Source: Crocinitomix algicola
Lineage (GTDB): Bacteria > Bacteroidota > Bacteroidia > Flavobacteriales_D > Crocinitomicaceae
Length of the DNA: 64,000 bases
Reading direction: 5' to 3'
Assembly: GCF_001661595.2 (NCBI RefSeq)
Contig: NZ_LYPF02000002.1
Coordinates: 186,001 to 250,000, forward strand
The notes below the pieces were generated by a model that made no database searches, was not told the DNA's origin, and saw only the letters and a list, made by a program, of their open reading frames with translations. Made by a program: the position numbers and the translations under genes. Below, piece after piece: positions 1-64,000 of this stretch; within the stretch, counting starts at the first letter, position 1; every line of letters starts with the position of its first letter.

Positions 1-1
1 T

Positions 2-658
2 TTTGTTGGTGCCACTGGAGTTATTTTAACAGTTCAAATGTGCGCAGCTATGAATACCTCTCTAGTTAAGGTGTTTTTTGGAGGAGCAACCGTAGGAAGT
101 CAAGCAGGCGCAAATAATGATTATAGCGAATTGATAGAAACAACTGCTCCAAAAGTTGCTGGAGATCTCATGCTTCTTCAGAAAGTAGCTATTGTACCAG
201 GATTTGGGTTGGCCGTCGCTAAAGCCCAAAAGGTATGTCGAGAATTGAAAGATGAGTTAGCGGGTATGGGGATTGAGTTAAAATTTGTAATACATCCTGT
301 GGCAGGAAGAATGCCAGGACACATGAATGTTTTGTTGGCTGAAGCAGGGATAGAATACGATGATATTTTGGATTTAGCAGAAGGAAATGATTATTTGGAA
401 GAGGCAGATTTGTGTTTTGTGATTGGAGCAAATGATGTGGTTAATATCTCTGCGGAAAACGATCATGAATCCGTGATTTATGGAATGCCAATTGTTCAAA
501 CCTACAAGGCAAAAAGGGTTGTGGTTTTAAAGCGAAGCTTAAGCCCTGGGTACGCAGGAATTAAAAACCCTCTTTTTGAGAATGAGCAAACGTCCATGTT
601 GTTTTTGGATGCAAAATCAGCATTAGAATTAATTGTTAAAAATCTTAAGTTGAAATAG
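2..658 (+). CDS. pntB: NAD(P) transhydrogenase beta subunit, C-terminal part (5' end outside window)
   Basis: The frame is open from base 2, so this is the end of a longer gene. PntB is the membrane and NADP(H)-binding subunit of the proton-pumping transhydrogenase, which moves hydride between NADH and NADP+. Visible are the end of the membrane part (MNTSLVKVFFGG), the NADP-binding domain start (VPGFGLAVAKAQ), the conserved HPVAGRMPGHMNVLLAEA segment, GANDVVN, and the terminal KRSLSPGYAGIKNPLF block that closes over NADP. It ends 18 bases before the next gene and is probably co-transcribed with it. The alpha subunit genes are presumably just upstream. The family assignment is secure from these motifs. 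Confidence 0.95.
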   Translation, partial: FVGATGVILTVQMCAAMNTSLVKVFFGGATVGSQAGANNDYSELIETTAPKVAGDLMLLQKVAIVPGFGLAVAKAQKVCRELKDELAGMGIELKFVIHPVAGRMPGHMNVLLAEAGIEYDDILDLAEGNDYLEEADLCFVIGANDVVNISAENDHESVIYGMPIVQTYKAKRVVVLKRSLSPGYAGIKNPLFENEQTSMLFLDAKSALELIVKNLKLK

Positions 659-676
659 TAAAATTTGTGTAAAGGC

Positions 677-1465
677 ATGAAGCGCGTTATTGTCCCAATT
701 GATTTTTCAGAGACATCAGATAAGATTGTTCGAACTGCTCTCCAATTTTGTTTACATTTTAATGTCGAACTCTATTTACTCCATGTTTTTGATTATACCC
801 ATCTCGATCTTGATTTTAATCAACAAAAGGTGAAAACTGAAATTGATTTTAAGAAAAAAGAGATGGGTAAATTGGTGACTTCAATTCGAAATGATAAAAA
901 ATATGAGAAAATAAAGATTGTTGAAGCGTTTGGACATGGCACTTTGGTGAGAAATTTAAAAAGTCTAGGTTTTCAATCGAAGAAGGACTTAATTGTTTTG
1001 GGTATATCGGGAGAACATCGTTTATTGAGAAGAATGTTTGGTACGAAATGGACTGAAATTGTTCAAGAAATTGAGAACCCTATGTTTTTACAACCAAATC
1101 AGTTAGAAGTAGATTTTATCAAGTCCATAGTTCTTGGGATAAATGAATCAACAACTTTGAATAAGCCAACAAGCAATTTATTGGAAAGCGTATTGAGCAT
1201 GTATAATTTAGAGGTGATCAAATTGGTACATGTTATTGCTGACTTTAAAGATGATCGCGTAGACAACGTGGTTAAAAAATATGATTTACCTTATACATAC
1301 ACCGAATTTTGTGACACAAACATTTCTGAAGGGTTACAACATTTTGTTCAAAGAGCAAAAGACACATTACTAGTGCTAAAGAAGCGTACACCTAAATTAC
1401 CCCTTCAGAAAAACATTATCCAAGAGCTTACGTTAGATGCAAAAATTCCATTGATGATAGTTTAA
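677..1465 (+). CDS. Universal stress protein (UspA family), tandem two-domain form
   Basis: The N-terminus (VIVPIDFSETSDKIVRTALQF) is a classic UspA start, and a nucleotide-loop-like segment GISGEHRLLRRMFG follows near residue 110. About 262 residues is the length of two fused Usp folds, the second being degenerate (it begins around KSIVLGINES). I place the start at ATG 677; a TTG at 665 would add four residues. Such proteins are cytosolic, bind ATP or AMP in some members, and respond to stress or energy status. It follows pntB by a short gap, so a shared transcript is likely, ending at the hairpin at 1530. The specific role is unknown. Confidence 0.85.
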   Translation: MKRVIVPIDFSETSDKIVRTALQFCLHFNVELYLLHVFDYTHLDLDFNQQKVKTEIDFKKKEMGKLVTSIRNDKKYEKIKIVEAFGHGTLVRNLKSLGFQSKKDLIVLGISGEHRLLRRMFGTKWTEIVQEIENPMFLQPNQLEVDFIKSIVLGINESTTLNKPTSNLLESVLSMYNLEVIKLVHVIADFKDDRVDNVVKKYDLPYTYTEFCDTNISEGLQHFVQRAKDTLLVLKKRTPKLPLQKNIIQELTLDAKIPLMIV

Positions 1466-1529
1466 GGTTTATAATCATCATTTGAATATTGAGTTTAGTT
1501 TAGTGAGCATTTAAAGTAAGGAGGATAAA

Positions 1530-1566
1530 AAAAAGGACTGTTCTGTAAGGGACGGTTCTTTTTGTT
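1530..1566 (+). terminator. Intrinsic terminator after pntB-usp
   Basis: Arms 1530-1543 and 1550-1563 pair over 14 positions (A-T, G-C and some G-U pairs) around the loop TGTAAG, and the 3' arm runs into TTCTTTTT. Placement 65 bases after the stress-protein stop fits the end of that transcript. Confidence 0.75.
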
Positions 1567-1654
1567 TGGTGAAAAGTCTAAATAACTGCAATTCTAAAAC
1601 GAGATGACTGTTGACTGCATGTGTTTTTCTGAATGGCGTGCTGTTAATTTAAAG

Positions 1655-1749
1655 AAAAAAAGCAGGTAGATTTTCAAAGATTATATATTCAATAATTAAC
1701 CCAAAACTTATGAAAAAGTAAATTAATCTTCTACTCTGTCTACCTGCAC
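1655..1749 (-). ncRNA. ssrS: Candidate 6S-like (Flavo-1 type) small RNA
   Basis: This is a stand-alone transcription unit on the minus strand with no ORF. A promoter TTTG-N21-TATCTTTG (1784 to 1752) is followed about 5 nt later by GCAGGTAGA (1747-1739). The unit ends with the exact complement TCTACCTGC (1670-1662) followed by a T tract (1661-1656). The two ends therefore close a 9-bp stem. Inside, AAGATTA (1730-1724) pairs with TAATCTT, and TTCATAA pairs with TTATTGAA with one bulge, giving a rod of stems and internal loops about 95 nt long. A closing end stem plus a central bubble is the architecture of 6S RNA, which binds RNA polymerase holoenzyme. From memory, the Bacteroidota form is short and corresponds to the Flavo-1 family. 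Identity is inferred from structure only, so another structured sRNA is possible. Confidence 0.6.
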
Positions 1750-1751
1750 TA

Positions 1752-1784
1752 CAAAGATACAAAGACTTAAACGATATATCCAAA
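1752..1784 (-). promoter_or_regulatory. Promoter of the 6S-like RNA
   Basis: Read on the minus strand: TTTG at 1784-1781, 21 nt, then TATCTTTG at 1759-1752, an exact match to the Bacteroidota -7 element TAnnTTTG. The predicted start lies at the 5' arm of the closing stem of the RNA. Confidence 0.65.
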
Positions 1785-2009
1785 CAAATTCCATAGGAAG
1801 ACTAATTTTATCGATAAACGGTCTTTTTATTATGATACTGGTCTGAAAAACTTCGCTAAAATTAAAATTATTAAATCAAGCTGATTGTATTATCCGCTAA
1901 GGATGGCAATGACAGCTTACTGAAAAAATGATTTTAGTTTGGCTAGACTTGAAAGGTGACAACAGAAACCCTTTCAAGATTATGCAAAAACTTAGTCATT
2001 TTGAAGTAA
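1785..2009. other. Non-coding stretch with one hairpin
   Basis: No gene is seen here. A perfect 9-bp inverted repeat, CTTGAAAGG (1948-1956) and CCTTTCAAG (1970-1978), lies 31 bases beyond the stop of the GIY-YIG gene. It could end or stabilise that minus-strand transcript, although no T tract follows. Confidence 0.4.
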
Positions 2010-2279
2010 CTATAATGGACAGCCTGTTAAAGCGGCCAGAAAAATTTTAATCCACATCCTTCCCTTACTTCCTTTAAGCATTTTCTCTCTTTTTATTGCA
2101 AGAGTTTTGCTAAGAAAAATTTCCACATGAATAACTTTCCAAGGACGAAAATTTTTGGTGTAGCCTTTATGTCCGTTATTATGATAATATATGCGTTGAA
2201 TTAAATTGCTAGTGTAACCGATATAAATTTTATCGAAATTATCACTATATAGCACATATACAGCAAAATGCGTTTCCAT
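2010..2279 (-). CDS. GIY-YIG nuclease superfamily protein (YhbQ/UPF0213-like)
   Basis: An 89-residue single-domain protein. The core motif is YVLY at residues 8-11 and YIG at 19-21, followed by R29 and by the REKMLKGSKGR basic segment typical of stand-alone GIY-YIG proteins in Bacteroidota. The tail LAALTGCPL is unlike the usual ending of the family. The fold is that of homing endonucleases and UvrC; small stand-alone members probably act on DNA, but their role is largely unknown. It is a single gene ending 45 bases from a tRNA on the same strand, with the tRNA terminator between them. Confidence 0.85.
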   Translation of the reverse strand: METHFAVYVLYSDNFDKIYIGYTSNLIQRIYYHNNGHKGYTKNFRPWKVIHVEIFLSKTLAIKREKMLKGSKGRMWIKIFLAALTGCPL

Positions 2280-2298
2280 AAGTGTTAGGTTTTGGGTT

Positions 2299-2329
2299 AA
2301 AAAAAACCGAAAGTAGAACTTCCGGTTTT
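2299..2329 (-). terminator. Terminator of the tRNA-Met transcript
   Basis: On the minus strand a 10-bp stem (AAACCGGAAG with CTTTCGGTTT, one mismatch) is followed by a run of T. It lies immediately after the tRNA 3' end and before the GIY-YIG start. Confidence 0.75.
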
Positions 2330-2333
2330 CAAG

Positions 2334-2407
2334 TGGCGAGAGGGAGATTTGAACTCCCGACCTCAGGGTTATGAATCCTGCGCTCTAACCAACTGAGCTA
2401 CCTCGCC
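2334..2407 (-). tRNA. tRNA-Met (anticodon CAT), elongator type
   Basis: A full cloverleaf can be read on the minus strand: acceptor GGCGAGG pairs with TCTCGCC, D arm AGCTCAGTTGGTTAGAGC, anticodon loop TTCATAA, T arm GGGAG-TTCAAAT-CTCCC, discriminator A, and no encoded CCA. G1-C72 pairing argues against the initiator tRNA. A CAT anticodon could also be lysidine-modified Ile2, but the sequence resembles elongator Met of Bacteroidota. Confidence 0.93.
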
Positions 2408-2431
2408 GTATTCATTTCTCAATGTGGGGTG

Positions 2432-2464
2432 CAAATGTAAATTATTTTTCTTAAATACCATCAA
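2432..2464 (-). promoter_or_regulatory. Promoter of tRNA-Met
   Basis: TACATTTG at 2439-2432 (minus strand) matches TAnnTTTG exactly, with TTG about 22 nt upstream. It is followed by GCACCCC and lies 24 nt before the tRNA 5' end. Confidence 0.6.
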
Positions 2465-2530
2465 TATTTTTTAAATAATTATTTAAAAAAAGGCATAAAA
2501 ATTCTAACCGGCTGAAAGCCTATTAATTTC

Positions 2531-2553
2531 TAAATTTGTTTTTGATAATTTTG
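2531..2553 (+). promoter_or_regulatory. Two overlapping -7 elements before the AlkB-like gene
   Basis: TAAATTTG (2531-2538) and TAATTTTG (2546-2553) both match TAnnTTTG. The second ends 5 nt before the ATG, so transcription from it would give a leaderless mRNA; the first would leave a leader of roughly 15 nt. Confidence 0.45.
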
Positions 2554-2558
2554 ACATT

Positions 2559-3173
2559 ATGAAGTTATTTCCTGAGGATGGAGAAAAGAATTGGCTGCCT
2601 TATAATGGGGTTGTAAATTATTTTGGAATTATAATGAATGCACAGATGATAGGTTTTTATTTTAATCACTTAATGCACGAAATACCTTGGCGACATGATG
2701 AAGCACACCTCTATGGTAAGAGAATAATTACGAAAAGGAAAGTAGCTTGGTATGGAGATGAGCCATTTCCGTACCGTTATTCAGGTACAACAAAGACTGC
2801 TTTGCCTTGGACCAAGGAGTTGTTAGAATTAAAAGTAAAAGTCGAGCAGCGAACAAAGGAAACGTTTAATTCTTGTTTACTTAACTTGTATCACGATGGA
2901 TCAGAAGGAATGGCATGGCATAGCGATGGGGAAAGAGAATTGAAGAAAAATGGTGCGATAGCAGCATTGAGTTTAGGAGCAGAACGAAAATTTTCTTTAA
3001 AGCATAAGAAGGACCGTACAAAAATAAACTTTCTGCTTGAAAATGGTAGTTTATTAGTAATGAAAGGCGAGACACAAACTTATTGGTTACATCGCATTCC
3101 ACCAACGAAGAAGGTATTTGAACCGAGAATTAGTTTAACCTTTAGAACAATAGCGAAGGAAGCAACTATTTAG
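2559..3173 (+). CDS. AlkB-like 2-oxoglutarate/Fe(II) dioxygenase
   Basis: This protein oxidatively removes alkyl groups from DNA or RNA bases using 2-oxoglutarate and O2. Iron ligands are visible as H121 and D123 (WHSDGE) and H178 (WLHRIP), and the 2-oxoglutarate-binding arginines as R190 and R196 (PRISLTFR). NLYHDG, just before the HxD motif, is typical of AlkB homologues. At 204 residues it is full length for the ALKBH2/3-like bacterial group, which is distinct from E. coli AlkB. It is transcribed alone and overlaps the convergent HU-SPOR gene by 8 bases. Substrate preference cannot be told from the sequence. Confidence 0.92.
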   Translation: MKLFPEDGEKNWLPYNGVVNYFGIIMNAQMIGFYFNHLMHEIPWRHDEAHLYGKRIITKRKVAWYGDEPFPYRYSGTTKTALPWTKELLELKVKVEQRTKETFNSCLLNLYHDGSEGMAWHSDGERELKKNGAIAALSLGAERKFSLKHKKDRTKINFLLENGSLLVMKGETQTYWLHRIPPTKKVFEPRISLTFRTIAKEATI

Positions 3174-4503
3174 GCCATTTAAATACCCAAGCTTCACTTG
3201 CATCAGTACTAACACTTGATTTTCCATTGTAAGCCTCGCTATTAGAATCGTAAGACTTGATTGAGACCATGTAGAGTCCATCAAATCGACCTAAAATTAT
3301 AGCAGGATAACCTTTGTTCGACATTGCTTCTACATAGGCTTCTGCATTTGATTTTTCGCTAAATGAGTTCCCTATTAAATGATATGATCCGTTATTTGAA
3401 GAAGTGACTACTGGCTTTGATTCACTTTCAGTTTCCTGAACACCATTATTGGTTTCGTTTTTATCAGTTGAATCTAAGTCTTCAAAATTTTCGACATGCG
3501 TCGTGTCGGCAACCATAGTCTCCTCTTGAGAATCATCGCTTTCACTTAAAGCTTCTTTTTCACCAGAGTTTTGGACAGTTTCAGGCTTGGATTCTTCTTT
3601 ATTGATGAATGCTAAAATCTGATCTTTGAAAAAATAACCTGTCACTGTTAAGCCAATTAATAGAAGCAAGAGAATAATCCAAGGTAATTTTGATTTTTTC
3701 TTTTTTTCGATCTTCTCTTCTTTCTTCTTCTGAGCTTTAGGGATAGTTTTCTGTTTCGATTTTTCGTCAAACGACGCTTTGGTTTCTTTTACTTTATTAC
3801 CAATTTCGGCTACTGTTTTATCCGTTTTTTCAGAAACGATAGCTGTCGCTGCATTGGCCTTATCTTTCAATGAATTTTCTTCTTTTTTATTATCCTCCTC
3901 TGCAGGTTTAAAAGTGTTTTTCGCTTGTTTGTCTTCCGTTTTTGGACTTGCTTTGGCAACTGCCTTTGGAGCGGCTAACTCTTCCTTTTTGGCAAGTTTT
4001 TCAGCCTCCTCTTTAGCTTTTTTCTTCGCTTTTTCTATTTTTTTAGCTTCTTCTTCCTTTTTCGCTTTTAAGGCCTCAGCTTCCTTTTCAGATTTATTCT
4101 CTCGAATGATGTCAGCAGGTGTTACAACCGTCTTTTTAACCGTTTCTTTTTCCTCTTGTGATTCGTTTTCACCACTCAGGATTGCCCCTTCATTGGTCAT
4201 TTCAAAATCGACATCACCATCCGAATTTTTGACAAATCTTCCGAATTCAAACATATCGTAAGAATTGCCTTTTCCCAGCTCAGCTTCAATTTCGCGAACA
4301 AATTTTGCAACTTTGTTTTGAGCCTCTTGCTGTTCAATACCCTCCTTTTCTGCGATAAATTTTGCTAAACTACCATCATTAAATTTGAGATGTTGATTGA
4401 AAACAATCTTACCGGTTTTCTGACTTGGCACCATAAGAGCTCCTAAACCAGGGAGAATTACTGAATTTTGAATCTTTAGTATTTCAATCAAGTATTTATT
4501 CAT
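3166..4503 (-). CDS. HU/CCDC81-type and SPOR domain membrane protein
   Basis: There are four parts. Residues 1-95 match the HU-CCDC81 bacterial domain (ILPGLGALMVPSQ; FEFGRF). Residues about 110-265 are a Lys/Glu/Ala-rich, probably coiled-coil linker. One membrane segment lies near 272-292 (LPWIILLLLLIGLTVTGYFF), preceded by a lysine cluster. A C-terminal SPOR domain (SYHLIGNSFSEKSNAEAY...) completes it. The HU-like part should be cytosolic and SPOR periplasmic; SPOR domains bind denuded peptidoglycan at division septa. Known of families: HU-fold DNA or protein binding and septal targeting. Inferred: it links cytosolic nucleoid or cytoskeletal material to the septal wall. This architecture recurs in Bacteroidota and is little studied. 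Confidence 0.85.
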   Translation of the reverse strand: MNKYLIEILKIQNSVILPGLGALMVPSQKTGKIVFNQHLKFNDGSLAKFIAEKEGIEQQEAQNKVAKFVREIEAELGKGNSYDMFEFGRFVKNSDGDVDFEMTNEGAILSGENESQEEKETVKKTVVTPADIIRENKSEKEAEALKAKKEEEAKKIEKAKKKAKEEAEKLAKKEELAAPKAVAKASPKTEDKQAKNTFKPAEEDNKKEENSLKDKANAATAIVSEKTDKTVAEIGNKVKETKASFDEKSKQKTIPKAQKKKEEKIEKKKKSKLPWIILLLLLIGLTVTGYFFKDQILAFINKEESKPETVQNSGEKEALSESDDSQEETMVADTTHVENFEDLDSTDKNETNNGVQETESESKPVVTSSNNGSYHLIGNSFSEKSNAEAYVEAMSNKGYPAIILGRFDGLYMVSIKSYDSNSEAYNGKSSVSTDASEAWVFKWPK

Positions 4504-4602
4504 GATGGTAATTTTTGGCTTTGTTATTGGTTTATTGTAAAACGATTACAAAATAAGAAATTCATTTTATTTTGCGCTATTCAAAAAATAATTTAGACGA
4601 AT

Positions 4603-5451
4603 TTATAAATCACTTAGTTTAAAAGTGCGATCTAAACGAACACCTTTCTCAGTTAATTTAACCGTACAACATTCATTTTGATGGTCATGTTCAAGCATCA
4701 AAACAAAACTTTCTTTTGCTGCTGTTTCTAGAAAATCTCCTTTTTCAGCAAGGGTTAATAAGGGGCGTGTATCGTACCCCATAACATAAGGCAAAGGAAT
4801 GTGACCAACGCTTGGTAGTAAATCGGCCATGAAAACTAATTTATTTCCTTTATAATCTAACATCGGTAACATTTGACTGTCCGTATGACCATCAACAAAT
4901 AAAAAATCCATTCCTAATAATTCAGGAGCTTTTGTAATTTGATTTTCTCGATTGATAAATTTTAGCTGACCACTTTCCTGAATGGGAAGTATATTCTCTG
5001 CTAGAAAAGAGGCTTTTTCACGTGCATTTGGTTCGGTAGCCCATTTCCAATGCCTTTCATTACTCCAATATGTAGCATTTTTAAATACAGGTCTAAAACC
5101 ATTATCCGTGCGAGAAATGGCACCTCCACAATGGTCAAAATGTAAATGAGTTAAAACTACATCAGTTATGTCATCAAGTGAAAAACCGTACTGCTCAATA
5201 CTCGATTTTAAGGTTTCATTGCCAAATAGATAATAATAACTGAAAAATTTTTCAGATTGTTTATCTCCAATACCGGTATCAACAAGAATTAACCGATCAC
5301 CTTCTTCAATCAGTAAACAGCGCATGCTCCAAGAGCACATATTGTTTTCGTCTGCAGGATTTGTGCGTTGCCAAATGGATTTAGGAACGACACCAAACAT
5401 TGCACCACCGTCAAGTTTAAAATTACCAGTTTCGATAGGATATAATCTCAT
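4603..5451 (-). CDS. Metallo-beta-lactamase-fold hydrolase (lactonase-like)
   Basis: The zinc-binding HLHFDH motif is at residues 102-107. Further ligands are probable in DGHTDSQM and in the MADLLPS region, and the final conserved His may lie in MLEHDHQNE. At 282 residues with an N-terminal strand region before the motif, it resembles the N-acyl-homoserine lactonase/quinolone-hydrolase-like branch of the superfamily. It appears cytosolic, with no signal peptide. It is a single gene with a candidate -7 element TATATTTG at 5475-5468. The natural substrate is unknown, and lactonase activity is only a family-level possibility. Confidence 0.8.
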   Translation of the reverse strand: MRLYPIETGNFKLDGGAMFGVVPKSIWQRTNPADENNMCSWSMRCLLIEEGDRLILVDTGIGDKQSEKFFSYYYLFGNETLKSSIEQYGFSLDDITDVVLTHLHFDHCGGAISRTDNGFRPVFKNATYWSNERHWKWATEPNAREKASFLAENILPIQESGQLKFINRENQITKAPELLGMDFLFVDGHTDSQMLPMLDYKGNKLVFMADLLPSVGHIPLPYVMGYDTRPLLTLAEKGDFLETAAKESFVLMLEHDHQNECCTVKLTEKGVRLDRTFKLSDL

Positions 5452-5610
5452 AAAAAATATTTTCTACCAAATATAAAGATTGATTGAAGGAAAATTTAGA
5501 AATCGAGTGTTTATTTTTATTGTTCCAAAATAAGCTGTTGAAAACTATAGGAGATGAGGAGATTTGATACGTTATTTTTGGTCAATTTAGTAGAAAGAAT
5601 AAAAGAAGTT

Positions 5611-6969
5611 ATGCGCGTACATTTTATTGCAATTGGAGGAAGTGCAATGCACAATTTGGCAATTGCCTTGAAACGAAAAGGGGATGTGGTAACCGGATCG
5701 GATGATGAGATTTTTGAACCCTCCAAAAGTCGTTTAGCAGAAAATGGTATTTTACCCAAAAGCATTGGATGGAATACGGATTTAATTACAACTGATCTCG
5801 ACGCAATTATTCTTGGAATGCATGCACGCATTGATAACCCGGAATTATTAAAGGCTCAAAAATTAGACTTAAAAATTTATTCATACCCTGAGTTCATATT
5901 CGAACAAACAAAAGATAAAATTCGACTTGTTGTTGGGGGTAGTCATGGTAAAACTTCAATCACATCAATGCTTTTACATGTCATGGATAAGCTTGGTATA
6001 GAAACAGACTTTTTAGTTGGAGCCTTATTAGATGGCTTTGATTGTATGGTGCAACTTTCTGATGCTAAATACATTGTTATTGAGGGCGATGAGTATTTAT
6101 CTTCGCCAATCGACTTAAAACCAAAATTTCACTGGTATGCGCCACATATTGCTTTAATTAGTGGAATTGCATGGGATCATATTAATGTTTTTCCGACGTT
6201 TGAAAACTACGTTTCACAGTTTAAAATATTTACTGAAAAGATAGAAGAGAAGGGGAGTTTGATTTATTTTAAACATGATGAATCAATACAAAGTATAGTT
6301 CCTAAACTTAGAGAAGATATTCAAAAAGTTGGTTATGAAGCAGCTCCCTACAAGGTTGTTGAAGGTGTAACATATGTTCATTATAATAATCAAGAAATTC
6401 CGCTTAAAGTTTTTGGAAACCATAATCTTCAAAACATTGAAGGAGCACGGTTAATGTTAAAAGGTATTGGTGTTTCCGATGACGATTTTTATCGTGCAAT
6501 ACAATCCTTTAAAGGCGCAGCAAAACGTTTGGAATTAATTGCTGAGGGGCCAAGTTCTAATGCTTATAAAGATTTTGCGCACTCGCCCTCTAAACTGAAA
6601 GCAACGGTTTCGGCAGTGAACGAACAATTTCCGAACCGTAAATTAATTGCATGCATGGAACTTCATACATTTTCATCGTTAAAAAAAGAATTCCTGCCTC
6701 AATATGATCAATGCATGGTTGAGGCCGATGAGGCATTAGTTTATTTTAGCCCAGAAGTCGTAGCACATAAAAAGTTAGATCCCATTACCGCAGAAATGGT
6801 TGAACAGGCTTTTGGTTCAGCCAACGTTAAGGTGTATACAAACTCTGAAAAGTTGCAAAGTGATTTGAAAAGTAAAAATTGGGAAAATTCAAACTTACTT
6901 TTGATGAGCTCAGGAAATTTTCACGGAATTGATTTAAATGCTTTTGCAAAATCTTTAATCGAAGAGTAA
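5611..6969 (+). CDS. mpl: UDP-N-acetylmuramate:L-alanyl-gamma-D-glutamyl-meso-DAP ligase
   Basis: Mpl re-attaches recycled murein tripeptide to UDP-MurNAc, bypassing MurC-E, in cytosolic peptidoglycan recycling. The Mur-ligase layout is visible: N-terminal MRVHFIAIGGSAMHNLAIAL, P-loop GSHGKTS at residues 110-116, a central ATPase domain (EGDEYLSSPIDLKP), and a C-terminal domain with KDFAHSPSKLKATVSA. I start at ATG 5611, where the conserved Mur N-terminus begins; the upstream ATG 5554 would add 19 unconserved residues. The resulting 452 residues fit the family. It converges on the next gene with no intergenic base. Confidence 0.93.
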   Translation: MRVHFIAIGGSAMHNLAIALKRKGDVVTGSDDEIFEPSKSRLAENGILPKSIGWNTDLITTDLDAIILGMHARIDNPELLKAQKLDLKIYSYPEFIFEQTKDKIRLVVGGSHGKTSITSMLLHVMDKLGIETDFLVGALLDGFDCMVQLSDAKYIVIEGDEYLSSPIDLKPKFHWYAPHIALISGIAWDHINVFPTFENYVSQFKIFTEKIEEKGSLIYFKHDESIQSIVPKLREDIQKVGYEAAPYKVVEGVTYVHYNNQEIPLKVFGNHNLQNIEGARLMLKGIGVSDDDFYRAIQSFKGAAKRLELIAEGPSSNAYKDFAHSPSKLKATVSAVNEQFPNRKLIACMELHTFSSLKKEFLPQYDQCMVEADEALVYFSPEVVAHKKLDPITAEMVEQAFGSANVKVYTNSEKLQSDLKSKNWENSNLLLMSSGNFHGIDLNAFAKSLIEE

Positions 6970-7530
6970 TTATTGTCTGAGGATAATTTTTCGAATAACA
7001 ATTGTGACAAAGAAAGAATAGAAAAGAGAGAACATAAATAAGATCATTAAGTGAAAGAATGATGTGAAAAATTCTCCTACAAAAGTTCTTGTTTGGTCTT
7101 CTTGATTTTCAATAAAGTCATCAAAGCTCTTATTGGTCCACTTGTCATCAACAGCTTGAATGTCTTTTATATAAGTCTCTTCGTTTGGAATTTTTTCATG
7201 AATAGCAGCTATTCTGTCGTTCGTGATACTTTCCTTTATGCTTTCGTCTATTTGACTGTGGTAGAGATATACAAATCCTGTAATGAGAATCGTATACACA
7301 ATACCAGATTGCATTGCAATTTTGAAGTCTTCAATAGCGTTTACTGTTTCGTAATTATTCTCTTTTTTGGTTAAGTATAACCCCGTGAAAATAGCACCGA
7401 GTAGTAAAAACAGATTGATGAGCTCAGATACAATGAAAAAATCCACTGAGTACCCTAGTAAGTAGGCAATTAGGACCAAAATGATCCAAATAATTCCAAA
7501 TAATAAACCTGCTTTTACTGAAGTCTTCAT
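6970..7530 (-). CDS. DUF4199-like four-helix membrane protein
   Basis: A 186-residue protein has four predicted membrane helices: AGLLFGIIWIILVLIAYLLG, a second around residues 30-52, a third near YTILITGFVYLYH, and the last near the C-terminus (MILFMFSLFYSFFVTIVI). The loop between helices 3 and 4 is long, hydrophilic and Asn/Asp-rich. This layout is that of DUF4199, a Bacteroidota-specific family of unknown function. It is a single gene, abutting mpl tail to tail. Confidence 0.65.
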   Translation of the reverse strand: MKTSVKAGLLFGIIWIILVLIAYLLGYSVDFFIVSELINLFLLLGAIFTGLYLTKKENNYETVNAIEDFKIAMQSGIVYTILITGFVYLYHSQIDESIKESITNDRIAAIHEKIPNEETYIKDIQAVDDKWTNKSFDDFIENQEDQTRTFVGEFFTSFFHLMILFMFSLFYSFFVTIVIRKIILRQ

Positions 7531-7613
7531 TATAGTACATTAGAGTTGATGCACAAATTTAACATCATTCCATTTGTAATGGCCTTATTATTTAGAATTA
7601 ATTCTAGATTTAT

Positions 7614-8732
7614 TTATGCCTTAGACGGCTTAACTCCTAATTGTTTTAACATTCTGCCGTGGCTTCTTATTGCACTAAAGAACGTTGGTTCAGAATAATA
7701 TGGTACACCAAATTCTTCTGCTGTTTCCTTTACTATTTTTGATAGCTTCTTGTAATGCACATGGCAAATATTGGGAAATAAGTGATGCTCAACTTGATAA
7801 TTTAATCCGCCTACTAACCAATAAAAAATTCGACTTTTAGGAGCAAAGTTTGAAGTTGTTTCTAATTGATGGATTGCCCAGTTATTTTCAATAGTCAAGT
7901 CTCTTGTTGGCTCTGGGAATTCAGTATCTGGAACAACATGAGCAGGTTGAAAAATTACGGCTAAAGTGAAACCTGCAATTAAATGCATCATAATGATAAA
8001 AATCAATAATTGCCACCATGCGATATCCAGGAAAATTAAAGGGAGAATTACTATGTATAAGTAGTAAACAGCCTTTGTTATTAGAAGCTCAGTTAAGAGT
8101 TTGCCAAATTTTTCGTTTTCCGTTTGGGTCAGCCCCATTTTTTTATAGCGAAATAACTGTTGAAAATCTTTTGTTGTAATCCACATTACTGTCATTAAGC
8201 TGTAAAAAAACCAAGCATAAATAAATTGAAAACGGTGAATTGGAATGTGCTTGTCTTTTGGTGAGAACCGAAGGATTGATAAGGCAGGTGACACATCTTC
8301 ATCATACCCATGTACATTTGTGTAGCTGTGATGAAGAATATTATGTTGAATTTTCCATGTCGGGGCATAGCCTCCAACTAAATTAACAATTCTACCTATT
8401 ATTCGATTGACACTTTCTTTTTTAGAATAAGCACCGTGATTGGCATCGTGCATTACTGATAAACCAATACCGGCTATTCCAAACCCCATGAACGCCCAAC
8501 ACATGGCAATTAACCAAATATTGGTAATAACACCTGTCATCATTAAAACGTAAGGAGTGAAGTACAGTAATGTCATGAAAGCCGTTTTGATTTTCATGTT
8601 TGTATTTGCGTATTTCGAAATATTATTTTCTTTAAAGTACGCACGTACTCTTCGCTTTAATGTTGAATTGAAATCTCGTCCAATTTTATGCGAAAATTTG
8701 ATGGGTTTAAGTTTATTGGTATTATTCTCCAT
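7614..8732 (-). CDS. Membrane fatty acyl desaturase (front-end type), copy 1
   Basis: An integral-membrane di-iron desaturase introducing a cis double bond into acyl chains. The three histidine boxes are HDANH (95-99), HNILHH (130-135) and QVEHH (313-317). Gln in place of His in the third box is the hallmark of the linoleoyl-CoA (delta-6/delta-5) front-end group. There is no N-terminal cytochrome b5 domain, so an external electron donor is needed. Four membrane-spanning stretches are evident. It lies 111 bases downstream of a close paralogue on the same strand. A -7 element TATATTTG (8766-8759) suggests it also has its own promoter. Regiospecificity cannot be read from the sequence. Confidence 0.9.
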   Translation of the reverse strand: MENNTNKLKPIKFSHKIGRDFNSTLKRRVRAYFKENNISKYANTNMKIKTAFMTLLYFTPYVLMMTGVITNIWLIAMCWAFMGFGIAGIGLSVMHDANHGAYSKKESVNRIIGRIVNLVGGYAPTWKIQHNILHHSYTNVHGYDEDVSPALSILRFSPKDKHIPIHRFQFIYAWFFYSLMTVMWITTKDFQQLFRYKKMGLTQTENEKFGKLLTELLITKAVYYLYIVILPLIFLDIAWWQLLIFIIMMHLIAGFTLAVIFQPAHVVPDTEFPEPTRDLTIENNWAIHQLETTSNFAPKSRIFYWLVGGLNYQVEHHLFPNICHVHYKKLSKIVKETAEEFGVPYYSEPTFFSAIRSHGRMLKQLGVKPSKA

Positions 8733-8843
8733 TGAATGATTTTAGTTGCGAATCCTTACAAATATATAAACTTGAAGGAATTAATTGTTACTCAATTAAA
8801 CTGACTGTTTGATTTATAACAGAAAATTTAATATTTTATTGTT

Positions 8844-9998
8844 TTAAATATTACTTTTTACTGTCGCTTTTGCCGTAGGTTTTCCAAGGCGTTGAAGCAT
8901 TTTATAGTGACTTTTTACCGCGCTTAAAAAAGTTGGCTCCGAATAATAAGGAAGGCCAAATTCAAGTGCTGTCTCACGGACTATTTTTGATAAATTACGG
9001 TAGTGAACATGACAGATGTTTGGAAACAAATGATGTTCGACTTGATAATTCAACCCTCCAATAAACCATTGAAAAATGCGGCTGTTTGGTCCAAAGTTTG
9101 AAGTAGTTTCAAGTTGGTGTATCGCCCAGTTATTTTCAATTTCGCCATTTTTATTTGCTACAGGGAAGGATGTTTCCGGTACCACATGAGCCAAAATAAA
9201 AACGATAGCCAAACTAAATCCTGCAATCAAATGTTTTAATAATAAAAACAAAAGGATTCCCCACCATGGAACATCAATAAAGATAAGAGGTAACACTAAG
9301 ATGTAGCCAAAATAAATAACTTTGGAAAGTAAGAGCTCTGTTAATAGAGGGCCAAATTTTTCACTTTCTGTTTTCGTTAATCCCATTTTTCGATACCTAA
9401 AAATCTGCTGGAAATCTTTCACGGTTATCCAAGATACGGTCATGAAGCTATAGAAGAACCATGCATAGAGGAATTGAAAGCGATGAATTTTACGGTATTT
9501 ATCGTGTGGCGTAAATCGAATGATAGGTACAGGTTGATCTACATCTTCATCGTACTCATGAATATTGGTATAAGTATGATGAAGTACATTGTGTTGAATT
9601 TTCCAGTTTGGAGCAAATGTTCCAACTAAATTCATCACTCTTCCTAGAAGATAGTTTGTGCGCTTATTTTTCGAGTAGGCACCGTGGTTGGCATCATGGA
9701 TAATTCCCATGCCAATTCCTGCCATACCAAATCCTATTAATGACCAACAAATTGTCATTGCCCAGATGCTGGTAACAACACCTGTAATCATTAAAAAATA
9801 TGGAACAAAATAAAGAGACAGCATGAAAACTGTCTTTAGTTTCATGTTGAAGTTTGCATATTTGGAGATATTATTATCCTTAAAATATGCTCGAACTCGC
9901 TTTTTGAGAGTGGAATTAAAATCGCGCCCAATTGTATGTGAAAACTTGATTGGTTCAAATACAGGTTTGGATTCTGATTTAATATTTGTGTTATTCAT
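8844..9998 (-). CDS. Membrane fatty acyl desaturase (front-end type), copy 2
   Basis: This is a 384-residue paralogue of the downstream desaturase, highly similar along its full length by eye. It has the same boxes: HDANHG, HNVLHH and QVEHH (319-323). It differs mainly in an N-terminal extension (SESKPVFEP) and in helix residues. A near-consensus -7 element, TATCTTTA, lies 9 nt before the ATG. Tandem arrangement and strong similarity imply gene duplication, and retention of all ligands in both suggests both are active, perhaps with different chain length or temperature response. Confidence 0.9.
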   Translation of the reverse strand: MNNTNIKSESKPVFEPIKFSHTIGRDFNSTLKKRVRAYFKDNNISKYANFNMKLKTVFMLSLYFVPYFLMITGVVTSIWAMTICWSLIGFGMAGIGMGIIHDANHGAYSKNKRTNYLLGRVMNLVGTFAPNWKIQHNVLHHTYTNIHEYDEDVDQPVPIIRFTPHDKYRKIHRFQFLYAWFFYSFMTVSWITVKDFQQIFRYRKMGLTKTESEKFGPLLTELLLSKVIYFGYILVLPLIFIDVPWWGILLFLLLKHLIAGFSLAIVFILAHVVPETSFPVANKNGEIENNWAIHQLETTSNFGPNSRIFQWFIGGLNYQVEHHLFPNICHVHYRNLSKIVRETALEFGLPYYSEPTFLSAVKSHYKMLQRLGKPTAKATVKSNI

Positions 9999-10094
9999 GG
10001 TTTGTAAAGATATAGTTTTTTCGGGTTAATCATGTACCCAAAAAAGCACTTACCTTAAAAATACCATAAATGGGTGATTCAAATCAACCTAAAT

Positions 10095-12038
10095 TTATTT
10101 TCTATTTTTTTGTCGTTGACGCTCTTGTTGTAGCTTTTGAGCTTCTTCTAATCGCTGTTGGAATTTAGATTTACCTTTTTTCTTTTTAGGATTTGCTTTG
10201 TTTGATTCAATTTTTGCAAGAATCTTATCTTCATCTAACATGAATTTTTTAATTGCAAACATAATTCCAATTGTCATCAAGGTAGAGATAAAATAATAAT
10301 AACTCAATCCAGAAGCATAACTGTTGAAGAAGAAAATCATCATGACAGGAAAGAAATACATGATGTACTTCATATTAGGCATTCCTTCCATTTGCGGTTG
10401 TTGCATATTACTACTATTATAATGCGTGTACAACAATGTTGTCGCAGCCATTAAAAGTGTAAATAAACTGATGTGAGCTCCATAGAAAGGAATCTCAAAA
10501 CCAAAGTTTAAGATAGAGTCATATGTTGACAAATCTTCTGCCCATAAAAAACCTTCTTGACGTAAAGCTATTTCAGCGGGGAATAAGCGGAAAATAGCAA
10601 ATAGAATAGGCATTTGGATTAACATGGGGATACATCCAGCCATGGGAGAAACACCTGTTTCTCGATAAAGAGCCATCGTTGCTTGCTGTTTTTTCATGGC
10701 ATCTTCTTTCTTCGGGAATTTTTTGGTAATCTTTTCGATTTCAGGTCTTAGTACTTTCATCATTGCTGACGACTTATACATTTTGTAGTTGACTGGGCTC
10801 AATAATAGTTTAACAAAAATCGTTAAGAATAAAATTGCAATTCCTGCGCCAATCCCCATATTCATTAACCAGCCAAAAATAGGTCGCATAAAATACACGT
10901 TAATCCATCTAAAGAGTCCCCAACCAAGATCTACGATATCTTCTGATCCATTGCCGTATTCAGCTAAAATATCATAATCGTTTGGACCAAAATACCATTT
11001 CATTTCAACCGTGTTGTTAAAATTACTTACACCTAAATCCAGGTTAGATTTGTAGTGTTTAATGTATGTCGTATCCGATTCCGGTAAGTTCAAGATTTCA
11101 ATTGTTGAGTTTTCATCTCCTTTAAAACCATTTTCACTCATTAAAATGGCAGAGAAATAGCTCTGTTTAAAAGCAACCCATGCTGTTTTTTCTTCTAATA
11201 CTTCGTCATCATCCCCGGCAATAGATAAGTAGTCGTATGAATCTTCATTGTATTTAAAGAAAATCGTACTTACACGTTGTTCTGAAGGCAAGTGCTTTTC
11301 TGTCGATAGCAATTTAAAATCGGTATTAAAAAAAGTACTGGAAGCATCATCTTCGTTAAACCCCGTAAATGAAACATCAAATTCAACGTCATAATGATTT
11401 TCCGATAAGGCATAGCGATAGGATACCGATTTGCCAGATGGATTGATCATATCAAGAATTACAACGTCTTTATTTTGTTCTCTAACTTTAAAATCAAAGT
11501 TATTGGCGTTTAGTATTTCTTCTCCATCTTTAAAGGTAACGCCGTATGTCGATTGGCGGTCAAATAATTGCAAGGGAGCTTCATTTTCTTTTATAAAATC
11601 TGCATACGTATTGTACTCTTTTAGGTATACAGCTTGGATGTTCCCACCTTTGTTTGAAATGTCTACAGCAATTTTATTATTCTCTAAACGAATGGTTTTT
11701 TCTTCAACTGATATCTGCTCTAGCAAAGGAACCGCATCGAGTTTTTTAGTAAGAAATGTATCAAGATCTAAAACGGTGTCTTTATAATGATATTGACCGA
11801 TATTGTTTGTCAATTGTATGCCGTCTTCATTTAATACAGGGACAAGATTATTTATTGGCTCTACGATAGTTTTACTCGGCGTAGTATCTAATTGTTCAAT
11901 TGAATCATTTTCAGAGGTTAGAGTGTCCGTTTGAGCGTTAGCCGTCTCTGAGTTTTCAGGTTGACTTGGATTGAAATAACTAAATGCAAAAAGAATTGCT
12001 CCAATAATAAATAATCCAATAATTGATCTTTTATCCAT
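10095..12038 (-). CDS. yidC: Membrane protein insertase YidC
   Basis: YidC inserts and folds inner-membrane proteins, alone or with SecYEG. The 647-residue protein has an N-terminal membrane anchor (SIIGLFIIGAILFAFSYFNPSQ), a large periplasmic beta-sandwich domain to about residue 370, and a C-terminal block of five helices containing KMYKSSAMMKVLRPEIEKI, the cytosolic hairpin, and GCIPMLIQMPILFAIFRLFP. The tail is lysine-rich, as expected for ribosome contact. Single gene with its own promoter (12107-12076), downstream of pyrG but separated from it by a terminator. Confidence 0.97.
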   Translation of the reverse strand: MDKRSIIGLFIIGAILFAFSYFNPSQPENSETANAQTDTLTSENDSIEQLDTTPSKTIVEPINNLVPVLNEDGIQLTNNIGQYHYKDTVLDLDTFLTKKLDAVPLLEQISVEEKTIRLENNKIAVDISNKGGNIQAVYLKEYNTYADFIKENEAPLQLFDRQSTYGVTFKDGEEILNANNFDFKVREQNKDVVILDMINPSGKSVSYRYALSENHYDVEFDVSFTGFNEDDASSTFFNTDFKLLSTEKHLPSEQRVSTIFFKYNEDSYDYLSIAGDDDEVLEEKTAWVAFKQSYFSAILMSENGFKGDENSTIEILNLPESDTTYIKHYKSNLDLGVSNFNNTVEMKWYFGPNDYDILAEYGNGSEDIVDLGWGLFRWINVYFMRPIFGWLMNMGIGAGIAILFLTIFVKLLLSPVNYKMYKSSAMMKVLRPEIEKITKKFPKKEDAMKKQQATMALYRETGVSPMAGCIPMLIQMPILFAIFRLFPAEIALRQEGFLWAEDLSTYDSILNFGFEIPFYGAHISLFTLLMAATTLLYTHYNSSNMQQPQMEGMPNMKYIMYFFPVMMIFFFNSYASGLSYYYFISTLMTIGIMFAIKKFMLDEDKILAKIESNKANPKKKKGKSKFQQRLEEAQKLQQERQRQKNRK

Positions 12039-12072
12039 GCTGTATTAATTTGGCCTATTTTTAAATTAGGCG

Positions 12073-12107
12073 GTGCAAAAATACGATTTATATTGTTTTT
12101 TGCACAA
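12073..12107 (-). promoter_or_regulatory. yidC promoter within an inverted repeat
   Basis: On the minus strand TTG (12107-12105), 21 nt, TATTTTTG (12083-12076) precede the yidC ATG by 37 nt. GTGCAAAAA (12073-12081) and TTTTTGCAC (12097-12105) form a perfect 9-bp inverted repeat that covers both promoter elements. It may be an operator or may simply reflect the promoter sequence. Confidence 0.6.
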
Positions 12108-12147
12108 GGATTGCGGTTTTAATAAATTCTTAGCCCTATTGACGAAT

Positions 12148-12177
12148 AAAAAAGGATGATATTTTAAATCATCCTTT
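12148..12177 (-). terminator. pyrG terminator
   Basis: AAAGGATGAT (12151-12160) pairs perfectly with ATCATCCTTT (12168-12177) around a 7-nt loop. On the minus strand the stem is followed by six T. It lies 6 bases past the pyrG stop. Confidence 0.85.
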
Positions 12178-12182
12178 ATCTA

Positions 12183-13808
<1,626 letters not shown>

Positions 13809-13818
13809 CTACGGGGAG

Positions 13819-13848
13819 CAAAGGTAGTGGAAAATTAAGTCCTATCAA
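13819..13848 (-). promoter_or_regulatory. pyrG promoter
   Basis: TTG (13848-13846), 19 nt, TACCTTTG (13826-13819) on the minus strand, an exact TAnnTTTG, followed by CTCCCCG. The predicted start falls near 13812, about 20 nt before the ATG. Confidence 0.7.
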
Positions 13849-13933
13849 GTATAAAAATGAAGAAAAAATAATAAAGTTTAGAATGTGGTGGCTATAAGGT
13901 ATTTGTAGTCCGTCAAAAAAGTGAAGCCTGGAA

Positions 13934-14428
13934 CTAATTTAACTCTTCTTGAAGGCCAATCATTTTAAGCAGGGATACCGCACATTCTATTCCTTTATTG
14001 CCATGCTTTCCGCCCGAACGATCAATGGATTGCTGTTTGGTATTATCTGTAAGTACGCAAAATGAAATAGGTGTATTATATTCTAAAGTGACGTCCATAA
14101 TTCCCTTAGTAGCTCCTTGACAAACAAAATCAAAATGTTTTGTTTCTCCTTGAATAACACATCCAATCGCAATTACTCCATCCAACTCCTCATCATGTTC
14201 AAGTAAATATTGACAGCCAAGGGGCAATTCAAATGTGCCTGGAACATTTTTAACGAGAATATTTTCTCGTAATACGCCGTTTTCTGTCAAAGCTTCTAAT
14301 GCACCCTTTAAGAGGTTAGAGGTAATATCATTGTTCCATTCAGATACAACAATGCCGATTCGAAAATCGGCACCATTAGGAATATTTCCTATTTCGTATT
14401 CTGATAAGTTTTTATTTTCTGTAGCCAT
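13934..14428 (-). CDS. ribH: 6,7-dimethyl-8-ribityllumazine synthase
   Basis: Condenses 5-amino-6-ribitylaminouracil with dihydroxybutanone phosphate in riboflavin synthesis. Landmarks are the Trp-containing substrate loop (VVSEWNNDITSNLLKGA), NVPGTFELPL, AIGCVIQGETKHFDFVC with the catalytic His, and GGKHGNKGIECAVSLLKM. The 164 residues match the icosahedral-capsid-forming enzyme. The ATG overlaps the stop of the upstream TPR gene (TAATG), indicating translational coupling. Other rib genes are not in the window. Confidence 0.96.
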   Translation of the reverse strand: MATENKNLSEYEIGNIPNGADFRIGIVVSEWNNDITSNLLKGALEALTENGVLRENILVKNVPGTFELPLGCQYLLEHDEELDGVIAIGCVIQGETKHFDFVCQGATKGIMDVTLEYNTPISFCVLTDNTKQQSIDRSGGKHGNKGIECAVSLLKMIGLQEELN

Positions 14429-15096
14429 TAGTTTTCTACTCTTGCAATATATTTATCAATATCAGTCGCTTCTTCACTTTCTGGCCAATCATTTTTAATT
14501 TTCAGATAAGCATTTAATGCATCTTCAGGCTGGTTTAAGGCTTCATAAGTTAAGCCTGCCTTTTTTAAATACATCGGTGAAGTGTAATCATTTTGTTCAC
14601 GAGCAGCTGCTTTTTCAAAATAATTTACTGCGTCTTCATTTTGGTCTAGTTCAACATAACAATCTCCTTTTAATCCCAAAACAAGTGACCCCATCATTAC
14701 ATCGTCAAAATCACATTCATCTAGGTATTCAATTGCTTCTTCAAAGTTTCCTGCTTTCATAGCTCCAATTGCAAGAGTATAGTTTGCAATATTACCACCT
14801 GAAGTTCCGCTATACTCATCTGCTACGTCCAACATTCCGTCAAACATTTCATTTCCGTTAGCCGCCAATTGCATAGAATCTTTTTCAAATTCATAAAACG
14901 CTGGCCAATAAGCTTCTTGGGATGCTATTTCGTTTGGTTCTGCAACAAGCTTCTGATAACCTATAATACCTAACACAACTACAACAATGGCTCCACCACC
15001 AATCATAATTGCATTTTTGTATTTGTCAATAAAATTCTCTGTTGAAGTTAATGCTTCTACTTCTTCAATCTGTGATTCTCTATTTTTCTTTGCCAT
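14428..15096 (-). CDS. Membrane-anchored tetratricopeptide repeat protein (YfgM/TPR_21-like)
   Basis: A hydrophilic N-terminus is followed by one membrane helix at about residues 30-50 (AIMIGGGAIVVVVLGIIGYQ) and then TPR-like helical pairs to the end (FEEAIEYLDECDFDD; EDAVNYFEKAA; PEDALNAYLKIKNDWPESEEA). The organisation recalls E. coli YfgM, an inner-membrane protein with a periplasmic TPR domain that works with secretion chaperones. It is the first gene of a two-gene unit with ribH, an arrangement common in Bacteroidota but with no obvious functional link. Promoter TACTTTTG at 15126-15119. Confidence 0.75.
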   Translation of the reverse strand: MAKKNRESQIEEVEALTSTENFIDKYKNAIMIGGGAIVVVVLGIIGYQKLVAEPNEIASQEAYWPAFYEFEKDSMQLAANGNEMFDGMLDVADEYSGTSGGNIANYTLAIGAMKAGNFEEAIEYLDECDFDDVMMGSLVLGLKGDCYVELDQNEDAVNYFEKAAAREQNDYTSPMYLKKAGLTYEALNQPEDALNAYLKIKNDWPESEEATDIDKYIARVEN

Positions 15097-15118
15097 TGCT
15101 TCTTTTCAAAATATCATG

Positions 15119-15167
15119 CAAAAGTAATTTTTTTTTGATTCAAATTGATATAAAATGTAGATTTTTG
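15119..15167. promoter_or_regulatory. Divergent promoter region (TPR-ribH and glycosyltransferase)
   Basis: Minus strand: TACTTTTG at 15126-15119, an exact -7 element. Plus strand: TTTG at 15134-15137, 22 nt, GATTTTTG at 15160-15167, one mismatch from TAnnTTTG. The plus-strand start predicted from this lies downstream of GTG 15167 and supports ATG 15197 as the glycosyltransferase start. Confidence 0.5.
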
Positions 15168-15196
15168 TGAATTCAAGAACAAGAATACTATTCTTT

Positions 15197-16573
15197 ATGC
15201 TAAAACGACTGACAATTCGACAACTAATTTTACTGTCAACCGCCCTTTTTCTAATGGCTTTTTTAGTTTTTGGAATTGGCTACAGAACTGATCGAACAGC
15301 CTTTCTTACTTTTTTCTTGCAGTACGTTAGTCTCTTCATTTTATTCTACATGGTTTGGTTAAATCAATGGAATTTCAATTTTTATTTCTTTTTGTTGTTA
15401 GCCCTGGGCTTGAGGTTGGTTTTGTTAGGAGCAATTCCTGAATTGTCGAATGACTTTTATCGTTTTATTTGGGATGGAGAATTAATCACGCAAGGTAAAA
15501 ATCCTTTTGCCCAAAAACCTGAAGAGATTATTAGTAATTATGCCGTTTATGGAAGTGATTATAAGAGGATGCTGTATTTGGGGATGGGGAGCTTATCACA
15601 GGAGCATTATTCTTGTTACCCTGTTTTGAATCAGGTACTTTTTGCTATTCCTGCATTTTTCTCAGAAACTATAATGGGTAATATTTTTGGGTTAAGAATA
15701 ATCGTAATTCTTGCTGATCTTGGCGCGATTTATTTTGCAAAAAAAATTGCAAATCACTTTAATCTTTCTATTCATGCTATTTGGCTGTATTTTTTAAACC
15801 CATTTGTTATTCTTGAATTTACCGGAAACCTCCATTTTGAAGGTGTAATGGTGTTTTTTCTATTGGCCGCCATTTATTTTATTTTAAAGTTTAATTGGAT
15901 ATTGGCAGGTGTTTTCTTTGCCTTGGCAATTCATATAAAATTAATTCCTTTAATGCTTTTACCTTTTGTTTTAAAGAAATTAAAATGGCGCTTTTCCATC
16001 GGTTTTCTAGCAGTAGTTACTCTTGTTTTAATGGTTGTTGGTGGTATGATGCTCAACGTACAATATTTAGCGAATATGTTGGATTCTGTTAACGAGTATT
16101 TTGTTCGTTTTCAATTTAACGCCAGTGTTTTCTACATTATTCGAGAAATTGGATTTGCAACGGTTGGCTGGGATCCTATTCAATTTGTTGGCCCTATTTT
16201 ATCTTTATTGGCAGGAACAGGCATTTTAATATTGGCTGCCTTTAAAGCCTATCACAATGATCTTGATATGGTAAAAGGCATGTTGTTTGGATTAATGATT
16301 TATTACTTTTTGGCAACAACCGTTCATCCGTGGTATGTTGGAACGGTTCTGGCTCTTTCAATGTTTACGCAATACAAATTTGCGCTAGTCTGGTCGCTGG
16401 TTGTTATGTTATCTTATTCGGGGTATATGAACCCTACCATGGTAGTTGAAAAACCATACTTGTTAATTGCTGAATACCTTGTTGTTATCATGATTATGTT
16501 CTATGAAATTAGAAAACATACTGATAAGAAGAATTTTGGTCTTCAGTTAAAATCCTTCTTTGGTTCTCTGTAA
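15197..16573 (+). CDS. Polytopic membrane glycosyltransferase (GT-C type, DUF2029/PIG-M-like)
   Basis: About 458 residues with ten or more hydrophobic helices. After the second or third helix comes the luminal or periplasmic loop NDFYRFIWDGELITQGKNPF, a signature shared by GT-C polyprenol-phosphate-sugar-dependent mannosyl- and glucosyltransferases; the Asp-containing SNDFYRF segment is the probable catalytic loop. It probably transfers a hexose from a lipid-linked donor to an envelope glycan or lipid. Start chosen at ATG 15197 because GTG 15167 falls inside the promoter. Donor and acceptor are unknown. Confidence 0.7.
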   Translation: MLKRLTIRQLILLSTALFLMAFLVFGIGYRTDRTAFLTFFLQYVSLFILFYMVWLNQWNFNFYFFLLLALGLRLVLLGAIPELSNDFYRFIWDGELITQGKNPFAQKPEEIISNYAVYGSDYKRMLYLGMGSLSQEHYSCYPVLNQVLFAIPAFFSETIMGNIFGLRIIVILADLGAIYFAKKIANHFNLSIHAIWLYFLNPFVILEFTGNLHFEGVMVFFLLAAIYFILKFNWILAGVFFALAIHIKLIPLMLLPFVLKKLKWRFSIGFLAVVTLVLMVVGGMMLNVQYLANMLDSVNEYFVRFQFNASVFYIIREIGFATVGWDPIQFVGPILSLLAGTGILILAAFKAYHNDLDMVKGMLFGLMIYYFLATTVHPWYVGTVLALSMFTQYKFALVWSLVVMLSYSGYMNPTMVVEKPYLLIAEYLVVIMIMFYEIRKHTDKKNFGLQLKSFFGSL

Positions 16574-16601
16574 ATTTTAAAGGCATTCCTTTTTTTTGGG
16601 T

Positions 16602-16609
16602 TAAATTTG
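16602..16609 (+). promoter_or_regulatory. -7 element abutting the STM3941-bshB1-bioA operon
   Basis: TAAATTTG matches TAnnTTTG exactly and ends 5 nt before the ATG at 16615, predicting a leaderless or nearly leaderless operon mRNA. Confidence 0.5.
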
Positions 16610-16614
16610 CAGAC

Positions 16615-17133
16615 ATGAAAAAGGCAGAGTTTATTCCGATTAATCGAACTAAAATGATTTTGTTAACTGTATTGTATGGTTTAGCAGGGTTAATTGGTTT
16701 TTCCATGTTTTATTATGGAGGATTCGCTTTTGAAACAGTTCCTCACGGTGTTTTTAAAGGATTATCCCTTGTTGTTTTACTTTTTTTTGCTGTGGTAGCA
16801 GGAACGTTTGCAAAGCGTGTAAAGAACAGTGATGCAGGACTTGAAATTAATAGTAAAGGCATAACTGATACCAGTAGCTCAATAAGCCTAAGTTTAATTC
16901 CCTGGAAGGATATCACTAAAATTGAAACCTATCGGTCAGCGTCGGCGAAATACATTCTTGTTCATGTAAAACAACCAAACAAATACCTCGAAGGTGCTAA
17001 GAATAGTGCAATTCGAAAACTGTTAACGCAAAATGTGCAACAGTTTAAAACTCCCGTAGTTATTAATGCGGGAATTCTAAAAACAGATTTGAATGATTTG
17101 TCGGGAAAGTTAAAAGCTCGATTAAAGAAATAA
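16615..17133 (+). CDS. STM3941-like membrane protein of unknown function
   Basis: 172 residues: two N-terminal membrane helices (about 12-35 and 45-64), then a cytosolic domain with a PH-like beta-rich look (GLEINSKGITDTSSSISLSL; IPWKDITKIETYR) and a basic C-terminus. The order of helices followed by a domain containing PWKDI matches the STM3941 family of uncharacterised proteins. It begins an operon with bshB1 (4-base gap) and bioA. A link to bacillithiol synthesis is not evident. Confidence 0.6.
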   Translation: MKKAEFIPINRTKMILLTVLYGLAGLIGFSMFYYGGFAFETVPHGVFKGLSLVVLLFFAVVAGTFAKRVKNSDAGLEINSKGITDTSSSISLSLIPWKDITKIETYRSASAKYILVHVKQPNKYLEGAKNSAIRKLLTQNVQQFKTPVVINAGILKTDLNDLSGKLKARLKK

Positions 17134-17137
17134 GTTT

Positions 17138-17854
17138 ATGAAAGTAGATATATTGGCTATTGGAGCACATCCAGATGACGTTGAATTGTCAGCGTCTGGG
17201 ACATTGATTCATCATATAGCGATGGGTAAAAAAGTAGCATTGTTAGATTTAACCGAAGGTGAACTAGGGTCAAGAGGTACAGTCGAAACGCGCTACCAAG
17301 AAGCAAAGGATGCGGGAAGTATAATGGGAATTTCCAATCGAGTTAACCTTAATTTAGGGGATGGATTTTTCGATTTATCAAAAGAAAATAAATTAAAAAT
17401 AATTCAGCAGATTCGATTTTTTCGACCGGAGGTTGTTTTCGTAAATGCTTATACGGATAGACACCCGGATCATGGCAAAGCTGCAACTTTAGCCAAGGAA
17501 GCTTGTTTTTTGTCTGGTTTATTAAAAATTGAAACCGAGTATAAAGGTCTAAAACAAGAAAAATGGAGGCCAAAGGCTGTTTATGGTTATATTCAAGATC
17601 GTTATCTAAAACCTGATTTTGTTGTAGATATTACCCCTTATGTCGAACAAAAAATGGAATCAATATTAGCTTATAGAACGCAGTTTTATGATCCCGAATC
17701 ATCCGAGCCAAATACACCTATCTCAGGGAAAGATTTTATTGATTTTTTAAAAGGAAGGTGGGCACAATTTGGTCGTGAAATTGGAGTGCCTTTTGCTGAA
17801 GGTTTTACAACGGATCGAACGATTGGAATTAATAATGTTTTAGATTTAAAATAA
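17138..17854 (+). CDS. bshB1: Bacillithiol biosynthesis deacetylase BshB1
   Basis: Removes the acetyl group from GlcNAc-malate, the second step of bacillithiol synthesis in the cytosol. The LmbE/PIG-L fold is identified by GAHPDDVELSASGTLI (zinc ligands H11 and D14), LTEGELGSRGT, and the NAYTDRHPDHGKA segment with the third zinc ligand. The 238 residues and the GxLGSRGT loop are characteristic of BshB1 rather than of other LmbE proteins. bshA and bshC are not in the window, but the assignment implies that the organism makes this thiol. Confidence 0.93.
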   Translation: MKVDILAIGAHPDDVELSASGTLIHHIAMGKKVALLDLTEGELGSRGTVETRYQEAKDAGSIMGISNRVNLNLGDGFFDLSKENKLKIIQQIRFFRPEVVFVNAYTDRHPDHGKAATLAKEACFLSGLLKIETEYKGLKQEKWRPKAVYGYIQDRYLKPDFVVDITPYVEQKMESILAYRTQFYDPESSEPNTPISGKDFIDFLKGRWAQFGREIGVPFAEGFTTDRTIGINNVLDLK

Positions 17855-17855
17855 G

Positions 17856-19127
17856 ATGAATTTAATCGATAGAGATAGGGCTTTTGTTTGGCATCCTTTT
17901 ACTCAGGCTCAAATTGCACCTACACCAATTCCAATAATCAAAGCGAAAGGTGTATGGTTGTTTGCAGAAAATGGCAAGAAATATATTGATGCAAATTCAA
18001 GCTGGTGGACTATTAACCACGGGCATGGTAATCAGTATATTGCGAATGCCATTCACAAGCAGTTTTTAGATATTGATCACGTTATTTTTGCAGGAGCAAC
18101 TCATCCAAAAGCAGTTGAAGTAGCAGAACGTATTGTAGGGGCTTTGCCTAATGGTTTTCAGAAGGTTTTCTTTTCAGATAATGGATCTACTAGTGTAGAA
18201 GTTGGTATTAAAATGGTGTATCAATATTGGTATAATAAAGGCCAAACTAAAAAACGATTTTTAGCGATTGAAGGTTCGTATCATGGAGATACTTTCGGAG
18301 CAATGTCTGTTGGTCAACGGGGGTACTTTAATAAGCCATTTGAACATTTGTTTTTTGACGTAGATTTTATTCCATTTCCGACAGAAGAAAATATTGATGA
18401 AGTTCTTTTAAAAATAGAAGACTTTTTTGCTACGGATGAATTTGCTGGTTTCATTTTTGAACCGCTCGTTCAAGGAGCGGCGGGTATGAGGATTTATCAA
18501 CCCGAATGGTTAAACGCATTCGTAAAATTAGCAAAAAAACATGGCGTTTTAACTATTGCGGACGAAGTGATGACTGGCTTTTATCGTACAGGAAAAATGT
18601 TTGCGATTGATCAAATAGAGGAGGTGCCTGATATTGTTTGTTTATCAAAAGGTGTTACGGGTGGAGTCATGCCTGTCGGTTTGACTGTCGCCAGTCAAAA
18701 AATTTATGATGCTTTTTTATCTGATGATACTTCAAAAGCACTGTTGCATGGACATTCTTTTACTGGAAACCCATTGTCTTGTGCAGCTATATGTGCTTCC
18801 CTCGATTTGTTTGAAAAAGAAGAGGTGAGAGAAAATATACGTGCATTAGAGAAGGATCATCATGATTTTGTTCGTGAACATGTTAATCATTCTAAATTAA
18901 AAGCTGCTAAAGTGATGGGGACAATCTTGTCCTTGGAGGTTGAGGATGATCATGAAAGTTCTTATTTTTCTTCAATTCGCGAAAAAGCGTACAATTACTT
19001 TTTAGAAAACAACATTTTATTACGGCCACTAGGTAATATCATCTTTTTCAATCCTCCTTATTGTATTACTAAAGAAGAAAGGAATCATGTTTATGGTCAT
19101 ATTTCTAAATTTTTAGATGCTTTATAA
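17856..19127 (+). CDS. bioA: Adenosylmethionine-8-amino-7-oxononanoate aminotransferase
   Basis: Class III PLP aminotransferase making 7,8-diaminopelargonate in biotin synthesis, with SAM as amino donor. Recognisable by the N-terminal DRAFVWHPFTQ, SSWWTINHGHG, SYHGDTFGAMSVG, IADEVMTGFYRTGKMFA, the PLP-lysine segment CLSKGVTGG (about residue 268) and GHSFTGNPLSCAA. The WHPFTQ and SSWW blocks separate BioA from other class III enzymes. The start lies one base after the bshB1 stop. No other bio gene is nearby. A strong terminator follows. Confidence 0.95.
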   Translation: MNLIDRDRAFVWHPFTQAQIAPTPIPIIKAKGVWLFAENGKKYIDANSSWWTINHGHGNQYIANAIHKQFLDIDHVIFAGATHPKAVEVAERIVGALPNGFQKVFFSDNGSTSVEVGIKMVYQYWYNKGQTKKRFLAIEGSYHGDTFGAMSVGQRGYFNKPFEHLFFDVDFIPFPTEENIDEVLLKIEDFFATDEFAGFIFEPLVQGAAGMRIYQPEWLNAFVKLAKKHGVLTIADEVMTGFYRTGKMFAIDQIEEVPDIVCLSKGVTGGVMPVGLTVASQKIYDAFLSDDTSKALLHGHSFTGNPLSCAAICASLDLFEKEEVRENIRALEKDHHDFVREHVNHSKLKAAKVMGTILSLEVEDDHESSYFSSIREKAYNYFLENNILLRPLGNIIFFNPPYCITKEERNHVYGHISKFLDAL

Positions 19128-19157
19128 AACTAATCGAGCCTGTAAAAATTAGACAAT

Positions 19158-19190
19158 AAAAAAGCCACTCTGATTTGAGTGGCTTTTTTT
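19158..19190 (+). terminator. Bidirectional terminator between bioA and the convergent TPR gene
   Basis: AAAAAAGCCACTC (19158-19170), loop TGATTT, GAGTGGCTTTTTTT (19177-19190). The stem is perfect, with a T run on either strand, so it can end transcripts from both sides. Confidence 0.92.
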
Positions 19191-19213
19191 AGTTCTGTTT
19201 TGTAATGATTTGG

Positions 19214-19948
19214 TTAGCAACCTCCATTTACAACATCGTCATAATAATTCATGAAAATCTCGTCGTCTTCGTACCATTGCTTTACCTGATTCAATAACTT
19301 TTTAGCATTGTCACAAAGTCTATTTTGAACCATATAATTACAGTATTCTATTACTCCCAAACGCATCATTTCAAAGTCAATATCTCTCCAGTCTTCAACG
19401 CTTTCAACTAAATCTAATTTTTCCTGTCCTTTGTTAAAGCTTATTTTTGCTCCACCTTTATCTTTAATTTGATATTGACAAGCGGCTAACAAATAGTACG
19501 ATCCAATATCTGTTGGGTCCATACGTTGTAATTTCATCACTTTACCTCTAAGTCGGCTGTAGTCTTCAATATCAACCATGTTTTTAATCTCCTCAACAAT
19601 ATATTCTTTTAACTCAGTAAAGTATGCTTTTTCTCTATCGTAAACTTCTCCAGTCTTATCTTTTTTTATTGCTTTACCGGCATCCCCAATGGCATCATTA
19701 AATGCTTTCGGAAAATCTTCTTCATATTGTTGGTCTTTAGACATCTCAAAATTTGCTTTTGAAGAATATAAATATGGCCAAGGATCATTTTTCGTGTCAT
19801 CATTACCCATATACTTTTCTGCTTTGCTAATTAGCTTTTCGTAATTACCATCTGCATAATAAATAAGCAGGTCGTCATAATATGGCGGCTGCGTATTCGC
19901 ATTAAATGCAAATGTTGTAAGTATTAGGAATAAGAATAAATTTTTCAT
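19214..19948 (-). CDS. Secreted TPR-like protein of unknown function
   Basis: Start placed at the second in-frame ATG (19948), which opens a signal peptide MKNLFLFLILTTFAFNANTQ. About 244 residues remain, rich in Tyr, Asp and Lys, with helical repeats (YYADGNYEKLISKAEKYMGND; FNKGQEKLDLVESV) that look like TPR or Sel1-type motifs. Two late cysteines occur (NRLCDNAKKLL and the terminal GGC). Probably periplasmic. Single gene; no partner is suggested by context. Confidence 0.6.
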   Translation of the reverse strand: MKNLFLFLILTTFAFNANTQPPYYDDLLIYYADGNYEKLISKAEKYMGNDDTKNDPWPYLYSSKANFEMSKDQQYEEDFPKAFNDAIGDAGKAIKKDKTGEVYDREKAYFTELKEYIVEEIKNMVDIEDYSRLRGKVMKLQRMDPTDIGSYYLLAACQYQIKDKGGAKISFNKGQEKLDLVESVEDWRDIDFEMMRLGVIEYCNYMVQNRLCDNAKKLLNQVKQWYEDDEIFMNYYDDVVNGGC

Positions 19949-20032
19949 AATCATTGTCATTTTTTTCAATTATAATTCAAAGATGATGCCGAAAGTTACA
20001 AAATTGTCTGGATTAACTAAAATTTAACAGAA

Positions 20033-22165
20033 TCATTTTTTATGGTACTGCAATAATATATTTAAAATATTTATGGCTGCATTTGCAATCTTTGTACCAG
20101 GGCCAAAAATTCCCATTACACCACTATCATATAGAAAGTCGTAATCTTGTGCAGGAATGACACCTCCGGCGACGACCATTATATCACTTCGCCCTTGTTT
20201 TTCAAGTTCTTCGATTACTTGAGGTATCAATGTTTTATGTCCGGCTGCTAATGAACTTACACCTAAAATATGTACGTCATTTTCAATGGCTTGTTTCACA
20301 GCTTCTTCGGGGGTTTGGAACAATGGTCCGATGTCAACATCAAATCCAATATCAGCAAAAGAAGTAGAAATTACTTTGGCTCCTCGATCATGTCCGTCTT
20401 GTCCCATTTTTGCTACCATTATTCGCGGTCTTCTCCCTTCTAAATCGCTGAATTCGTTCGCTAATTCTTTCGCTTTTATAAAATCATTGTCCTTCATGGC
20501 TTCTGCTGAATAAACTCCTGAAATTGTTCTAATTGTTGCTTGGTACCTGCCAAAAACGGCTTCCATTGCATCTGAAATCTCCCCAAGAGAAGCTCGTTTA
20601 CGCGCGCAATCAACCGCCAATTCAAGAAGATTTGCATCTTCTGCTGCTCCTTTTTTCAATTTAGCTAAAGCGTCTTGTACAGCCTTTTCATCGCGTTCCG
20701 CTCTCATCTTGTTTAGTCTTTCGATTTGAGATAATCGTACTTGGGTATTATCTATTTCAAGAATATCGATAGGCTCTTCTTCTTCTAATTGATATCGATT
20801 TACACCGACAATAATATCTTTATTTGAGTCAATTCTCGCTTGTTTTCTAGCCGCAGCTTCTTCGATTCTAATTTTAGGAATACCGGCTTCAATTGCCTTT
20901 GCCATTCCTCCAAGTGAATCAATTTCTTTGATGTGTTTCCATGCTTTTTCAACAATTTCTGCAGTCAATTTCTCCATGTAATATGAACCCGCCCAAGGAT
21001 CAATAACCTTCGTAATTCCAGTTTCTTCTTGTAGGTATATTTGTGTATTTCGTGCAATTCTAGCAGAAAAATCTGTCGGTAAAGCAATTGCTTCATCCAA
21101 CGCATTGGTGTGCAGTGATTGTGTGCCTCCAAGCGCAGCAGCCATTGCCTCAATACAAGTACGTGCAATGTTGTTATAAGGGTCCTGTTCAGTTAAACTC
21201 CATCCCGACGTTTGACAATGCGTTCGCAATGCCATGGACTTAGGGTTTTTGGGGTTGAATTGTTTCACCAATTTTGCCCAAATCATCCTTGCGGCTCTCA
21301 TCTTTGCAATTTCCATAAAATGGTTCATACCTATTGCCCAGAAAAAAGAAAGTCGGGGAGCAAAAGTGTCAATATCCATTCCTGAAGCTATTCCTGCTTT
21401 AATATATTCGAGACCATCGGCTAGGGTATAAGCTAATTCTAAATCAGCCGTAGCACCTGCTTCCTGCATATGATAGCCAGAAATAGAAATAGAATTGAAT
21501 TTTGGCATATGTTGCGATGTATATTTAAATATATCAGCAATTATACGCATGGAATGTTGGGGTGGATAAATGTATGTGTTTCGAACCATGAATTCTTTTA
21601 GAATGTCATTTTGAATGGTTCCTGCGAGTAACTCAGGTTTTACACCTTGCTCTTCAGCAGCAATAATGTAAAATGCTAAGATTGGAATTACAGCTCCGTT
21701 CATCGTCATGGAGACGGACATTTTATCTAATGGAATTTGGTCGAAGAGTATTTTCATGTCTTCAACAGAATCAATTGCAACGCCAGCCTTTCCTACATCA
21801 CCTACAACACGTTTGTGGTCAGAATCATAGCCTCTATGAGTGGCAAGGTCAAAAGCAACAGAAAGTCCTTTCTGCCCTGCGGCTAAATTTCTTCTGTAAA
21901 AAGCGTTGGATTCTTCTGCAGTTGAAAATCCTGCATATTGCCGGACCGTCCATGGTCGCATAGTGTACATGGTAGAATAAGGGCCCCTTAAATTGGGAGC
22001 TATTCCTGACGCGAATCCTAAATGCTCAACACCCTTAAGGTCGGATGCTGTGTAAAAATTTTTTAAAGTTATTTTTTCAGCTGTCTCAAAAACCTGGTCT
22101 TTTGTCGGTTCTTTACTTTTTGCCGCTTTCAGAGGTTGTATATGATCAAATTTAACTCGACTCAT
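20033..22165 (-). CDS. mutB: Methylmalonyl-CoA mutase, large catalytic subunit
   Basis: Interconverts succinyl-CoA and (R)-methylmalonyl-CoA using adenosylcobalamin. The N-terminal TIM barrel shows [22 protein letters not shown] and RMIWAKL...[21 protein letters not shown]. The C-terminal B12 domain shows [12 protein letters not shown] (base-on cobalamin-binding DxHxxG), SSLAAGH and VVAGGVIP. I start at ATG 22165, the conserved MSRVKFD start, one base after the stop of the small subunit gene; this gives 710 residues. The pair may serve propionate metabolism or odd-chain and branched amino acid breakdown. Confidence 0.97.
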
Positions 22166-22166
22166 C

Positions 22167-23507
22167 TTAGTGCTGTTTTTTAGTAAAATAATTTTCAAGA
22201 TAAAAAGGCGAAACAGGTGTAAAATCAGTTGAATCAGGCTGATTAGGAACAGTCAATTCAATCCAGTTTTCCATACTGTTTGGGTGTTTGTTAACACCTA
22301 GAAATGTTCTTGAATTTGCATTTAGATCCGAAATTAAACGATTTCTATTCGCTGAAATCTCATTTTGAATATGGTTCGTTTTTAAAGCTGATTCAAATCC
22401 TCCAACTTTTTCAATAGCCAAGAAATAAGTCCATGCTTTATTGATTATCTGCTCAGTTAATGATTCAATATAATAAGAACCTCCAGAAGGGTCAACAACT
22501 AAACCGAGGTAAGCTTCTTCTTTTAAAATTAACTGAATGTTTTTTGCAACTCTTTCAAATCGAGTGATTTCAGCAGGTGTTCCAAATTCAGGGACCGTAA
22601 TTGTTAATTGATTACAACCACCGATTACTGCAGACATCGCTTGGCTTGTTTGCCTTAATGGGTTATTGTTTTTGTCATTTTTAGCTAAATACCGAACACT
22701 AGTTTTTGCGAAAATTGTAGGGGAAAATGATTCATTTTCAATACCGTATCCTTTTAAAAGCGATTTGATTAATACATGAATTGCTCTGAATTTTGCAATA
22801 TTGACGAAATAGTCTTCTCCAACACTTAACGAAATTGTTATTTTATCTAGTACTTCAATTAAGTTGACACCCGCTCCTTCGAGTGCGTGAAAGTATTCAT
22901 TTAAATGAGCAACGGTGTAACCTAATTCTTGACTACTCGATGATCCAGCATTTCCATATATATCACCACTTACCCATATATTATTGTAGGCAGATTTCGC
23001 TTTGAAAAAATCAAGAAAATCACTCATATCAAATTTTTGAGCCCCTGATGCTGCATTTAACGCAAGAATGTCAAAGTTTAATTTACTTTCTTTCGGAATT
23101 TCAGCGTTTATGGCTTGTTCAACCGATGTAAACGAAATATCTGAATCAATATATTTAAATTGTACATCCTTTGTGAGTTTTTCAAAAGATTGCGCATCTA
23201 GGTATGAAATCCCCAGTGAAGTAATTCCTTCATTTAATGCGTTTAAAACAATTTGATTATCATGTTTGTCCGGAGAAATTTCTTTACGAATTCCCCATGT
23301 GTTTGTTGCTTTGTTAATTGTACGATGCGAATCGAAATCTGGGTGTTCTTCCAGTAATTGCTCAGCGTGAGAATAGGCTTTAATTTCTAAGTCAGGCTCT
23401 GGTGTGGAGTGAAGAACAGATAAAGGTTTACCTTTTAAATCTTGTTCAATTTTTGTCAGCCATTCTGGTAGACTTACTTTGTCAAAATCATTAAATAATT
23501 CTTTCAT
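22167..23507 (-). CDS. mutA: Methylmalonyl-CoA mutase, small subunit (lacks B12 domain)
   Basis: 446 residues homologous to the mutase TIM barrel ([42 protein letters not shown]). The large subunit carries the cobalamin site; this chain is structural and non-catalytic in characterised heterodimers. It ends soon after the barrel, without the degenerate B12 domain found in the longer actinobacterial subunit, as is usual for Bacteroidota. Tightly coupled to mutB (TAA-G-ATG). Confidence 0.93.
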
Positions 23508-23531
23508 TCGAGTATTTCGCTTAATTCACAA

Positions 23532-23556
23532 TTAACCTTGGTTAAGGCCAAATTTA
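23532..23556 (-). promoter_or_regulatory. mutAB promoter with palindromic candidate operator
   Basis: TAAATTTG at 23556-23549 (minus) is an exact -7 element. Just downstream, covering the expected start site, lies TTAACC-TT-GGTTAA (23532-23545), an inverted repeat with 6-bp arms. A repressor binding there would block initiation, but no adjacent regulator gene is present. Confidence 0.45.
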
Positions 23557-23593
23557 ATGGTTTTATATTTAAAATAATGGAATCTGCTTTAGC

Positions 23594-23773
23594 TTAGTTG
23601 ATGTAATCCATTATTATCTTAAAAATGATTCCTAAAATTCCGCAAGCGGCGATAAAAGTGCTGATAAAATAATAGCCGAAAGTATACCCTCTTTTTCGTA
23701 ATACAAGACCTGCGATGGTAGAAATCACAGACGCGATTAGTAAGGTGTAAATGATTGCTTCAGTTCCGGACAT
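23594..23773 (-). CDS. Small two-helix membrane protein coupled to mazG
   Basis: 59 residues starting at ATG 23773, whose A is also the last base of the mazG stop (TAATG), so translation is coupled. Two hydrophobic segments (AIIYTLLIASVISTIAGLVL; FGYYFISTFIAACGILGIIF) flank a positive RKRGYTFG turn, predicting a helical hairpin in the inner membrane. I do not recognise a family. A longer in-frame extension would run into mazG and is unlikely. Confidence 0.6.
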   Translation of the reverse strand: MSGTEAIIYTLLIASVISTIAGLVLRKRGYTFGYYFISTFIAACGILGIIFKIIMDYIN

Positions 23774-24540
23774 TAGTAATTTTCTTTTGACTTTTCCCAA
23801 TATTCGTCCATGTCCGCTAAGTCCATTTCGGAAATCTCTTTTCCATCAGCTTTTGTTGCTTGTTCCATCCATTGAAAACGTTTGATAAATTTTCGATTCG
23901 TTTTTTCCAATGCATCTTCAGGATTAATTCCGACAAAACGAGCATAATTAATTAAAGAAAAAAGAACGTCTCCAAATTCTGCTTCCATTTTTGACTGGTC
24001 CCCTTTTTTCTCTTCCTCTTGAAATTCTTTTATCTCTTCTTGAACTTTATTCCAAACTTGATTTTTTTCCTCCCAGTCAAAACCAATTCCCTTTACTTTG
24101 TCTTGAATTCGAGTCGCTTTAACTAGAGCTGGGAGTGATTTTGGGACACCTTCTAAAACTGATTTTTTACCTTCTTTTAGCTTTAATTTTTCCCAGTTGG
24201 CTTTTACTTCTTCTTCGTCATTTACTTCAACATCTCCATAAATATGAGGATGACGATGGATAAGCTTGTCACAAATTCCATTTAAAACGTCAGCAATATC
24301 GAATTGATTTGTTTCACTCGCAATTTTAGAATAAAATACCATGTGTAGCATTAAGTCACCAATTTCACCTTTCAGGCCATCCATATCTTTTTCGATAATA
24401 GCATCGGCCAACTCATAGGTCTCTTCAATCGTTAAATGTCGTAGTGATTCAAGTGTCTGTTTTTTGTCCCATGGACATTGTGATCTTAAATCGTCCATAA
24501 TGTCTAATAAGCGTTGAAAGGCGACTTGTTTTTGGTTCAT
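23773..24540 (-). CDS. mazG: Nucleoside triphosphate pyrophosphohydrolase MazG
   Basis: Hydrolyses (d)NTPs to the monophosphate and pyrophosphate, a housecleaning enzyme that also limits (p)ppGpp-linked stress in E. coli. Both tandem MazG domains are visible: CPWDKKQTLESLRHLTIEETYEL with the metal-binding ExxE motifs, and the second half EAEFGDVLFSLINYARFVGINPEDAL. I use ATG 24540, giving 255 residues; an upstream TTG at 24558 lies inside the promoter palindrome. Confidence 0.95.
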   Translation of the reverse strand: MNQKQVAFQRLLDIMDDLRSQCPWDKKQTLESLRHLTIEETYELADAIIEKDMDGLKGEIGDLMLHMVFYSKIASETNQFDIADVLNGICDKLIHRHPHIYGDVEVNDEEEVKANWEKLKLKEGKKSVLEGVPKSLPALVKATRIQDKVKGIGFDWEEKNQVWNKVQEEIKEFQEEEKKGDQSKMEAEFGDVLFSLINYARFVGINPEDALEKTNRKFIKRFQWMEQATKADGKEISEMDLADMDEYWEKSKENY

Positions 24541-24546
24541 TTTTTT

Positions 24547-24563
24547 AATTTTGTTCAAAATTA
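24547..24563. promoter_or_regulatory. Face-to-face -7 elements forming a palindrome (mazG / PagL-like gene)
   Basis: TAATTTTG on the plus strand (24547-24554) and TAATTTTG on the minus strand (24563-24556) are both exact TAnnTTTG and are separated by one base. The plus-strand element has a TTG 18 nt upstream (24526-24528). Transcripts from the two would start inside each other's promoter, so firing should be mutually exclusive. Confidence 0.55.
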
Positions 24564-24579
24564 CTTTAAACTTCGCGTT

Positions 24580-25671
24580 TTGAAAACTGTTTTACTCTTT
24601 TTGTTGGTTTTGATGACGGTCTTACCAGGCTTTGGTCAACAAGAAGGGCCGTTTTCGATTGGTTTTTCGGCAGGTACAGGTTCGTTAATGGTTCATCGTG
24701 AAACGATGCATCATCTTGTGCAAGATCGGACAAACACCTTCTCTCTTGAGTTTTTGCGGCAAGATACAACGGTAAATTATTGGACTCAAATTTATAGAAA
24801 TCCTTCTAAAGGATTGGCAATGAAATTCCAAGACTTTGGTAATCCAGCTGTTTTGGGACAATCCTTTTCCATATTTCGCCTTATTAATTTTCCAATTTAT
24901 CAGAATAACAAATTAGGTTTTATTGATTTTCGCTTGGGAACTGGATTGAGTTATGTGACCAAGAAATATGATAAGAATCAAAACAATAAGAACATTGCAA
25001 TAGGATCTTTTATTAATGGCTTTGTCAACTTTCAAATCATTTATCGCAAGTATTTTAAAAGTGTTTTTTTTGGGACAGGTATTGATTTTTCACATGTTTC
25101 AAACGCATATTTAAAAACTCCAAATTTAGGTTTGAATTCATTTTCCGGTTTTTTGCAAGTCGGTTATCCGTTTGAAACAAGACAAGTTTGTGAGCAACCA
25201 ACATACGACCCAATGAACAATGAAAAATTGCGACATTTTAATAAATGGCAATTTCATTTTATTTTTGGATTGAAACAAAACTTGCCAGACCATTTGCCGG
25301 CGAGAAATTTTGGCGTAGCGTCATTACAAGGACTGTACAGGAAACAAATCAGTCCAGTATGGGATGTTGAATTTGGAGCTGATATTATCTATAATGAAGC
25401 AAATCGTTGGTTCTATGAAATTAAACCTACACCGGTCCATGAAGCTTTTTTAGTAGGCGGATACGCCGGTATGGCTATGTCTTTTTATAAAATGCAGATT
25501 TATTTTGGACTTGGTGTTTATGGTTTAAATATTATTAATCCTGCAGGATGGGTGTATGATCGTGCTGGATTTCGGTTTAATATGAATGCGCAATGGAATT
25601 TCTCGGTTGGAATAAAAGCGCATGGTGGAATTGCGGATTATGTTGAATGGGGGTTAGGGTATAGGTTATGA
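24580..25671 (+). CDS. PagL-like outer-membrane acyloxyacyl hydrolase (lipid A deacylase family)
   Basis: The family removes the 3-O-linked acyl chain of lipid A from within an 8-strand outer-membrane barrel. The catalytic region is clear: DFSHVSNAYLKTPNLGLNS carries the His-x-Ser-Asn and PNxGLN pattern of PagL. The chain is about 363 residues, roughly twice the size of Pseudomonas PagL, as is usual in Bacteroidota, with alternating beta-strand sequence throughout. I start at TTG 24580, which opens the signal peptide KTVLLFLLVLMTVLPGFGQQ; ATG 24514 lies inside mazG and upstream of the promoter. Its stop overlaps the next ATG (ATGA). Confidence 0.82.
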   Translation: MKTVLLFLLVLMTVLPGFGQQEGPFSIGFSAGTGSLMVHRETMHHLVQDRTNTFSLEFLRQDTTVNYWTQIYRNPSKGLAMKFQDFGNPAVLGQSFSIFRLINFPIYQNNKLGFIDFRLGTGLSYVTKKYDKNQNNKNIAIGSFINGFVNFQIIYRKYFKSVFFGTGIDFSHVSNAYLKTPNLGLNSFSGFLQVGYPFETRQVCEQPTYDPMNNEKLRHFNKWQFHFIFGLKQNLPDHLPARNFGVASLQGLYRKQISPVWDVEFGADIIYNEANRWFYEIKPTPVHEAFLVGGYAGMAMSFYKMQIYFGLGVYGLNIINPAGWVYDRAGFRFNMNAQWNFSVGIKAHGGIADYVEWGLGYRL

Positions 25672-26405
25672 TTAAAGCAACTTTATATATTACATGTATT
25701 TTTCTTTTCTTAGCTTGCAAAAAGGCTAATGAAAGAACCTGCTTTAAGTCGAGTGGGAATTATGCTGAAAAAGTAATTCCTTTAGATTCTGTACGATTTT
25801 TTGAAATGAACCGGGGTATTAAGTACCGTATGGTTCAAAGTGAAGAGCGGAAAGTCATTGTTAAAGGGGGGGAGAACATGATCGACAATATTTCAGTAGA
25901 TGTTCGTGATAACGTACTGTATGTTCATAATGAAAATCGATGCACTTTTTTAAGAAACGAAGAAAAAGATTTAGTTGAAGTGGAAGTGCATTATCCGCAT
26001 TATACTTATCTCTATTTTGACGCTATGGATTCTGTCGTTTTTGAAAATCAGATTAAAACACACACGTTAGAAATAGAAATGCGTTATGGTGGAGGTAGTT
26101 TAGATATTAATGTTGACGTTACGCGATTAAAGTTGATCGTTTCTGCGGGAGCGGGTGATTTTAATTTGAGTGGTAAGGCCAAGGAGTCAGAATTAAAAAT
26201 ACAAAACAATGGAGCCGCAAGAGCCCTTGATTTTCAAACCGAATATGTGTATCTCTACCAAAATTCAACAGCTGATTTTTATATTAGTTTATTAAATACA
26301 CATTGCTTAATAGTAGTAGACGGTACAGGAAATGTTTATTATCAATATGATGCGGCAAATATAGTTCGGGAAGGTTTAGGTTCTGGTGAAATAATCAAAT
26401 TATAA
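25668..26405 (+). CDS. GIN-domain (DUF2807-like) lipoprotein
   Basis: Lipoprotein signal with lipobox LFLAC (Cys17) followed by KK. The body is a repetitive beta structure (MRYGGGSLDINVDVTRLKLIVSAGAGDFNLSGKAKESELKIQNNGAA), typical of the DUF2807/putative auto-transporter adhesin 'head GIN' domain, a right-handed beta-helix common in Bacteroidota envelopes. It is translationally coupled to the PagL-like gene, so the two may act together at the outer membrane. Function of the family is unknown. Confidence 0.75.
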   Translation: MIKATLYITCIFLFLACKKANERTCFKSSGNYAEKVIPLDSVRFFEMNRGIKYRMVQSEERKVIVKGGENMIDNISVDVRDNVLYVHNENRCTFLRNEEKDLVEVEVHYPHYTYLYFDAMDSVVFENQIKTHTLEIEMRYGGGSLDINVDVTRLKLIVSAGAGDFNLSGKAKESELKIQNNGAARALDFQTEYVYLYQNSTADFYISLLNTHCLIVVDGTGNVYYQYDAANIVREGLGSGEIIKL

Positions 26406-26410
26406 TATTG

Positions 26411-26473
26411 TTTTATTTTGATTTCTAAGGATTAATCTTAATTTTAGGAACTTATAAAACCAAAATCTATATT
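26411..26473 (+). repeat. Promoter/leader repeat, copy 1
   Basis: Nearly identical to 26996-27060 (about nine of ten bases). It contains TTTG (26417-26420), 18 nt, TAATTTTA (26439-26446), one base from the -7 consensus, then a leader CTTATAAAACCAAAATCTAT up to the ATG. This is the promoter and 5' UTR of the next gene. Confidence 0.8.
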
Positions 26474-26905
26474 ATGCATAAACAAAGATTAGCAGTTATC
26501 GTAGCAGCCGGATTAGGAATGGTTGCAACATTTTTGCCTTGGGCAAAAGTATCCATGTTTGGAATGTCTATTTCCGTAAAAGGGACAGAAGGTGACGGAT
26601 GGATTTCACTAGCACTTTTCGCAGTGGCTGGTGTATTGGCCTTTTTAGGTGATGATCGTACTCAGCCTATTGATGCTGGTAAAGTTAAAGGTGTTGCAGG
26701 TGTTGGTGCGGCGGTTACACTTTTTATGTTGTGGGAATTAATCGGCAGTATTGGTTTCGATTATTCAAGCATAGGTGTATACTTAGCATTGCTTGCTGGT
26801 ATTGCCGTGTTAGCTGTGCCATTCGTTATAAAAGATAGCGGTGAATTTGAAATGCCAACTAAAGACAGTATAAAAGAGGAGTTTAATGAGATGAAAGAAA
26901 ATTAA
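26474..26905 (+). CDS. Small four-helix membrane protein, unknown function
   Basis: 143 residues with hydrophobic segments near 7-22, 46-60, 75-93 and 98-118 and a charged cytosolic tail (MPTKDSIKEEFNEMKEN). The first helix ends in FLPWAKVSMFGMSISVKG. A similar 'LPW' helix end followed by a short Val/Ser-rich loop occurs in the membrane protein at 58188, so both may belong to one loose family. Gene has its own promoter and terminator, each duplicated at the next gene. Confidence 0.6.
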   Translation: MHKQRLAVIVAAGLGMVATFLPWAKVSMFGMSISVKGTEGDGWISLALFAVAGVLAFLGDDRTQPIDAGKVKGVAGVGAAVTLFMLWELIGSIGFDYSSIGVYLALLAGIAVLAVPFVIKDSGEFEMPTKDSIKEEFNEMKEN

Positions 26906-26927
26906 ATTGATATAATCCTATTACAAG

Positions 26928-26956
26928 AAACGTCCATGATTTACATGGGCGTTTTT
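26928..26956 (+). terminator. Terminator, cassette copy 1
   Basis: AAACGTCCATG (26928-26938), loop ATTTA, CATGGGCGTTT (26944-26954) with one G-U pair, then T. The same stem recurs at 27512. Confidence 0.88.
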
Positions 26957-26995
26957 CTTTTTTAAGTACAGGACTTTAACGGAAGTTTAAAGTGC

Positions 26996-27060
26996 TTTTA
27001 TTTTGATATCTGAGGATTAATCTTAATTTTAACAACTTATAAACCAAAATCTATTTTAAT
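26996..27060 (+). repeat. Promoter/leader repeat, copy 2
   Basis: Second copy of the leader at 26411-26473, with the shared core GATTAATCTTAATTTTA and CCAAAATCTAT, immediately before the ATG at 27061. Differences are a few substitutions and one indel. Confidence 0.8.
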
Positions 27061-27483
27061 ATGTACGAATTTAGTTATCAGAGTGTAGAAATTAATCCAA
27101 TTTTTATCGTTATTTGGCTTGCCATTGTTGTGTTAATGATAGCGAGTTTATGGAAGGTTTTTACTAAGGCTGGGAAACCAGGTTGGGCAGCTATTGTTCC
27201 AATTTACAATATTATAGTCTTAATTGAAATAGCACAAAAACCAATGTGGTGGCTAGCCATAATTTTATTAGGACCAATTATACCAATTGCAGGTGGAATT
27301 GCTGCTCTGGTCTTTATGATATTATTGAGCATTGCAATCGCAGAAAAATTTGGCCAATCTCAAGGATTTGGAGTAGGTTTAGCGCTGCTTGGGATTATTT
27401 TCTATCCGATTTTAGCTTTTGGCGATGCCACTTATGAAGGAGAAACAATTGCTGGCGATGATGAAATTCTGGATTCAATCTAA
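27061..27483 (+). CDS. DUF5684-like membrane protein
   Basis: 140 residues: a first helix (IFIVIWLAIVVLMIASLWKVF), then KAGKPGWAAIVPIYNIIVLIEIAQKPMWW, a motif typical of DUF5684 and of membrane proteins near signal peptidase, then two more helices and a short acidic tail. The function of this family is not known to me. It shares leader and terminator with the preceding gene, although the proteins are not evidently homologous. Confidence 0.7.
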   Translation: MYEFSYQSVEINPIFIVIWLAIVVLMIASLWKVFTKAGKPGWAAIVPIYNIIVLIEIAQKPMWWLAIILLGPIIPIAGGIAALVFMILLSIAIAEKFGQSQGFGVGLALLGIIFYPILAFGDATYEGETIAGDDEILDSI

Positions 27484-27511
27484 ACGAAAAAACAATCAAT
27501 TATTTTACAAA

Positions 27512-27541
27512 AAACGTCCATGAACTTCATGGGCGTTTTTT
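27512..27541 (+). terminator. Terminator, cassette copy 2
   Basis: AAACGTCCATG (27512-27522), loop AACTT, CATGGGCGTTT (27528-27538), T run. The stem is identical to the terminator at 26928. Confidence 0.88.
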
Positions 27542-27550
27542 CAGTTTATA

Positions 27551-28039
27551 ATGGAGTATAAAGAGGAAACATTAGAGGACCTAACTGATTTTGAGAACCA
27601 TGGGATACCTAGTTTTTTAAATGTGTTAACAATACTTACGTTTATAGGTAGCGGTTTAAGTATCGTGTCAGGTTGCTATAGTTTAGCAACGATTGAATTA
27701 CAAAAAAGTCAGATTCAGCAGTCAGAGCGTATGCTGGGCGGTACTGAAATGGGGCGCGATATTATAGCTTCCGCGAAGGCTTCTTTTGAACAGGTCATTC
27801 CATTACAGGCTAACGTTATTATAACGGGTTTACTTTGTGTTATTGGTGCGTTTTTAATGCGCAAGCTTAATAAAACAGGTTTTTATATTTATACTATTGC
27901 TGCAGGCTGTAGCGTGATAATACCTATTTATTTAACTGGACTCGGTGAAGGAGTCGTCAATAATTTGTCAATATTAGTTCTGGTTATCACGATTTCTTTT
28001 ATTGTAATGTATGCATTCAACTTAAAATTTATGAGCTAA
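27551..28039 (+). CDS. Membrane protein, unknown function
   Basis: 162 residues. The N-terminus is acidic and cytosolic (EEETLEDLTDFENH-like); helix 1 is FLNVLTILTFIGSGLSIVSG, followed by an amphipathic segment with Gln and Lys, and then three helices from about residue 90. The ATG lies 10 bases after the terminator of the preceding gene, so read-through may supply expression. No family recognised; it is the third small membrane protein in a row. Confidence 0.6.
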   Translation: MEYKEETLEDLTDFENHGIPSFLNVLTILTFIGSGLSIVSGCYSLATIELQKSQIQQSERMLGGTEMGRDIIASAKASFEQVIPLQANVIITGLLCVIGAFLMRKLNKTGFYIYTIAAGCSVIIPIYLTGLGEGVVNNLSILVLVITISFIVMYAFNLKFMS

Positions 28040-28232
28040 GTCGGCAAAATTTGGTGTAGGAATACTTTTTAATGATTGTTTACTTTTGAAGCTATAATTC
28101 GATTATTTCAATTTTAGCTCGCCCATAAAGTCATATATCATCTTTTTAGGAATACAATAATAAGCGGGTTTAAACTAGTAACATTAACTTAAGATTCATA
28201 ATTTTAAGTCAATCAATTTAAAATTTAATCAT

Positions 28233-30104
28233 ATGAAAAAAATGTTACTACCCGTAGCTATTTTTATGAGTTCGGCAATTTATGCACAGACTTATTTTGA
28301 GGATGATTTCTCAGGTGGTTTAGGAGCATGGACTGTACTTGATGAAGATGGCGATGGAATGGAATGGGTTATTGCTGATTATGCAGCAGGTGATGGACAT
28401 GGAAATGTTGCTGCTAGTGCATCATGGGATGCAGGAGCAGGAGCTTTGACTCCGGACAATGTTATGGTCAGCGAATCTATTGACCTTTCTGGTGCTGCTG
28501 GAGATGTTTATTTAACATGGCAAGTAAAGGCACAAGATCAGGATTGGGCGGACGAGAATTATTCGGTATATGTCGCTACAAGTGACGATTTAATGGATTT
28601 ATATGCAAGTCCACTTTCTTTTAATGAAGTGATTGGGGCAACAGGTGGTGTCTACCAAAGTCGTTTATTAGATGTTTCGGATTTAGCAGGTGAAGGAGCG
28701 GTTTATATTGCTTTTAGACATCATGATGTATCGGACATGTTTAGATTAAATATCGATGATGTCATGATAGCGACTTTGCCAGCTAATGATATTGAATTAT
28801 TATCCGTTTCAACATATCCGGTTACTGAGCCTGGTGATGTTGAGATTACAGGTACAGTGAAAAATAATGGCGCAGAACCCATTACCTCTTTTGATTTAGT
28901 TTGGACCGAGGGTGGAGTGCCGCATATGGAGACTATTACAGCAGATATTGCACCTTTCGCAACTTATGCCTTTACGCATTCAACGGCGCTAACAGCTACA
29001 TCTGGAAGTGTATATGAGGTTTCAGTTTGTGCTTCTGTGGCTGATGATGCTGATCTTGAAAATAATTGTGCTGATGTGACAATTACATGTGTTGAGGAAA
29101 TCCCTGAAAAATTCGTAGTGGGAGAAGAGAAGACTGGTACATGGTGTGGTTGGTGTCCGAGAGGAACGGTTGCTTTAGAAGGAATGGAATCTGAGGATAA
29201 TTTCATTGGTATTGCTGTTCATAATGGTGATCCAATGACAATTGCAAGTTACGATACGGGAATCAATACTTATGTACCTGGAGGTTATCCTGGAGCAGGG
29301 GTTGATCGTGTTATTGATGGTGACCCGAGTGATTTTGAGGCAATGTTCAATGAGCGAAAAGACATGATTCCTTTGGCATCTATCGATGTTTCTGTTGTTG
29401 ACGCAGGAGATGATTATGAAGTGACAGTATCGGCTACATTTATTGCGGACTTGTCTGGAGATTATCGTTTAGCTTCGGTTATTACACATGACCGTGTTGC
29501 CGGTTCAGCATCAGGATATGCACAAGTTAATTACTACTCTGGTGGTGATTACGGAGAAATGGGAGGATACGAAGATCTTCCAAATCCTGTTCCTGCTGCG
29601 GACATGGTTTATAACCACGTGGCTGTAGCATTAGCGAATGATCAAATCTTGGGTGATGCTGGTTCTCTTCCTGCTGATATTTCTGCAGGAACGACAGAAT
29701 CTTATACCTATACAATACCAAAAGGTGCAGATTGGAGTTCTGATTGGTTACATTTTATTGGGATGTTAATTGATGCTTCTACAGGAGAAATTATTAATGC
29801 TGGACAAACTCATTTAGAGTATACAGGTATTGAGAATTTGGATCAGAATGAATTCAATATTTCATTATATCCAAATCCTGCAAATGAAATTGCACAATTA
29901 AAATTAACCATTGAAGAAGAGTCTAATGTTTCGGTTGAAATTTATAATAATATCGGTGAGGTAGTGTTTGTAAATCAAGCTCAAAACCTTGCTGGTGGAG
30001 AATATATTTATACCGTTGATGTGAATGATTTTGCACCAGGAATTTATGTTGTAAGAACAACAGCAAATGAAACTGTTAAAACAGTAAAATTATCGGTTCA
30101 GTAG
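28233..30104 (+). CDS. Secreted Omp28-related protein with T9SS C-terminal sorting domain
   Basis: Signal peptide to about residue 18 (IYAQ). Next is a choice-of-anchor/cleaved-adhesin-like lectin fold to about 185 (FEDDFSGGLGAWTVLDEDGDG), then a CARDB-like Ig domain (NDIELLSVSTYPVTEPGDVEI). The Omp28-related domain contains a thioredoxin-like GTWCGWCPRG motif near 305. A Por secretion (type A) domain ends the chain (SLYPNPANEIAQLKL...GIYVVRTTANETVKTVKLSV). The last 80 residues direct export through the type IX system and attachment to the surface. The CxxC may be redox-active. Monocistronic with its own terminator. Confidence 0.85.
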   Translation: MKKMLLPVAIFMSSAIYAQTYFEDDFSGGLGAWTVLDEDGDGMEWVIADYAAGDGHGNVAASASWDAGAGALTPDNVMVSESIDLSGAAGDVYLTWQVKAQDQDWADENYSVYVATSDDLMDLYASPLSFNEVIGATGGVYQSRLLDVSDLAGEGAVYIAFRHHDVSDMFRLNIDDVMIATLPANDIELLSVSTYPVTEPGDVEITGTVKNNGAEPITSFDLVWTEGGVPHMETITADIAPFATYAFTHSTALTATSGSVYEVSVCASVADDADLENNCADVTITCVEEIPEKFVVGEEKTGTWCGWCPRGTVALEGMESEDNFIGIAVHNGDPMTIASYDTGINTYVPGGYPGAGVDRVIDGDPSDFEAMFNERKDMIPLASIDVSVVDAGDDYEVTVSATFIADLSGDYRLASVITHDRVAGSASGYAQVNYYSGGDYGEMGGYEDLPNPVPAADMVYNHVAVALANDQILGDAGSLPADISAGTTESYTYTIPKGADWSSDWLHFIGMLIDASTGEIINAGQTHLEYTGIENLDQNEFNISLYPNPANEIAQLKLTIEEESNVSVEIYNNIGEVVFVNQAQNLAGGEYIYTVDVNDFAPGIYVVRTTANETVKTVKLSVQ

Positions 30105-30126
30105 GACTTGATTTTTGAATTTTATG

Positions 30127-30157
30127 AACCGTCTTGGGAAACTAAGACGGTTTTTTT
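30127..30157 (+). terminator. Terminator of the Omp28-related gene
   Basis: AACCGTCTT (30127-30135) pairs perfectly with AAGACGGTT (30144-30152), loop GGGAAACT, followed by T. Confidence 0.92.
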
Positions 30158-30212
30158 GTTTTCATTTGGGAAAGGAGTAAAGTATCCTTAAATTTGTACA
30201 AAACTTTAAAAA

Positions 30213-30413
30213 ATGAAATTAGCGTTAATTGCAATAGGATTATTAGGATTGGGTTTTGCGGGTATCGCCATTAAAATTTGGGCAAAAAAGGATGGGAAAT
30301 TTGAAGGTACATGTGCCAGCAATAATCCAATGTTTACCAAAGAAGGGGAGAATTGTAGCTTTTGCGGAGCGCGACCAGATGAGCAATGCATGAAAGAGGA
30401 AGTAGTAGCATAA
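30213..30413 (+). CDS. Small membrane protein with Cys-rich tail
   Basis: 66 residues: one N-terminal helix (ALIAIGLLGLGFAGIAIKIW) and a tail with four cysteines, TCASNNPMF...ENCSFCGARPDEQC. The CxxC and spaced cysteines could bind a metal or form disulfides. The same arrangement occurs widely in Flavobacteriia as an unnamed family. Monocistronic; function unknown. Confidence 0.7.
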   Translation: MKLALIAIGLLGLGFAGIAIKIWAKKDGKFEGTCASNNPMFTKEGENCSFCGARPDEQCMKEEVVA

Positions 30414-30744
30414 AAAAAAATCCCAACTAGCAACGAATTAGTAGTGGGACTTTCATATTGATGTTTAGTTGTGGCTTATTTTAACCGTTTGAAATAAAAA
30501 TTATGTTTTTTTCAAACGAATTCCATCCCATCCCTTCAATTCCGAAGCGTAAATTTATATAAACTTTCGTTATAAAGAACTAAATCGATTGAAATAAAAT
30601 TGATGATAGTTGCATCTTGTTTGCACATTTAGGTTAGGAAATTAAGTGACAGCAATACATACAGCTTAATATGCTTGCATAATAAAAAAAGCCATAATTA
30701 TAAATTACGGCTTTAAATATTCACAAATATCAATGAATTAAACT
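30414..30744. other. Intergenic region with three inverted repeats
   Basis: No gene seen. It holds a hairpin TCCCA-ACTA/TAGT-AG-TGGGA (30421-30449) directly after the preceding stop, with nine A before it, so it would work better as a minus-strand terminator. CGTTTGAAA/TTTCAAACG (30486-30494 and 30510-30518) is a 9-bp inverted repeat. The dapD terminator follows. The 160 bases between the last two show nothing I can interpret. Confidence 0.5.
30684..30713 (-). terminator. dapD terminator
   Basis: AAAGCC-A-TAATT / AATTA-C-GGCTTT around a 3-nt loop, with a run of A on its left, which is a T run on the minus strand. It lies 32 bases past the dapD stop. Confidence 0.75.
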
Positions 30745-31554
30745 TTAAACTGCGACATTATTCTCGCGTAGGGCATCGTTTAAAGATGTTTTCTTATCGG
30801 TACTCTCTTTTCTTTTTCCAATTATCAATGCACAAGGCACGTTGAAATCTCCAGCTGGGAAAGATTTAGTGTATGATCCTGGGATGACTACACTTCTTTC
30901 AGGCACATGACCTTTTAATACAATAGGTTCATCCCCTGTGACATCTATTATTTTTGTTGACATTGTCAATACAACATTAGCCCCTAAAACTGCTTCTTTT
31001 CCAACCCGAACACCTTCCACCACAATACATCGCGATCCAATAAAAGCATCATCCTCTATAATGACAGGTGCAGCCTGCAAAGGTTCTAACACTCCACCAA
31101 TTCCAACGCCTCCGCTTAAATGTACATTTTTACCAATTTGAGCACATGAACCAACCGTAGCCCATGTATCAACCATGGTTCCTTCATCTACATAAGCTCC
31201 AATATTGACATAAGAAGGCATCATAATTACTCCTGAAGAAATATATGCACCATAACGTGCTACAGCATGGGGTACTACTCGAATTCCTTTTTCCTTATAA
31301 CCAGTTTTTAGCGCCATTTTATCATGAAATTCAAAAGGCCCCACTTCAATAGTCTCCATCTTGCGAATTGGAAAGTACATTACTACTGCTTTTTTTACCC
31401 ATTCATTAACTTGCCAAGTTCCATCAGCTAGGGGCTCTGCAACTCTCAAATTACCAGAGTCTATCTCGGCTATTACAGTGTTAATCGCTTCTATGGTTTC
31501 TTTGTTTTCTAAAAGAGACCTGTCATTCCAGGCATTTTCTATTAGGCTTCTCAT
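30745..31554 (-). CDS. dapD: Tetrahydrodipicolinate N-succinyltransferase
   Basis: Transfers succinyl from succinyl-CoA to tetrahydrodipicolinate in the lysine/meso-DAP pathway, feeding peptidoglycan. A helical N-terminal domain (DGTWQVNEWVKKAV) is followed by a left-handed beta-helix of hexapeptide repeats (VMMPSYVNIGAYVDEGTMVDTWATVGSCAQIGKNVHLSGG type) and VVIPGSYTKSFPAGDFNVPCALIIGKR. The 269 residues are typical. Consistent with Mpl in this window, which handles DAP-containing peptides. Confidence 0.97.
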   Translation of the reverse strand: MRSLIENAWNDRSLLENKETIEAINTVIAEIDSGNLRVAEPLADGTWQVNEWVKKAVVMYFPIRKMETIEVGPFEFHDKMALKTGYKEKGIRVVPHAVARYGAYISSGVIMMPSYVNIGAYVDEGTMVDTWATVGSCAQIGKNVHLSGGVGIGGVLEPLQAAPVIIEDDAFIGSRCIVVEGVRVGKEAVLGANVVLTMSTKIIDVTGDEPIVLKGHVPERSVVIPGSYTKSFPAGDFNVPCALIIGKRKESTDKKTSLNDALRENNVAV

Positions 31555-31574
31555 GCTTTCTATCTTTTTGACTC

Positions 31575-31613
31575 CAAAGATAGTACTTCATTAAGTTTTG
31601 TTCTTTATTTTTG
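31575..31613. promoter_or_regulatory. Divergent -7 elements for dapD and ybaB
   Basis: Minus: TATCTTTG at 31582-31575, 20 nt before the dapD ATG. Plus: TATTTTTG at 31606-31613, 29 nt before the ybaB ATG. Both match TAnnTTTG exactly; clear -33 elements are not seen. Confidence 0.55.
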
Positions 31614-31642
31614 TGCTGAATAATTAACGAAAATAATAAGAG

Positions 31643-31933
31643 ATGTTCGGAAATGGAATGATGAAAAAAATGCAGGAAATGCAGGCGAAAGCTGAAGAAG
31701 CTAAAGAACGATTGAATCATATCAAACTTATTGGTGAGGCGAAAGAAGGAGCTGTAAGAATTGAAGTAAACGGGAATGGTGTTATAACTGATATGACCTT
31801 TAATGACGAACTTCAAGGTGAAGAATTGAAACAGTTAATTATGTTGGCAGCAAACCGTGCATTAGAACAATCGTATAGAACTAAAGAGATGGAAATGGCG
31901 CAATCTGCTAAAGGAATCATACCTGGGATGTAA
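31643..31933 (+). CDS. YbaB/EbfC family nucleoid-associated protein
   Basis: Small DNA-binding dimer. The sequence shows MFGNGMMKKMQEMQAKAEEAK, a VRIEVNGNGVITDMTFND strand block and a helical C-terminus, ending in GIIPGM. The 96 residues are slightly shorter than E. coli YbaB. No dnaX or recR is next to it, unlike in many Proteobacteria. Monocistronic. Confidence 0.9.
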   Translation: MFGNGMMKKMQEMQAKAEEAKERLNHIKLIGEAKEGAVRIEVNGNGVITDMTFNDELQGEELKQLIMLAANRALEQSYRTKEMEMAQSAKGIIPGM

Positions 31934-32087
31934 AATTATTATTTCACAATGGGTATGCTTATCGTTAATTCCTAAAATGAATTGTTGCAATACAGGGAAT
32001 TATCTCGTAATTAAAAGGTATATTCTTCGTCTCAATTAATAATGGACTGATTTTTGTGTATTTAGAACAAACAACGAAGCATAAATT

Positions 32088-32804
32088 ATGAAAAATACGT
32101 TATCAATTTTATTACTTTTTTTCTCTGGAATTATAATGGCTAGTGAAGCTCCAGATCATTCAATATATAATAAACTATTGCAAACGTATGTGTCGGCAAT
32201 TGGTACGGTTGATTATGAGGGTCTTAAAACTCAAGAGAAAAAATTGGACGATTATTTAGTTTACCTTAGTTCAAATGGTCCTAATGCTGATTGGTCAGAG
32301 AAAACGAAAAAGGCCTATTACATCAATGCATACAACGCGTATACAATTAAATTTGTTTTACTCAAATATCCAACAAAGTCGGTTAAGGACCTGTCTTTTA
32401 GTGGTAAAGATATTTGGAATTTTAGATTGGTAAAATTAGGAGGGAAAACTTATACCCTTGATTATTTAGAGAAAGAAATTCTATTGAAAATGAGAGATGC
32501 ACGGATACATTTTGCGGTTAACTGTGCTTCCAAGTCATGTCCGAAATTGTGGAATAAAGCATTTACAGCGGCTAACATTGATAAGCAATTGACCATATTG
32601 ACAAAAGAGTTCATTAATAATAATTCACACAATATCATCTCCGCTAAAAAAATTAAAATTTCGAAACTATTCGATTGGTATGCGGACGATTTTAAATTTG
32701 AGGCGAAATCAGTAATTGGATTTTTAAATAAATACAGCACTGTTCAAATTCAAGAAAATGCAAAAATTGAATACCTTCCTTATAATTGGAGTTTGAACGA
32801 ATAA
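32088..32804 (+). CDS. Exported DUF547 protein
   Basis: Signal peptide MKNTLSILLLFFSGIIMAS, then a DUF547 domain with KKAYYINAYNAYTIKFVL, LDYLEKEIL and the Cys-containing HFAVNCASKSCPKLW. The Cys and His in this block suggest catalysis, possibly of a papain-like kind, but the family is uncharacterised. It is first in a three-gene unit with an exported rhodanese (7-base gap) and a TIGR04282 transferase. Confidence 0.85.
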   Translation: MKNTLSILLLFFSGIIMASEAPDHSIYNKLLQTYVSAIGTVDYEGLKTQEKKLDDYLVYLSSNGPNADWSEKTKKAYYINAYNAYTIKFVLLKYPTKSVKDLSFSGKDIWNFRLVKLGGKTYTLDYLEKEILLKMRDARIHFAVNCASKSCPKLWNKAFTAANIDKQLTILTKEFINNNSHNIISAKKIKISKLFDWYADDFKFEAKSVIGFLNKYSTVQIQENAKIEYLPYNWSLNE

Positions 32805-32811
32805 GGTAGCA

Positions 32812-33315
32812 ATGAAAGGGTATTTGATTTTAATTAGCCTATTTTTCTCTTTTTGTGCTAATGCGCAGAGAGATTCAAGTTCTGCCTATGATCAAATGCT
32901 ACAAGAACATTACGAGTTTTCTGTTCCTTTCATTTATCCAGACGAGTTATATCATCGAATAACAACAGGAGCTAAAGTTGTTTTGTTGGATACGCGTGAA
33001 CAAAAAGAATTTGAAATTTCAACAATTCAAGGCGCGCAGCAAGTAGGATTTCTCTTTTATTCTAAAAAGCGTGTTGAAAGTCTTAACAAAAACGATTTAA
33101 TTGTTGTTTATTGTACCATAGGCGCGCGCAGTGAGACTATTGGGGAACGACTAGTTAAGGCAGGGTATACTAATGTTTATAATTTGTACGGAGGGTTGAT
33201 TCATTGGAAAAATATGGGGTACCCAGTGTATAATAATGGTGTAGAAACAAAGAATGTCCATGTTTATTCAAAAAAATGGGAACTCTGGTTAGAAAAAGGT
33301 AATCCCGTATATTAA
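32812..33315 (+). CDS. Exported rhodanese-like protein
   Basis: Signal peptide with cleavage likely at ANA-QR (residue 19), then one rhodanese domain: LLDTREQKEFEISTIQGA and the active-site loop YCTIGARSETIG with Cys101. The loop matches sulfurtransferases rather than Cdc25-like phosphatases. Being exported, it would handle sulfur or selenium in the periplasm. A C-terminal extension (NVHVYSKKWELWLEKGNPVY) follows the domain. Coupled to the next gene by a 1-base TAATG overlap. Confidence 0.88.
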   Translation: MKGYLILISLFFSFCANAQRDSSSAYDQMLQEHYEFSVPFIYPDELYHRITTGAKVVLLDTREQKEFEISTIQGAQQVGFLFYSKKRVESLNKNDLIVVYCTIGARSETIGERLVKAGYTNVYNLYGGLIHWKNMGYPVYNNGVETKNVHVYSKKWELWLEKGNPVY

Positions 33316-33929
33316 TGAAAGAAAATTTGTTAATCGTTTTTGCGAAGAATAAAATTAAAGGTAAGGCTAAAACTCGGCTGGCAAAGTCAATTGGTCAAGA
33401 TGGTGCGGATGAGGTGTATACTTATTTATATCATTTAACTGAACGAGAATCAGAGGGGGTAAGCAATGCGGATGTACAAGTGCATTTTTCGAATTTTGAT
33501 GACCTAGACGCTTGGGGAAATAGTGAGCACTTTTTACAAGCTGGAGAAACGCTGGGAGACCGTATGAAAGGAGCTTTTTTAGAAGGTTTTGAGCGAGGAT
33601 ATAAGCGTATAATTGGAATTGGAGCAGACTTGCCCGATATTAATTCTGAACTATTGTCGAAAGCTTTTGAAATTTTGAAGAATAATGATTTTATTTTTGG
33701 ACCTGCTGCAGACGGAGGTTATTATTTGATTGGTTTACAGTCTAAAGAAAATCTATTTGTTTTTGATAATAAACCTTGGAGCACTGATGCTTTATTAAAA
33801 GTTACGGTAGAAGAGGTGCGGTCAAAAAATAAAAGTCTATCAAAATTGCCCGAGAAAAATGATATCGACACTTTAGAAGATTTAAGAGGTTCGAATATCG
33901 CTGATTTATTTTCCCATTTGTATTCGTAG
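33315..33929 (+). CDS. TIGR04282/DUF2064 family nucleotide-sugar-transferase-like protein
   Basis: A GT-A-like fold: LLIVFAKNKIKGKAKTRLAKSIG, GETLGDRMKGAFLEGF, GIGADLPDINSELL and GPAADGGYYLIGL. These are the marks of the family annotated as rSAM/selenodomain-associated or arsenosugar-biosynthesis glycosyltransferase. It is cytosolic, 204 residues. In other genomes it clusters with arsM- and arsS-like genes; none is in this window, so the substrate is open. The next gene is convergent, so the operon ends here. Confidence 0.85.
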   Translation: MKENLLIVFAKNKIKGKAKTRLAKSIGQDGADEVYTYLYHLTERESEGVSNADVQVHFSNFDDLDAWGNSEHFLQAGETLGDRMKGAFLEGFERGYKRIIGIGADLPDINSELLSKAFEILKNNDFIFGPAADGGYYLIGLQSKENLFVFDNKPWSTDALLKVTVEEVRSKNKSLSKLPEKNDIDTLEDLRGSNIADLFSHLYS

Positions 33930-33936
33930 CTCCGCT

Positions 33937-34440
33937 TTATTCAACCAAGTAATTTTCAAATTTCTGTTGAGCGGTTCTAGAGAATAGTCCCCATTTCATT
34001 AAACTCAGGTAAGGGTAAGAATGAATGTAAGCCCCATCTTTGTCTATTTTCAAGAGTAGTTTCGCTTCGTTTAAACTATCATAACCAATTAAAGCCTTAG
34101 TAAACTCAGGTGTACCAATTTCTCCCCAAACGTAATTTGAAGAATCCCTTAAAAAAGTGAGTAGACTATCATTGTAGTCGAAGTTTATTTTTTGTCGATT
34201 GAAAGGAAAATTTAAATTAAAAAGGTAGAAGGTTTGAAGCTGTTTGGGTAAATTGATTTGTTTTGTTTGATCCATTTCAATTGACGTTTGATAATTGTCT
34301 TTTTCAACAATTTCAGCAGAGTGAAACTCAAATTGCGGGTCGCCATTAATAAACTGTGGTAACGTGAAATACCGATAAAGAATAATTGCAGCGTAAACAA
34401 CTATAATAGTAAGACTTGCTCTTAGTGTAAAGCGATTCAT
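33937..34440 (-). CDS. Single-pass membrane protein, unknown function
   Basis: Started at ATG 34440 (MNRFTLRASLTIIVVYAAIILYRYF), giving 167 residues: one N-terminal membrane helix and an extracytoplasmic domain with many Phe and Tyr (QTFYLFNLNFPFNRQKINFDYND). No known family seen. It is last in the minus-strand series after the MbnP-like gene (70-base gap) and might be part of that unit. Confidence 0.55.
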   Translation of the reverse strand: MNRFTLRASLTIIVVYAAIILYRYFTLPQFINGDPQFEFHSAEIVEKDNYQTSIEMDQTKQINLPKQLQTFYLFNLNFPFNRQKINFDYNDSLLTFLRDSSNYVWGEIGTPEFTKALIGYDSLNEAKLLLKIDKDGAYIHSYPYLSLMKWGLFSRTAQQKFENYLVE

Positions 34441-34510
34441 ACGGGTGAAAATAATGAAAAACGCAAACACATAGAAAAAGTGTTTGCGTTTAAAAAGTGT
34501 TTTTTACTAT

Positions 34511-35263
34511 TTATTCTGTAATTGATATTGAACTTTGAAAATTATCACTCAGTTTAATTGTTAGGTGTTCATCTTCCGCTGCTCCATGGTAAAAAGGCGT
34601 TTCACTAATAATTATTTCATTGCCTGGATTGTCGAGAAGCTTTTTTAAGTCTATATTAAAATTTAGTGTATTAGCTGATTTTTTGTCTATCTCAAAGTTG
34701 TGATTGAGGTTCAGTGTCCTGTAGCTAACATTATAGCCGGTATGATAAGCAAATGTTCCATCAATTGTTCCGTCGCCATCTGAATCATAACGACCTTCAG
34801 CCATCACAAACCTATATTTGCCTACCCATCCCCAGTAGGTGTTTTGAGTAGTACTCAATGGGTGACCATCTTCGGCGTAATTTGAAGGATCTGCATCATT
34901 CAAAGTTGCTTTAACACCAATTCCAAAACTTATTTTTTCGTAATTACCATGAGGCACTTTAAAATCGAGATTTGCAATACCATTCGAATTAAATTTGAAA
35001 AGTTCTATTTCACTTATGAGTCGTTTTTCACCATCAGAATTGTGTATTTCAATATCAGAAAGATAAAACTGAAACAATTCATAAGTAATTTCAACACCCA
35101 AATCGTTTTTGTATGAATCTCCTATACCATAATCGGTTCCATTCACAGTCGTCTGAAAACTAATCTTAAGGTCAGAATTTAATTTAGTACCGCTTTTTTT
35201 ACATCCTGTAATGAACGTAAAACCAATAATTGCGAAAACTAGAATTAACGATTTATCTCTCAT
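34511..35263 (-). CDS. MbnP-like copper-binding-family lipoprotein
   Basis: Lipobox FITGC (Cys21). The body matches the MbnP family: LKISFQTTVNGTDY, a beta-rich core, NTYWGWVGKYRFVMAEG and FAYHTGYN, with His and Trp residues at the places where MbnP and its relatives MopE and CorA hold copper. In methanotrophs MbnP pairs with the diheme protein MbnH, which oxidises a Trp to kynurenine. No mbnH-like gene is adjacent here. Probably faces the periplasm or cell surface. Copper binding is inferred from family membership. Confidence 0.8.
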   Translation of the reverse strand: MRDKSLILVFAIIGFTFITGCKKSGTKLNSDLKISFQTTVNGTDYGIGDSYKNDLGVEITYELFQFYLSDIEIHNSDGEKRLISEIELFKFNSNGIANLDFKVPHGNYEKISFGIGVKATLNDADPSNYAEDGHPLSTTQNTYWGWVGKYRFVMAEGRYDSDGDGTIDGTFAYHTGYNVSYRTLNLNHNFEIDKKSANTLNFNIDLKKLLDNPGNEIIISETPFYHGAAEDEHLTIKLSDNFQSSISITE

Positions 35264-35320
35264 GCCTTTAATTTTAATTTCAGGAGCTAAAAAATAATTC
35301 TCAACTCCTGAAATGTATCA

Positions 35321-35710
35321 TTACTCTTCGAAATGAAGCATTATTTTAGTTGTAGCAGATTTATCTTCTGCGTCTATAACGGTGAAGTGAATCCAAGCCA
35401 TCATAGGAGCTTCTTCAGGAACTGTAAAATGTTCGTGAAATTCAAAACTTGATTCATCAGTTGTTCCTGTTTCCATAAAGTTGATCGTTTCGTTATGATT
35501 TCCATCTTCATCACCTACCATTACAGTGTAGTTTTTTAAAGCTCTGTCATCTTCAAACGTTGCTTCAATATGCACAGTTTCTCCCCATTTTAAATCGCTG
35601 TGGTTAGCAGGAGAACTTACCGTAATAGTCGGATCCTCTTTGTCTTTCTTACAAGACGTAAATCCAATTAAAAGAGTTAGTGTGCTGAGTATTATTATTG
35701 TTTTTTTCAT
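35321..35710 (-). CDS. DUF4625 lipoprotein
   Basis: Lipobox GFTSC (Cys20) followed by KKDKEDPTITVSSPANHSDL, an Ig/CARDB-like beta sandwich. One face carries His and Met (NFMETGTTDESSFEFHEHFTV, MMAWIHFTV), compatible with metal binding. DUF4625 proteins are frequent in Bacteroidota beside MbnP-like proteins. It starts 6 bases after the stop of the outer-membrane gene and is clearly co-transcribed. Confidence 0.78.
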   Translation of the reverse strand: MKKTIIILSTLTLLIGFTSCKKDKEDPTITVSSPANHSDLKWGETVHIEATFEDDRALKNYTVMVGDEDGNHNETINFMETGTTDESSFEFHEHFTVPEEAPMMAWIHFTVIDAEDKSATTKIMLHFEE

Positions 35711-35716
35711 TTTAAT

Positions 35717-36676
35717 TTATTTTAAGTTGTAGGTAACACCTACGTTTAATTTTGATTTAGTTAAGAGTTGCGAAAATCCATTTAGTTCGGATGATACTGC
35801 ATGTTGATACTCGCCAAAAAGAACGAGTTTTTTAAAGAAAAATTGCATGCCCATGTTGGCAAAAATAATCTGTCCGCCTGTATTATCGTATAGCGTTTTT
35901 TCATTGTAAAAGGCGGTATAGCTTGCATCTTTTAATGCTAATTCTGTACTCGATCCAGCAAGAATTCGTATGGTTGATTTATTAATCTTAAAATCATTAA
36001 ATAGGTTGACAGAACCGTTGATTACAGTTCCGTATCGATAATTTAAATGATCTTTTCCATTTAGTTTAACATTAGAGATTGCATTGAGGCCAAATGAGTT
36101 GATTTTAAATCCATAAGAAATATAAGACACCATGTCCCAACTCCCGCTTCCAGGTTGTAGGTCTAAATTCGGTGTTCCTTGTTCGTACTTAAGGTTTGTT
36201 TTACCAACAGGCAATTTTACACCAATACCAACCATAACACGTTGAGAGAATTTACTTGCTCCTGTGTCCTTTTTTGTATTGTACAGTTGATAGGATTGCA
36301 TGAGGATTGGGTCGCCAATATTACGTATTAAATAGCGCTGTTTATCATCAATGATTTGCTGATTATTCACAATAGGAATGATAACCGTTGTTTTCCAACG
36401 TTCTTTAAAATAGTAATTTCCTCTAAACTCAAATGTTTGAAAAATTTCTTGTACGTCGTTGCCCCATAAAGCAGGATCATTACCATGGCCAGCATGCATT
36501 ACACTTGTCATCTCTCCAAAAAAATCATAAGCTCCGTACATCAAACGGTGACGCATATATAAGCCAATAGAATTTTTATAATCGTTTGGGGATTGACTTA
36601 AATATACATTGCAGTTGTCACAAGCAAATCCGACAAACGAAATCATGAGCAATGCGCTCATTACTAATTGTTTCAT
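35717..36676 (-). CDS. Outer-membrane beta-barrel protein with N-terminal CxxC
   Basis: Signal peptide MKQLVMSALLMISFVGFA, then CDNCN at the mature N-terminus (Cys19, Cys22), a His/Met-rich stretch (MTSVMHAGHGNDP) and about a dozen amphipathic beta strands ending in an aromatic-poor NVGVTYNLK. Repeated 'VGIGVKLPVGKTNLKYEQGTPNLDLQPGSGSWD' type loops are common in transporter-like outer-membrane proteins of unknown substrate. With its MbnP and DUF4625 neighbours it suggests metal passage or sensing; no plug domain of a TonB receptor is present. Confidence 0.7.
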   Translation of the reverse strand: MKQLVMSALLMISFVGFACDNCNVYLSQSPNDYKNSIGLYMRHRLMYGAYDFFGEMTSVMHAGHGNDPALWGNDVQEIFQTFEFRGNYYFKERWKTTVIIPIVNNQQIIDDKQRYLIRNIGDPILMQSYQLYNTKKDTGASKFSQRVMVGIGVKLPVGKTNLKYEQGTPNLDLQPGSGSWDMVSYISYGFKINSFGLNAISNVKLNGKDHLNYRYGTVINGSVNLFNDFKINKSTIRILAGSSTELALKDASYTAFYNEKTLYDNTGGQIIFANMGMQFFFKKLVLFGEYQHAVSSELNGFSQLLTKSKLNVGVTYNLK

Positions 36677-36744
36677 TGTTTTTTACAATAAGTTTTTTAT
36701 TAAATGTTTGATCATGTAATCATCCTTGATTACTGGTGTAAAAC

Positions 36745-37131
36745 TTATTTGAAATCGGGAGGGGAATAAACTGTAGATAAATATCCAGTCAAAAGTTGGG
36801 TATTATTTGAAGAGAAATCTGTTTTGTAATTAACTTTAGTAAATATTTTATCCGAAGTCGAATTAAAAAAGGCAAATAAAATTAAGCCAGACTTAACTAT
36901 TTTCGAATTTGCTAAGTTTTTATTCTGATCAGGATTAGTTTTTGTTAATTGCTCTTTTAAATGACATTTTCCTTTACAATTCAACGCTGGTTTATCTTTG
37001 TTGATACAATGCTCGGCAGTAATGCTGTCTTGATAGAAATAGAAATGAACAACCGTTAGAGTTTGCCAAAGAGTACCTACAAAAATACCCATCACCAATA
37101 ATAAACTGATATATGTACGCAATTGATTCAT
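36745..37131 (-). CDS. Membrane-anchored protein with Cx8CxxxC motif (NCKGKCHL)
   Basis: Start at ATG 37131, giving 128 residues. One N-terminal helix (YISLLLVMGIFVGTLWQTLTVV) is followed by EHCINKDKPALNCKGKCHL, a three-cysteine motif found in many short Bacteroidota proteins encoded next to outer-membrane metal-related genes. The rest is low in charge and variable. First gene of the putative metal operon; an exact -7 element TAAATTTG lies 6 nt before the ATG. A thiol metal site is inferred. Confidence 0.7.
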   Translation of the reverse strand: MNQLRTYISLLLVMGIFVGTLWQTLTVVHFYFYQDSITAEHCINKDKPALNCKGKCHLKEQLTKTNPDQNKNLANSKIVKSGLILFAFFNSTSDKIFTKVNYKTDFSSNNTQLLTGYLSTVYSPPDFK

Positions 37132-37137
37132 TTTTGG

Positions 37138-37145
37138 CAAATTTA
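37138..37145 (-). promoter_or_regulatory. -7 element of the MbnP-type operon
   Basis: TAAATTTG on the minus strand (37145-37138), exact consensus, ending 6 nt before ATG 37131. It predicts a leaderless message. No clear -33 element. Confidence 0.5.
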
Positions 37146-37218
37146 AGATATTCCAAAGGCTTTTGATTTAAAATTGTAAAAATTAGTTAAATTGTCAATC
37201 AAAGTAAAAGCAAGCAGA

Positions 37219-37488
37219 ATGAAAGTTACAATTTTCTCAATTTTAGTTTTTGGATTTATAAGTTGCTCTGTTTTTAAACGTGCTGCGTTGAAATACTGGA
37301 CAAGCCACCAAGTTGAGGAATTTATTAAAAATTGTGAGACAAATGCCAGCAAAATAATAGCAGAAGATAAAGCAATGAATTTTTGTGATTGTGCAGTTGA
37401 TGTGGTAGCGAAAGAATATCCTAACTATACAGATCTCCAGAATACCCCAATTAAAAAGATCATTTCAATCGCAAAATCTTGTCAATAA
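37219..37488 (+). CDS. Small cysteine-containing lipoprotein
   Basis: Start at ATG 37219 (an upstream TTG at 37192 is less likely). Lipobox GFISC (Cys16). The 89-residue protein continues with VEEFIKNCETNAS and NFCDCAVDVVAKEYPNY and ends KSCQ, a spacing of cysteines seen in a recurring Bacteroidota domain of unknown function. Divergent from the metal operon, sharing the intergenic region, so a functional link is possible. Confidence 0.6.
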   Translation: MKVTIFSILVFGFISCSVFKRAALKYWTSHQVEEFIKNCETNASKIIAEDKAMNFCDCAVDVVAKEYPNYTDLQNTPIKKIISIAKSCQ

Positions 37489-37808
37489 AAAATTTTTTTC
37501 GAAAAATTTTAAAAAAACATCTTCAGTATTTATACTTAGATTGATGAAAAAGGGTGAATTTGAAAACACCTATGTTTTTGAGCAATCTATAATTCTTAAA
37601 AATTAAAATCTAAGTATTTTGACTTAAATACAGTGGTTTTTCGATTCTTGTTACGTGTTGTAACATATACTGTATCAGTGCGCTAAGACTTGTGATTGTA
37701 ATTGTTTTTTCTCATATTCGTAAGTATAAATAGAATAAATTGTGTTCCCACAAACATATTAACCCGAGCAAAAATTAAACGAATTTGCATTAGAACAGTC
37801 TACGACTT
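37489..37808. other. Intergenic region with a micro-ORF between inverted repeat arms
   Basis: ATACTTAGATT (37532-37542) and AATCTAAGTAT (37607-37617) are exact inverted repeats. The 64 bases between them are almost filled by a 20-codon ORF starting at ATG 37544 and ending at TAA 37604-37606 (MKKGEFENTYVFEQSIILKN). GTTAC/GTAAC (near 37650-37663) is a further small hairpin. No promoter match was found, and no other gene. Confidence 0.4.
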
Positions 37809-38084
37809 ATGAGTGAAAAGGTACAGAATAATTTAAGGTTGGCAGTAGAGCAACTTTTTGTGAAAGTTCATGGAGATTTAATCAGTGAGATTAGAGAAAA
37901 ACATACTTCATGTATCGTTGAATTTAATGAATTTGATATTCGACACAAGAGCATAATTACGCTCGGTAAAGAAAAGATTGGTTTTAAAAATACAATGTCG
38001 AACGGAGAAATTTTTAATGCTATAATTCGAATGTACGATACTTGGAAAGAACGCGAAGCAATAAAGTTGATGAATGCAGTGTAA
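37809..38084 (+). CDS. Conserved-looking small cytosolic protein, unknown function
   Basis: 91 residues, no signal peptide or membrane segment, mixed helix and strand: VEQLFVKVHGDLISEIREKH, IVEFNEFDIRHKSIITLGKEKIGFKN, then a helical end (NGEIFNAIIRMYDTWKEREAIKLMN). I recognise no family. Convergent with egtD (7-base gap) and preceded by the long non-coding stretch, so it is transcribed alone. Confidence 0.5.
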   Translation: MSEKVQNNLRLAVEQLFVKVHGDLISEIREKHTSCIVEFNEFDIRHKSIITLGKEKIGFKNTMSNGEIFNAIIRMYDTWKEREAIKLMNAV

Positions 38085-38091
38085 AGTGGGA

Positions 38092-39030
38092 TTAAAGACG
38101 CTCAAATAAGGCATCAACAAAATACGATTTTTTGTCTTTGAATTGTGCTTTCAATTTAAAGCCATGCTTTGAGAATAATTCATTTAATTCCTCCATATCA
38201 TATTTTTTCGATAATTCTGTCCAAATACATTCTCCAGCTTCGAAAGTATACAGTTGATTTAATCCCTCGATTTTCACGACCTGATCAATTAGACTCACTA
38301 AGTAACTTCTGACTTCGCCAGTTTCAGGACTATAAGAAACATAAAAATCAAAATTTTCTAGTTCGAAGTTCCCTTTAAGCTCTGAATTAATTCTCTTCAA
38401 TAAATTTAAGTTGAATCGTTTCGTTATGCCGTGAGGATCATCGTAAGCATTTAAAATTGTTTTCGGATGCTTTTTAAGGTCGACTCCAACTAAGATTTGA
38501 TCTCCAACTTTCATTGTTTCTTGCAAGAGTTCAAGTAAACTATGAAGAGCAATTTTTGAATAATTTCCAATATTGCTTCCAATGAAAAGAAGTAAGACAG
38601 GCTTTTTTTCCTTTTTTATTTTTTTTAATACTTCAAAATAGTCTCCTGTTGCGGGGTTAATTTTAAGGTAGGGCAGGTTCTGGGACATTTTTTCTTGCAA
38701 GATATCGTTAGCTTCTTGCGATATGTCTATCGGTCGATAGGTGAATTTATTTGAGTTTTTTAGGAATTGGCGCAATAAAATTTCTGTTTTTGCTCCGTCA
38801 CCTGCACCGAGTTCCAAGATGCTAAATTCTTCAGTGAATCCAAGAGATTTATAGATCAATTGAGATTGCGATTCGAAAATTTCCATTTCGCTATTTGTCA
38901 AGTAGTATTCTGGCATAGCCATAATTTCTTGAAATATGCGACTTCCATTATCATCATAAAAATACATTGATGATAACTGTTTTTGTTTTTTACTCAGTCC
39001 TTCTTTAACGTGATTGGCGAATGTGCTCAT
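38092..39030 (-). CDS. egtD: L-histidine N-alpha-methyltransferase EgtD
   Basis: Trimethylates histidine to hercynine with three SAM, the first step of ergothioneine synthesis. The N-terminus LSSMYFYDDNGSRIFQEIMAMPEYYLT is a typical EgtD motif; ELGAGDGAKT (73-82) binds SAM, followed by RPIDIS and FIGSNIGNYS. The 312 residues are full length. Last gene in a DUF427-egtB-egtD operon with a 3-base gap to egtB. Confidence 0.96.
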   Translation of the reverse strand: MSTFANHVKEGLSKKQKQLSSMYFYDDNGSRIFQEIMAMPEYYLTNSEMEIFESQSQLIYKSLGFTEEFSILELGAGDGAKTEILLRQFLKNSNKFTYRPIDISQEANDILQEKMSQNLPYLKINPATGDYFEVLKKIKKEKKPVLLLFIGSNIGNYSKIALHSLLELLQETMKVGDQILVGVDLKKHPKTILNAYDDPHGITKRFNLNLLKRINSELKGNFELENFDFYVSYSPETGEVRSYLVSLIDQVVKIEGLNQLYTFEAGECIWTELSKKYDMEELNELFSKHGFKLKAQFKDKKSYFVDALFERL

Positions 39031-39033
39031 CTT

Positions 39034-40185
39034 TTATTTTACTAATCTAATTCCTGAAAAATGCCACCTTAATTGCGGGTTAAAAAAATTGCGATAAGTA
39101 TTTCTTGAGTGTCCTGGAATGGTAGCGATAGACCCACCTCTTAGCACTTGTTGATTGACCATAAATTTGCCATTATACTCTCCAATTGCTCCTTTCTCAG
39201 TTTTAAACCGGGGATAGGATTGATAAGCACTGCTTGTCCACTCCCATACTTGTCCCCATTTAAAAAGATGCTGAGAAACTTCCCATTCAAACTCCGTTGG
39301 AAGACGCATTTTCTTCCAATTCGCAAATGCAAAAGCTTCGTAATATGAAATATGACTGACAGGTAGATTTTTATCTATTTTATCAAAACCTTTATAATCA
39401 TACGAAAACCATTGGCCTTTTTTCTTGTACCAATATAATGGGGCGTTAATATTATGGGTATTTATAAAGTTCCACCCATCGGCATGCCATAACTCAAACT
39501 TTTTATACCCATCATCTTTCATGAATTCTAAATATTCGCCGCAAGTGACGAGTCGGTTAGAAATTTCAAATTCTTCCAGATAAACTTTGTGTTTTCCATG
39601 TTCGTTGTCAAAAGAAAAGCCGTTTCCATCATAACCAATTTGATAAATTCCCGCATTTATTTTTGCAAACTCTTGTTTAACTTCTTCTGATGAAAAACGA
39701 ATATTTGTTTGATATGTCGGGAAGTACGGTTGATTTCCTAGTATGTACTTGATATCATACATAAGCAATTCTTGATGTTGTTCTTCATGATTTATTCCTA
39801 GTTCAATTATTGACTTTAGGTCACTATTATAATCTGTTTCCAGGAATTCAATCATGGCGCTTGTAACATATTCCCGATACCTATAAATTTCTTTTACAGT
39901 TGGTCTCGTCATTAATCCTCTATTTGGCCGCAGAACTCGATCTCCAACTGTATTATAATAACTGTTAAATAGGTAAGCGAATCGCTCATTATAAACGCTG
40001 TAATTTTTCGCGTGGGGAACTAAGACAAATTGTTCAAAAAACCACGTTGTGTGGGCAAGATGCCATTTTGGAGGGGAAACATCAACAATAGGTTGAACGG
40101 AGTAGTCCTCGATTTCGAGGTGCTCGCATCTTTTTTCAGAGTTTTCCCGCGTATGGATGAACTTTTTAAGAAGGTTATTATGCAT
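39034..40185 (-). CDS. egtB: Ergothioneine sulfoxide synthase EgtB
   Basis: Non-heme iron enzyme that joins hercynine with a thiol substrate and O2 to a sulfoxide. The DinB-like domain carries WHLAH (His45) and NHEEQHQE (His133 and His137), the three-His iron site. The C-terminal formylglycine-generating-enzyme-like domain shows MRLPTEFEWE, VWEWTSSAY, LRGGS and RNFFNPQLRWHFSGIRL. At 383 residues it is shorter than the mycobacterial enzyme (about 430). Whether it takes cysteine or gamma-glutamylcysteine cannot be decided, but no egtA or egtC is nearby. Confidence 0.95.
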   Translation of the reverse strand: MHNNLLKKFIHTRENSEKRCEHLEIEDYSVQPIVDVSPPKWHLAHTTWFFEQFVLVPHAKNYSVYNERFAYLFNSYYNTVGDRVLRPNRGLMTRPTVKEIYRYREYVTSAMIEFLETDYNSDLKSIIELGINHEEQHQELLMYDIKYILGNQPYFPTYQTNIRFSSEEVKQEFAKINAGIYQIGYDGNGFSFDNEHGKHKVYLEEFEISNRLVTCGEYLEFMKDDGYKKFELWHADGWNFINTHNINAPLYWYKKKGQWFSYDYKGFDKIDKNLPVSHISYYEAFAFANWKKMRLPTEFEWEVSQHLFKWGQVWEWTSSAYQSYPRFKTEKGAIGEYNGKFMVNQQVLRGGSIATIPGHSRNTYRNFFNPQLRWHFSGIRLVK

Positions 40186-40189
40186 GGAT

Positions 40190-40471
40190 TTATTTTACTT
40201 CAACACCTTTCCAAAAGGCTATATATCCCTTAATATTTTTCGCGAGTTCAGAAGTTTCGGGGTAGTACCATGCGGCATCTTCATTTAGTGCGTCAGCTAC
40301 TTCAATGCTGTAGTAAGAAGCTTCACCTTTCCAAGGGCAAATTGTATGCGTGTCTGATGAAATTAAAAATTCCCTTTTAACATCACCAGGCGGGAAATAA
40401 TGGTTTCCTTCAATATTTACTGTGTTTTCGCTTGCCGCTATCACTACTCCATTCCATATAGCCTGTTTCAT
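40190..40471 (-). CDS. DUF427 protein at the head of the egt operon
   Basis: 93 residues forming one DUF427 fold: AIWNGVVIAASENTVNIEGNHYFPPGDV, then HTICPWKGEASYYSIEV with the family's C-P-W-K-G motif, and DAAWYYPETSE. Cytosolic. The 4-base gap to egtB makes it part of the same transcript. The CPWKG cysteine is a possible functional residue. A role in ergothioneine metabolism is inferred from context only. Confidence 0.85.
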   Translation of the reverse strand: MKQAIWNGVVIAASENTVNIEGNHYFPPGDVKREFLISSDTHTICPWKGEASYYSIEVADALNEDAAWYYPETSELAKNIKGYIAFWKGVEVK

Positions 40472-40701
40472 TGTATTTTATTTTTTTTAACTAAAAGTAA
40501 GGTTATCTAATCTTTAGTCGGTTGACGGTGGGGGGAATTACAAAAGCATTTCAAATGCTTTAAATGGTCAACATTTTCTTCCAACAATATAATGAAACCT
40601 TTGGTCTTAAGAAAGGAATTGAAGGGTGTTTTTTGAAAATTAACAAAAATTTAAATCCTGATTATTTTTGATTAGGACTGTAAACATTTAACTTTGTGCT
40701 A
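40472..40701. promoter_or_regulatory. Divergent control region with 19-nt palindrome and a strong plus-strand promoter
   Basis: AAAGCATTTCAAATGCTTT (40543-40561) is a perfect palindrome of 9-bp arms around one base. Further right, TTTG (40667-40670), 18 nt, TAACTTTG (40689-40696) is a full-consensus promoter ending 5 nt before ATG 40702. The palindrome lies between the egt operon and the SulP locus and is a candidate operator. Confidence 0.55.
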
Positions 40702-41040
40702 ATGCCAGAACAAAGTAAAATAGGAATGAGTAGTGACCTTTTAGGTATAAAGAGGTTATTTGTTTCTTATTTGTTTTACTTTTTTTTATTGCAACCGGTA
40801 ATCGGCTTTTTCTATCCAGAATGGAGTAGTCCTCAGGTTTTTCAATTGGTTGAAGAAGAAGATTCAGGCCAAAGTAGAATTTTGGAAGAACGTGTTTGTC
40901 ATAGTTTAGAAGATAACTTTTTAGATTTTAGTTTTGAACAAATTCAATTGAATCATAAGCATCTCTATTTTTATTACATTAGTCTATATCAAGCTTTTAA
41001 AAAAGAAACCCCAAGTCCCCCTCCAGAGTTTATTGTTTAA
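40702..41040 (+). CDS. Short single-pass membrane protein before the SulP transporter
   Basis: 112 residues from ATG 40702. One helix (LFVSYLFYFFLLQPVIGFFY) is followed by an acidic, Gln- and His-containing domain (LVEEEDSGQSRILEERVCHSLEDNF; NHKHLYFYY) and a PPPE tail. I recognise no characterised family. It is followed by a hairpin (41052-41078) and SulP, and the promoter predicts a leaderless message. A role as accessory to SulP is only suggested by adjacency. Confidence 0.5.
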   Translation: MPEQSKIGMSSDLLGIKRLFVSYLFYFFLLQPVIGFFYPEWSSPQVFQLVEEEDSGQSRILEERVCHSLEDNFLDFSFEQIQLNHKHLYFYYISLYQAFKKETPSPPPEFIV

Positions 41041-41051
41041 TACCAAATGAT

Positions 41052-41078
41052 TTCGTCGGTAAATTTAAACCTGACGAA
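41052..41078 (+). other. Hairpin between the short membrane protein and sulP
   Basis: TTCGTC-GGT / ACC-T-GACGAA, a 9-bp stem with one bulge. No T tract follows, so partial termination, RNA processing or stability control are all possible. Confidence 0.4.
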
Positions 41079-41168
41079 TATTTGTGGTCAACATTTGGCC
41101 ATAAAAGTGTTTTATAAACCGAATTGTGTCGTACTTTTTAGGTATGTCACCCCATGTATTAAATAAAA

Positions 41169-42776
41169 ATGAAAGAGAATAAAAGTTTTTTTTCAAGCTT
41201 AAAGTTTGATTTTGCGGCTGGATTAGTCGTGTTTTTTGTGGCCTTGCCACTATGTTTAGGAATCTCATTAGCTTCAACAAGTTATGCAGAGATGGATGGA
41301 ATGGCCGCTTTTGGTGGTGTTGTTTTTCCAGGATTAATTTCAGGTATTATTGGAGGTATTGTAGTAGGCTCTATAAGTGGATCAAAATTTGGAGTATCAG
41401 GTCCTGCTGCTGGTCTAATTACCATCGTTGCAGCGGCAATAGTTGGATTTGGAGGATTTGATAACGGAGGTTATGAAAAGTTTGTAGTAGCTGTTGCTTT
41501 GGCAGGTGTTATTCAAATTGCATTAGGATTTTTAAAAGCAGGTTTTGTCGCTTATTACGTTCCTTCATCTGTAATAAAGGGGATGTTAGCGGGTATTGGA
41601 ATAACCATTATTATCAAAGAAATTCCACACTTTTTTGGGTATGATAAAGATCCGGAAGGAGATTTAGGTTTTAATCAAGTTGATGGACATAATACTTTTT
41701 CAGAGTTAGGTTATATGATGGATAACGTGCATATCGGAGCAACGCTTATAGCAGTTATTTCAATTGCCATTCTGATTTTTTGGGGAACTAAAATGATTAA
41801 ATCAAATAAAATTTTAGGAATGATTCCTGGTCCACTTGTAGCAATTATCGTTTCAATTTTTGCGGCGTTGTTATTGGTCGATAATCCAGATTTTGCTGTT
41901 TCAGGAGAACATTTGGTATCCGTGCCAACACCAAATGATTTTACTGAGTTTAAAGCTCAATTTTACTTCCCTGATTTCTCGGCTCTATCAGATCCTCAAG
42001 TTTATGTTGTAGCCTTTACCATTGCAATAGTTGCAAGTTTGGAGACTTTATTATGTGTTGAAGCAACTGATAAAATGGACCCTGACAAAGGTCGTACACC
42101 AATGAATTTAGAATTAAAAGCACAAGGATTTGGAAACCTGGCTTCAGGATTATTGGGTGGATTGCCAATCACACAAGTTATTGTTCGTTCAACGGCTAAT
42201 ATGAATGCAGGTGCAAAAACTAAAAAATCAGCAGTTTTGCATGGTGTCTTTTTAATGTCATTTGTAATAGCATTACCTTGGTTATTGAACATGATACCCC
42301 GTGCAACTTTGGCAGCAGTATTAATATTGATAGGTTATAAATTGGCAAGCCCTAAATCGATCGCGGCAATCGTAAAAAGTGGATTTGCGCAGTATTTCCC
42401 ATTTTTCGTTGTTATAATCGTAATGTTACTAACTGATTTGTTGGTTGGAGTTGGAGTAGGATTGGGAGTTGCGTTTTTAATTATCCTGTACAACAACTAT
42501 AAGTTATCTTATTTCGTTGCACCAAAAGAAAATGATGGTATTATTCATTTAGCATTATCGCAGCATGCTACTTTTTTAAACAAAGCGGTTATTGTTAAAA
42601 CATTGGATGAAATTGAAGATGGTAAGTCTGTTGAAATAGATTTAACATTGTGCCATGACATTGATTATGACATTAGAGAAGTGATAATGGAATTTCAAGA
42701 AAGTGCCAAGGATCGAGAAATAAATGTTACGATTATTGACGCTGAAAAATTGAATACAAAGGAGCTAACCAACTAG
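41169..42776 (+). CDS. SulP family inorganic anion transporter
   Basis: 535 residues with the SLC26/SulP core: FDFAAGLVVFFVALPLCLGISLASTS at helix 1, GLISGIIGGIVVGSISGSKFGVSGPAAGL, LAGIGITIIIKEIPHFFG, and GFGNLASGLLGGLPITQVIVRSTANMNAGAKT, followed by a short STAS-like tail (KAVIVKTLDEIEDGKSVEIDLTLCHDIDYDI). These carry sulfate, bicarbonate or other anions; the ALPLCLGI type is frequent beside carbonic anhydrases, so bicarbonate is plausible. No such enzyme is in the window. Confidence 0.92.
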   Translation: MKENKSFFSSLKFDFAAGLVVFFVALPLCLGISLASTSYAEMDGMAAFGGVVFPGLISGIIGGIVVGSISGSKFGVSGPAAGLITIVAAAIVGFGGFDNGGYEKFVVAVALAGVIQIALGFLKAGFVAYYVPSSVIKGMLAGIGITIIIKEIPHFFGYDKDPEGDLGFNQVDGHNTFSELGYMMDNVHIGATLIAVISIAILIFWGTKMIKSNKILGMIPGPLVAIIVSIFAALLLVDNPDFAVSGEHLVSVPTPNDFTEFKAQFYFPDFSALSDPQVYVVAFTIAIVASLETLLCVEATDKMDPDKGRTPMNLELKAQGFGNLASGLLGGLPITQVIVRSTANMNAGAKTKKSAVLHGVFLMSFVIALPWLLNMIPRATLAAVLILIGYKLASPKSIAAIVKSGFAQYFPFFVVIIVMLLTDLLVGVGVGLGVAFLIILYNNYKLSYFVAPKENDGIIHLALSQHATFLNKAVIVKTLDEIEDGKSVEIDLTLCHDIDYDIREVIMEFQESAKDREINVTIIDAEKLNTKELTN

Positions 42777-42809
42777 TTTAATATACCTGTAAAGGTTTGT
42801 AATTCACTT

Positions 42810-42840
42810 AGCGCGCTAGCCATGGTTAGCGCGCTTTTTT
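42810..42840 (+). terminator. sulP terminator
   Basis: AGCGCGCTA (42810-42818), loop GCCATGGT, TAGCGCGCT (42827-42835), then T. A perfect GC-rich stem; the T run reaches the stop codon of the convergent gene at 42840. Confidence 0.93.
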
Positions 42841-44333
42841 TATTTCCAATATAAAACCCAAGCTGAAGAACATCCTTCGACTTGTTTTTGAATATGAACC
42901 TTTGCTTCCTCTGCGGCTATTTCACTTGAATAATTTTCGATAGAAACGTAATTATACTTTCCCTTTAGAACAGTTGCTCTGTAATTTAAAGCAAGGAGTT
43001 CATTTTTCCTTTTTTCGGCATTTTCAGGAATCGAAAAAGCACCTATGATGATATGATAATTTCCAAGTGTATCTTTTATGGTTGATTTCATTGAAGTGTC
43101 GTTGCTATCAACTTCGGTGTTACTTTTTGATTTTTTTTTATCTACCCGTAAAGAAGGCGTTGTCGGTTGACCCGAATTTTGTGGTGTATACAGAAAACTA
43201 AATAAATTTTCAGTCAAATCTTCTTCCTTAAAAGAGGGGAGCTTAAAATCGTGAAATATTTCGATTTTCCCACTGTAACAAGCTACCCAAATGTCATTTT
43301 GCTGCCAATTTCCGCATATTCCAATTGGTTTTTCGCCAGTAGTTATTGTTGCTTCAGTAAGCATTGATGAGGTATTAATTTTCGAAAAACTATTGTCAAA
43401 ATAATTTACAACATACAACCATTTTTCATCTGGAGATAAGGTCATGCTTCTCGGACCTGAACCCGTTTCACACATTTGCCTTTTTCCAGTTTTTAAGTCT
43501 ACTTTTACAATTTTATTACTGGAGTTTACAGATACTAGTAAAGTAGAATCATTATTTGTTAGGAGAATAGACCTTGGAGCTTTGCCAATATCTTTAATAT
43601 AATTTACCGAATAATCCATTAAATCTACCACAGCAATTTTTGTTGAACCCATTACGGTTATATAGGCCTTTGTGCCGTCTTTGTTAATTGCAATGCCTCG
43701 AGGATGAAGGCCAACTTTAACCCGTTTGATTTCTTCCTCTTTAACTAAGTCGATTATAGAAATATCCGAACTTACCCAATTAGAAACGATAAGCGTTTTT
43801 TGATCGGTTGACATGGCAATGAATTTTGGAACAGAACCCACTTTAATAACGGATTCTATTTTATGCGTTTTTAAGTTTATTTTGTAAATAAAACTAGGGT
43901 CATAATTACTGCCCACGCATTGGTCACACCCCGGTTTATTAAATTCGGAGCCTTTCATTTCATAATTTGAAACCCAAAGATAGTTGCCATCTTCAGTAAA
44001 AACACCTTCAACGGGAGCTCCACGATAATAATTTTCTTTATAATTCTTATAGCCGAATTCACTTAAATTGACACCGTCATCTATTGTCGTTATTTCATGT
44101 CCTTCTTGATTATAAAGAACAACAGTATGCCTGTACATCATATTTTGTGCAGCAAAAACCCCTTGACCATTCGTTACGATTGATTTGGGTGAAATACGTC
44201 CGCTGATTTCATGTTTTTTACGAATATGACTTTCTACCTGAGCAATTGAATTTAGGTTGATTGAAAATAAGTAGATTAAGAAGGTCAGTTTTATCAATTT
44301 ATAATATTGCTGATATGAAAAGTTTAATCGCAT
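42840..44333 (-). CDS. YVTN-type beta-propeller fused to a SPOR domain, exported
   Basis: From ATG 44333: signal peptide (LIKLTFLIYLFSINLNSIAQ), then a seven-blade-like propeller with clear YVTN repeats (VPKFIAMSTDQKTLIVSNWVSS; HPRGIAINKDGTKAYITVMGS; GPRSMTLSPDEKWLYVVNYFDN) to about residue 385. A Ser/Lys-rich linker and a C-terminal SPOR domain (YHIIIGAFSIPENAEKRKNEL) follow. Two Cys occur in GCDQCVG. SPOR would place it at septal peptidoglycan, and the propeller could bind a partner or redox cofactor. It follows the mutS2-like gene by 6 bases, an odd partnership. Confidence 0.8.
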   Translation of the reverse strand: MRLNFSYQQYYKLIKLTFLIYLFSINLNSIAQVESHIRKKHEISGRISPKSIVTNGQGVFAAQNMMYRHTVVLYNQEGHEITTIDDGVNLSEFGYKNYKENYYRGAPVEGVFTEDGNYLWVSNYEMKGSEFNKPGCDQCVGSNYDPSFIYKINLKTHKIESVIKVGSVPKFIAMSTDQKTLIVSNWVSSDISIIDLVKEEEIKRVKVGLHPRGIAINKDGTKAYITVMGSTKIAVVDLMDYSVNYIKDIGKAPRSILLTNNDSTLLVSVNSSNKIVKVDLKTGKRQMCETGSGPRSMTLSPDEKWLYVVNYFDNSFSKINTSSMLTEATITTGEKPIGICGNWQQNDIWVACYSGKIEIFHDFKLPSFKEEDLTENLFSFLYTPQNSGQPTTPSLRVDKKKSKSNTEVDSNDTSMKSTIKDTLGNYHIIIGAFSIPENAEKRKNELLALNYRATVLKGKYNYVSIENYSSEIAAEEAKVHIQKQVEGCSSAWVLYWK

Positions 44334-44339
44334 TTTCAA

Positions 44340-46487
44340 TTATCCTTCAACTTCAGATACTGTGGTTTTAATGATAAAATTACCAATTTGAACTGTTAGT
44401 TTTTTACCATCGCGCTCCAATAATACGCCTTTCGTCGATTGGTTTTTCAATTTTATTTTGTTACCAACTATTAAAGTGGCTTCTTTTTTTGCTGCTTTTT
44501 CCTGTTCTATCGCTGCTTCTATCGCTTTCTCTTTTTGAATGTCTTCTTGCGTTTTCTTTGGTACTGCCGGTTGTTGGAGATTTTTCTCTAAAACTGCTGG
44601 TTTGTCTTGTTCAAGAATCTTAGACTTTTCAATGGAAGCCAATTTTTTTAAAGCTTCGTTGATGGCTTTATTCGTTTTATGATGTTTAAATTTTCCTATG
44701 ATTTCATAAAACTTTTTACCGATATTGACAAATTTTTGTTGCTGTTCGATGAAACGATTGATTCGTTCGGATTTTTCTTGTAACCGTTCCAATTTTTCGT
44801 TGTATTCTCGAATGCTTTTTTTGGCTTTGTTTTGAGTTTTATACTGCTCGTTATTAATACGCTTAAACTTTGATTTTTCTTTTTGTAGAGAAGCTGATAA
44901 TGCATCCACTTTAAGCTTGTTTTCAGAAACCTCTAATTTCGCTTGTTCGATCAGCTCTTTAGGAATTCCATTATGCTCAGCTACTTCGAAGGTAAATGAT
45001 GAGCCTGGTAGACCAATAGATAGTTGGAATAATGGTGTTAATTTTTTTGTATCAAATAACATACAAGCATTCTCTGCAGAAGGTAATGAAGACGTTAATA
45101 TTTTAATATTGGTGTAATGAGTTGTGATTACGGAATAAACCGATCTATTGTAGAGCTCTTTATAAAATACTTCCGCTAAGGCGCCACCAAGTTCAGGGTC
45201 TGATCCACTACCAAATTCATCCAATAATAAAAGCGTTTTATCATTGACTGTCTGCAGAAAAAAGTTCATCCTATTTAACCGATAGCTATACGTACTCAAT
45301 TGGTTCTCTATCGATTGGTTATCTCCAATATCGGATAAAACTTGATCAAACCAACAACACGAACTTGTTTCAGACACACTTAAAAATAATCCGCATTGAT
45401 ACATCATTTGCAACAAACCTACCGTTTTCAAGGTAATCGATTTTCCACCTGCATTTGGTCCGGAAATCACCAAGAATCGACCGTTTTCATTCAAAATAAT
45501 TTCTTGCCCTATGGTTTTTAGGTTAGATTGTTGATTTTTCAAATAGAGGAGAGGATGAACAGCATCTTCCCAATGCATAGACTGGGATTGATTAAATCGC
45601 GGACGAATTCCTTTATAGGTTGATGCAAACATTACTTTTGCACTAAGCAAATCAAAGCGAACAAGCAATCGTTGGAAGGCTTTTAATTGTTTTTTTTCGG
45701 AACGTAAAGCTTTCGTTACCTTTTCAAGTATTATGAACAATTCGTTATTTTCATCGATTCTTAATTGCTCTTGTATTTTGTTTAGTTCAACGTTTTCCAG
45801 AGGTTCGATATAGGTAAAGTTACCTTTAGCACTAACACCGTATAATTTACCAGGAACCCTTTTCTTGTATTGCGATAGAACAGCTAATAACCTCCTGTTT
45901 TCTAAAAAAGTTTCCTCTATTTCACCCAATAAATCTTCTTGTTTATACTTTCTCAGAGCTCGATCAAAATTTTTATTGATTTCAACCTGATTGGTTTTTT
46001 GACGTTGTCGTATTGCTGCTAATCTAGGTGTTGCATTGTCCTTAATCTTGAGTTGTTTGATGTCTAAAATACTCGTGATTGTGGTCAGTATTTCTTTAAT
46101 TCCTGTGATATGTTCACATGCACCAAAAATTAGAGGAAACTGAATTTGATTGTTTCGTGCAAAATCAATAATTTGTTTTGTGCCAGCGCAAAGGGAATAT
46201 ACTTTTAATAACTCAGAAAGGATGAGAACCCCATTTTCAATTCTTAAAATATTTAATGCAGTATCTATATCTTCAGCGTTTGGGTGGGGAAAACTTAATC
46301 CATCGTCATTGAAAATTGTTTGAATCTCGGCCAATAAATCGAATTCTTGTTTGAGTTTTTCAGGTGATTCAAAAAAATTCAGGTTCATCGCATTTTGCTT
46401 TGCTTTTTGCGATTTGCAATGCGTTGAAAGCAGTTGGCAAACTACATCAAACTCTAAATCTTTTGCGCTTTGTTTATCAAATTTCAT
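44340..46487 (-). CDS. MutS2-like ATPase without an Smr domain
   Basis: 715 residues. N-terminal MutS2 lever region (DLEFDVVCQLLSTHCKSQKA), the clamp, then ATPase: Walker A SGPNAGGKSITLKT (about residue 340) and Walker B LLLLDEFGSGSDPELGGALAE, and a coiled coil (LQKEKSKFKRINNEQYKTQ). It ends in a KOW-like fold (VGNKIKLKNQSTKGVLLERDGKKLTVQIG). The usual C-terminal Smr nuclease domain is absent; MutS2 with Smr is about 780 residues. MutS2 suppresses recombination or rescues collided ribosomes; which applies here is open. Confidence 0.9.
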   Translation of the reverse strand: MKFDKQSAKDLEFDVVCQLLSTHCKSQKAKQNAMNLNFFESPEKLKQEFDLLAEIQTIFNDDGLSFPHPNAEDIDTALNILRIENGVLILSELLKVYSLCAGTKQIIDFARNNQIQFPLIFGACEHITGIKEILTTITSILDIKQLKIKDNATPRLAAIRQRQKTNQVEINKNFDRALRKYKQEDLLGEIEETFLENRRLLAVLSQYKKRVPGKLYGVSAKGNFTYIEPLENVELNKIQEQLRIDENNELFIILEKVTKALRSEKKQLKAFQRLLVRFDLLSAKVMFASTYKGIRPRFNQSQSMHWEDAVHPLLYLKNQQSNLKTIGQEIILNENGRFLVISGPNAGGKSITLKTVGLLQMMYQCGLFLSVSETSSCCWFDQVLSDIGDNQSIENQLSTYSYRLNRMNFFLQTVNDKTLLLLDEFGSGSDPELGGALAEVFYKELYNRSVYSVITTHYTNIKILTSSLPSAENACMLFDTKKLTPLFQLSIGLPGSSFTFEVAEHNGIPKELIEQAKLEVSENKLKVDALSASLQKEKSKFKRINNEQYKTQNKAKKSIREYNEKLERLQEKSERINRFIEQQQKFVNIGKKFYEIIGKFKHHKTNKAINEALKKLASIEKSKILEQDKPAVLEKNLQQPAVPKKTQEDIQKEKAIEAAIEQEKAAKKEATLIVGNKIKLKNQSTKGVLLERDGKKLTVQIGNFIIKTTVSEVEG

Positions 46488-46656
46488 TAGGCGGTAAAAT
46501 TAATTATAATCTTTTAGCTTTCTATTGCGATTTTTTATTCGAAATCAATAAAAATGATTAAATTATATCCTTTTTGAAAGAAGAAACGAATAATTCAGTG
46601 TTAATAATTAAAATAAATTGTTTTGGTATGAACTTTGAATTAGTTGACTCACACAC

Positions 46657-46664
46657 TATTTTTG
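46657..46664 (+). promoter_or_regulatory. Promoter of the secreted helical protein
   Basis: TTTG (46634-46637), 19 nt, TATTTTTG (46657-46664): full consensus. The ATG at 46689 is 24 nt downstream, so an alternative start at TTG 46644 would lie inside the promoter and is rejected. Confidence 0.7.
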
Positions 46665-46688
46665 TTTAAACATTTAATTGCAAAAAGG

Positions 46689-47336
46689 ATGAAGAATTTT
46701 CTACTATTTTCACTTTTGATTTTATCCAAAATTGGTTTTTCGGATTCCCCATTAACTTCAACCGATTTTTATAAAGCTTATAGCTCAGAAGAAATGGTTA
46801 TTCATGTCCAAGAGCGTGGTTTTGATCAATACTTTGTTGAATTTTTACTAAACAAGCGGAAAGATCCCGTAATTAAAATTGCCGCAATAAACGCATTGGG
46901 TTGGGGACAATCTACCTATATTCAAGAGTTCGAAAGATATCTTTTGAAGAATAGAAGTGGGCTGCAACCTCAGGTGTTTGATTTTTTGCGCTCCACAGAA
47001 GTGTCAGATGAACAAAAGGGAAATTTATCCTTTTTAAAGGGAGATGATTTATTGTGTTGGGCGTATCTCCAGGCAATGTCAGATTATGATAATCCCGAGA
47101 AGGCACTTTATGCTGCAAAAGTCGCCGCTGAGCGTGAGCCCAAAAGCATGGCTCCTGCTGTCGTATATACATTGATTGCCGGACAGGTTGCTTTTGATAG
47201 CGAATGGTGCGAGGTATATAATTTGGGAGTTAAAAATCTAAAAAATACAACCTATAAAAATGACACCCTAAAACAGGATGCCATTCAAATAATAATGGAT
47301 TATTTAGATTTATATAAAACGTATTGTGAAAAGTAA
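46689..47336 (+). CDS. Secreted HEAT-/TPR-like protein of unknown function
   Basis: 215 residues from ATG 46689, signal peptide MKNFLLFSLLILSKIGFS. The mature part is all helical: EEMVIHVQERGFDQYFVEFLLNKRKDPVIKIAAINALGWGQ has the look of a HEAT repeat, and later segments (DNPEKALYAAKVAAEREP) of TPR. Periplasmic or surface. Converges without gap on the oligopeptidase gene. No family recognised. Confidence 0.6.
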   Translation: MKNFLLFSLLILSKIGFSDSPLTSTDFYKAYSSEEMVIHVQERGFDQYFVEFLLNKRKDPVIKIAAINALGWGQSTYIQEFERYLLKNRSGLQPQVFDFLRSTEVSDEQKGNLSFLKGDDLLCWAYLQAMSDYDNPEKALYAAKVAAEREPKSMAPAVVYTLIAGQVAFDSEWCEVYNLGVKNLKNTTYKNDTLKQDAIQIIMDYLDLYKTYCEK

Positions 47337-49382
47337 TTAATGCTCAAGTGCCCACAGAATAAAGGCATACTCAAAAGCCATTTCTTGCAGTTGTTCATAC
47401 CTTCCCGACATGCCACCGTGGCCAGCATCCATATTTGTTTTTAATAAAATTTCATTCGAACTCAAGTTGTAATCGCGAACCTTGGCAACGTATTTCGTAG
47501 GTTCCCAATATTGCACTTGTGAATCATGCAGACCACTTGTAATAAGTATTTTAGGATAATGCTGAGATGAAATTTGATCGTATGGAGAATATGAAAGCAT
47601 ATAATCATAATAGATTTTTTCATTTGGATTTCCCCATTCATCGTACTCTCCTGTAGTTAAAGGAATTTTATCATCAAGCATTGTGGTAACCACGTCCATA
47701 AATGGTACTTGAGCAATTATGGCGCGCCATAAATCAGGTCTTAAATTTGCTATCGCTCCCATCAAGAGACCTCCAGCACTACCTCCCATAGCAAATAATT
47801 TATCAACATGTGCATATTTTTCTGAAACAAGAAATTCGGCTGAAGCAATAAAATCTGTAAACGAATTTTTCTTTTTAAGGAGCTTACCACCTTCATACCA
47901 CGGTGTACCCAGATATTCACCCCCTCTTACATGAGCAATAGCAAACACAAATCCTCGATCGAGTAAACTTAATCTAACCGAGCTAAAGTAGGGGTCAATA
48001 GTTGATCCGTAAGAACCATATGCATAAAGTAACAAGGGTTGTTTACCATTCTTCTGAAATAGGTCCTTTTTATAGACTAAAGAAATGGGAATGTGCGTAC
48101 CATCTTCCGCTTTTGCCCAAACTCTTTCTGAATGATATTCATTCGGTGAGAAATCACCAAGAACGGGTGCTTGTTTTATTAACGTATACTCAAAACTTTC
48201 TAGGTTTATATCATAGATTGTATGTGGTGTGGTCATTGAACTGTACCCAATTCGAACAGATTGATGGTCTGCTTCAGGATTGTTTTCTAGATAAAGTAAA
48301 TACGTTTCTTCTGTAGGAGGCAATTGGCGATGACTCATATCGGTCAAACAATAAACGTTTAACTGACTTAAACCAGCAATTTTTTCTTGTATTACGAGAT
48401 GTGTTTTAAAGACCTCAAAATCTTCAATGAAAACAGTTTCATTATGTTCTTGAATCACTTCCCAGTTTTCAGGGGTTCTCCCTTCTAGGTTGCAACTTAC
48501 AATTTTAAAGTTTTTTGCAGCGTGATTAGTTTTGAGGAAGAACTTGCCTCCGGCCGATTCAGGGTAATATTCATGACCAGTTTCTCTTGGTATAAAAGAA
48601 ACGAAATCAACTTGGTTGTTCGCCGATTTAAACAAAAATTCAGTTGTTAATGTACTGTGACACCCAATGAATAAGTAGTTATAGTCAGAAGATTTATTGA
48701 GGTTGACAATAAATGTATCATCCTCTTCTTGATATATTTCTTTTTTAAGTTTTGTTTCAATATTAATTGATTGAATTAAATAAGGGCGCAGGGTTTCGGT
48801 GTCCTTTAAAGAATAATAGAGGTGAACATTATCATTGTGCCAAGCCAAATCACTTCCTGCATTTTCAATGCAATACGGCAAAATTTCTCCAGTTTCTAAG
48901 TTTTTAAATCGAATTTGATAGAGACGTCTTCCTGTGATATCTTCGGTAAATGCCATAAGGCGATTATCCATTGTTATAGCATACGCCACTACTTCGTAAT
49001 AAGGCAAATCTTTACAAAGTTCATTTTCATCTAAAAGAACCTCTTCTTCGGCATTTAAATTTTCTTTTTTCCGACAATATATTTCAAGTTCTTTCCCTGT
49101 TTCATATCGGCTATAATACCAATAACCATTTTTATAATAGGGAGCTGAGCTGTCATCTTCTTTAATTCTACCTTTCATTTCCTCAAAAAGGGTTAATTGA
49201 AGATTTTTAGTACTACCTAGTACAGACTCTGTGTATTCATTTTCTTTATTTAAGTAGTCAATTACTTCCGGATTTTCGCGTTCACGCATCCAATAATAAG
49301 GATCAATTCGTTCGTGTCCGTGCTTCTTTAAAACGGTTGTTTTTTTTTCTGCCCGAGGAATAGCAGGTGAGGTATCTTTCAT
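47337..49382 (-). CDS. ptrB: Prolyl oligopeptidase family protease, oligopeptidase B-like
   Basis: S9 serine peptidase that cleaves short peptides after Arg or Lys in the cytosol. An N-terminal seven-blade propeller is followed by the alpha/beta hydrolase domain: ALVYKKDLFQKNGKQPLLLYAYGSYG, AMGGSAGGLLMGA with the catalytic Ser (about residue 530), the Asp in GLHDSQVQYWEP and the His in DAGHGG. 681 residues and WKKHGHERIDPYYWMRE-like N-terminus fit the OpdB branch. No signal peptide. Two bases separate it from the upstream L,D-transpeptidase gene. Confidence 0.93.
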   Translation of the reverse strand: MKDTSPAIPRAEKKTTVLKKHGHERIDPYYWMRERENPEVIDYLNKENEYTESVLGSTKNLQLTLFEEMKGRIKEDDSSAPYYKNGYWYYSRYETGKELEIYCRKKENLNAEEEVLLDENELCKDLPYYEVVAYAITMDNRLMAFTEDITGRRLYQIRFKNLETGEILPYCIENAGSDLAWHNDNVHLYYSLKDTETLRPYLIQSINIETKLKKEIYQEEDDTFIVNLNKSSDYNYLFIGCHSTLTTEFLFKSANNQVDFVSFIPRETGHEYYPESAGGKFFLKTNHAAKNFKIVSCNLEGRTPENWEVIQEHNETVFIEDFEVFKTHLVIQEKIAGLSQLNVYCLTDMSHRQLPPTEETYLLYLENNPEADHQSVRIGYSSMTTPHTIYDINLESFEYTLIKQAPVLGDFSPNEYHSERVWAKAEDGTHIPISLVYKKDLFQKNGKQPLLLYAYGSYGSTIDPYFSSVRLSLLDRGFVFAIAHVRGGEYLGTPWYEGGKLLKKKNSFTDFIASAEFLVSEKYAHVDKLFAMGGSAGGLLMGAIANLRPDLWRAIIAQVPFMDVVTTMLDDKIPLTTGEYDEWGNPNEKIYYDYMLSYSPYDQISSQHYPKILITSGLHDSQVQYWEPTKYVAKVRDYNLSSNEILLKTNMDAGHGGMSGRYEQLQEMAFEYAFILWALEH

Positions 49383-49384
49383 TA

Positions 49385-50980
49385 TTATTTAAAATTTGAA
49401 TAAGTGTGAACAAAAAACTTTTCATCTCTTCCATAAATATCTGGATGAAAAATTATGTTTCCAGCGCTATCACCAGTAGCGGTAAAGTATTCGATTTGAA
49501 CTTCAAAAGGTTCATTTAACTCTAATACTCTTTGTTCACCTCTAATTACAATGCTATCCAATGTATCTGCTTCCATTTTATATGCGTCCAATTCTAACAT
49601 CGACTTCGCCAAAAGAAATGGATTTTCTAATCGCACGCAACCGTGTGAATAAGCCCTAACATCATTTGAAAACAGTCTCTTAGAAGGAGTGTCATGAACA
49701 AAAACAGCGTGGATATTTGGAAATAGAAATTTAATCTTGCCTAAACTATTACCTGATCCCCCTTCTTGCCTTACTCGATATGGAAAATTCTTTTCACGAA
49801 TGGTAGCCCAGTCAACGGTATTCGGATCAATTTCCTCCCCTTTTTTAAACAACTTATATCCTTTACTTTGTAAATATGCGCTGTCTTTTTTAACATGATA
49901 TAAAATTTCTGTCGAAGAAATAGAGTAGGGTACATGCCAATATGGATTGGTAACCATTCGTTCCATTTTGGCCTTAAATTCTGGTGTTTGGGTTTTATAT
50001 GCCCCTACAACAACCCTGTGTTTACGCTTAACACGACCACTATCAATAAAATACAAATTAAATTCTGGGATGTTTACCCGGATGTATCGGGTAGGAGATT
50101 CTTTTTTCCAACGCCATTTTTCTAGACTTAAGGCGGCTTGATAAAAACGATCTTGATTACTTTTTTCAAGGGATTTGCCAGTCCATGTGCCAATTATTCC
50201 GTCATCTTTTAACCCATGTTGGAGTTGAAAATTTTTTAGTTCTCGAAGAAACAAAGAATCATTTTTTGCACCCACAGAATCCAAATAATGATAGGCTAAT
50301 AACACTGATTTTGCTTGATTGTAACAAGCGTTTGAATCATCCCTAATATTAGGAATTTTAAAATGCATAGTATCTAATGGGAAATTTACAAGATATTTTT
50401 TTAGTCCTTTTTTAAGTTGAAGGTATTCCCAGTTTTTAGGTTCATGCTCGTAAATGATGGAATGAAGATTTTCGCCTGCTTTAACTCGATTGAGTTGTTC
50501 ATCTATACTAAAATCTAAAGAGTCCTTTTTCCACTGATAGCTGTACGTTGAAGAGTCGATACAGCCCAAAGTAATATGAGAAATATATAGAAAAAAAGCG
50601 TTGGTAAGTAAAAGTTCTGCATCCATTAATGAAGAATCAATTAATGAGTTTATGGTATTGGCATGAAACATCTCTGGAATAAAACCATCAAAATATGAAC
50701 TATCAATTATAATTTTCAGTTTTTTGCCTTTTTCCGTTAAACCTTTATCGTTAATCCAAATCGGAACATAATCTGACTTTTTATAAAAGCTTAAAACCTC
50801 GGTACTTGCAACTAATGTATCCCCTTTATATTCAAGCTGTTTCGTTTCGTAGAATTTCTTTTTGAGTTGCTCGCTTAATTCAATACCTTCTTCTGTTGTC
50901 AAAGCAGAATTGTTTGAACAACTTGTTAGTGTAACGAAAAACACTAATTTTAGTATAACAGATAGAATTATTAACCGCAT
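49385..50980 (-). CDS. L,D-transpeptidase (YcbB-like) lipoprotein
   Basis: Cross-links peptidoglycan 3-3 or attaches proteins to it. Lipobox TLTSC (Cys21) indicates an envelope lipoprotein. A peptidoglycan-binding-like stretch (LKNFQLQHGLKDDGIIGTWTGKSL) precedes the YkuD catalytic domain, with HDTP near residue 430 and SHGCVRLENP carrying the nucleophile Cys448. The 531 residues and insert between PG-binding and catalytic parts match YcbB/LdtD. Paired with the peptidase gene downstream, probably one transcript. Confidence 0.92.
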   Translation of the reverse strand: MRLIILSVILKLVFFVTLTSCSNNSALTTEEGIELSEQLKKKFYETKQLEYKGDTLVASTEVLSFYKKSDYVPIWINDKGLTEKGKKLKIIIDSSYFDGFIPEMFHANTINSLIDSSLMDAELLLTNAFFLYISHITLGCIDSSTYSYQWKKDSLDFSIDEQLNRVKAGENLHSIIYEHEPKNWEYLQLKKGLKKYLVNFPLDTMHFKIPNIRDDSNACYNQAKSVLLAYHYLDSVGAKNDSLFLRELKNFQLQHGLKDDGIIGTWTGKSLEKSNQDRFYQAALSLEKWRWKKESPTRYIRVNIPEFNLYFIDSGRVKRKHRVVVGAYKTQTPEFKAKMERMVTNPYWHVPYSISSTEILYHVKKDSAYLQSKGYKLFKKGEEIDPNTVDWATIREKNFPYRVRQEGGSGNSLGKIKFLFPNIHAVFVHDTPSKRLFSNDVRAYSHGCVRLENPFLLAKSMLELDAYKMEADTLDSIVIRGEQRVLELNEPFEVQIEYFTATGDSAGNIIFHPDIYGRDEKFFVHTYSNFK

Positions 50981-51031
50981 TTCAGTTTAAATATACAGAA
51001 CTGGAATCATATAAAGCCCACTTATTAGCAA

Positions 51032-51643
51032 ATGTACATTACTTATTTATTATTAGCCGTAACAATTTTAATTTCCGTTAAGGCAATTGAAGATAATGTG
51101 CTGAAAGGGCGATTATTATTAAATCCTTATGACGTTACTCATTTTAAAAAATGGTACCGAACATTTACACATGCATTTATTCATGCTGATTGGATGCATT
51201 TAGGATTTAATATGTACGTACTTTATAGTTTTGGAGAAGTATTGGAAAAGAGTTTAGTATACCGTTACGAGTTATGGGGACATGCACTTTTTGCTTTTTT
51301 GTACTTAAGTGCAATATTAATGGCATCGCTTTATTCAATTAATAAACACAAAGACAATCCTAGCTACAACGCCCTTGGAGCATCAGGAGCCGTAATGGCT
51401 GTGCTATTTGCGTTTATTTTAATGAACCCTACTATCGAACTAGGTTTACTTTTTTTACCTATTTATGTACCAGCATATATTTTTGGACCTTTAATTCTTG
51501 TCGCGGAGTATTTTTTAGCGAAAAGAGGAGGAACAGGAATTGCTCATGACGCGCACATTTCTGGAGCAATTTATGGAGTTATTTTTATGTCTTGTGTGGA
51601 TTTAGACTATTTGGCAAACTTTTTAAATCATTTTACAAGATGA
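51032..51643 (+). CDS. Rhomboid family intramembrane serine protease
   Basis: 203 residues, about six helices. FTHAFIHADWMHLGFNMYVLYSFG is the rhomboid L1 and helix 2 signature; GASGA carries the catalytic Ser118; AHISGAIYG carries His175. Cleaves membrane substrates within the bilayer. Its stop overlaps the ATG of the next gene (ATGA), implying coupled translation. Confidence 0.95.
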   Translation: MYITYLLLAVTILISVKAIEDNVLKGRLLLNPYDVTHFKKWYRTFTHAFIHADWMHLGFNMYVLYSFGEVLEKSLVYRYELWGHALFAFLYLSAILMASLYSINKHKDNPSYNALGASGAVMAVLFAFILMNPTIELGLLFLPIYVPAYIFGPLILVAEYFLAKRGGTGIAHDAHISGAIYGVIFMSCVDLDYLANFLNHFTR

Positions 51644-52485
51644 GTCAATATGTAAATAGTAACGGAAATTTACTTTCCGCCGAAGGCTATGTGCTTGAAG
51701 CTGGTAATAGAGGGTATTTATATGGTGATGGATTGTTTGAAACAATTCGTGTAGTAAAAGGGAAAACTTTAAACCTACAACAACATTTAAACCGTTTATT
51801 AGATGGAATGGAAGCGCTGGAAATGGAGGTGCCAAGCGATTTTGATTTTGCGTTTTTCGAACGTGAAATTCATACCTTATTAATAAAAAATGAAATCGAC
51901 TTAAACGCCCGTGTTCGTCTTTCAATTGATCGTAAAACTGGTGGACATTTTTTGCCCATATCCAACAAAGTTGATTATTTAATTGAGGCGGATCGAATAC
52001 CAGAGTATGAATTTAGATTAAATCAAGAAGGGCTCGTAGTGGACCTTTTTGATGAAATAAAAAAACCAATCAATAGTCTGTCTAATTTTAAAACTAAAAA
52101 CTGCTTAATCTATATTTTAGGTCGAATAAGAGCCGTTAAAAAAGGCTTAGATGACCATTTAATCTTGAATGAAAAGAATAGCATTATAGAAAGTACAAGT
52201 TCTAATTTATTTCTAGTGAGCAATGGTGTACTTTATACTTCAAGTTTGGACTCAGGTTGTTTAGGTGGAACAATGCGAATGCAAATAATCAATTTAGCCA
52301 TTGAAAACAATATTAAAGTTTACGAATGCAATTTAAATCCGCAAAACCTATTAGCTGCTGATGAAATGTTTCTTACCAATGCTATAAATGGAGTAAGATG
52401 GATTAAAAAATTTAGATCTAAAAGTTATATAAATGAAATGGCCTCAAAATTGGTCAGTTTATTGAATAAAAAATGGAATCTTTAA
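51640..52485 (+). CDS. PLP-dependent class IV aminotransferase family protein
   Basis: From ATG 51640 (the in-frame ATG 51592 lies inside the rhomboid gene). Fold IV features: GYLYGDGLFETIRV, the Schiff-base Lys in LSNFKTKNCLIY (probably Lys151), SIIESTSSNLFLVSNG and DEMFLTNAINGVRWI. This group includes branched-chain aminotransferase, D-amino acid transaminase and aminodeoxychorismate lyase (PabC). The length (281 residues) and GDGLFETIRV resemble PabC-like enzymes, but the substrate is not certain. Confidence 0.88.
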   Translation: MSQYVNSNGNLLSAEGYVLEAGNRGYLYGDGLFETIRVVKGKTLNLQQHLNRLLDGMEALEMEVPSDFDFAFFEREIHTLLIKNEIDLNARVRLSIDRKTGGHFLPISNKVDYLIEADRIPEYEFRLNQEGLVVDLFDEIKKPINSLSNFKTKNCLIYILGRIRAVKKGLDDHLILNEKNSIIESTSSNLFLVSNGVLYTSSLDSGCLGGTMRMQIINLAIENNIKVYECNLNPQNLLAADEMFLTNAINGVRWIKKFRSKSYINEMASKLVSLLNKKWNL

Positions 52486-52506
52486 GTAAAAAAAATAACC
52501 CTACAA

Positions 52507-53718
52507 ATGAACTATCTTATTAAACGTATTTTATCATTATGCATTGCAATTATTACGGTGTTTACCCTAAGTGCTCAAGACTCTCGCGATTCAAAAAAAA
52601 TAAAAAAATGCTGGAAAGTCTATCATAAAAAAGGGGTGAATGCAGGATTAACAAGATTAAAGGATTACATGGCCACTCAAATCAAAAATACCCCTTACGC
52701 TCATGAATCTTTAATTGTAATGGAATACGAGAAGTATTTAAAAATAAAAGAGGCCGGTTTAGAAGGATATGTAAATAATAAGAAAGCGGGTAAGCTTGAT
52801 ATAAATGCCATTCTTAAGGGGAATGAACAAGAAAGCGATTTAATAGCGGCTTGCCGTCGTGGAACAATTGAGGCCACATCACCTACAGGAGATAGAATAA
52901 TTCATAGTTTATTGGTTCATGAAGATCCTGATACTTTAATCTCAGAAAAAGCAAAATTGTATTTCGAAGAGGGAAAAACTTTTTTTGAGAAGCAGGACTA
53001 TGAGTTGGCAAAAATGAACTTTATAAAAGCTTTACAAGAAGATAGTAACTATTATAAACCATTGTTATATTTAGGTGAATCTATGGCCTTTGAAGATAAC
53101 GCTGATAGTGCATTTGTTTATTATCAACTTGCAAGAAAGTTAAAACCTAATATGTTAGAGCCAAGGATTTATATTATAAATTATTTAACAGAGAAAGGTT
53201 TGTATTATCGCGCAAAAAAGGAAAGCCTAGAAGCCCTGACAATATATCCAGGTTTCAACATGAAATATAAATTAAATGGAATTTTGGATGTTGAAAATAA
53301 ATACATGAATGAGCGCCGAATTACACGAACTTTTTACTCAAATAGTGTGACAAGAGAACCGCAGAATGATTTATCTAACATGCAGATTTGGAGAGATTAC
53401 CGTCTTGCTCGTGAAATGGCTGTTTCTTATTGTTCGAAAGACGGAATCATATCCGACAATGAAAAGATTGAAGACCATTACCTAGAAGTTTATTCCTATC
53501 GCTATATGTTGAATAAAAATCAGCACGATTTACCTGAATTTTTGCACTTTGCGGATAAAATGAAAGAGGAAGGTTTCCTTGAGCCGTACGTTTTTATAAG
53601 TCAATTTCATTTTGATCTTTATCCACAATTTAAGCATTATATGTCAATTGAAGAAAATAGAAATAAGGCAATTGAATACATTGAGAAGTACGTAATTACT
53701 CCAAAACCAAGTTATTAA
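52507..53718 (+). CDS. Secreted tetratricopeptide repeat protein
   Basis: 403 residues, signal peptide ending at LSAQD. A basic N-terminal part (CWKVYHKKGVNAGLTRLKDYM) is followed by canonical TPRs (AKLYFEEGKTFFEKQDYELAKMNFIKALQEDSNYYKPLLYLGESM) and a less regular C-terminal half. Possibly a periplasmic scaffold. It follows the aminotransferase gene by 21 bases and is probably in the same transcript. Confidence 0.75.
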   Translation: MNYLIKRILSLCIAIITVFTLSAQDSRDSKKIKKCWKVYHKKGVNAGLTRLKDYMATQIKNTPYAHESLIVMEYEKYLKIKEAGLEGYVNNKKAGKLDINAILKGNEQESDLIAACRRGTIEATSPTGDRIIHSLLVHEDPDTLISEKAKLYFEEGKTFFEKQDYELAKMNFIKALQEDSNYYKPLLYLGESMAFEDNADSAFVYYQLARKLKPNMLEPRIYIINYLTEKGLYYRAKKESLEALTIYPGFNMKYKLNGILDVENKYMNERRITRTFYSNSVTREPQNDLSNMQIWRDYRLAREMAVSYCSKDGIISDNEKIEDHYLEVYSYRYMLNKNQHDLPEFLHFADKMKEEGFLEPYVFISQFHFDLYPQFKHYMSIEENRNKAIEYIEKYVITPKPSY

Positions 53719-54290
53719 TTTAATGTAGGATTTTTTGGAAAATGGGCAAATGCTTTGTATTTACCACCTTGTCTGGCCATGTAATCAGACCAAAGACGAT
53801 TGTTAGAGGTGTCCATTATTTCACCAATATCATGGATGTCAGCAACTAACCACGCATTATGCTTTAATTCACTTTCCAATTGTTTTTCAACCCATCCTGA
53901 ATATCCTAAAAAGAACCTAACATCTTTTTCTTGAATTGCATCAACACGAATTAGGTTTAATAATGTTTCAAAATCTCCTCCAGCATAAAGACCAGGAAAA
54001 ACTTCTACACTTTCAGGTAACTGATCTCCTAAAGTATGGATATAGTAAAGGTTTTTAGAACTAACTGGACCACCTTGACCAATCTTCGTTTCAAATTCTG
54101 GCAATCCTTCAAAGTCGGTCAATTGCACATCAACATAATTGTTTAAAACAAAACCAAAAGACCCATCTTGATTATGTTCACAAAGTAAAACAACAGAACG
54201 GTGGAAATACGAACTTTCTTCAAAAGGTTCAGTTATTAATAGTCTTCCTTTTTTAGGTTCAAGTTTGTTGTATACGTTTAAATCAATCAT
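53715..54290 (-). CDS. YqgE/AlgH family protein (UPF0301)
   Basis: Recognised by KKGRLLITEPFEESSYFHRSVVLLCEHNQDGSFGFVLN at the N-terminus and by GGPVSSKNLYYIHT, YAGGDFETLLNLI and RFFLGYSGWVEKQLESEL. At 191 residues it is a single conserved fold whose biochemical role is not settled. Overlaps the convergent TPR gene by 4 bases. A -7 element TATATTTG at 54303-54296 ends 5 nt before the ATG. Confidence 0.95.
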   Translation of the reverse strand: MIDLNVYNKLEPKKGRLLITEPFEESSYFHRSVVLLCEHNQDGSFGFVLNNYVDVQLTDFEGLPEFETKIGQGGPVSSKNLYYIHTLGDQLPESVEVFPGLYAGGDFETLLNLIRVDAIQEKDVRFFLGYSGWVEKQLESELKHNAWLVADIHDIGEIMDTSNNRLWSDYMARQGGKYKAFAHFPKNPTLN

Positions 54291-54295
54291 TATTG

Positions 54296-54303
54296 CAAAT
54301 ATA
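54296..54303 (-). promoter_or_regulatory. -7 element abutting the yqgE ATG
   Basis: TATATTTG (54303-54296, minus strand) is exact consensus, 5 nt before ATG 54290. Leaderless transcription is predicted. Confidence 0.5.
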
Positions 54304-54377
54304 AGACGAAGAAATCAGAAAAAAAGTGAGCCACGACAGTTTAAATGCTCTATTTTTTTTAGACCTTTGTTAGTACC

Positions 54378-54824
54378 ATGTCTAAACTTGATATAAAAAA
54401 TAAAAAAGTAAGGTTTGAGTTCGAACTTATCGATGACTTTACAGCGGGTATAGTTTTAACAGGAACAGAAATGAAATCCATTAGAAATGGAAAGGCAAGT
54501 ATAATGGAGTCATTTTGTGTTGTTCGTGACGGTGAATTGTATATTCGAAATATGTATATTCAAGAATATGAAAATGGGAGCTATTATAATCACGAACCTC
54601 GACGAGATCGTAAGCTATTGGTAAATAAAATTGAGATCAAGAAGATTGAACGCAAACTTCGGGATAAAGGACTTACTATTGTTGCCTCTAAATTATTTAT
54701 TAATGAAAAAAATCTTGCCAAACTTAGGATTCATATTGCCAAGGGTAAAAAACTACATGATAAGCGTAGCGATTTAAAAGAAAAGGATACAAAGAGAGAG
54801 ATGGCGCGAGCTATGAAATACTAA
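54378..54824 (+). CDS. smpB: SsrA-binding protein SmpB
   Basis: Binds tmRNA and brings it to stalled ribosomes for trans-translation. FELIDDFTAGIVLTGTEMKSIRNGKASI is the SmpB beta-barrel signature; HEPRRDRKLLVNKIEIKKIERKLRDKGLTIVASKLF follows, then the C-terminal basic tail KGKKLHDKRSDLKEKDTKREMARAMKY. 148 residues. The tmRNA gene itself is not in the window. Confidence 0.97.
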   Translation: MSKLDIKNKKVRFEFELIDDFTAGIVLTGTEMKSIRNGKASIMESFCVVRDGELYIRNMYIQEYENGSYYNHEPRRDRKLLVNKIEIKKIERKLRDKGLTIVASKLFINEKNLAKLRIHIAKGKKLHDKRSDLKEKDTKREMARAMKY

Positions 54825-54829
54825 CAGTT

Positions 54830-55957
54830 TTAGTTGGTTCCCACGTTTACTATTTCTTCCCAAATTATTTTCGCTGAATTATCCCATGAAAATTTTTTTT
54901 GTTGTTCTTGACCCTTTTCAATGAGTTCCTTTCTTAAGTTGTCATCCGAGTCTAAGGCCTGCATTCCTTTGGTAATTGCTTCAATTGAGTAAGGGTCAAC
55001 ACACAAACCTGCATTTCCTGCAACTTCTGGCAATGATGTTTTATTACTTGTTAAAATAGGCACATTTGCGCGCATTGCTTCAACCAATGGAATGCCAAAT
55101 CCTTCAAAATAAGAAACTAGTGTTAGGGCCTTTGCCGCGCCAACAATTTGGGTCAATTCATCTAATTTGACATGTCCAGAAAATAGAACCGCATCGCTAT
55201 AATTTGATTGTTTTAAAATTAATTCGTAACTCGCGTTTTTCCATAAGGATTCTCCAACAATTAACAGTTTGGTTTCGGATCCGGTTTGTTCTTTAAACTT
55301 AAAAAAACCATGTAACATTCGCTCTATATTTTTTCTGGCGTGTAGTGCACCGACATAAACAAAATAAGGTTTTCCATCTGTGTACTTTTTCCTAATGTTA
55401 GTCTGTTCGATTTGCGGAAGTGGGGTGAATTTATCACTTGCGCCGTTATGCGCAACAACTACTTTATTAGAATCAATATTGTAAGTTGAACAGATGTCCT
55501 GCTTAGAATATTCCGATACTGTTATAATTTTTTTTGCTTTATTGGCGAATTTTGGAAAGTATTTTCTCAAATATCTTAATGCTGATTTTGGCAAATCTTC
55601 AGGATGGTGTTCGAAATTTAGGTCATGGATGACACCAATTTGAGGGACTTCTGTTTTTAAAGATAAATAGCCATCAGGAGAAAAAAACAGGTCTACTTTG
55701 TATTTTTTTAATGCTTTGGTGATAGAATAATCGAACCAGATTTTAAATAGAACTGGATGTCGTGCTTGTGGATACAAAACAACTGGTTTCACATTATCGG
55801 CAAAAATAAATTTCTTATCGAATGAACGGTCAAAGAAAAAGATAAAATCATGTTCGGGATGAGCTTCAACAATTCGCTTTACGATTTCATAAGTAAACCA
55901 ACCAAAGCCTTCCATTTTATGCTTTAGTAAAAATCGTGTATTGATGGCTATTCTCAT
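54830..55957 (-). CDS. GT4-type glycosyltransferase (GT-B fold)
   Basis: 375 residues. N-terminal Rossmann part (INTRFLLKHKMEGFGWFTYEIVKRI; DLFFSPDGYLSL; GVIHDLNFEHHPEDLPK), and C-terminal nucleotide-sugar binding with HARKNIERMLHGF and the E-x7-E type motif YFEGFGIPLVEAM. Most similar in style to mannosyltransferases of glycan assembly. It probably adds a hexose to a surface glycan. Stands alone, divergent from an FkbM methyltransferase, which may modify a related glycan. Confidence 0.92.
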   Translation of the reverse strand: MRIAINTRFLLKHKMEGFGWFTYEIVKRIVEAHPEHDFIFFFDRSFDKKFIFADNVKPVVLYPQARHPVLFKIWFDYSITKALKKYKVDLFFSPDGYLSLKTEVPQIGVIHDLNFEHHPEDLPKSALRYLRKYFPKFANKAKKIITVSEYSKQDICSTYNIDSNKVVVAHNGASDKFTPLPQIEQTNIRKKYTDGKPYFVYVGALHARKNIERMLHGFFKFKEQTGSETKLLIVGESLWKNASYELILKQSNYSDAVLFSGHVKLDELTQIVGAAKALTLVSYFEGFGIPLVEAMRANVPILTSNKTSLPEVAGNAGLCVDPYSIEAITKGMQALDSDDNLRKELIEKGQEQQKKFSWDNSAKIIWEEIVNVGTN

Positions 55958-55991
55958 GACAGCGAATTTATGGGTTTCTTTAATTTTATCC

Positions 55992-55999
55992 TATTTTTG
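55992..55999 (+). promoter_or_regulatory. -7 element close to the FkbM gene start
   Basis: TATTTTTG at 55992-55999, exact consensus, 8 nt before ATG 56008. Predicts a leader of only a few nucleotides. Confidence 0.45.
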
Positions 56000-56007
56000 T
56001 ACCGCCT

Positions 56008-56727
56008 ATGAAGAATTTTATAAAATTAGTATTGCAAAAGCTTTTAGGGTATGAGCGGTATTTGAGAGTTTTTTCAAACTACAAAATCAAAACGCTTAAG
56101 TCAGATGAAAAAGAAAAAGACTTTTTTGCTTTTGTAAATTCAATTTCTAAAGAAGGTATTATTTTAGATGTTGGAGCCAATATAGGAATTATGACCTATC
56201 ATTTATCCAAAAGTTTTCCTAATCGCAAGGTGATAGGAATCGAACCAATGCCTAATAACTTTAAAGTTCTTCAAGATCTCGTGCTTCAAAAAAAACTTAA
56301 TAATGTTGAACTTTATCAAAATGCCGTTGGTGAAGGTGAATCAACCATTGAAATGATCTTGCCCATGGATGGTAAAGTGAAAATGCAAGGGTTAGCCCAT
56401 GTAGTTCATGATACAATAAAAGAATGGAACGAAGGAGAGACATTTACTGTTCAATGCTTGACTTTAGATGATATCGTTGCTGGAGAAACCGTAGCGGGTA
56501 TAAAGATGGATATTGAGAATTTTGAATATTTTGCCTTAAAAGGAGCCCGTCATATTTTGACCACACATAAACCGATTGTTTACTTAGAGTTATGGGAGAA
56601 TGAGAATAGGGATAATTGTTTTGAGCTACTTCGCACTTTAGGTTATCATGCTTATGTGTTAGTGGATGGAAAGCTAAATCCTTATGACCCAGCATCGCAT
56701 AAAAAGCAAAATTTTATTTTCAAATAA
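56008..56727 (+). CDS. FkbM family SAM-dependent methyltransferase
   Basis: 239 residues with the SAM-binding motif EGIILDVGANIGIMTYHLSKSF, acidic end of strand 2 (VIGIEPMPNNF), and FkbM-specific LDDIVAG...GIKMDIENFEYFALKGARHIL. Members O-methylate sugars or polyketides. Location next to a divergent glycosyltransferase suggests modification of an exported glycan. Abuts the helicase gene without intergenic sequence. Confidence 0.9.
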   Translation: MKNFIKLVLQKLLGYERYLRVFSNYKIKTLKSDEKEKDFFAFVNSISKEGIILDVGANIGIMTYHLSKSFPNRKVIGIEPMPNNFKVLQDLVLQKKLNNVELYQNAVGEGESTIEMILPMDGKVKMQGLAHVVHDTIKEWNEGETFTVQCLTLDDIVAGETVAGIKMDIENFEYFALKGARHILTTHKPIVYLELWENENRDNCFELLRTLGYHAYVLVDGKLNPYDPASHKKQNFIFK

Positions 56728-58071
56728 TTATCTTTTTTTCTTTCCTCGTGGTTTTTGTCCTCTCGTCTTCGGCTTCTTGTATTTTGCTTTTATTTTTTCC
56801 CGGTAAGATCCTCCTTTATTAACTTTTTGATTTTTGAGTTTTTTCTCAGTTTTCACCTGTTTAACCCCTTTTCTACTTGGTTCAGGTAAGTAATTTTTAT
56901 CCGCCAAATTAGGCTGCTCTTCAGGTGTGAAAATGTCTGAAATTTCAACATCATTCGGAATTGACATTACATCAATTTTGAAATTCATGAGCGACTCAAT
57001 TTCTTCGAGATAGCAAGTTTCAGCTTCATTTACGAAAGTAATCGCATTTCCTTTTGCTTCAGCTCTACCTGTTCGACCAATTCTATGGAGGTAATTTTCT
57101 GGATAATCTGGGGTGTCAAAATTGATGACATGACTGATTCCTTCAAAATCTATCCCACGTGCAATGATGTCAGTGGCGATGAGTATCCTTAAACGACCGT
57201 CTTGGAATCGTTCAATTGAACGTAATCTATAGTTTTGCGATTTATTAGAATGGATAACGCCAATTTCTCCTTCAAATTGTTCTGTAAGTTGCTCTTCAAG
57301 TCTATCGACTAGTCTTTTACTTTCGGCAAAAACCAACACTTTTTCAAAGCTTTCGCCTGTTTTAAGTAAGTGCTCAAGTAGGTTTACTTTTGTGAAAAAA
57401 TTCGGAACTTTAAATACAGTTTGATGAATATTATCTAAAGGCGTTCCTTCAGGTACAACAGTAAATCGTTCGGGTTGATTAAAGAATGCATCAATAAGTT
57501 CGTTGACATCAGCGGTCATTGTTGCTGAAAAGAGTAAATTCTGACGTTTTTCAGGAAGTATATCCAATAAGTTTGTTAGCTGCACGCGAAAGCCTAAATT
57601 GAGCATTTCATCCACTTCGTCGATTACTAATTTTTGGATGTTTTTTAATCGTAATACACCCGATAATGCCAAATCTAAAAGCCTTCCGGGTGTGGCAACT
57701 AAAATATCACTCCCATCATATACGTTCTGTTTTTGCGTATTAATGTTAGTTCCACCATAAACACCTTTAATGCGAACGCTCATGTAGGTTGTGAGTTTTT
57801 CAAATTCTCCAACAACCTGGACTACAAGTTCTCGAGTTGGAACGAGGACTAAAATACGAGGATGCTTTTGTTCGGAATATTTTAAATGTCTCAACAAAGG
57901 CAAAGCATAGGCAAATGTTTTTCCTGTTCCAGTTTGAGCTATCCCTACTACATCTCTGCCAGAAAGAATAGTGTTATAAGCCATTTCCTGGATAGGAGTA
58001 GGTGTGTCAAAACCTAAATCGGTTAAGGCATTATTAAGAGGTTTTCCTATGTTTAAATCTGTAAAAGTCAC
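56728..58071 (-). CDS. DEAD-box-family RNA helicase with DEVD motif II
   Basis: 447 residues. Q motif FDTPTPIQEMAYNTIL, motif I AQTGTGKT, Ia VPTRELV, TPGRL, II VIDEVDEML (Val in place of the Ala of DEAD), III SATMT, and VI HRIGRTGRA. RNA-dependent ATPase of the RhlE/CshA-like group. The C-terminal tail is lysine-rich and low-complexity (KKPKTRGQKPRGKKKR), a common RNA-binding extension. Probably acts in ribosome assembly or mRNA turnover, especially at low temperature. Confidence 0.93.
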   Translation of the reverse strand: MTFTDLNIGKPLNNALTDLGFDTPTPIQEMAYNTILSGRDVVGIAQTGTGKTFAYALPLLRHLKYSEQKHPRILVLVPTRELVVQVVGEFEKLTTYMSVRIKGVYGGTNINTQKQNVYDGSDILVATPGRLLDLALSGVLRLKNIQKLVIDEVDEMLNLGFRVQLTNLLDILPEKRQNLLFSATMTADVNELIDAFFNQPERFTVVPEGTPLDNIHQTVFKVPNFFTKVNLLEHLLKTGESFEKVLVFAESKRLVDRLEEQLTEQFEGEIGVIHSNKSQNYRLRSIERFQDGRLRILIATDIIARGIDFEGISHVINFDTPDYPENYLHRIGRTGRAEAKGNAITFVNEAETCYLEEIESLMNFKIDVMSIPNDVEISDIFTPEEQPNLADKNYLPEPSRKGVKQVKTEKKLKNQKVNKGGSYREKIKAKYKKPKTRGQKPRGKKKR

Positions 58072-58187
58072 AATCCATTAATTTTTTGTAAAGTTAGCTT
58101 AATTAAATTTAGAAATTTGATTCGTCTTCGAATTAAGCCAAATTCGGGTTCATTTTTTAATTCAATCAACCCCTTTCTACAAACTCA

Positions 58188-58718
58188 TTAAAGAACCTCT
58201 TCGTCCGTTTCAATTTTTCGACTTCCTTTTTTTAAATTCACGCCAGAACTGAGGTCTATAATCGAAATTATTACTAAGCCTATAAGACTGAGTAAACAGA
58301 TATAATAACCAAAAGAAACGATTTCAAAAAATCCTTTTCCTTCCATCTGAATTATAGCCAATGTAGTTATTGTAAGTAACACAAATAAGCTTGGTATAGA
58401 AAGCCATAATCGCATTTTCTTTTTATTCAAGTATTCTAAAAATAAAGCAACGCTTAAAAGCATAGGGATGACGATCAAAAAAATTAAATAGGCAAGAGAG
58501 CCGTCGTAGGATCCTCCTAAATCATTTAACTGGTCTAGGTTAGTACTAGCTTGAGTCAATCTAAAACCACTCACTGAATAATTGAAAAAAAGTAAGTTAA
58601 TACTGACCCAAGGAAGCAGAAAACTTACAATTCCAACTGCGGCTAAGGCCATATAAGTCTTACTATTGCTGGTTCTCAATGTCTTTTTTTCACTATTTGA
58701 TTTTTCTGTGGCATTCAT
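58188..58718 (-). CDS. Four-helix membrane protein, unknown function
   Basis: 176 residues, helices near 22-45, 75-97, 104-122 and 128-150, with charged ends (N-terminal EKSNSEKK; C-terminal KKGSRKIETDEE). The first helix ends in LLPWVSINLLFFNYSVSGF, reminiscent of the protein at 26474 (FLPWAKVSMFGMSISVKG), so a shared ancestry is possible but weak. Single gene. Confidence 0.6.
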   Translation of the reverse strand: MNATEKSNSEKKTLRTSNSKTYMALAAVGIVSFLLPWVSINLLFFNYSVSGFRLTQASTNLDQLNDLGGSYDGSLAYLIFLIVIPMLLSVALFLEYLNKKKMRLWLSIPSLFVLLTITTLAIIQMEGKGFFEIVSFGYYICLLSLIGLVIISIIDLSSGVNLKKGSRKIETDEEVL

Positions 58719-58814
58719 ATAAAACTCATAAATGAGCTACAAATATAAAATAATGAATTAAAGCTAATACAATTCTATTTTTTATTAGAGAACTTATATT
58801 GTTGATAACGAGAA

Positions 58815-58857
58815 GTAAAAAATGGCAAAGCCATCGAATTAATCGATGGCTTTTGCC
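58815..58857 (-). terminator. lon terminator overlapping the end of the coding region
   Basis: Minus strand: GGCAAAAGCCATCGA (58857-58843) pairs with TCGATGGCTTTGCC (58837-58824), with one extra base in the first arm, around a 5-nt loop that holds the lon stop codon TAA (58841-58839). A TTTTTT run follows (58822-58817). Confidence 0.88.
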
Positions 58858-61286
58858 TTAGCTACTTTTTCTTTCAATAAAGCTATTTTAATGACTTCGT
58901 CCATCGTTTTAACGTAGTGAAAGGTAAGTCCTTTTAAATAATCTTGATTGATATCTAGAACGTCTTTTTCATTTTTCTCAGACAAAATAATTTCTTTAAT
59001 ATTGGCTCTTCTAGCTGCTAGTATTTTTTCTTTAATTCCACCAACCGGTAACACAGCTCCCCGCAATGTGATTTCACCAGTCATTGCGATGTATTTTTTT
59101 ACCTTTCGTTGCGTAAAGGCAGAAGCGATAGAGGTTAGCATGGTGATACCAGCGGAAGGTCCATCTTTTGGAGTTGCTCCTTCTGGTACGTGGACATGTA
59201 CATCCCATTTATCAAATACTGAAGAATCAATGTTAAACTCCTCTGAGTTGGCTTTTAAATATTGATGAGCCAATACAGCAGATTCTTTCATTACATCGCC
59301 CAAGTTTCCAGTCAAAGTTAATTTACCTTTTCCTTTCGAAAGACTTGTTTCAATGTACAAAATGTCTCCACCAACTTGTGTCCAAGCAAGACCGGTTACG
59401 ACGCCTGCAAAGTCATTACCAAAGTATTTATCCTTTCCATGTGATGGGCCAAGAATTTTTAATAGGTCATCGCTAGAAACTTTAACATTATACTTTTCCT
59501 CCATTGCAATTTGTTTCGCTCTATTTCGAACGATTGATGCAATCTTTTTTTCTAATCCTCTTACTCCTGATTCACTGGTATACTGTTCAATAAGGCTTTC
59601 CACTAACTTTGCCGAAAATGAAATTTCTTTTTTTGATATTCCATGTGCTTCTAATTGTTTAGGGATCAAATGACGCTTTGCAATTTCTTTCTTTTCTTCA
59701 ACGGTGTACCCATTCACTTCAATCATTTCCATTCGATCTCGCAAAGGTCCTTGTATAGAAGAAATATTATTTGCAGTGGCAATAAACAAAACATTGGATA
59801 GGTCATAATCCAATTCGACAAAATTATCATTAAAGTTGGCGTTTTGTTCTGGATCTAATACTTCAAGTAGAGCAGAGGAAGGGTCTCCCTGATGGCCTCT
59901 TCCTACTTTATCGATTTCGTCTAATACAAAAACAGGGTTAGAAGTCTTAGCCTTTTTCAAATTTTGGAGCACACGACCAGGCATAGCTCCAATATATGTT
60001 CTTCTGTGTCCTCTAATTTCCGCTTCATCGTGCACACCACCAAGAGACATACGAACATATTTTCTTCCAAGCGCCTCTGCAATAGATTTACCTAGAGATG
60101 TTTTACCTACCCCGGGAGGTCCATATAAACATAGAATCGGAGATTTCATGTCTTTTTTTAACTTTAGCACGGCTAAATGTTCCAATATTCTATTTTTTAC
60201 CTTTTCCAATCCAAAGTGATCCCTATCAAGAATTTTTTTCGCTCTTTTTAAGTTGAAATTGTCTTTTGAAACTTCGTTCCAAGGTAATTCAAGAATCAAA
60301 TCAATATAATTCATTTGAACTGAAAACTCGGCACTTTGAGGATTCATTCGGCTCAATTTATTCAATTCTTTCTCAAAAGATTTTTGGACCTGTTTAGGCC
60401 ATTTTTTGTTCGTCGCCCTTTTTTCGAAATTTTTTAATTCGGTATCAACAGGGTTTTCACCGAGTTCATCCTGAATGGTTCTTATTTGCTGATTTAGAAA
60501 GTACTCTCTTTGCTGACGATCCATATCCATTTTCACCTTGGTTTGGATCTCGTTTTTCATATTGAGCATTTGAATCTCAACAGAAAGTTGTTTGATTACC
60601 TTCTCAATTCTCGCTGGAATTGAGTCAATCTCAAGTAGTTTTTGTTTTTTCTCAACTTCACTATTAAGATTTGATGCTATGAAATTCACCAAAAATGTTG
60701 GGCTTTCGATATTTTTAATCGCAAAAGTTGCCTCAGACGGAATGTTTGGAGATTCTTTAATTATCCGCATTGCCATTTCCTTCATAGAATCAACCAGCGC
60801 CTTGTTTTTATCATCGGTCATATCAAGCTTCATTTCTTGTAAAGCTTGAACAGTCGCTCTAAAATAAGGTTGTTCTTCTATAAATTCAACAACTTCAAAT
60901 CTTCTCTTTCCCTGAATAATAACAGTTGTACTTCCGTCAGGCATCTTAAGACGTTTTAAGATCCTAGCAACTGTTCCAACCCTATTTAGGTCTTCAGCAA
61001 ATGGGTCTTCAACATTCGTTTTCTTTTGGGCAATCACCCCAATAATTTTGTTACCACGATACGCTTCTTCGATTAAGCTTATCGATTTATCCCTTCCTAT
61101 TGTTATAGGTATGACAACACCCGGAAATAAAACATTATTTCTTAGCGGCAGAATTGGTAGCGCTTCAGGCACGCTTTCGTTATTTAAAATATCCTCTTCT
61201 TCTTCTGAGATTAAGGGAATAAACTCAGGTTCTTGGTCAAGTATATTTGATAAGGCAAAAAAATCACCTTTATTAGATTCAGACAT
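58839..61286 (-). CDS. lon: ATP-dependent protease Lon
   Basis: 815 residues. N-terminal LON substrate domain (LPILPLRNNVLFPGVVIPITIGR), AAA+ module with Walker A LYGPPGVGKTSLGKSIAEAL and Walker B FVLDEIDKVG, and the C-terminal Ser-Lys protease domain with GATPKDGPSAGITM (nucleophile Ser) and GGIKEKILAARRA (Lys). Degrades misfolded and regulatory proteins in the cytosol. Single gene; the terminator hairpin starts within its last codons. Confidence 0.98.
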   Translation of the reverse strand: MSESNKGDFFALSNILDQEPEFIPLISEEEEDILNNESVPEALPILPLRNNVLFPGVVIPITIGRDKSISLIEEAYRGNKIIGVIAQKKTNVEDPFAEDLNRVGTVARILKRLKMPDGSTTVIIQGKRRFEVVEFIEEQPYFRATVQALQEMKLDMTDDKNKALVDSMKEMAMRIIKESPNIPSEATFAIKNIESPTFLVNFIASNLNSEVEKKQKLLEIDSIPARIEKVIKQLSVEIQMLNMKNEIQTKVKMDMDRQQREYFLNQQIRTIQDELGENPVDTELKNFEKRATNKKWPKQVQKSFEKELNKLSRMNPQSAEFSVQMNYIDLILELPWNEVSKDNFNLKRAKKILDRDHFGLEKVKNRILEHLAVLKLKKDMKSPILCLYGPPGVGKTSLGKSIAEALGRKYVRMSLGGVHDEAEIRGHRRTYIGAMPGRVLQNLKKAKTSNPVFVLDEIDKVGRGHQGDPSSALLEVLDPEQNANFNDNFVELDYDLSNVLFIATANNISSIQGPLRDRMEMIEVNGYTVEEKKEIAKRHLIPKQLEAHGISKKEISFSAKLVESLIEQYTSESGVRGLEKKIASIVRNRAKQIAMEEKYNVKVSSDDLLKILGPSHGKDKYFGNDFAGVVTGLAWTQVGGDILYIETSLSKGKGKLTLTGNLGDVMKESAVLAHQYLKANSEEFNIDSSVFDKWDVHVHVPEGATPKDGPSAGITMLTSIASAFTQRKVKKYIAMTGEITLRGAVLPVGGIKEKILAARRANIKEIILSEKNEKDVLDINQDYLKGLTFHYVKTMDEVIKIALLKEKVAKAKAID

Positions 61287-61408
61287 AAATTCAGTTTTTT
61301 TGTCAAATTGTCATTTTGGCTACAATATCCCTATTTTTCTCTGCCAGTTTTCGGCAAATATTAGAGGTTATGTAGGTTTTTATCATTTCCCTTGATAAGG
61401 TTCAATCA

Positions 61409-62566
61409 TTATGCCAAATTATAGAGATGTGTTAAAATAGATTGATCCGCGTCTGAAAGTTCAATTTTTCGTCGAGCCATCATGTTTTTCGCAACTTCAA
61501 AAGCTTTCTCAATAATAAATTTATCCGTATTTTCAACACCTCCCCATGCAAATGAAGGAATATATTTTGGGGGGAAACCTCCACCAAATATATTGGCAGA
61601 AACGCCAACTACAGTAGCCGTATTTAACATGGTATTTATCCCAGTTTTAGAATGGTCGCCCATGATAGTGCCACAAAACAAAATAGGGGATAAAACCATT
61701 TGCTTTTTACCGAAGTCGTATATTTTTACATTCGAATAATTATTTTTAAGATTACTTGTGTTCGTGTCAGCACCAAAGTTGCACCACTCACCAATTACCG
61801 AATTTCCCATAAAACCATCATGTCCTTTGTTGGAATAAGCTTGGAAAATGGAATTAGAAATTTCTCCACCAACTTTACAATGTGGACCAACAGTTGTAGC
61901 TCCGTATATTTTTGCTCCCATTTTTACAGTTGCATGTTCGCCTATGGCAAATGGCCCACGAATAATTGATCCTTCCATAATTTCCGCGTCTTTGCCAATA
62001 TAAATAGGGCCAGTTGAAGCATTTAAAATTGCATGATTAACTTGAGCACCTTCTTCAACGAATATTTCATTTGGTGCACTAACTTTATTAGTGTCATTGA
62101 GTTTGTTAGATTGCCTGTGTTCAGTTATTATTTCGAAATCAACTTTTAAGGCTGTATCATTATGTTGGAAGAGTTCCCAAACTTTGTTAAAATGAGGAAA
62201 GGTTATAGTTTTAGATAGAACAATTTTCTTTAGCTCCTGCTTACCTTTTAGCGCTATTCTTTCACCATTAGAATAAAGTGCTTCGCCTTCTTTAAGTGTA
62301 ATAACTTGTTGAAATAATGACTTGGTCGGTTTAATATTACCACTAATCGTTATGGTGTCATTCGTTGCACTTCCTTGTGGGTATTTTACGTTAAGATAGG
62401 CCTCTGTATTATAAGTCTTGGTGATCTCATTAAACTGTTTTTCAAATAAGGCCAGCCATGATTCTTCAACCGTTTGAATACCAAATCGAAGTTGCGAAAC
62501 GGGTTTTGTTAAAGTCAAGGGGGCTAAAGCGTGATGTAAATTGTTATCGTCAAAAATTATCTGCAT
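61409..62566 (-). CDS. GlmU-like sugar nucleotidyltransferase with left-handed beta-helix
   Basis: Begins at ATG 62566 (MQIIFDDNNLHHALAPLTLTKPVSQLRFGI), because the upstream part of the frame is the L31 terminator. 385 residues. A diverged N-terminal nucleotidyltransferase-like part lacks an obvious GxGTRM signature. It is followed by hexapeptide repeats (IYIGKDAEIMEGSIIRGPFAIGEHATVKMGAKIYGATTVG) and a C-terminal helical end. This is the Bacteroidota family usually named GlmU-like or putative glucose-1-phosphate thymidylyltransferase. Since the N-terminal motif is missing, catalysis of nucleotidyl transfer is doubtful. Confidence 0.8.
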   Translation of the reverse strand: MQIIFDDNNLHHALAPLTLTKPVSQLRFGIQTVEESWLALFEKQFNEITKTYNTEAYLNVKYPQGSATNDTITISGNIKPTKSLFQQVITLKEGEALYSNGERIALKGKQELKKIVLSKTITFPHFNKVWELFQHNDTALKVDFEIITEHRQSNKLNDTNKVSAPNEIFVEEGAQVNHAILNASTGPIYIGKDAEIMEGSIIRGPFAIGEHATVKMGAKIYGATTVGPHCKVGGEISNSIFQAYSNKGHDGFMGNSVIGEWCNFGADTNTSNLKNNYSNVKIYDFGKKQMVLSPILFCGTIMGDHSKTGINTMLNTATVVGVSANIFGGGFPPKYIPSFAWGGVENTDKFIIEKAFEVAKNMMARRKIELSDADQSILTHLYNLA

Positions 62567-62576
62567 AAAATAGAAT

Positions 62577-62609
62577 AAAAAAACCCGTCGAGGCATCGCC
62601 AAGACGGGT
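62577..62609 (-). terminator. rpmE2 terminator
   Basis: ACCCGTC (62583-62589) and GACGGGT (62603-62609) pair, with inner GGC/GCC. On the minus strand a T run follows (62583-62577). It lies between L31 and the GlmU-like gene. Confidence 0.88.
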
Positions 62610-62630
62610 CACTAAATTATAAAAAAAATC

Positions 62631-62888
62631 TTATTTTTTCATGTTCTTACCATAACGGTTTTTGAACTTATCAATACGTCCTGCTGTATCCACAAATTGC
62701 ATTTTACCAGTAAAGAACGGATGAGATTCTGAAGAAATATCCAATTTAATTAGTGGGTATTCAGTTCCGTCTTCCCATGCCTCTGTTTCATTTGAAGTCG
62801 CGCAAGAACTAGATAAAAATCTATAACCGTTTGACATATCCTTGAAAATAACCAATCTGTAATCCTCTGGATGTATTCCCTTTTTCAT
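62631..62888 (-). CDS. rpmE2: 50S ribosomal protein L31, type B
   Basis: [29 protein letters not shown] and [29 protein letters not shown] are the L31 type B marks. 85 residues, with the type B insertion ([16 protein letters not shown]) and no CxxC zinc pair, so it is a non-zinc form. A long leader (about 100 nt) precedes it. Monocistronic with its own promoter and terminator. Confidence 0.97.
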
Positions 62889-62994
62889 CTTATTTTATTT
62901 TAATCTTCTTAAATTCTTTTCCGTTTCTTCAGCAAATTCAGTGGTTTTACTTAAAAATCAATCCCCTGATTCGATGTAAGAGGGTGCAAATTTA
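62889..62994 (-). promoter_or_regulatory. rpmE2 promoter and long leader
   Basis: TAAATTTG (62994-62987, minus), exact -7, followed by CACCC as at several strong promoters here. The leader of about 90 nt has CCCT/AGGG that could form a hairpin near its 5' end. Autogenous control by L31 is possible but not shown. Confidence 0.45.
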
Positions 62995-63056
62995 GTATTT
63001 TTTTTTAATTCATGATTATTTTCGGGCATAAAATAAAAAAAGTAAAATTACGTAAT

Positions 63057-63064
63057 TACATTTG
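63057..63064 (+). promoter_or_regulatory. -7 element of the beta-helix lipoprotein gene
   Basis: TACATTTG, exact consensus, 16 nt before ATG 63081. Confidence 0.5.
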
Positions 63065-63080
63065 TAAGATAGTTATATAT

Positions 63081-64000
63081 ATGCGATTTACTTTTATTTT
63101 TAGCTTAATCTTGTTGTTTACGGCGTTATTCGCATGTAAAAAAGATAAAAATTTTACGAAAGATCATCTCGATTTTTCAGCGGATACTTTACTATTCGAT
63201 ACCGTTTTTACAACCGTTGGTTCAACAACCAAAAGGTTTAAAATTTACAATAAAAATTTCGGGAATATTAAAATTGAAGAGGTGCAATTAATGGGAGGGG
63301 AGGACAGTCCTTTCAGAATTAATATAGACGGTGTATCTGGGGTTAAACATTCGAACTTGGAATTAGCAGGAAATGATTCACTTTTTGGTTTTGTGGAGGT
63401 TACACTGGATGTAAATGGCGGTACCTATCCAATGGTTATCTCTGATTCAATACGATTTTTAACAAATGGTTTAAATCAATATTTGAAGCTTGCCGTTTGG
63501 GGGCAAGATGCTTATTTTCACGCGCCTGAACCAGGTGAAAACTTAGTACTTGTATCTGATGAGATTGAATTGTGGAATAATGATAAGCCTCATGTTTTAT
63601 ATGGTTTGGTAGCCGTAGACTCAGCTCAACACTTAACCATTCCTCAAGGAACGGACATTTATTGTCATAAGGATTCTAGGTTAATCATTTATAAAGGTTC
63701 TATTGATATTCAAGGTGAGCTTGGTAATGAAGTAACTTTTCAAGGAGATCGTTTGGAGTCTTTTTATGATGATGTAACCGGTCAGTGGTTCGGAATTCAG
63801 CTAATTGGAGCGCGGGAAAGCTCTATTAACTATGCGATTATAAAAAATGGAGCAATAGGACTAGGAATCTATGAAGTACCATCAGGAAATATAAGACTTA
63901 CAAACACGATAATTGATAATTCAAATTTCTTTAATTTGCATCTATCGGATGGAGGCGCGCTTTACCAAGTTGAAAATTGTTTGTTTGGAGATGCAGGAAC
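63081..64000 (+). CDS. Beta-helix lipoprotein, N-terminal part (runs off window)
   Basis: Open from ATG 63081 to the window edge without a stop (306 codons). Lipobox LFAC (Cys19) with KKDKN after it. An Ig-like first domain (SADTLLFDTVFTTVGSTTKRFKIYNKNFGNIKI) is followed by parallel beta-helix repeats from about residue 175 (LTIPQGTDIYCHKDSRLIIYKGSIDIQGELGNEVTFQGD; INYAIIKNGAIGLGIYEVPSGNIRLTNTIIDNS). The pattern resembles Bacteroidota surface lipoproteins with right-handed beta-helices. The function is unknown; the C-terminus lies outside. Confidence 0.8.
   Translation, partial: MRFTFIFSLILLFTALFACKKDKNFTKDHLDFSADTLLFDTVFTTVGSTTKRFKIYNKNFGNIKIEEVQLMGGEDSPFRINIDGVSGVKHSNLELAGNDSLFGFVEVTLDVNGGTYPMVISDSIRFLTNGLNQYLKLAVWGQDAYFHAPEPGENLVLVSDEIELWNNDKPHVLYGLVAVDSAQHLTIPQGTDIYCHKDSRLIIYKGSIDIQGELGNEVTFQGDRLESFYDDVTGQWFGIQLIGARESSINYAIIKNGAIGLGIYEVPSGNIRLTNTIIDNSNFFNLHLSDGGALYQVENCLFGDAG

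Follow-up and report, generated by a model that had tools for sequence, protein, structure and literature searches.

Copper uptake and sensing in Bacteroidota are poorly known, and leader-type copper control has so far been worked out only in other bacterial groups. In the leader CruR (DUF2946, Bordetella pertussis), copper is sensed by a CXXC motif, the ribosome is stalled by a terminal RAPP sequence, and copper leads to Rho termination ahead of the receptor gene, according to the accessible part of PMC9426467, which also places MbnPH-like genes in CruR operons of other phyla; the arrest was later demonstrated in vitro (PMC12992588, partial text). A second leader, CutF of Rhodobacter capsulatus, is described with a CxxxC motif, a proline-rich end and a stem-loop, and copper switches its target, an oxidase, on (PMC9973294, partial text). 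For Bacteroidota, the accessible text of the 2025 paper PMC12992588 reports that RAPP/RGPP copper leaders were not found, and that of PMC9973294 counts 40% (normalised) of CutF-like proteins in this phylum and names leaders proposed for nickel or cobalt.

Copper proteins of the kynurenine type are the other point of comparison. MbnH reportedly converts the first Trp of a WxW motif to kynurenine, the copper being held by His and Met. The copper site of MopE/CorA consists of two His and a kynurenine, and these proteins are copper-repressed (PMC3912023, partial text); a 2013 survey, as far as its accessible text goes, saw no marked similarity between MbnP sequences and MopE/CorA (PMC3621798). The earlier note on the locus treated here knew of no characterised equivalent, but relatives or analogues that have been characterised exist in MbnP/MbnH, CorA/CorB and the CruR/CutF leaders.

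The window, a stretch of 64,000 nucleotides of Crocinitomix algicola DNA in which position 1 is the first letter, carries four minus-strand genes between 34511 and 37131 that, judged from their sequences, most likely form a conserved envelope operon handling copper. To the fuller reading, in which this Crocinitomix-type bacterium has an operon for handling copper with NCK (the NCKGKC protein) in first place as a candidate copper-sensing leader, we give a probability of about 0.6. All four ORFs were found where the earlier note had placed them, its end coordinate (37145) being slightly long, as the NCK ATG gives 37131. The description of the products as exported proteins of metal type, one of them an MbnP-family member, was supported; copper as the metal is likely by family and neighbourhood. 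The gene behind MbnP (33937-34470) matched no Pfam or NCBIfam family, and a 98-aa gene at 37192, beyond NCK, runs the opposite way. A search of the whole window for an RNA switch, using Rfam at the gathering threshold, returned one tRNA only.

NCK (36745-37131, minus strand) encodes 128 amino acids from its ATG, with a hydrophobic N-terminus (a stretch read by eye), C42, the motif CKGKC at residues 52-56 (36964-36978, minus strand) and the terminal sequence YSPPDFK, whose Pro-Pro at 124-125 (36757-36762, minus strand) stands three residues before the stop. A Pfam and NCBIfam scan of 43 members gave no credible family; phage, fungal and other one-off matches were confined to a single member each and were taken as chance. 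Only C42, C52, G54, C56, P124 and P125 are invariant in the 43 aligned members. Mean identity between pairs falls from 0.54 in the Cys motif to 0.11 in the linker and rises again to 0.52 in the tail, the N-terminal part having 0.21. A Pro-Pro 1-8 residues before the stop was found in 76 of 77 NCK ORFs versus 11 of the 1066 remaining ORFs at these loci; among the other ORFs of up to 150 aa, 6 of 219 have a terminal Pro-Pro. The one exception among the 77, L061, has an in-frame TAA ahead of the Pro-Pro. The spacing from motif to Pro-Pro was 61-75 residues in 75 of 76 NCK ORFs and 63-75 in all 43 aligned members; the single spacing of 98 (L167) is in our view probably due to a false motif. The NCK of L063 is split over two frames, and that of L055 has no usual start codon, its end being read by hand as FFIPPIYIG. 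A further 20 NCK genes, previously unused, were taken from among the 57 phylum genomes (of 148) in which the NCK profile had a match; all have CxxxC, a Pro-Pro 2-7 residues from the end and a spacing of 63-69. Over 96 NCK genes the Pro-Pro is encoded by all 16 possible codon pairs, and it is therefore the amino acids, rather than the RNA, that are conserved.

Since the amino acids and their distance are kept and the letters between them are free, NCK resembles a nascent-chain sensor with a ruler, unlike what would be expected of a folded carrier. The proposal that the NCKGKC protein carries metal in a relay is probably wrong, as the Cys motif, the near-random linker of fixed length, the terminal Pro-Pro and the first position before copper-type genes fit a leader better. 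To the extent that sequence can tell, NCK shares the build, but not the sequence family, of the CruR and CutF nascent-chain copper sensors. Like CruR, it is a small and probably exported protein with a Cys motif and a Pro-Pro a few residues before the stop, and it comes first, before a TonB receptor with PepSY_TM and before MbnPH-like genes (PMC9426467, PMC12914433, partial texts); unlike CruR, it has CxGxC in place of CXXC, mostly FHPP in place of RAPP, and a spacing of about 67 versus 45. The DUF2946 family, PF11162, was not among the matches of the 43 NCK members; in the phylum it matched 5 of 148 genomes, 2 of them over the cut-off, and the window's genome was not one of these. A profile comparison of NCK with three fetched ORFs, one in a wrong frame and the set too poor to count, gave no match.

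With CutF, NCK shares a length below 150 aa, the CxxxC, a Pro-Pro in the last 15 residues and a next gene on the same strand (PMC9973294, partial text). The filters for CutF-like proteins in the accessible part of that paper (fewer than 150 aa, a Pro-Pro among the 15 final residues and a following same-strand gene at most 1000 nt away) retain NCK, with its 128 aa, Pro-Pro 3 before the end and gap of 68, and NCK may already figure in the paper's supplementary list of such proteins. That list aside, no description of the NCK family, of its fixed spacing or of its link to an MbnP/barrel operon was found in the literature searched. CutF, however, requires a stem-loop and activates with copper (PMC9973294, partial text), whereas the window's NCK gap has no clear stem-loop. 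The 68 nt that separate NCK from the barrel gene (36677-36744, minus strand), with a possible hairpin around the NCK stop, gave folding z values of -1.01 and -1.47, and 28 and 18 of 200 shuffles folded at least as well, which is not significant. NCK gaps taken together showed slightly more structure than control gaps (mean z -1.84 versus -1.21, p 0.002; -1.01 versus -0.54, p 0.008; 74 versus 120 pairs), the difference being small and the loci related, with p values that ignore kinship. The signs of a hairpin conserved between NCK and its downstream gene are weak, and none is claimed.

NCK is present in 69 of 99 relative genomes, at 89 places, 52 of which were fetched and form the basis of the neighbourhood counts. 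In these 52 regions profile labels were given to a barrel in 39, DUF4625 in 21, MbnP in 37 and a diheme peroxidase in 16; the MbnP count was reduced to 34, as L049 and L050 are likely of YtkA type and the L081 piece is short. The "MbnP" rows of L049 and L050 lack WxW, and L209 is equally doubtful. The next same-strand gene after the 53 NCK ORFs of these regions was the barrel gene 35 times, a gene labelled MbnP 6 times (two of these doubtful), a TonB receptor 4 times, DUF4625 twice and another gene 6 times, the common gene orders being NCK-BAR-(DUF4625)-MbnP-(MbnH) and NCK-MbnP-MbnH-BAR. With the barrel as bait, 53 of 148 phylum genomes matched, many via distant barrels only, and among 33 fetched places (L137-L169) NCK was labelled at 21, MbnP at 15 and a diheme gene at 16. 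Distant barrels starting CCSGG or CSCAG (for example L153, L157, L160, L163, L164 and L166) lack any NCK, MbnP or diheme label in their vicinity and were not counted with this system. NCK was nearby, by eye, for 24 of all 55 MbnP matches; the figure of 21 of the 22 strongest MbnP matches with NCK is partly circular, the barrel-bait and A4 sets sharing genomes. Genome G006 gave no NCK match; on its contig Msr-like sequence is fused to the barrel gene's second half, perhaps through a deletion or faulty assembly. The earlier note would have abandoned its reading had the genes not occurred together in other genomes; by the above counts for NCK, barrel and MbnP they do, and because the four genes are conserved across Bacteroidota this objection falls away.

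At the 20 further NCK loci the next gene was a TonB receptor in 12 (one recognised by Pfam, one past a small opposite ORF), MbnP with a diheme gene in 2, YtkA in 2 and a doubtful MbnP-labelled gene in 1; the rest have an unnamed gene with MbnP and a diheme gene further on (1) or a small gene and DUF2911 (2). PepSY_TM follows the TonB receptor at 2 of the 20, and also at L062, L066 and L081 of the first set; a TonB receptor and then PepSY_TM behind NCK is the cruR-crtA-crpH order of B. pertussis (PMC12914433, PMC13038864, partial texts). The TonB receptors behind other NCK genes gave their best scores, none of which reached the cut-off, with models of siderophore and heme receptors, and some NCK genes (L212/L214, DUF2911) stand in operons with no known copper link.

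The MbnP-family lipoprotein (34511-35263, minus strand), with W144-G-W146 (34826-34834), H174 (34742-34744) and H226 (34586-34588), matched PF20243 at 98.1 bits (cut-off 27). For its AlphaFold2 model (mean pLDDT 90.7) the only Foldseek matches with E <= 0.001 were six chains of 7l6g, the MbnP of M. trichosporium (best 2.3e-9), and the VIA comparison with 7l6g gave Z 17.6 and rmsd 2.8 over 202 residues, the next row having Z 6.3. PDB sequence searches with the single MbnP and the single barrel protein found nothing; profiles and models did match. The protein is like M. trichosporium MbnP in PF20243, fold, WxW and a conserved His. It is unlike the M. trichosporium pair in being a lipoprotein, in having no MbnH in its operon, in being accompanied by a barrel, DUF4625 and NCK, and in its score on TIGR04052 (MbnP family copper-binding protein), 39.1 bits and far under the cut-off of 140, on which the diheme-linked MbnPs L031 and L036 also reached only 38. 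A profile of diheme-linked MbnPs aligned WxW and the His with 7l6g (E 1e-7), in an alignment that ends before position 226. Where a diheme gene is nearby (n = 35), W144, W146 and H174 are kept in all 35 MbnPs, and 21 have Met and 14 His at position 226; where there is none (n = 16, leaving out L049 and L050), W144 is kept in 16, W146 in 9 and H174 in 12, and position 226 carries His in 12 cases and Met in the other 4. The window copy has W, W, H and H at these positions, that is, a His at 226 where relatives have Met or His. Conservation alone makes H226 a candidate copper ligand. The H174/H226 pair would be of the CorA/MopE kind, because CorA and MopE use two His and kynurenine; the likeness to CorA/CorB and MopE would lie in the diheme partner and in the two-His and kynurenine site proposed for W144, H174 and H226.

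The MbnPs of relatives often resemble the MbnP/MbnH pair in having the diheme partner next door. The window operon holds no MbnH gene, and the absence of this partner, frequent in relatives, had been overlooked earlier. The source genome has three MbnPs, and the other two, C17 and C34, are each adjoined by a diheme gene; all 9 genus genomes have the window-type MbnP and at least two diheme matches each. The best PDB match of the neighbours' diheme proteins was 6e1c, "Di-heme enzyme" (E 1.4e-80), which we take to be MbnH, and TIGR04039 "MbnH family" was the best NCBIfam match of both diheme proteins scanned (209.5 and 202.4 bits versus a cut-off of 362.85). Since the operon has no MbnH and partners are encoded elsewhere, modification of the window MbnP would need to occur in trans.

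The barrel gene, BAR (35717-36676, minus strand, 319 aa), encodes an outer-membrane barrel of the FapF/COG4313 type. Its profile matched FapF (E 6.8e-9), and its model (pLDDT 82.7), with 12 long strands, matched FapF (5e-11) and the COG4313 channel (4e-8) in Foldseek. Unlike FapF, it has a CDxC at the N-terminus in place of FapF's N-terminal region and belongs to another operon. The mature N-terminal CDNC (codons 36611-36622) that had been pointed out before is indeed conserved, C19 being invariant in 35 of 35 relatives and D20 and C22 present in at least 90%; it has no modelled place because the N-terminal stretch, residues 10-28, is under 50 confidence. The DUF4625 lipoprotein (35321-35710, minus strand), an optional operon member, matched PF15418 (E 5.6e-11, 43.3 bits, cut-off 27), and no paper on DUF4625 was found in the literature searched. 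The idea that its His and Met lie on one face held in part: the FHEH motif recurs, as FHEH or FHDH, in many of 19 sequences, but no His or Met column past the start is invariant.

A possible course of events would begin with the insertion of NCK into the inner membrane during translation. The CxGxC together with C42, some 70 residues ahead of the active centre of the ribosome, would reach the outside of the translocon and bind Cu(I) there. The ribosome would pause at the terminal Pro-Pro, and copper binding would alter the pause and so switch the genes behind. CruR stands at the head of operons for uptake, and on that model these genes are expected to be on when copper is scarce; CutF works in the opposite direction. 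Their products are, by sequence and models, an outer-membrane channel, the DUF4625 lipoprotein and MbnP. The barrel, with its presumably periplasmic CDxC, may pass copper or a small copper ligand across the outer membrane, and MbnP may hold one Cu(I) by H174 and H226, beside a kynurenine into which an MbnH from another locus would have turned W144. In its widest form, with even odds in our judgement, NCK would be a separate Bacteroidota class of copper-sensing arrest leader, non-homologous to DUF2946 and made of a membrane-inserted CxGxC, a linker of kept length and a terminal xHPP, that controls the expression of various outer-membrane copper systems, including an MbnP/barrel module with kynurenine copper sites far from methanotrophs.

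NCK could instead be a stable inner-membrane metallochaperone or thiol protein that delivers copper to the barrel and MbnP or takes it from them. Cu(I) motifs of the CxxxC type are common and NCK shares operons with both proteins, but we regard this as unlikely, as the motif is followed by 60-75 residues of near-random sequence yet fixed length, the strongest other conservation is the Pro-Pro beside the stop, and NCK also heads unrelated receptor operons with neither barrel nor MbnP. The best scores of the TonB receptors, and the nickel or cobalt leaders proposed in the CutF paper (PMC9973294, partial text), would suit an operon for another metal, iron, zinc or nickel for example, which the NCK leader would then sense. 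The MbnP fold, the WxW and the link to MbnH point instead to a kynurenine Cu(I) site, and YtkA and PepSY_TM recur as neighbours, so that a metal other than copper seems distinctly improbable.

A further alternative concerns MbnP only: without a local MbnH, the window copy may have lost its copper role and be an unmodified envelope lipoprotein kept for some other reason. The operon has no diheme gene, and of the 16 MbnPs with no diheme gene nearby, 7 have lost W146 and 4 H174. W144, W146, H174 and H226 are, however, all retained in the window copy, and every one of the 9 genus genomes combines the window-type MbnP with two or more diheme matches, which makes such a loss improbable.

If the copper-sensing leader reading is true, one small gene family would mark copper systems throughout the phylum, and nascent-chain metal sensing would extend to a large group in which RAPP-type copper leaders are reported lacking (PMC12992588, partial text). 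Kynurenine-type copper proteins would then also be found in common aquatic bacteria.

Two further MbnP genes were found elsewhere in the same genome. At C17 (L031), a second copy of NCK, the NCKGKC protein proposed as a copper-sensing leader ORF, was located at the head of genes for MbnP and a diheme peroxidase, the barrel being absent there, and a DsbA/thioredoxin-like gene (PF13743) lay immediately upstream of this group. The third MbnP (C34, L203, 5803-6759) adjoined a diheme gene. Since its C-terminal stretch resembled, by eye, a type IX secretion sorting domain, this MbnP may function at the cell surface. L205 and L206 showed the same architecture.

Around the window operon, a small Cys-containing, lipoprotein-like ORF (37192-37488, +) started in the orientation opposite to NCK. 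No family was found for it in Pfam or NCBIfam; ORFs of 92-98 aa occupied the equivalent position in several Crocinitomix loci. Also near the operon were two genes resembling, by eye, EgtD and EgtB of ergothioneine synthesis (38092-40185, -), and at 32812-33929 (+) both Rhodanese (NF045521) and the 'arsenosugar biosynthesis glycosyltransferase' TIGR04282 scored above the NCBIfam cut-off.

The window may contain a second leader ORF, different from NCK. This 114-aa ORF (40696-41040, +), ending in ...PSPPPEFIV, was separated by 128 nt from a downstream transporter gene (41169-42776), assigned by eye to the SulP type, and similar ORFs with the terminal PPPE were present in L058 and L063.

At four loci (L152, L154, L155 and L165) NCK was followed by a barrel variant carrying DGHAPIxVMGDH close to its N-terminus, and in L154 a TonB receptor came after the variant. 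These loci probably represent another metal system with the same kind of leader.
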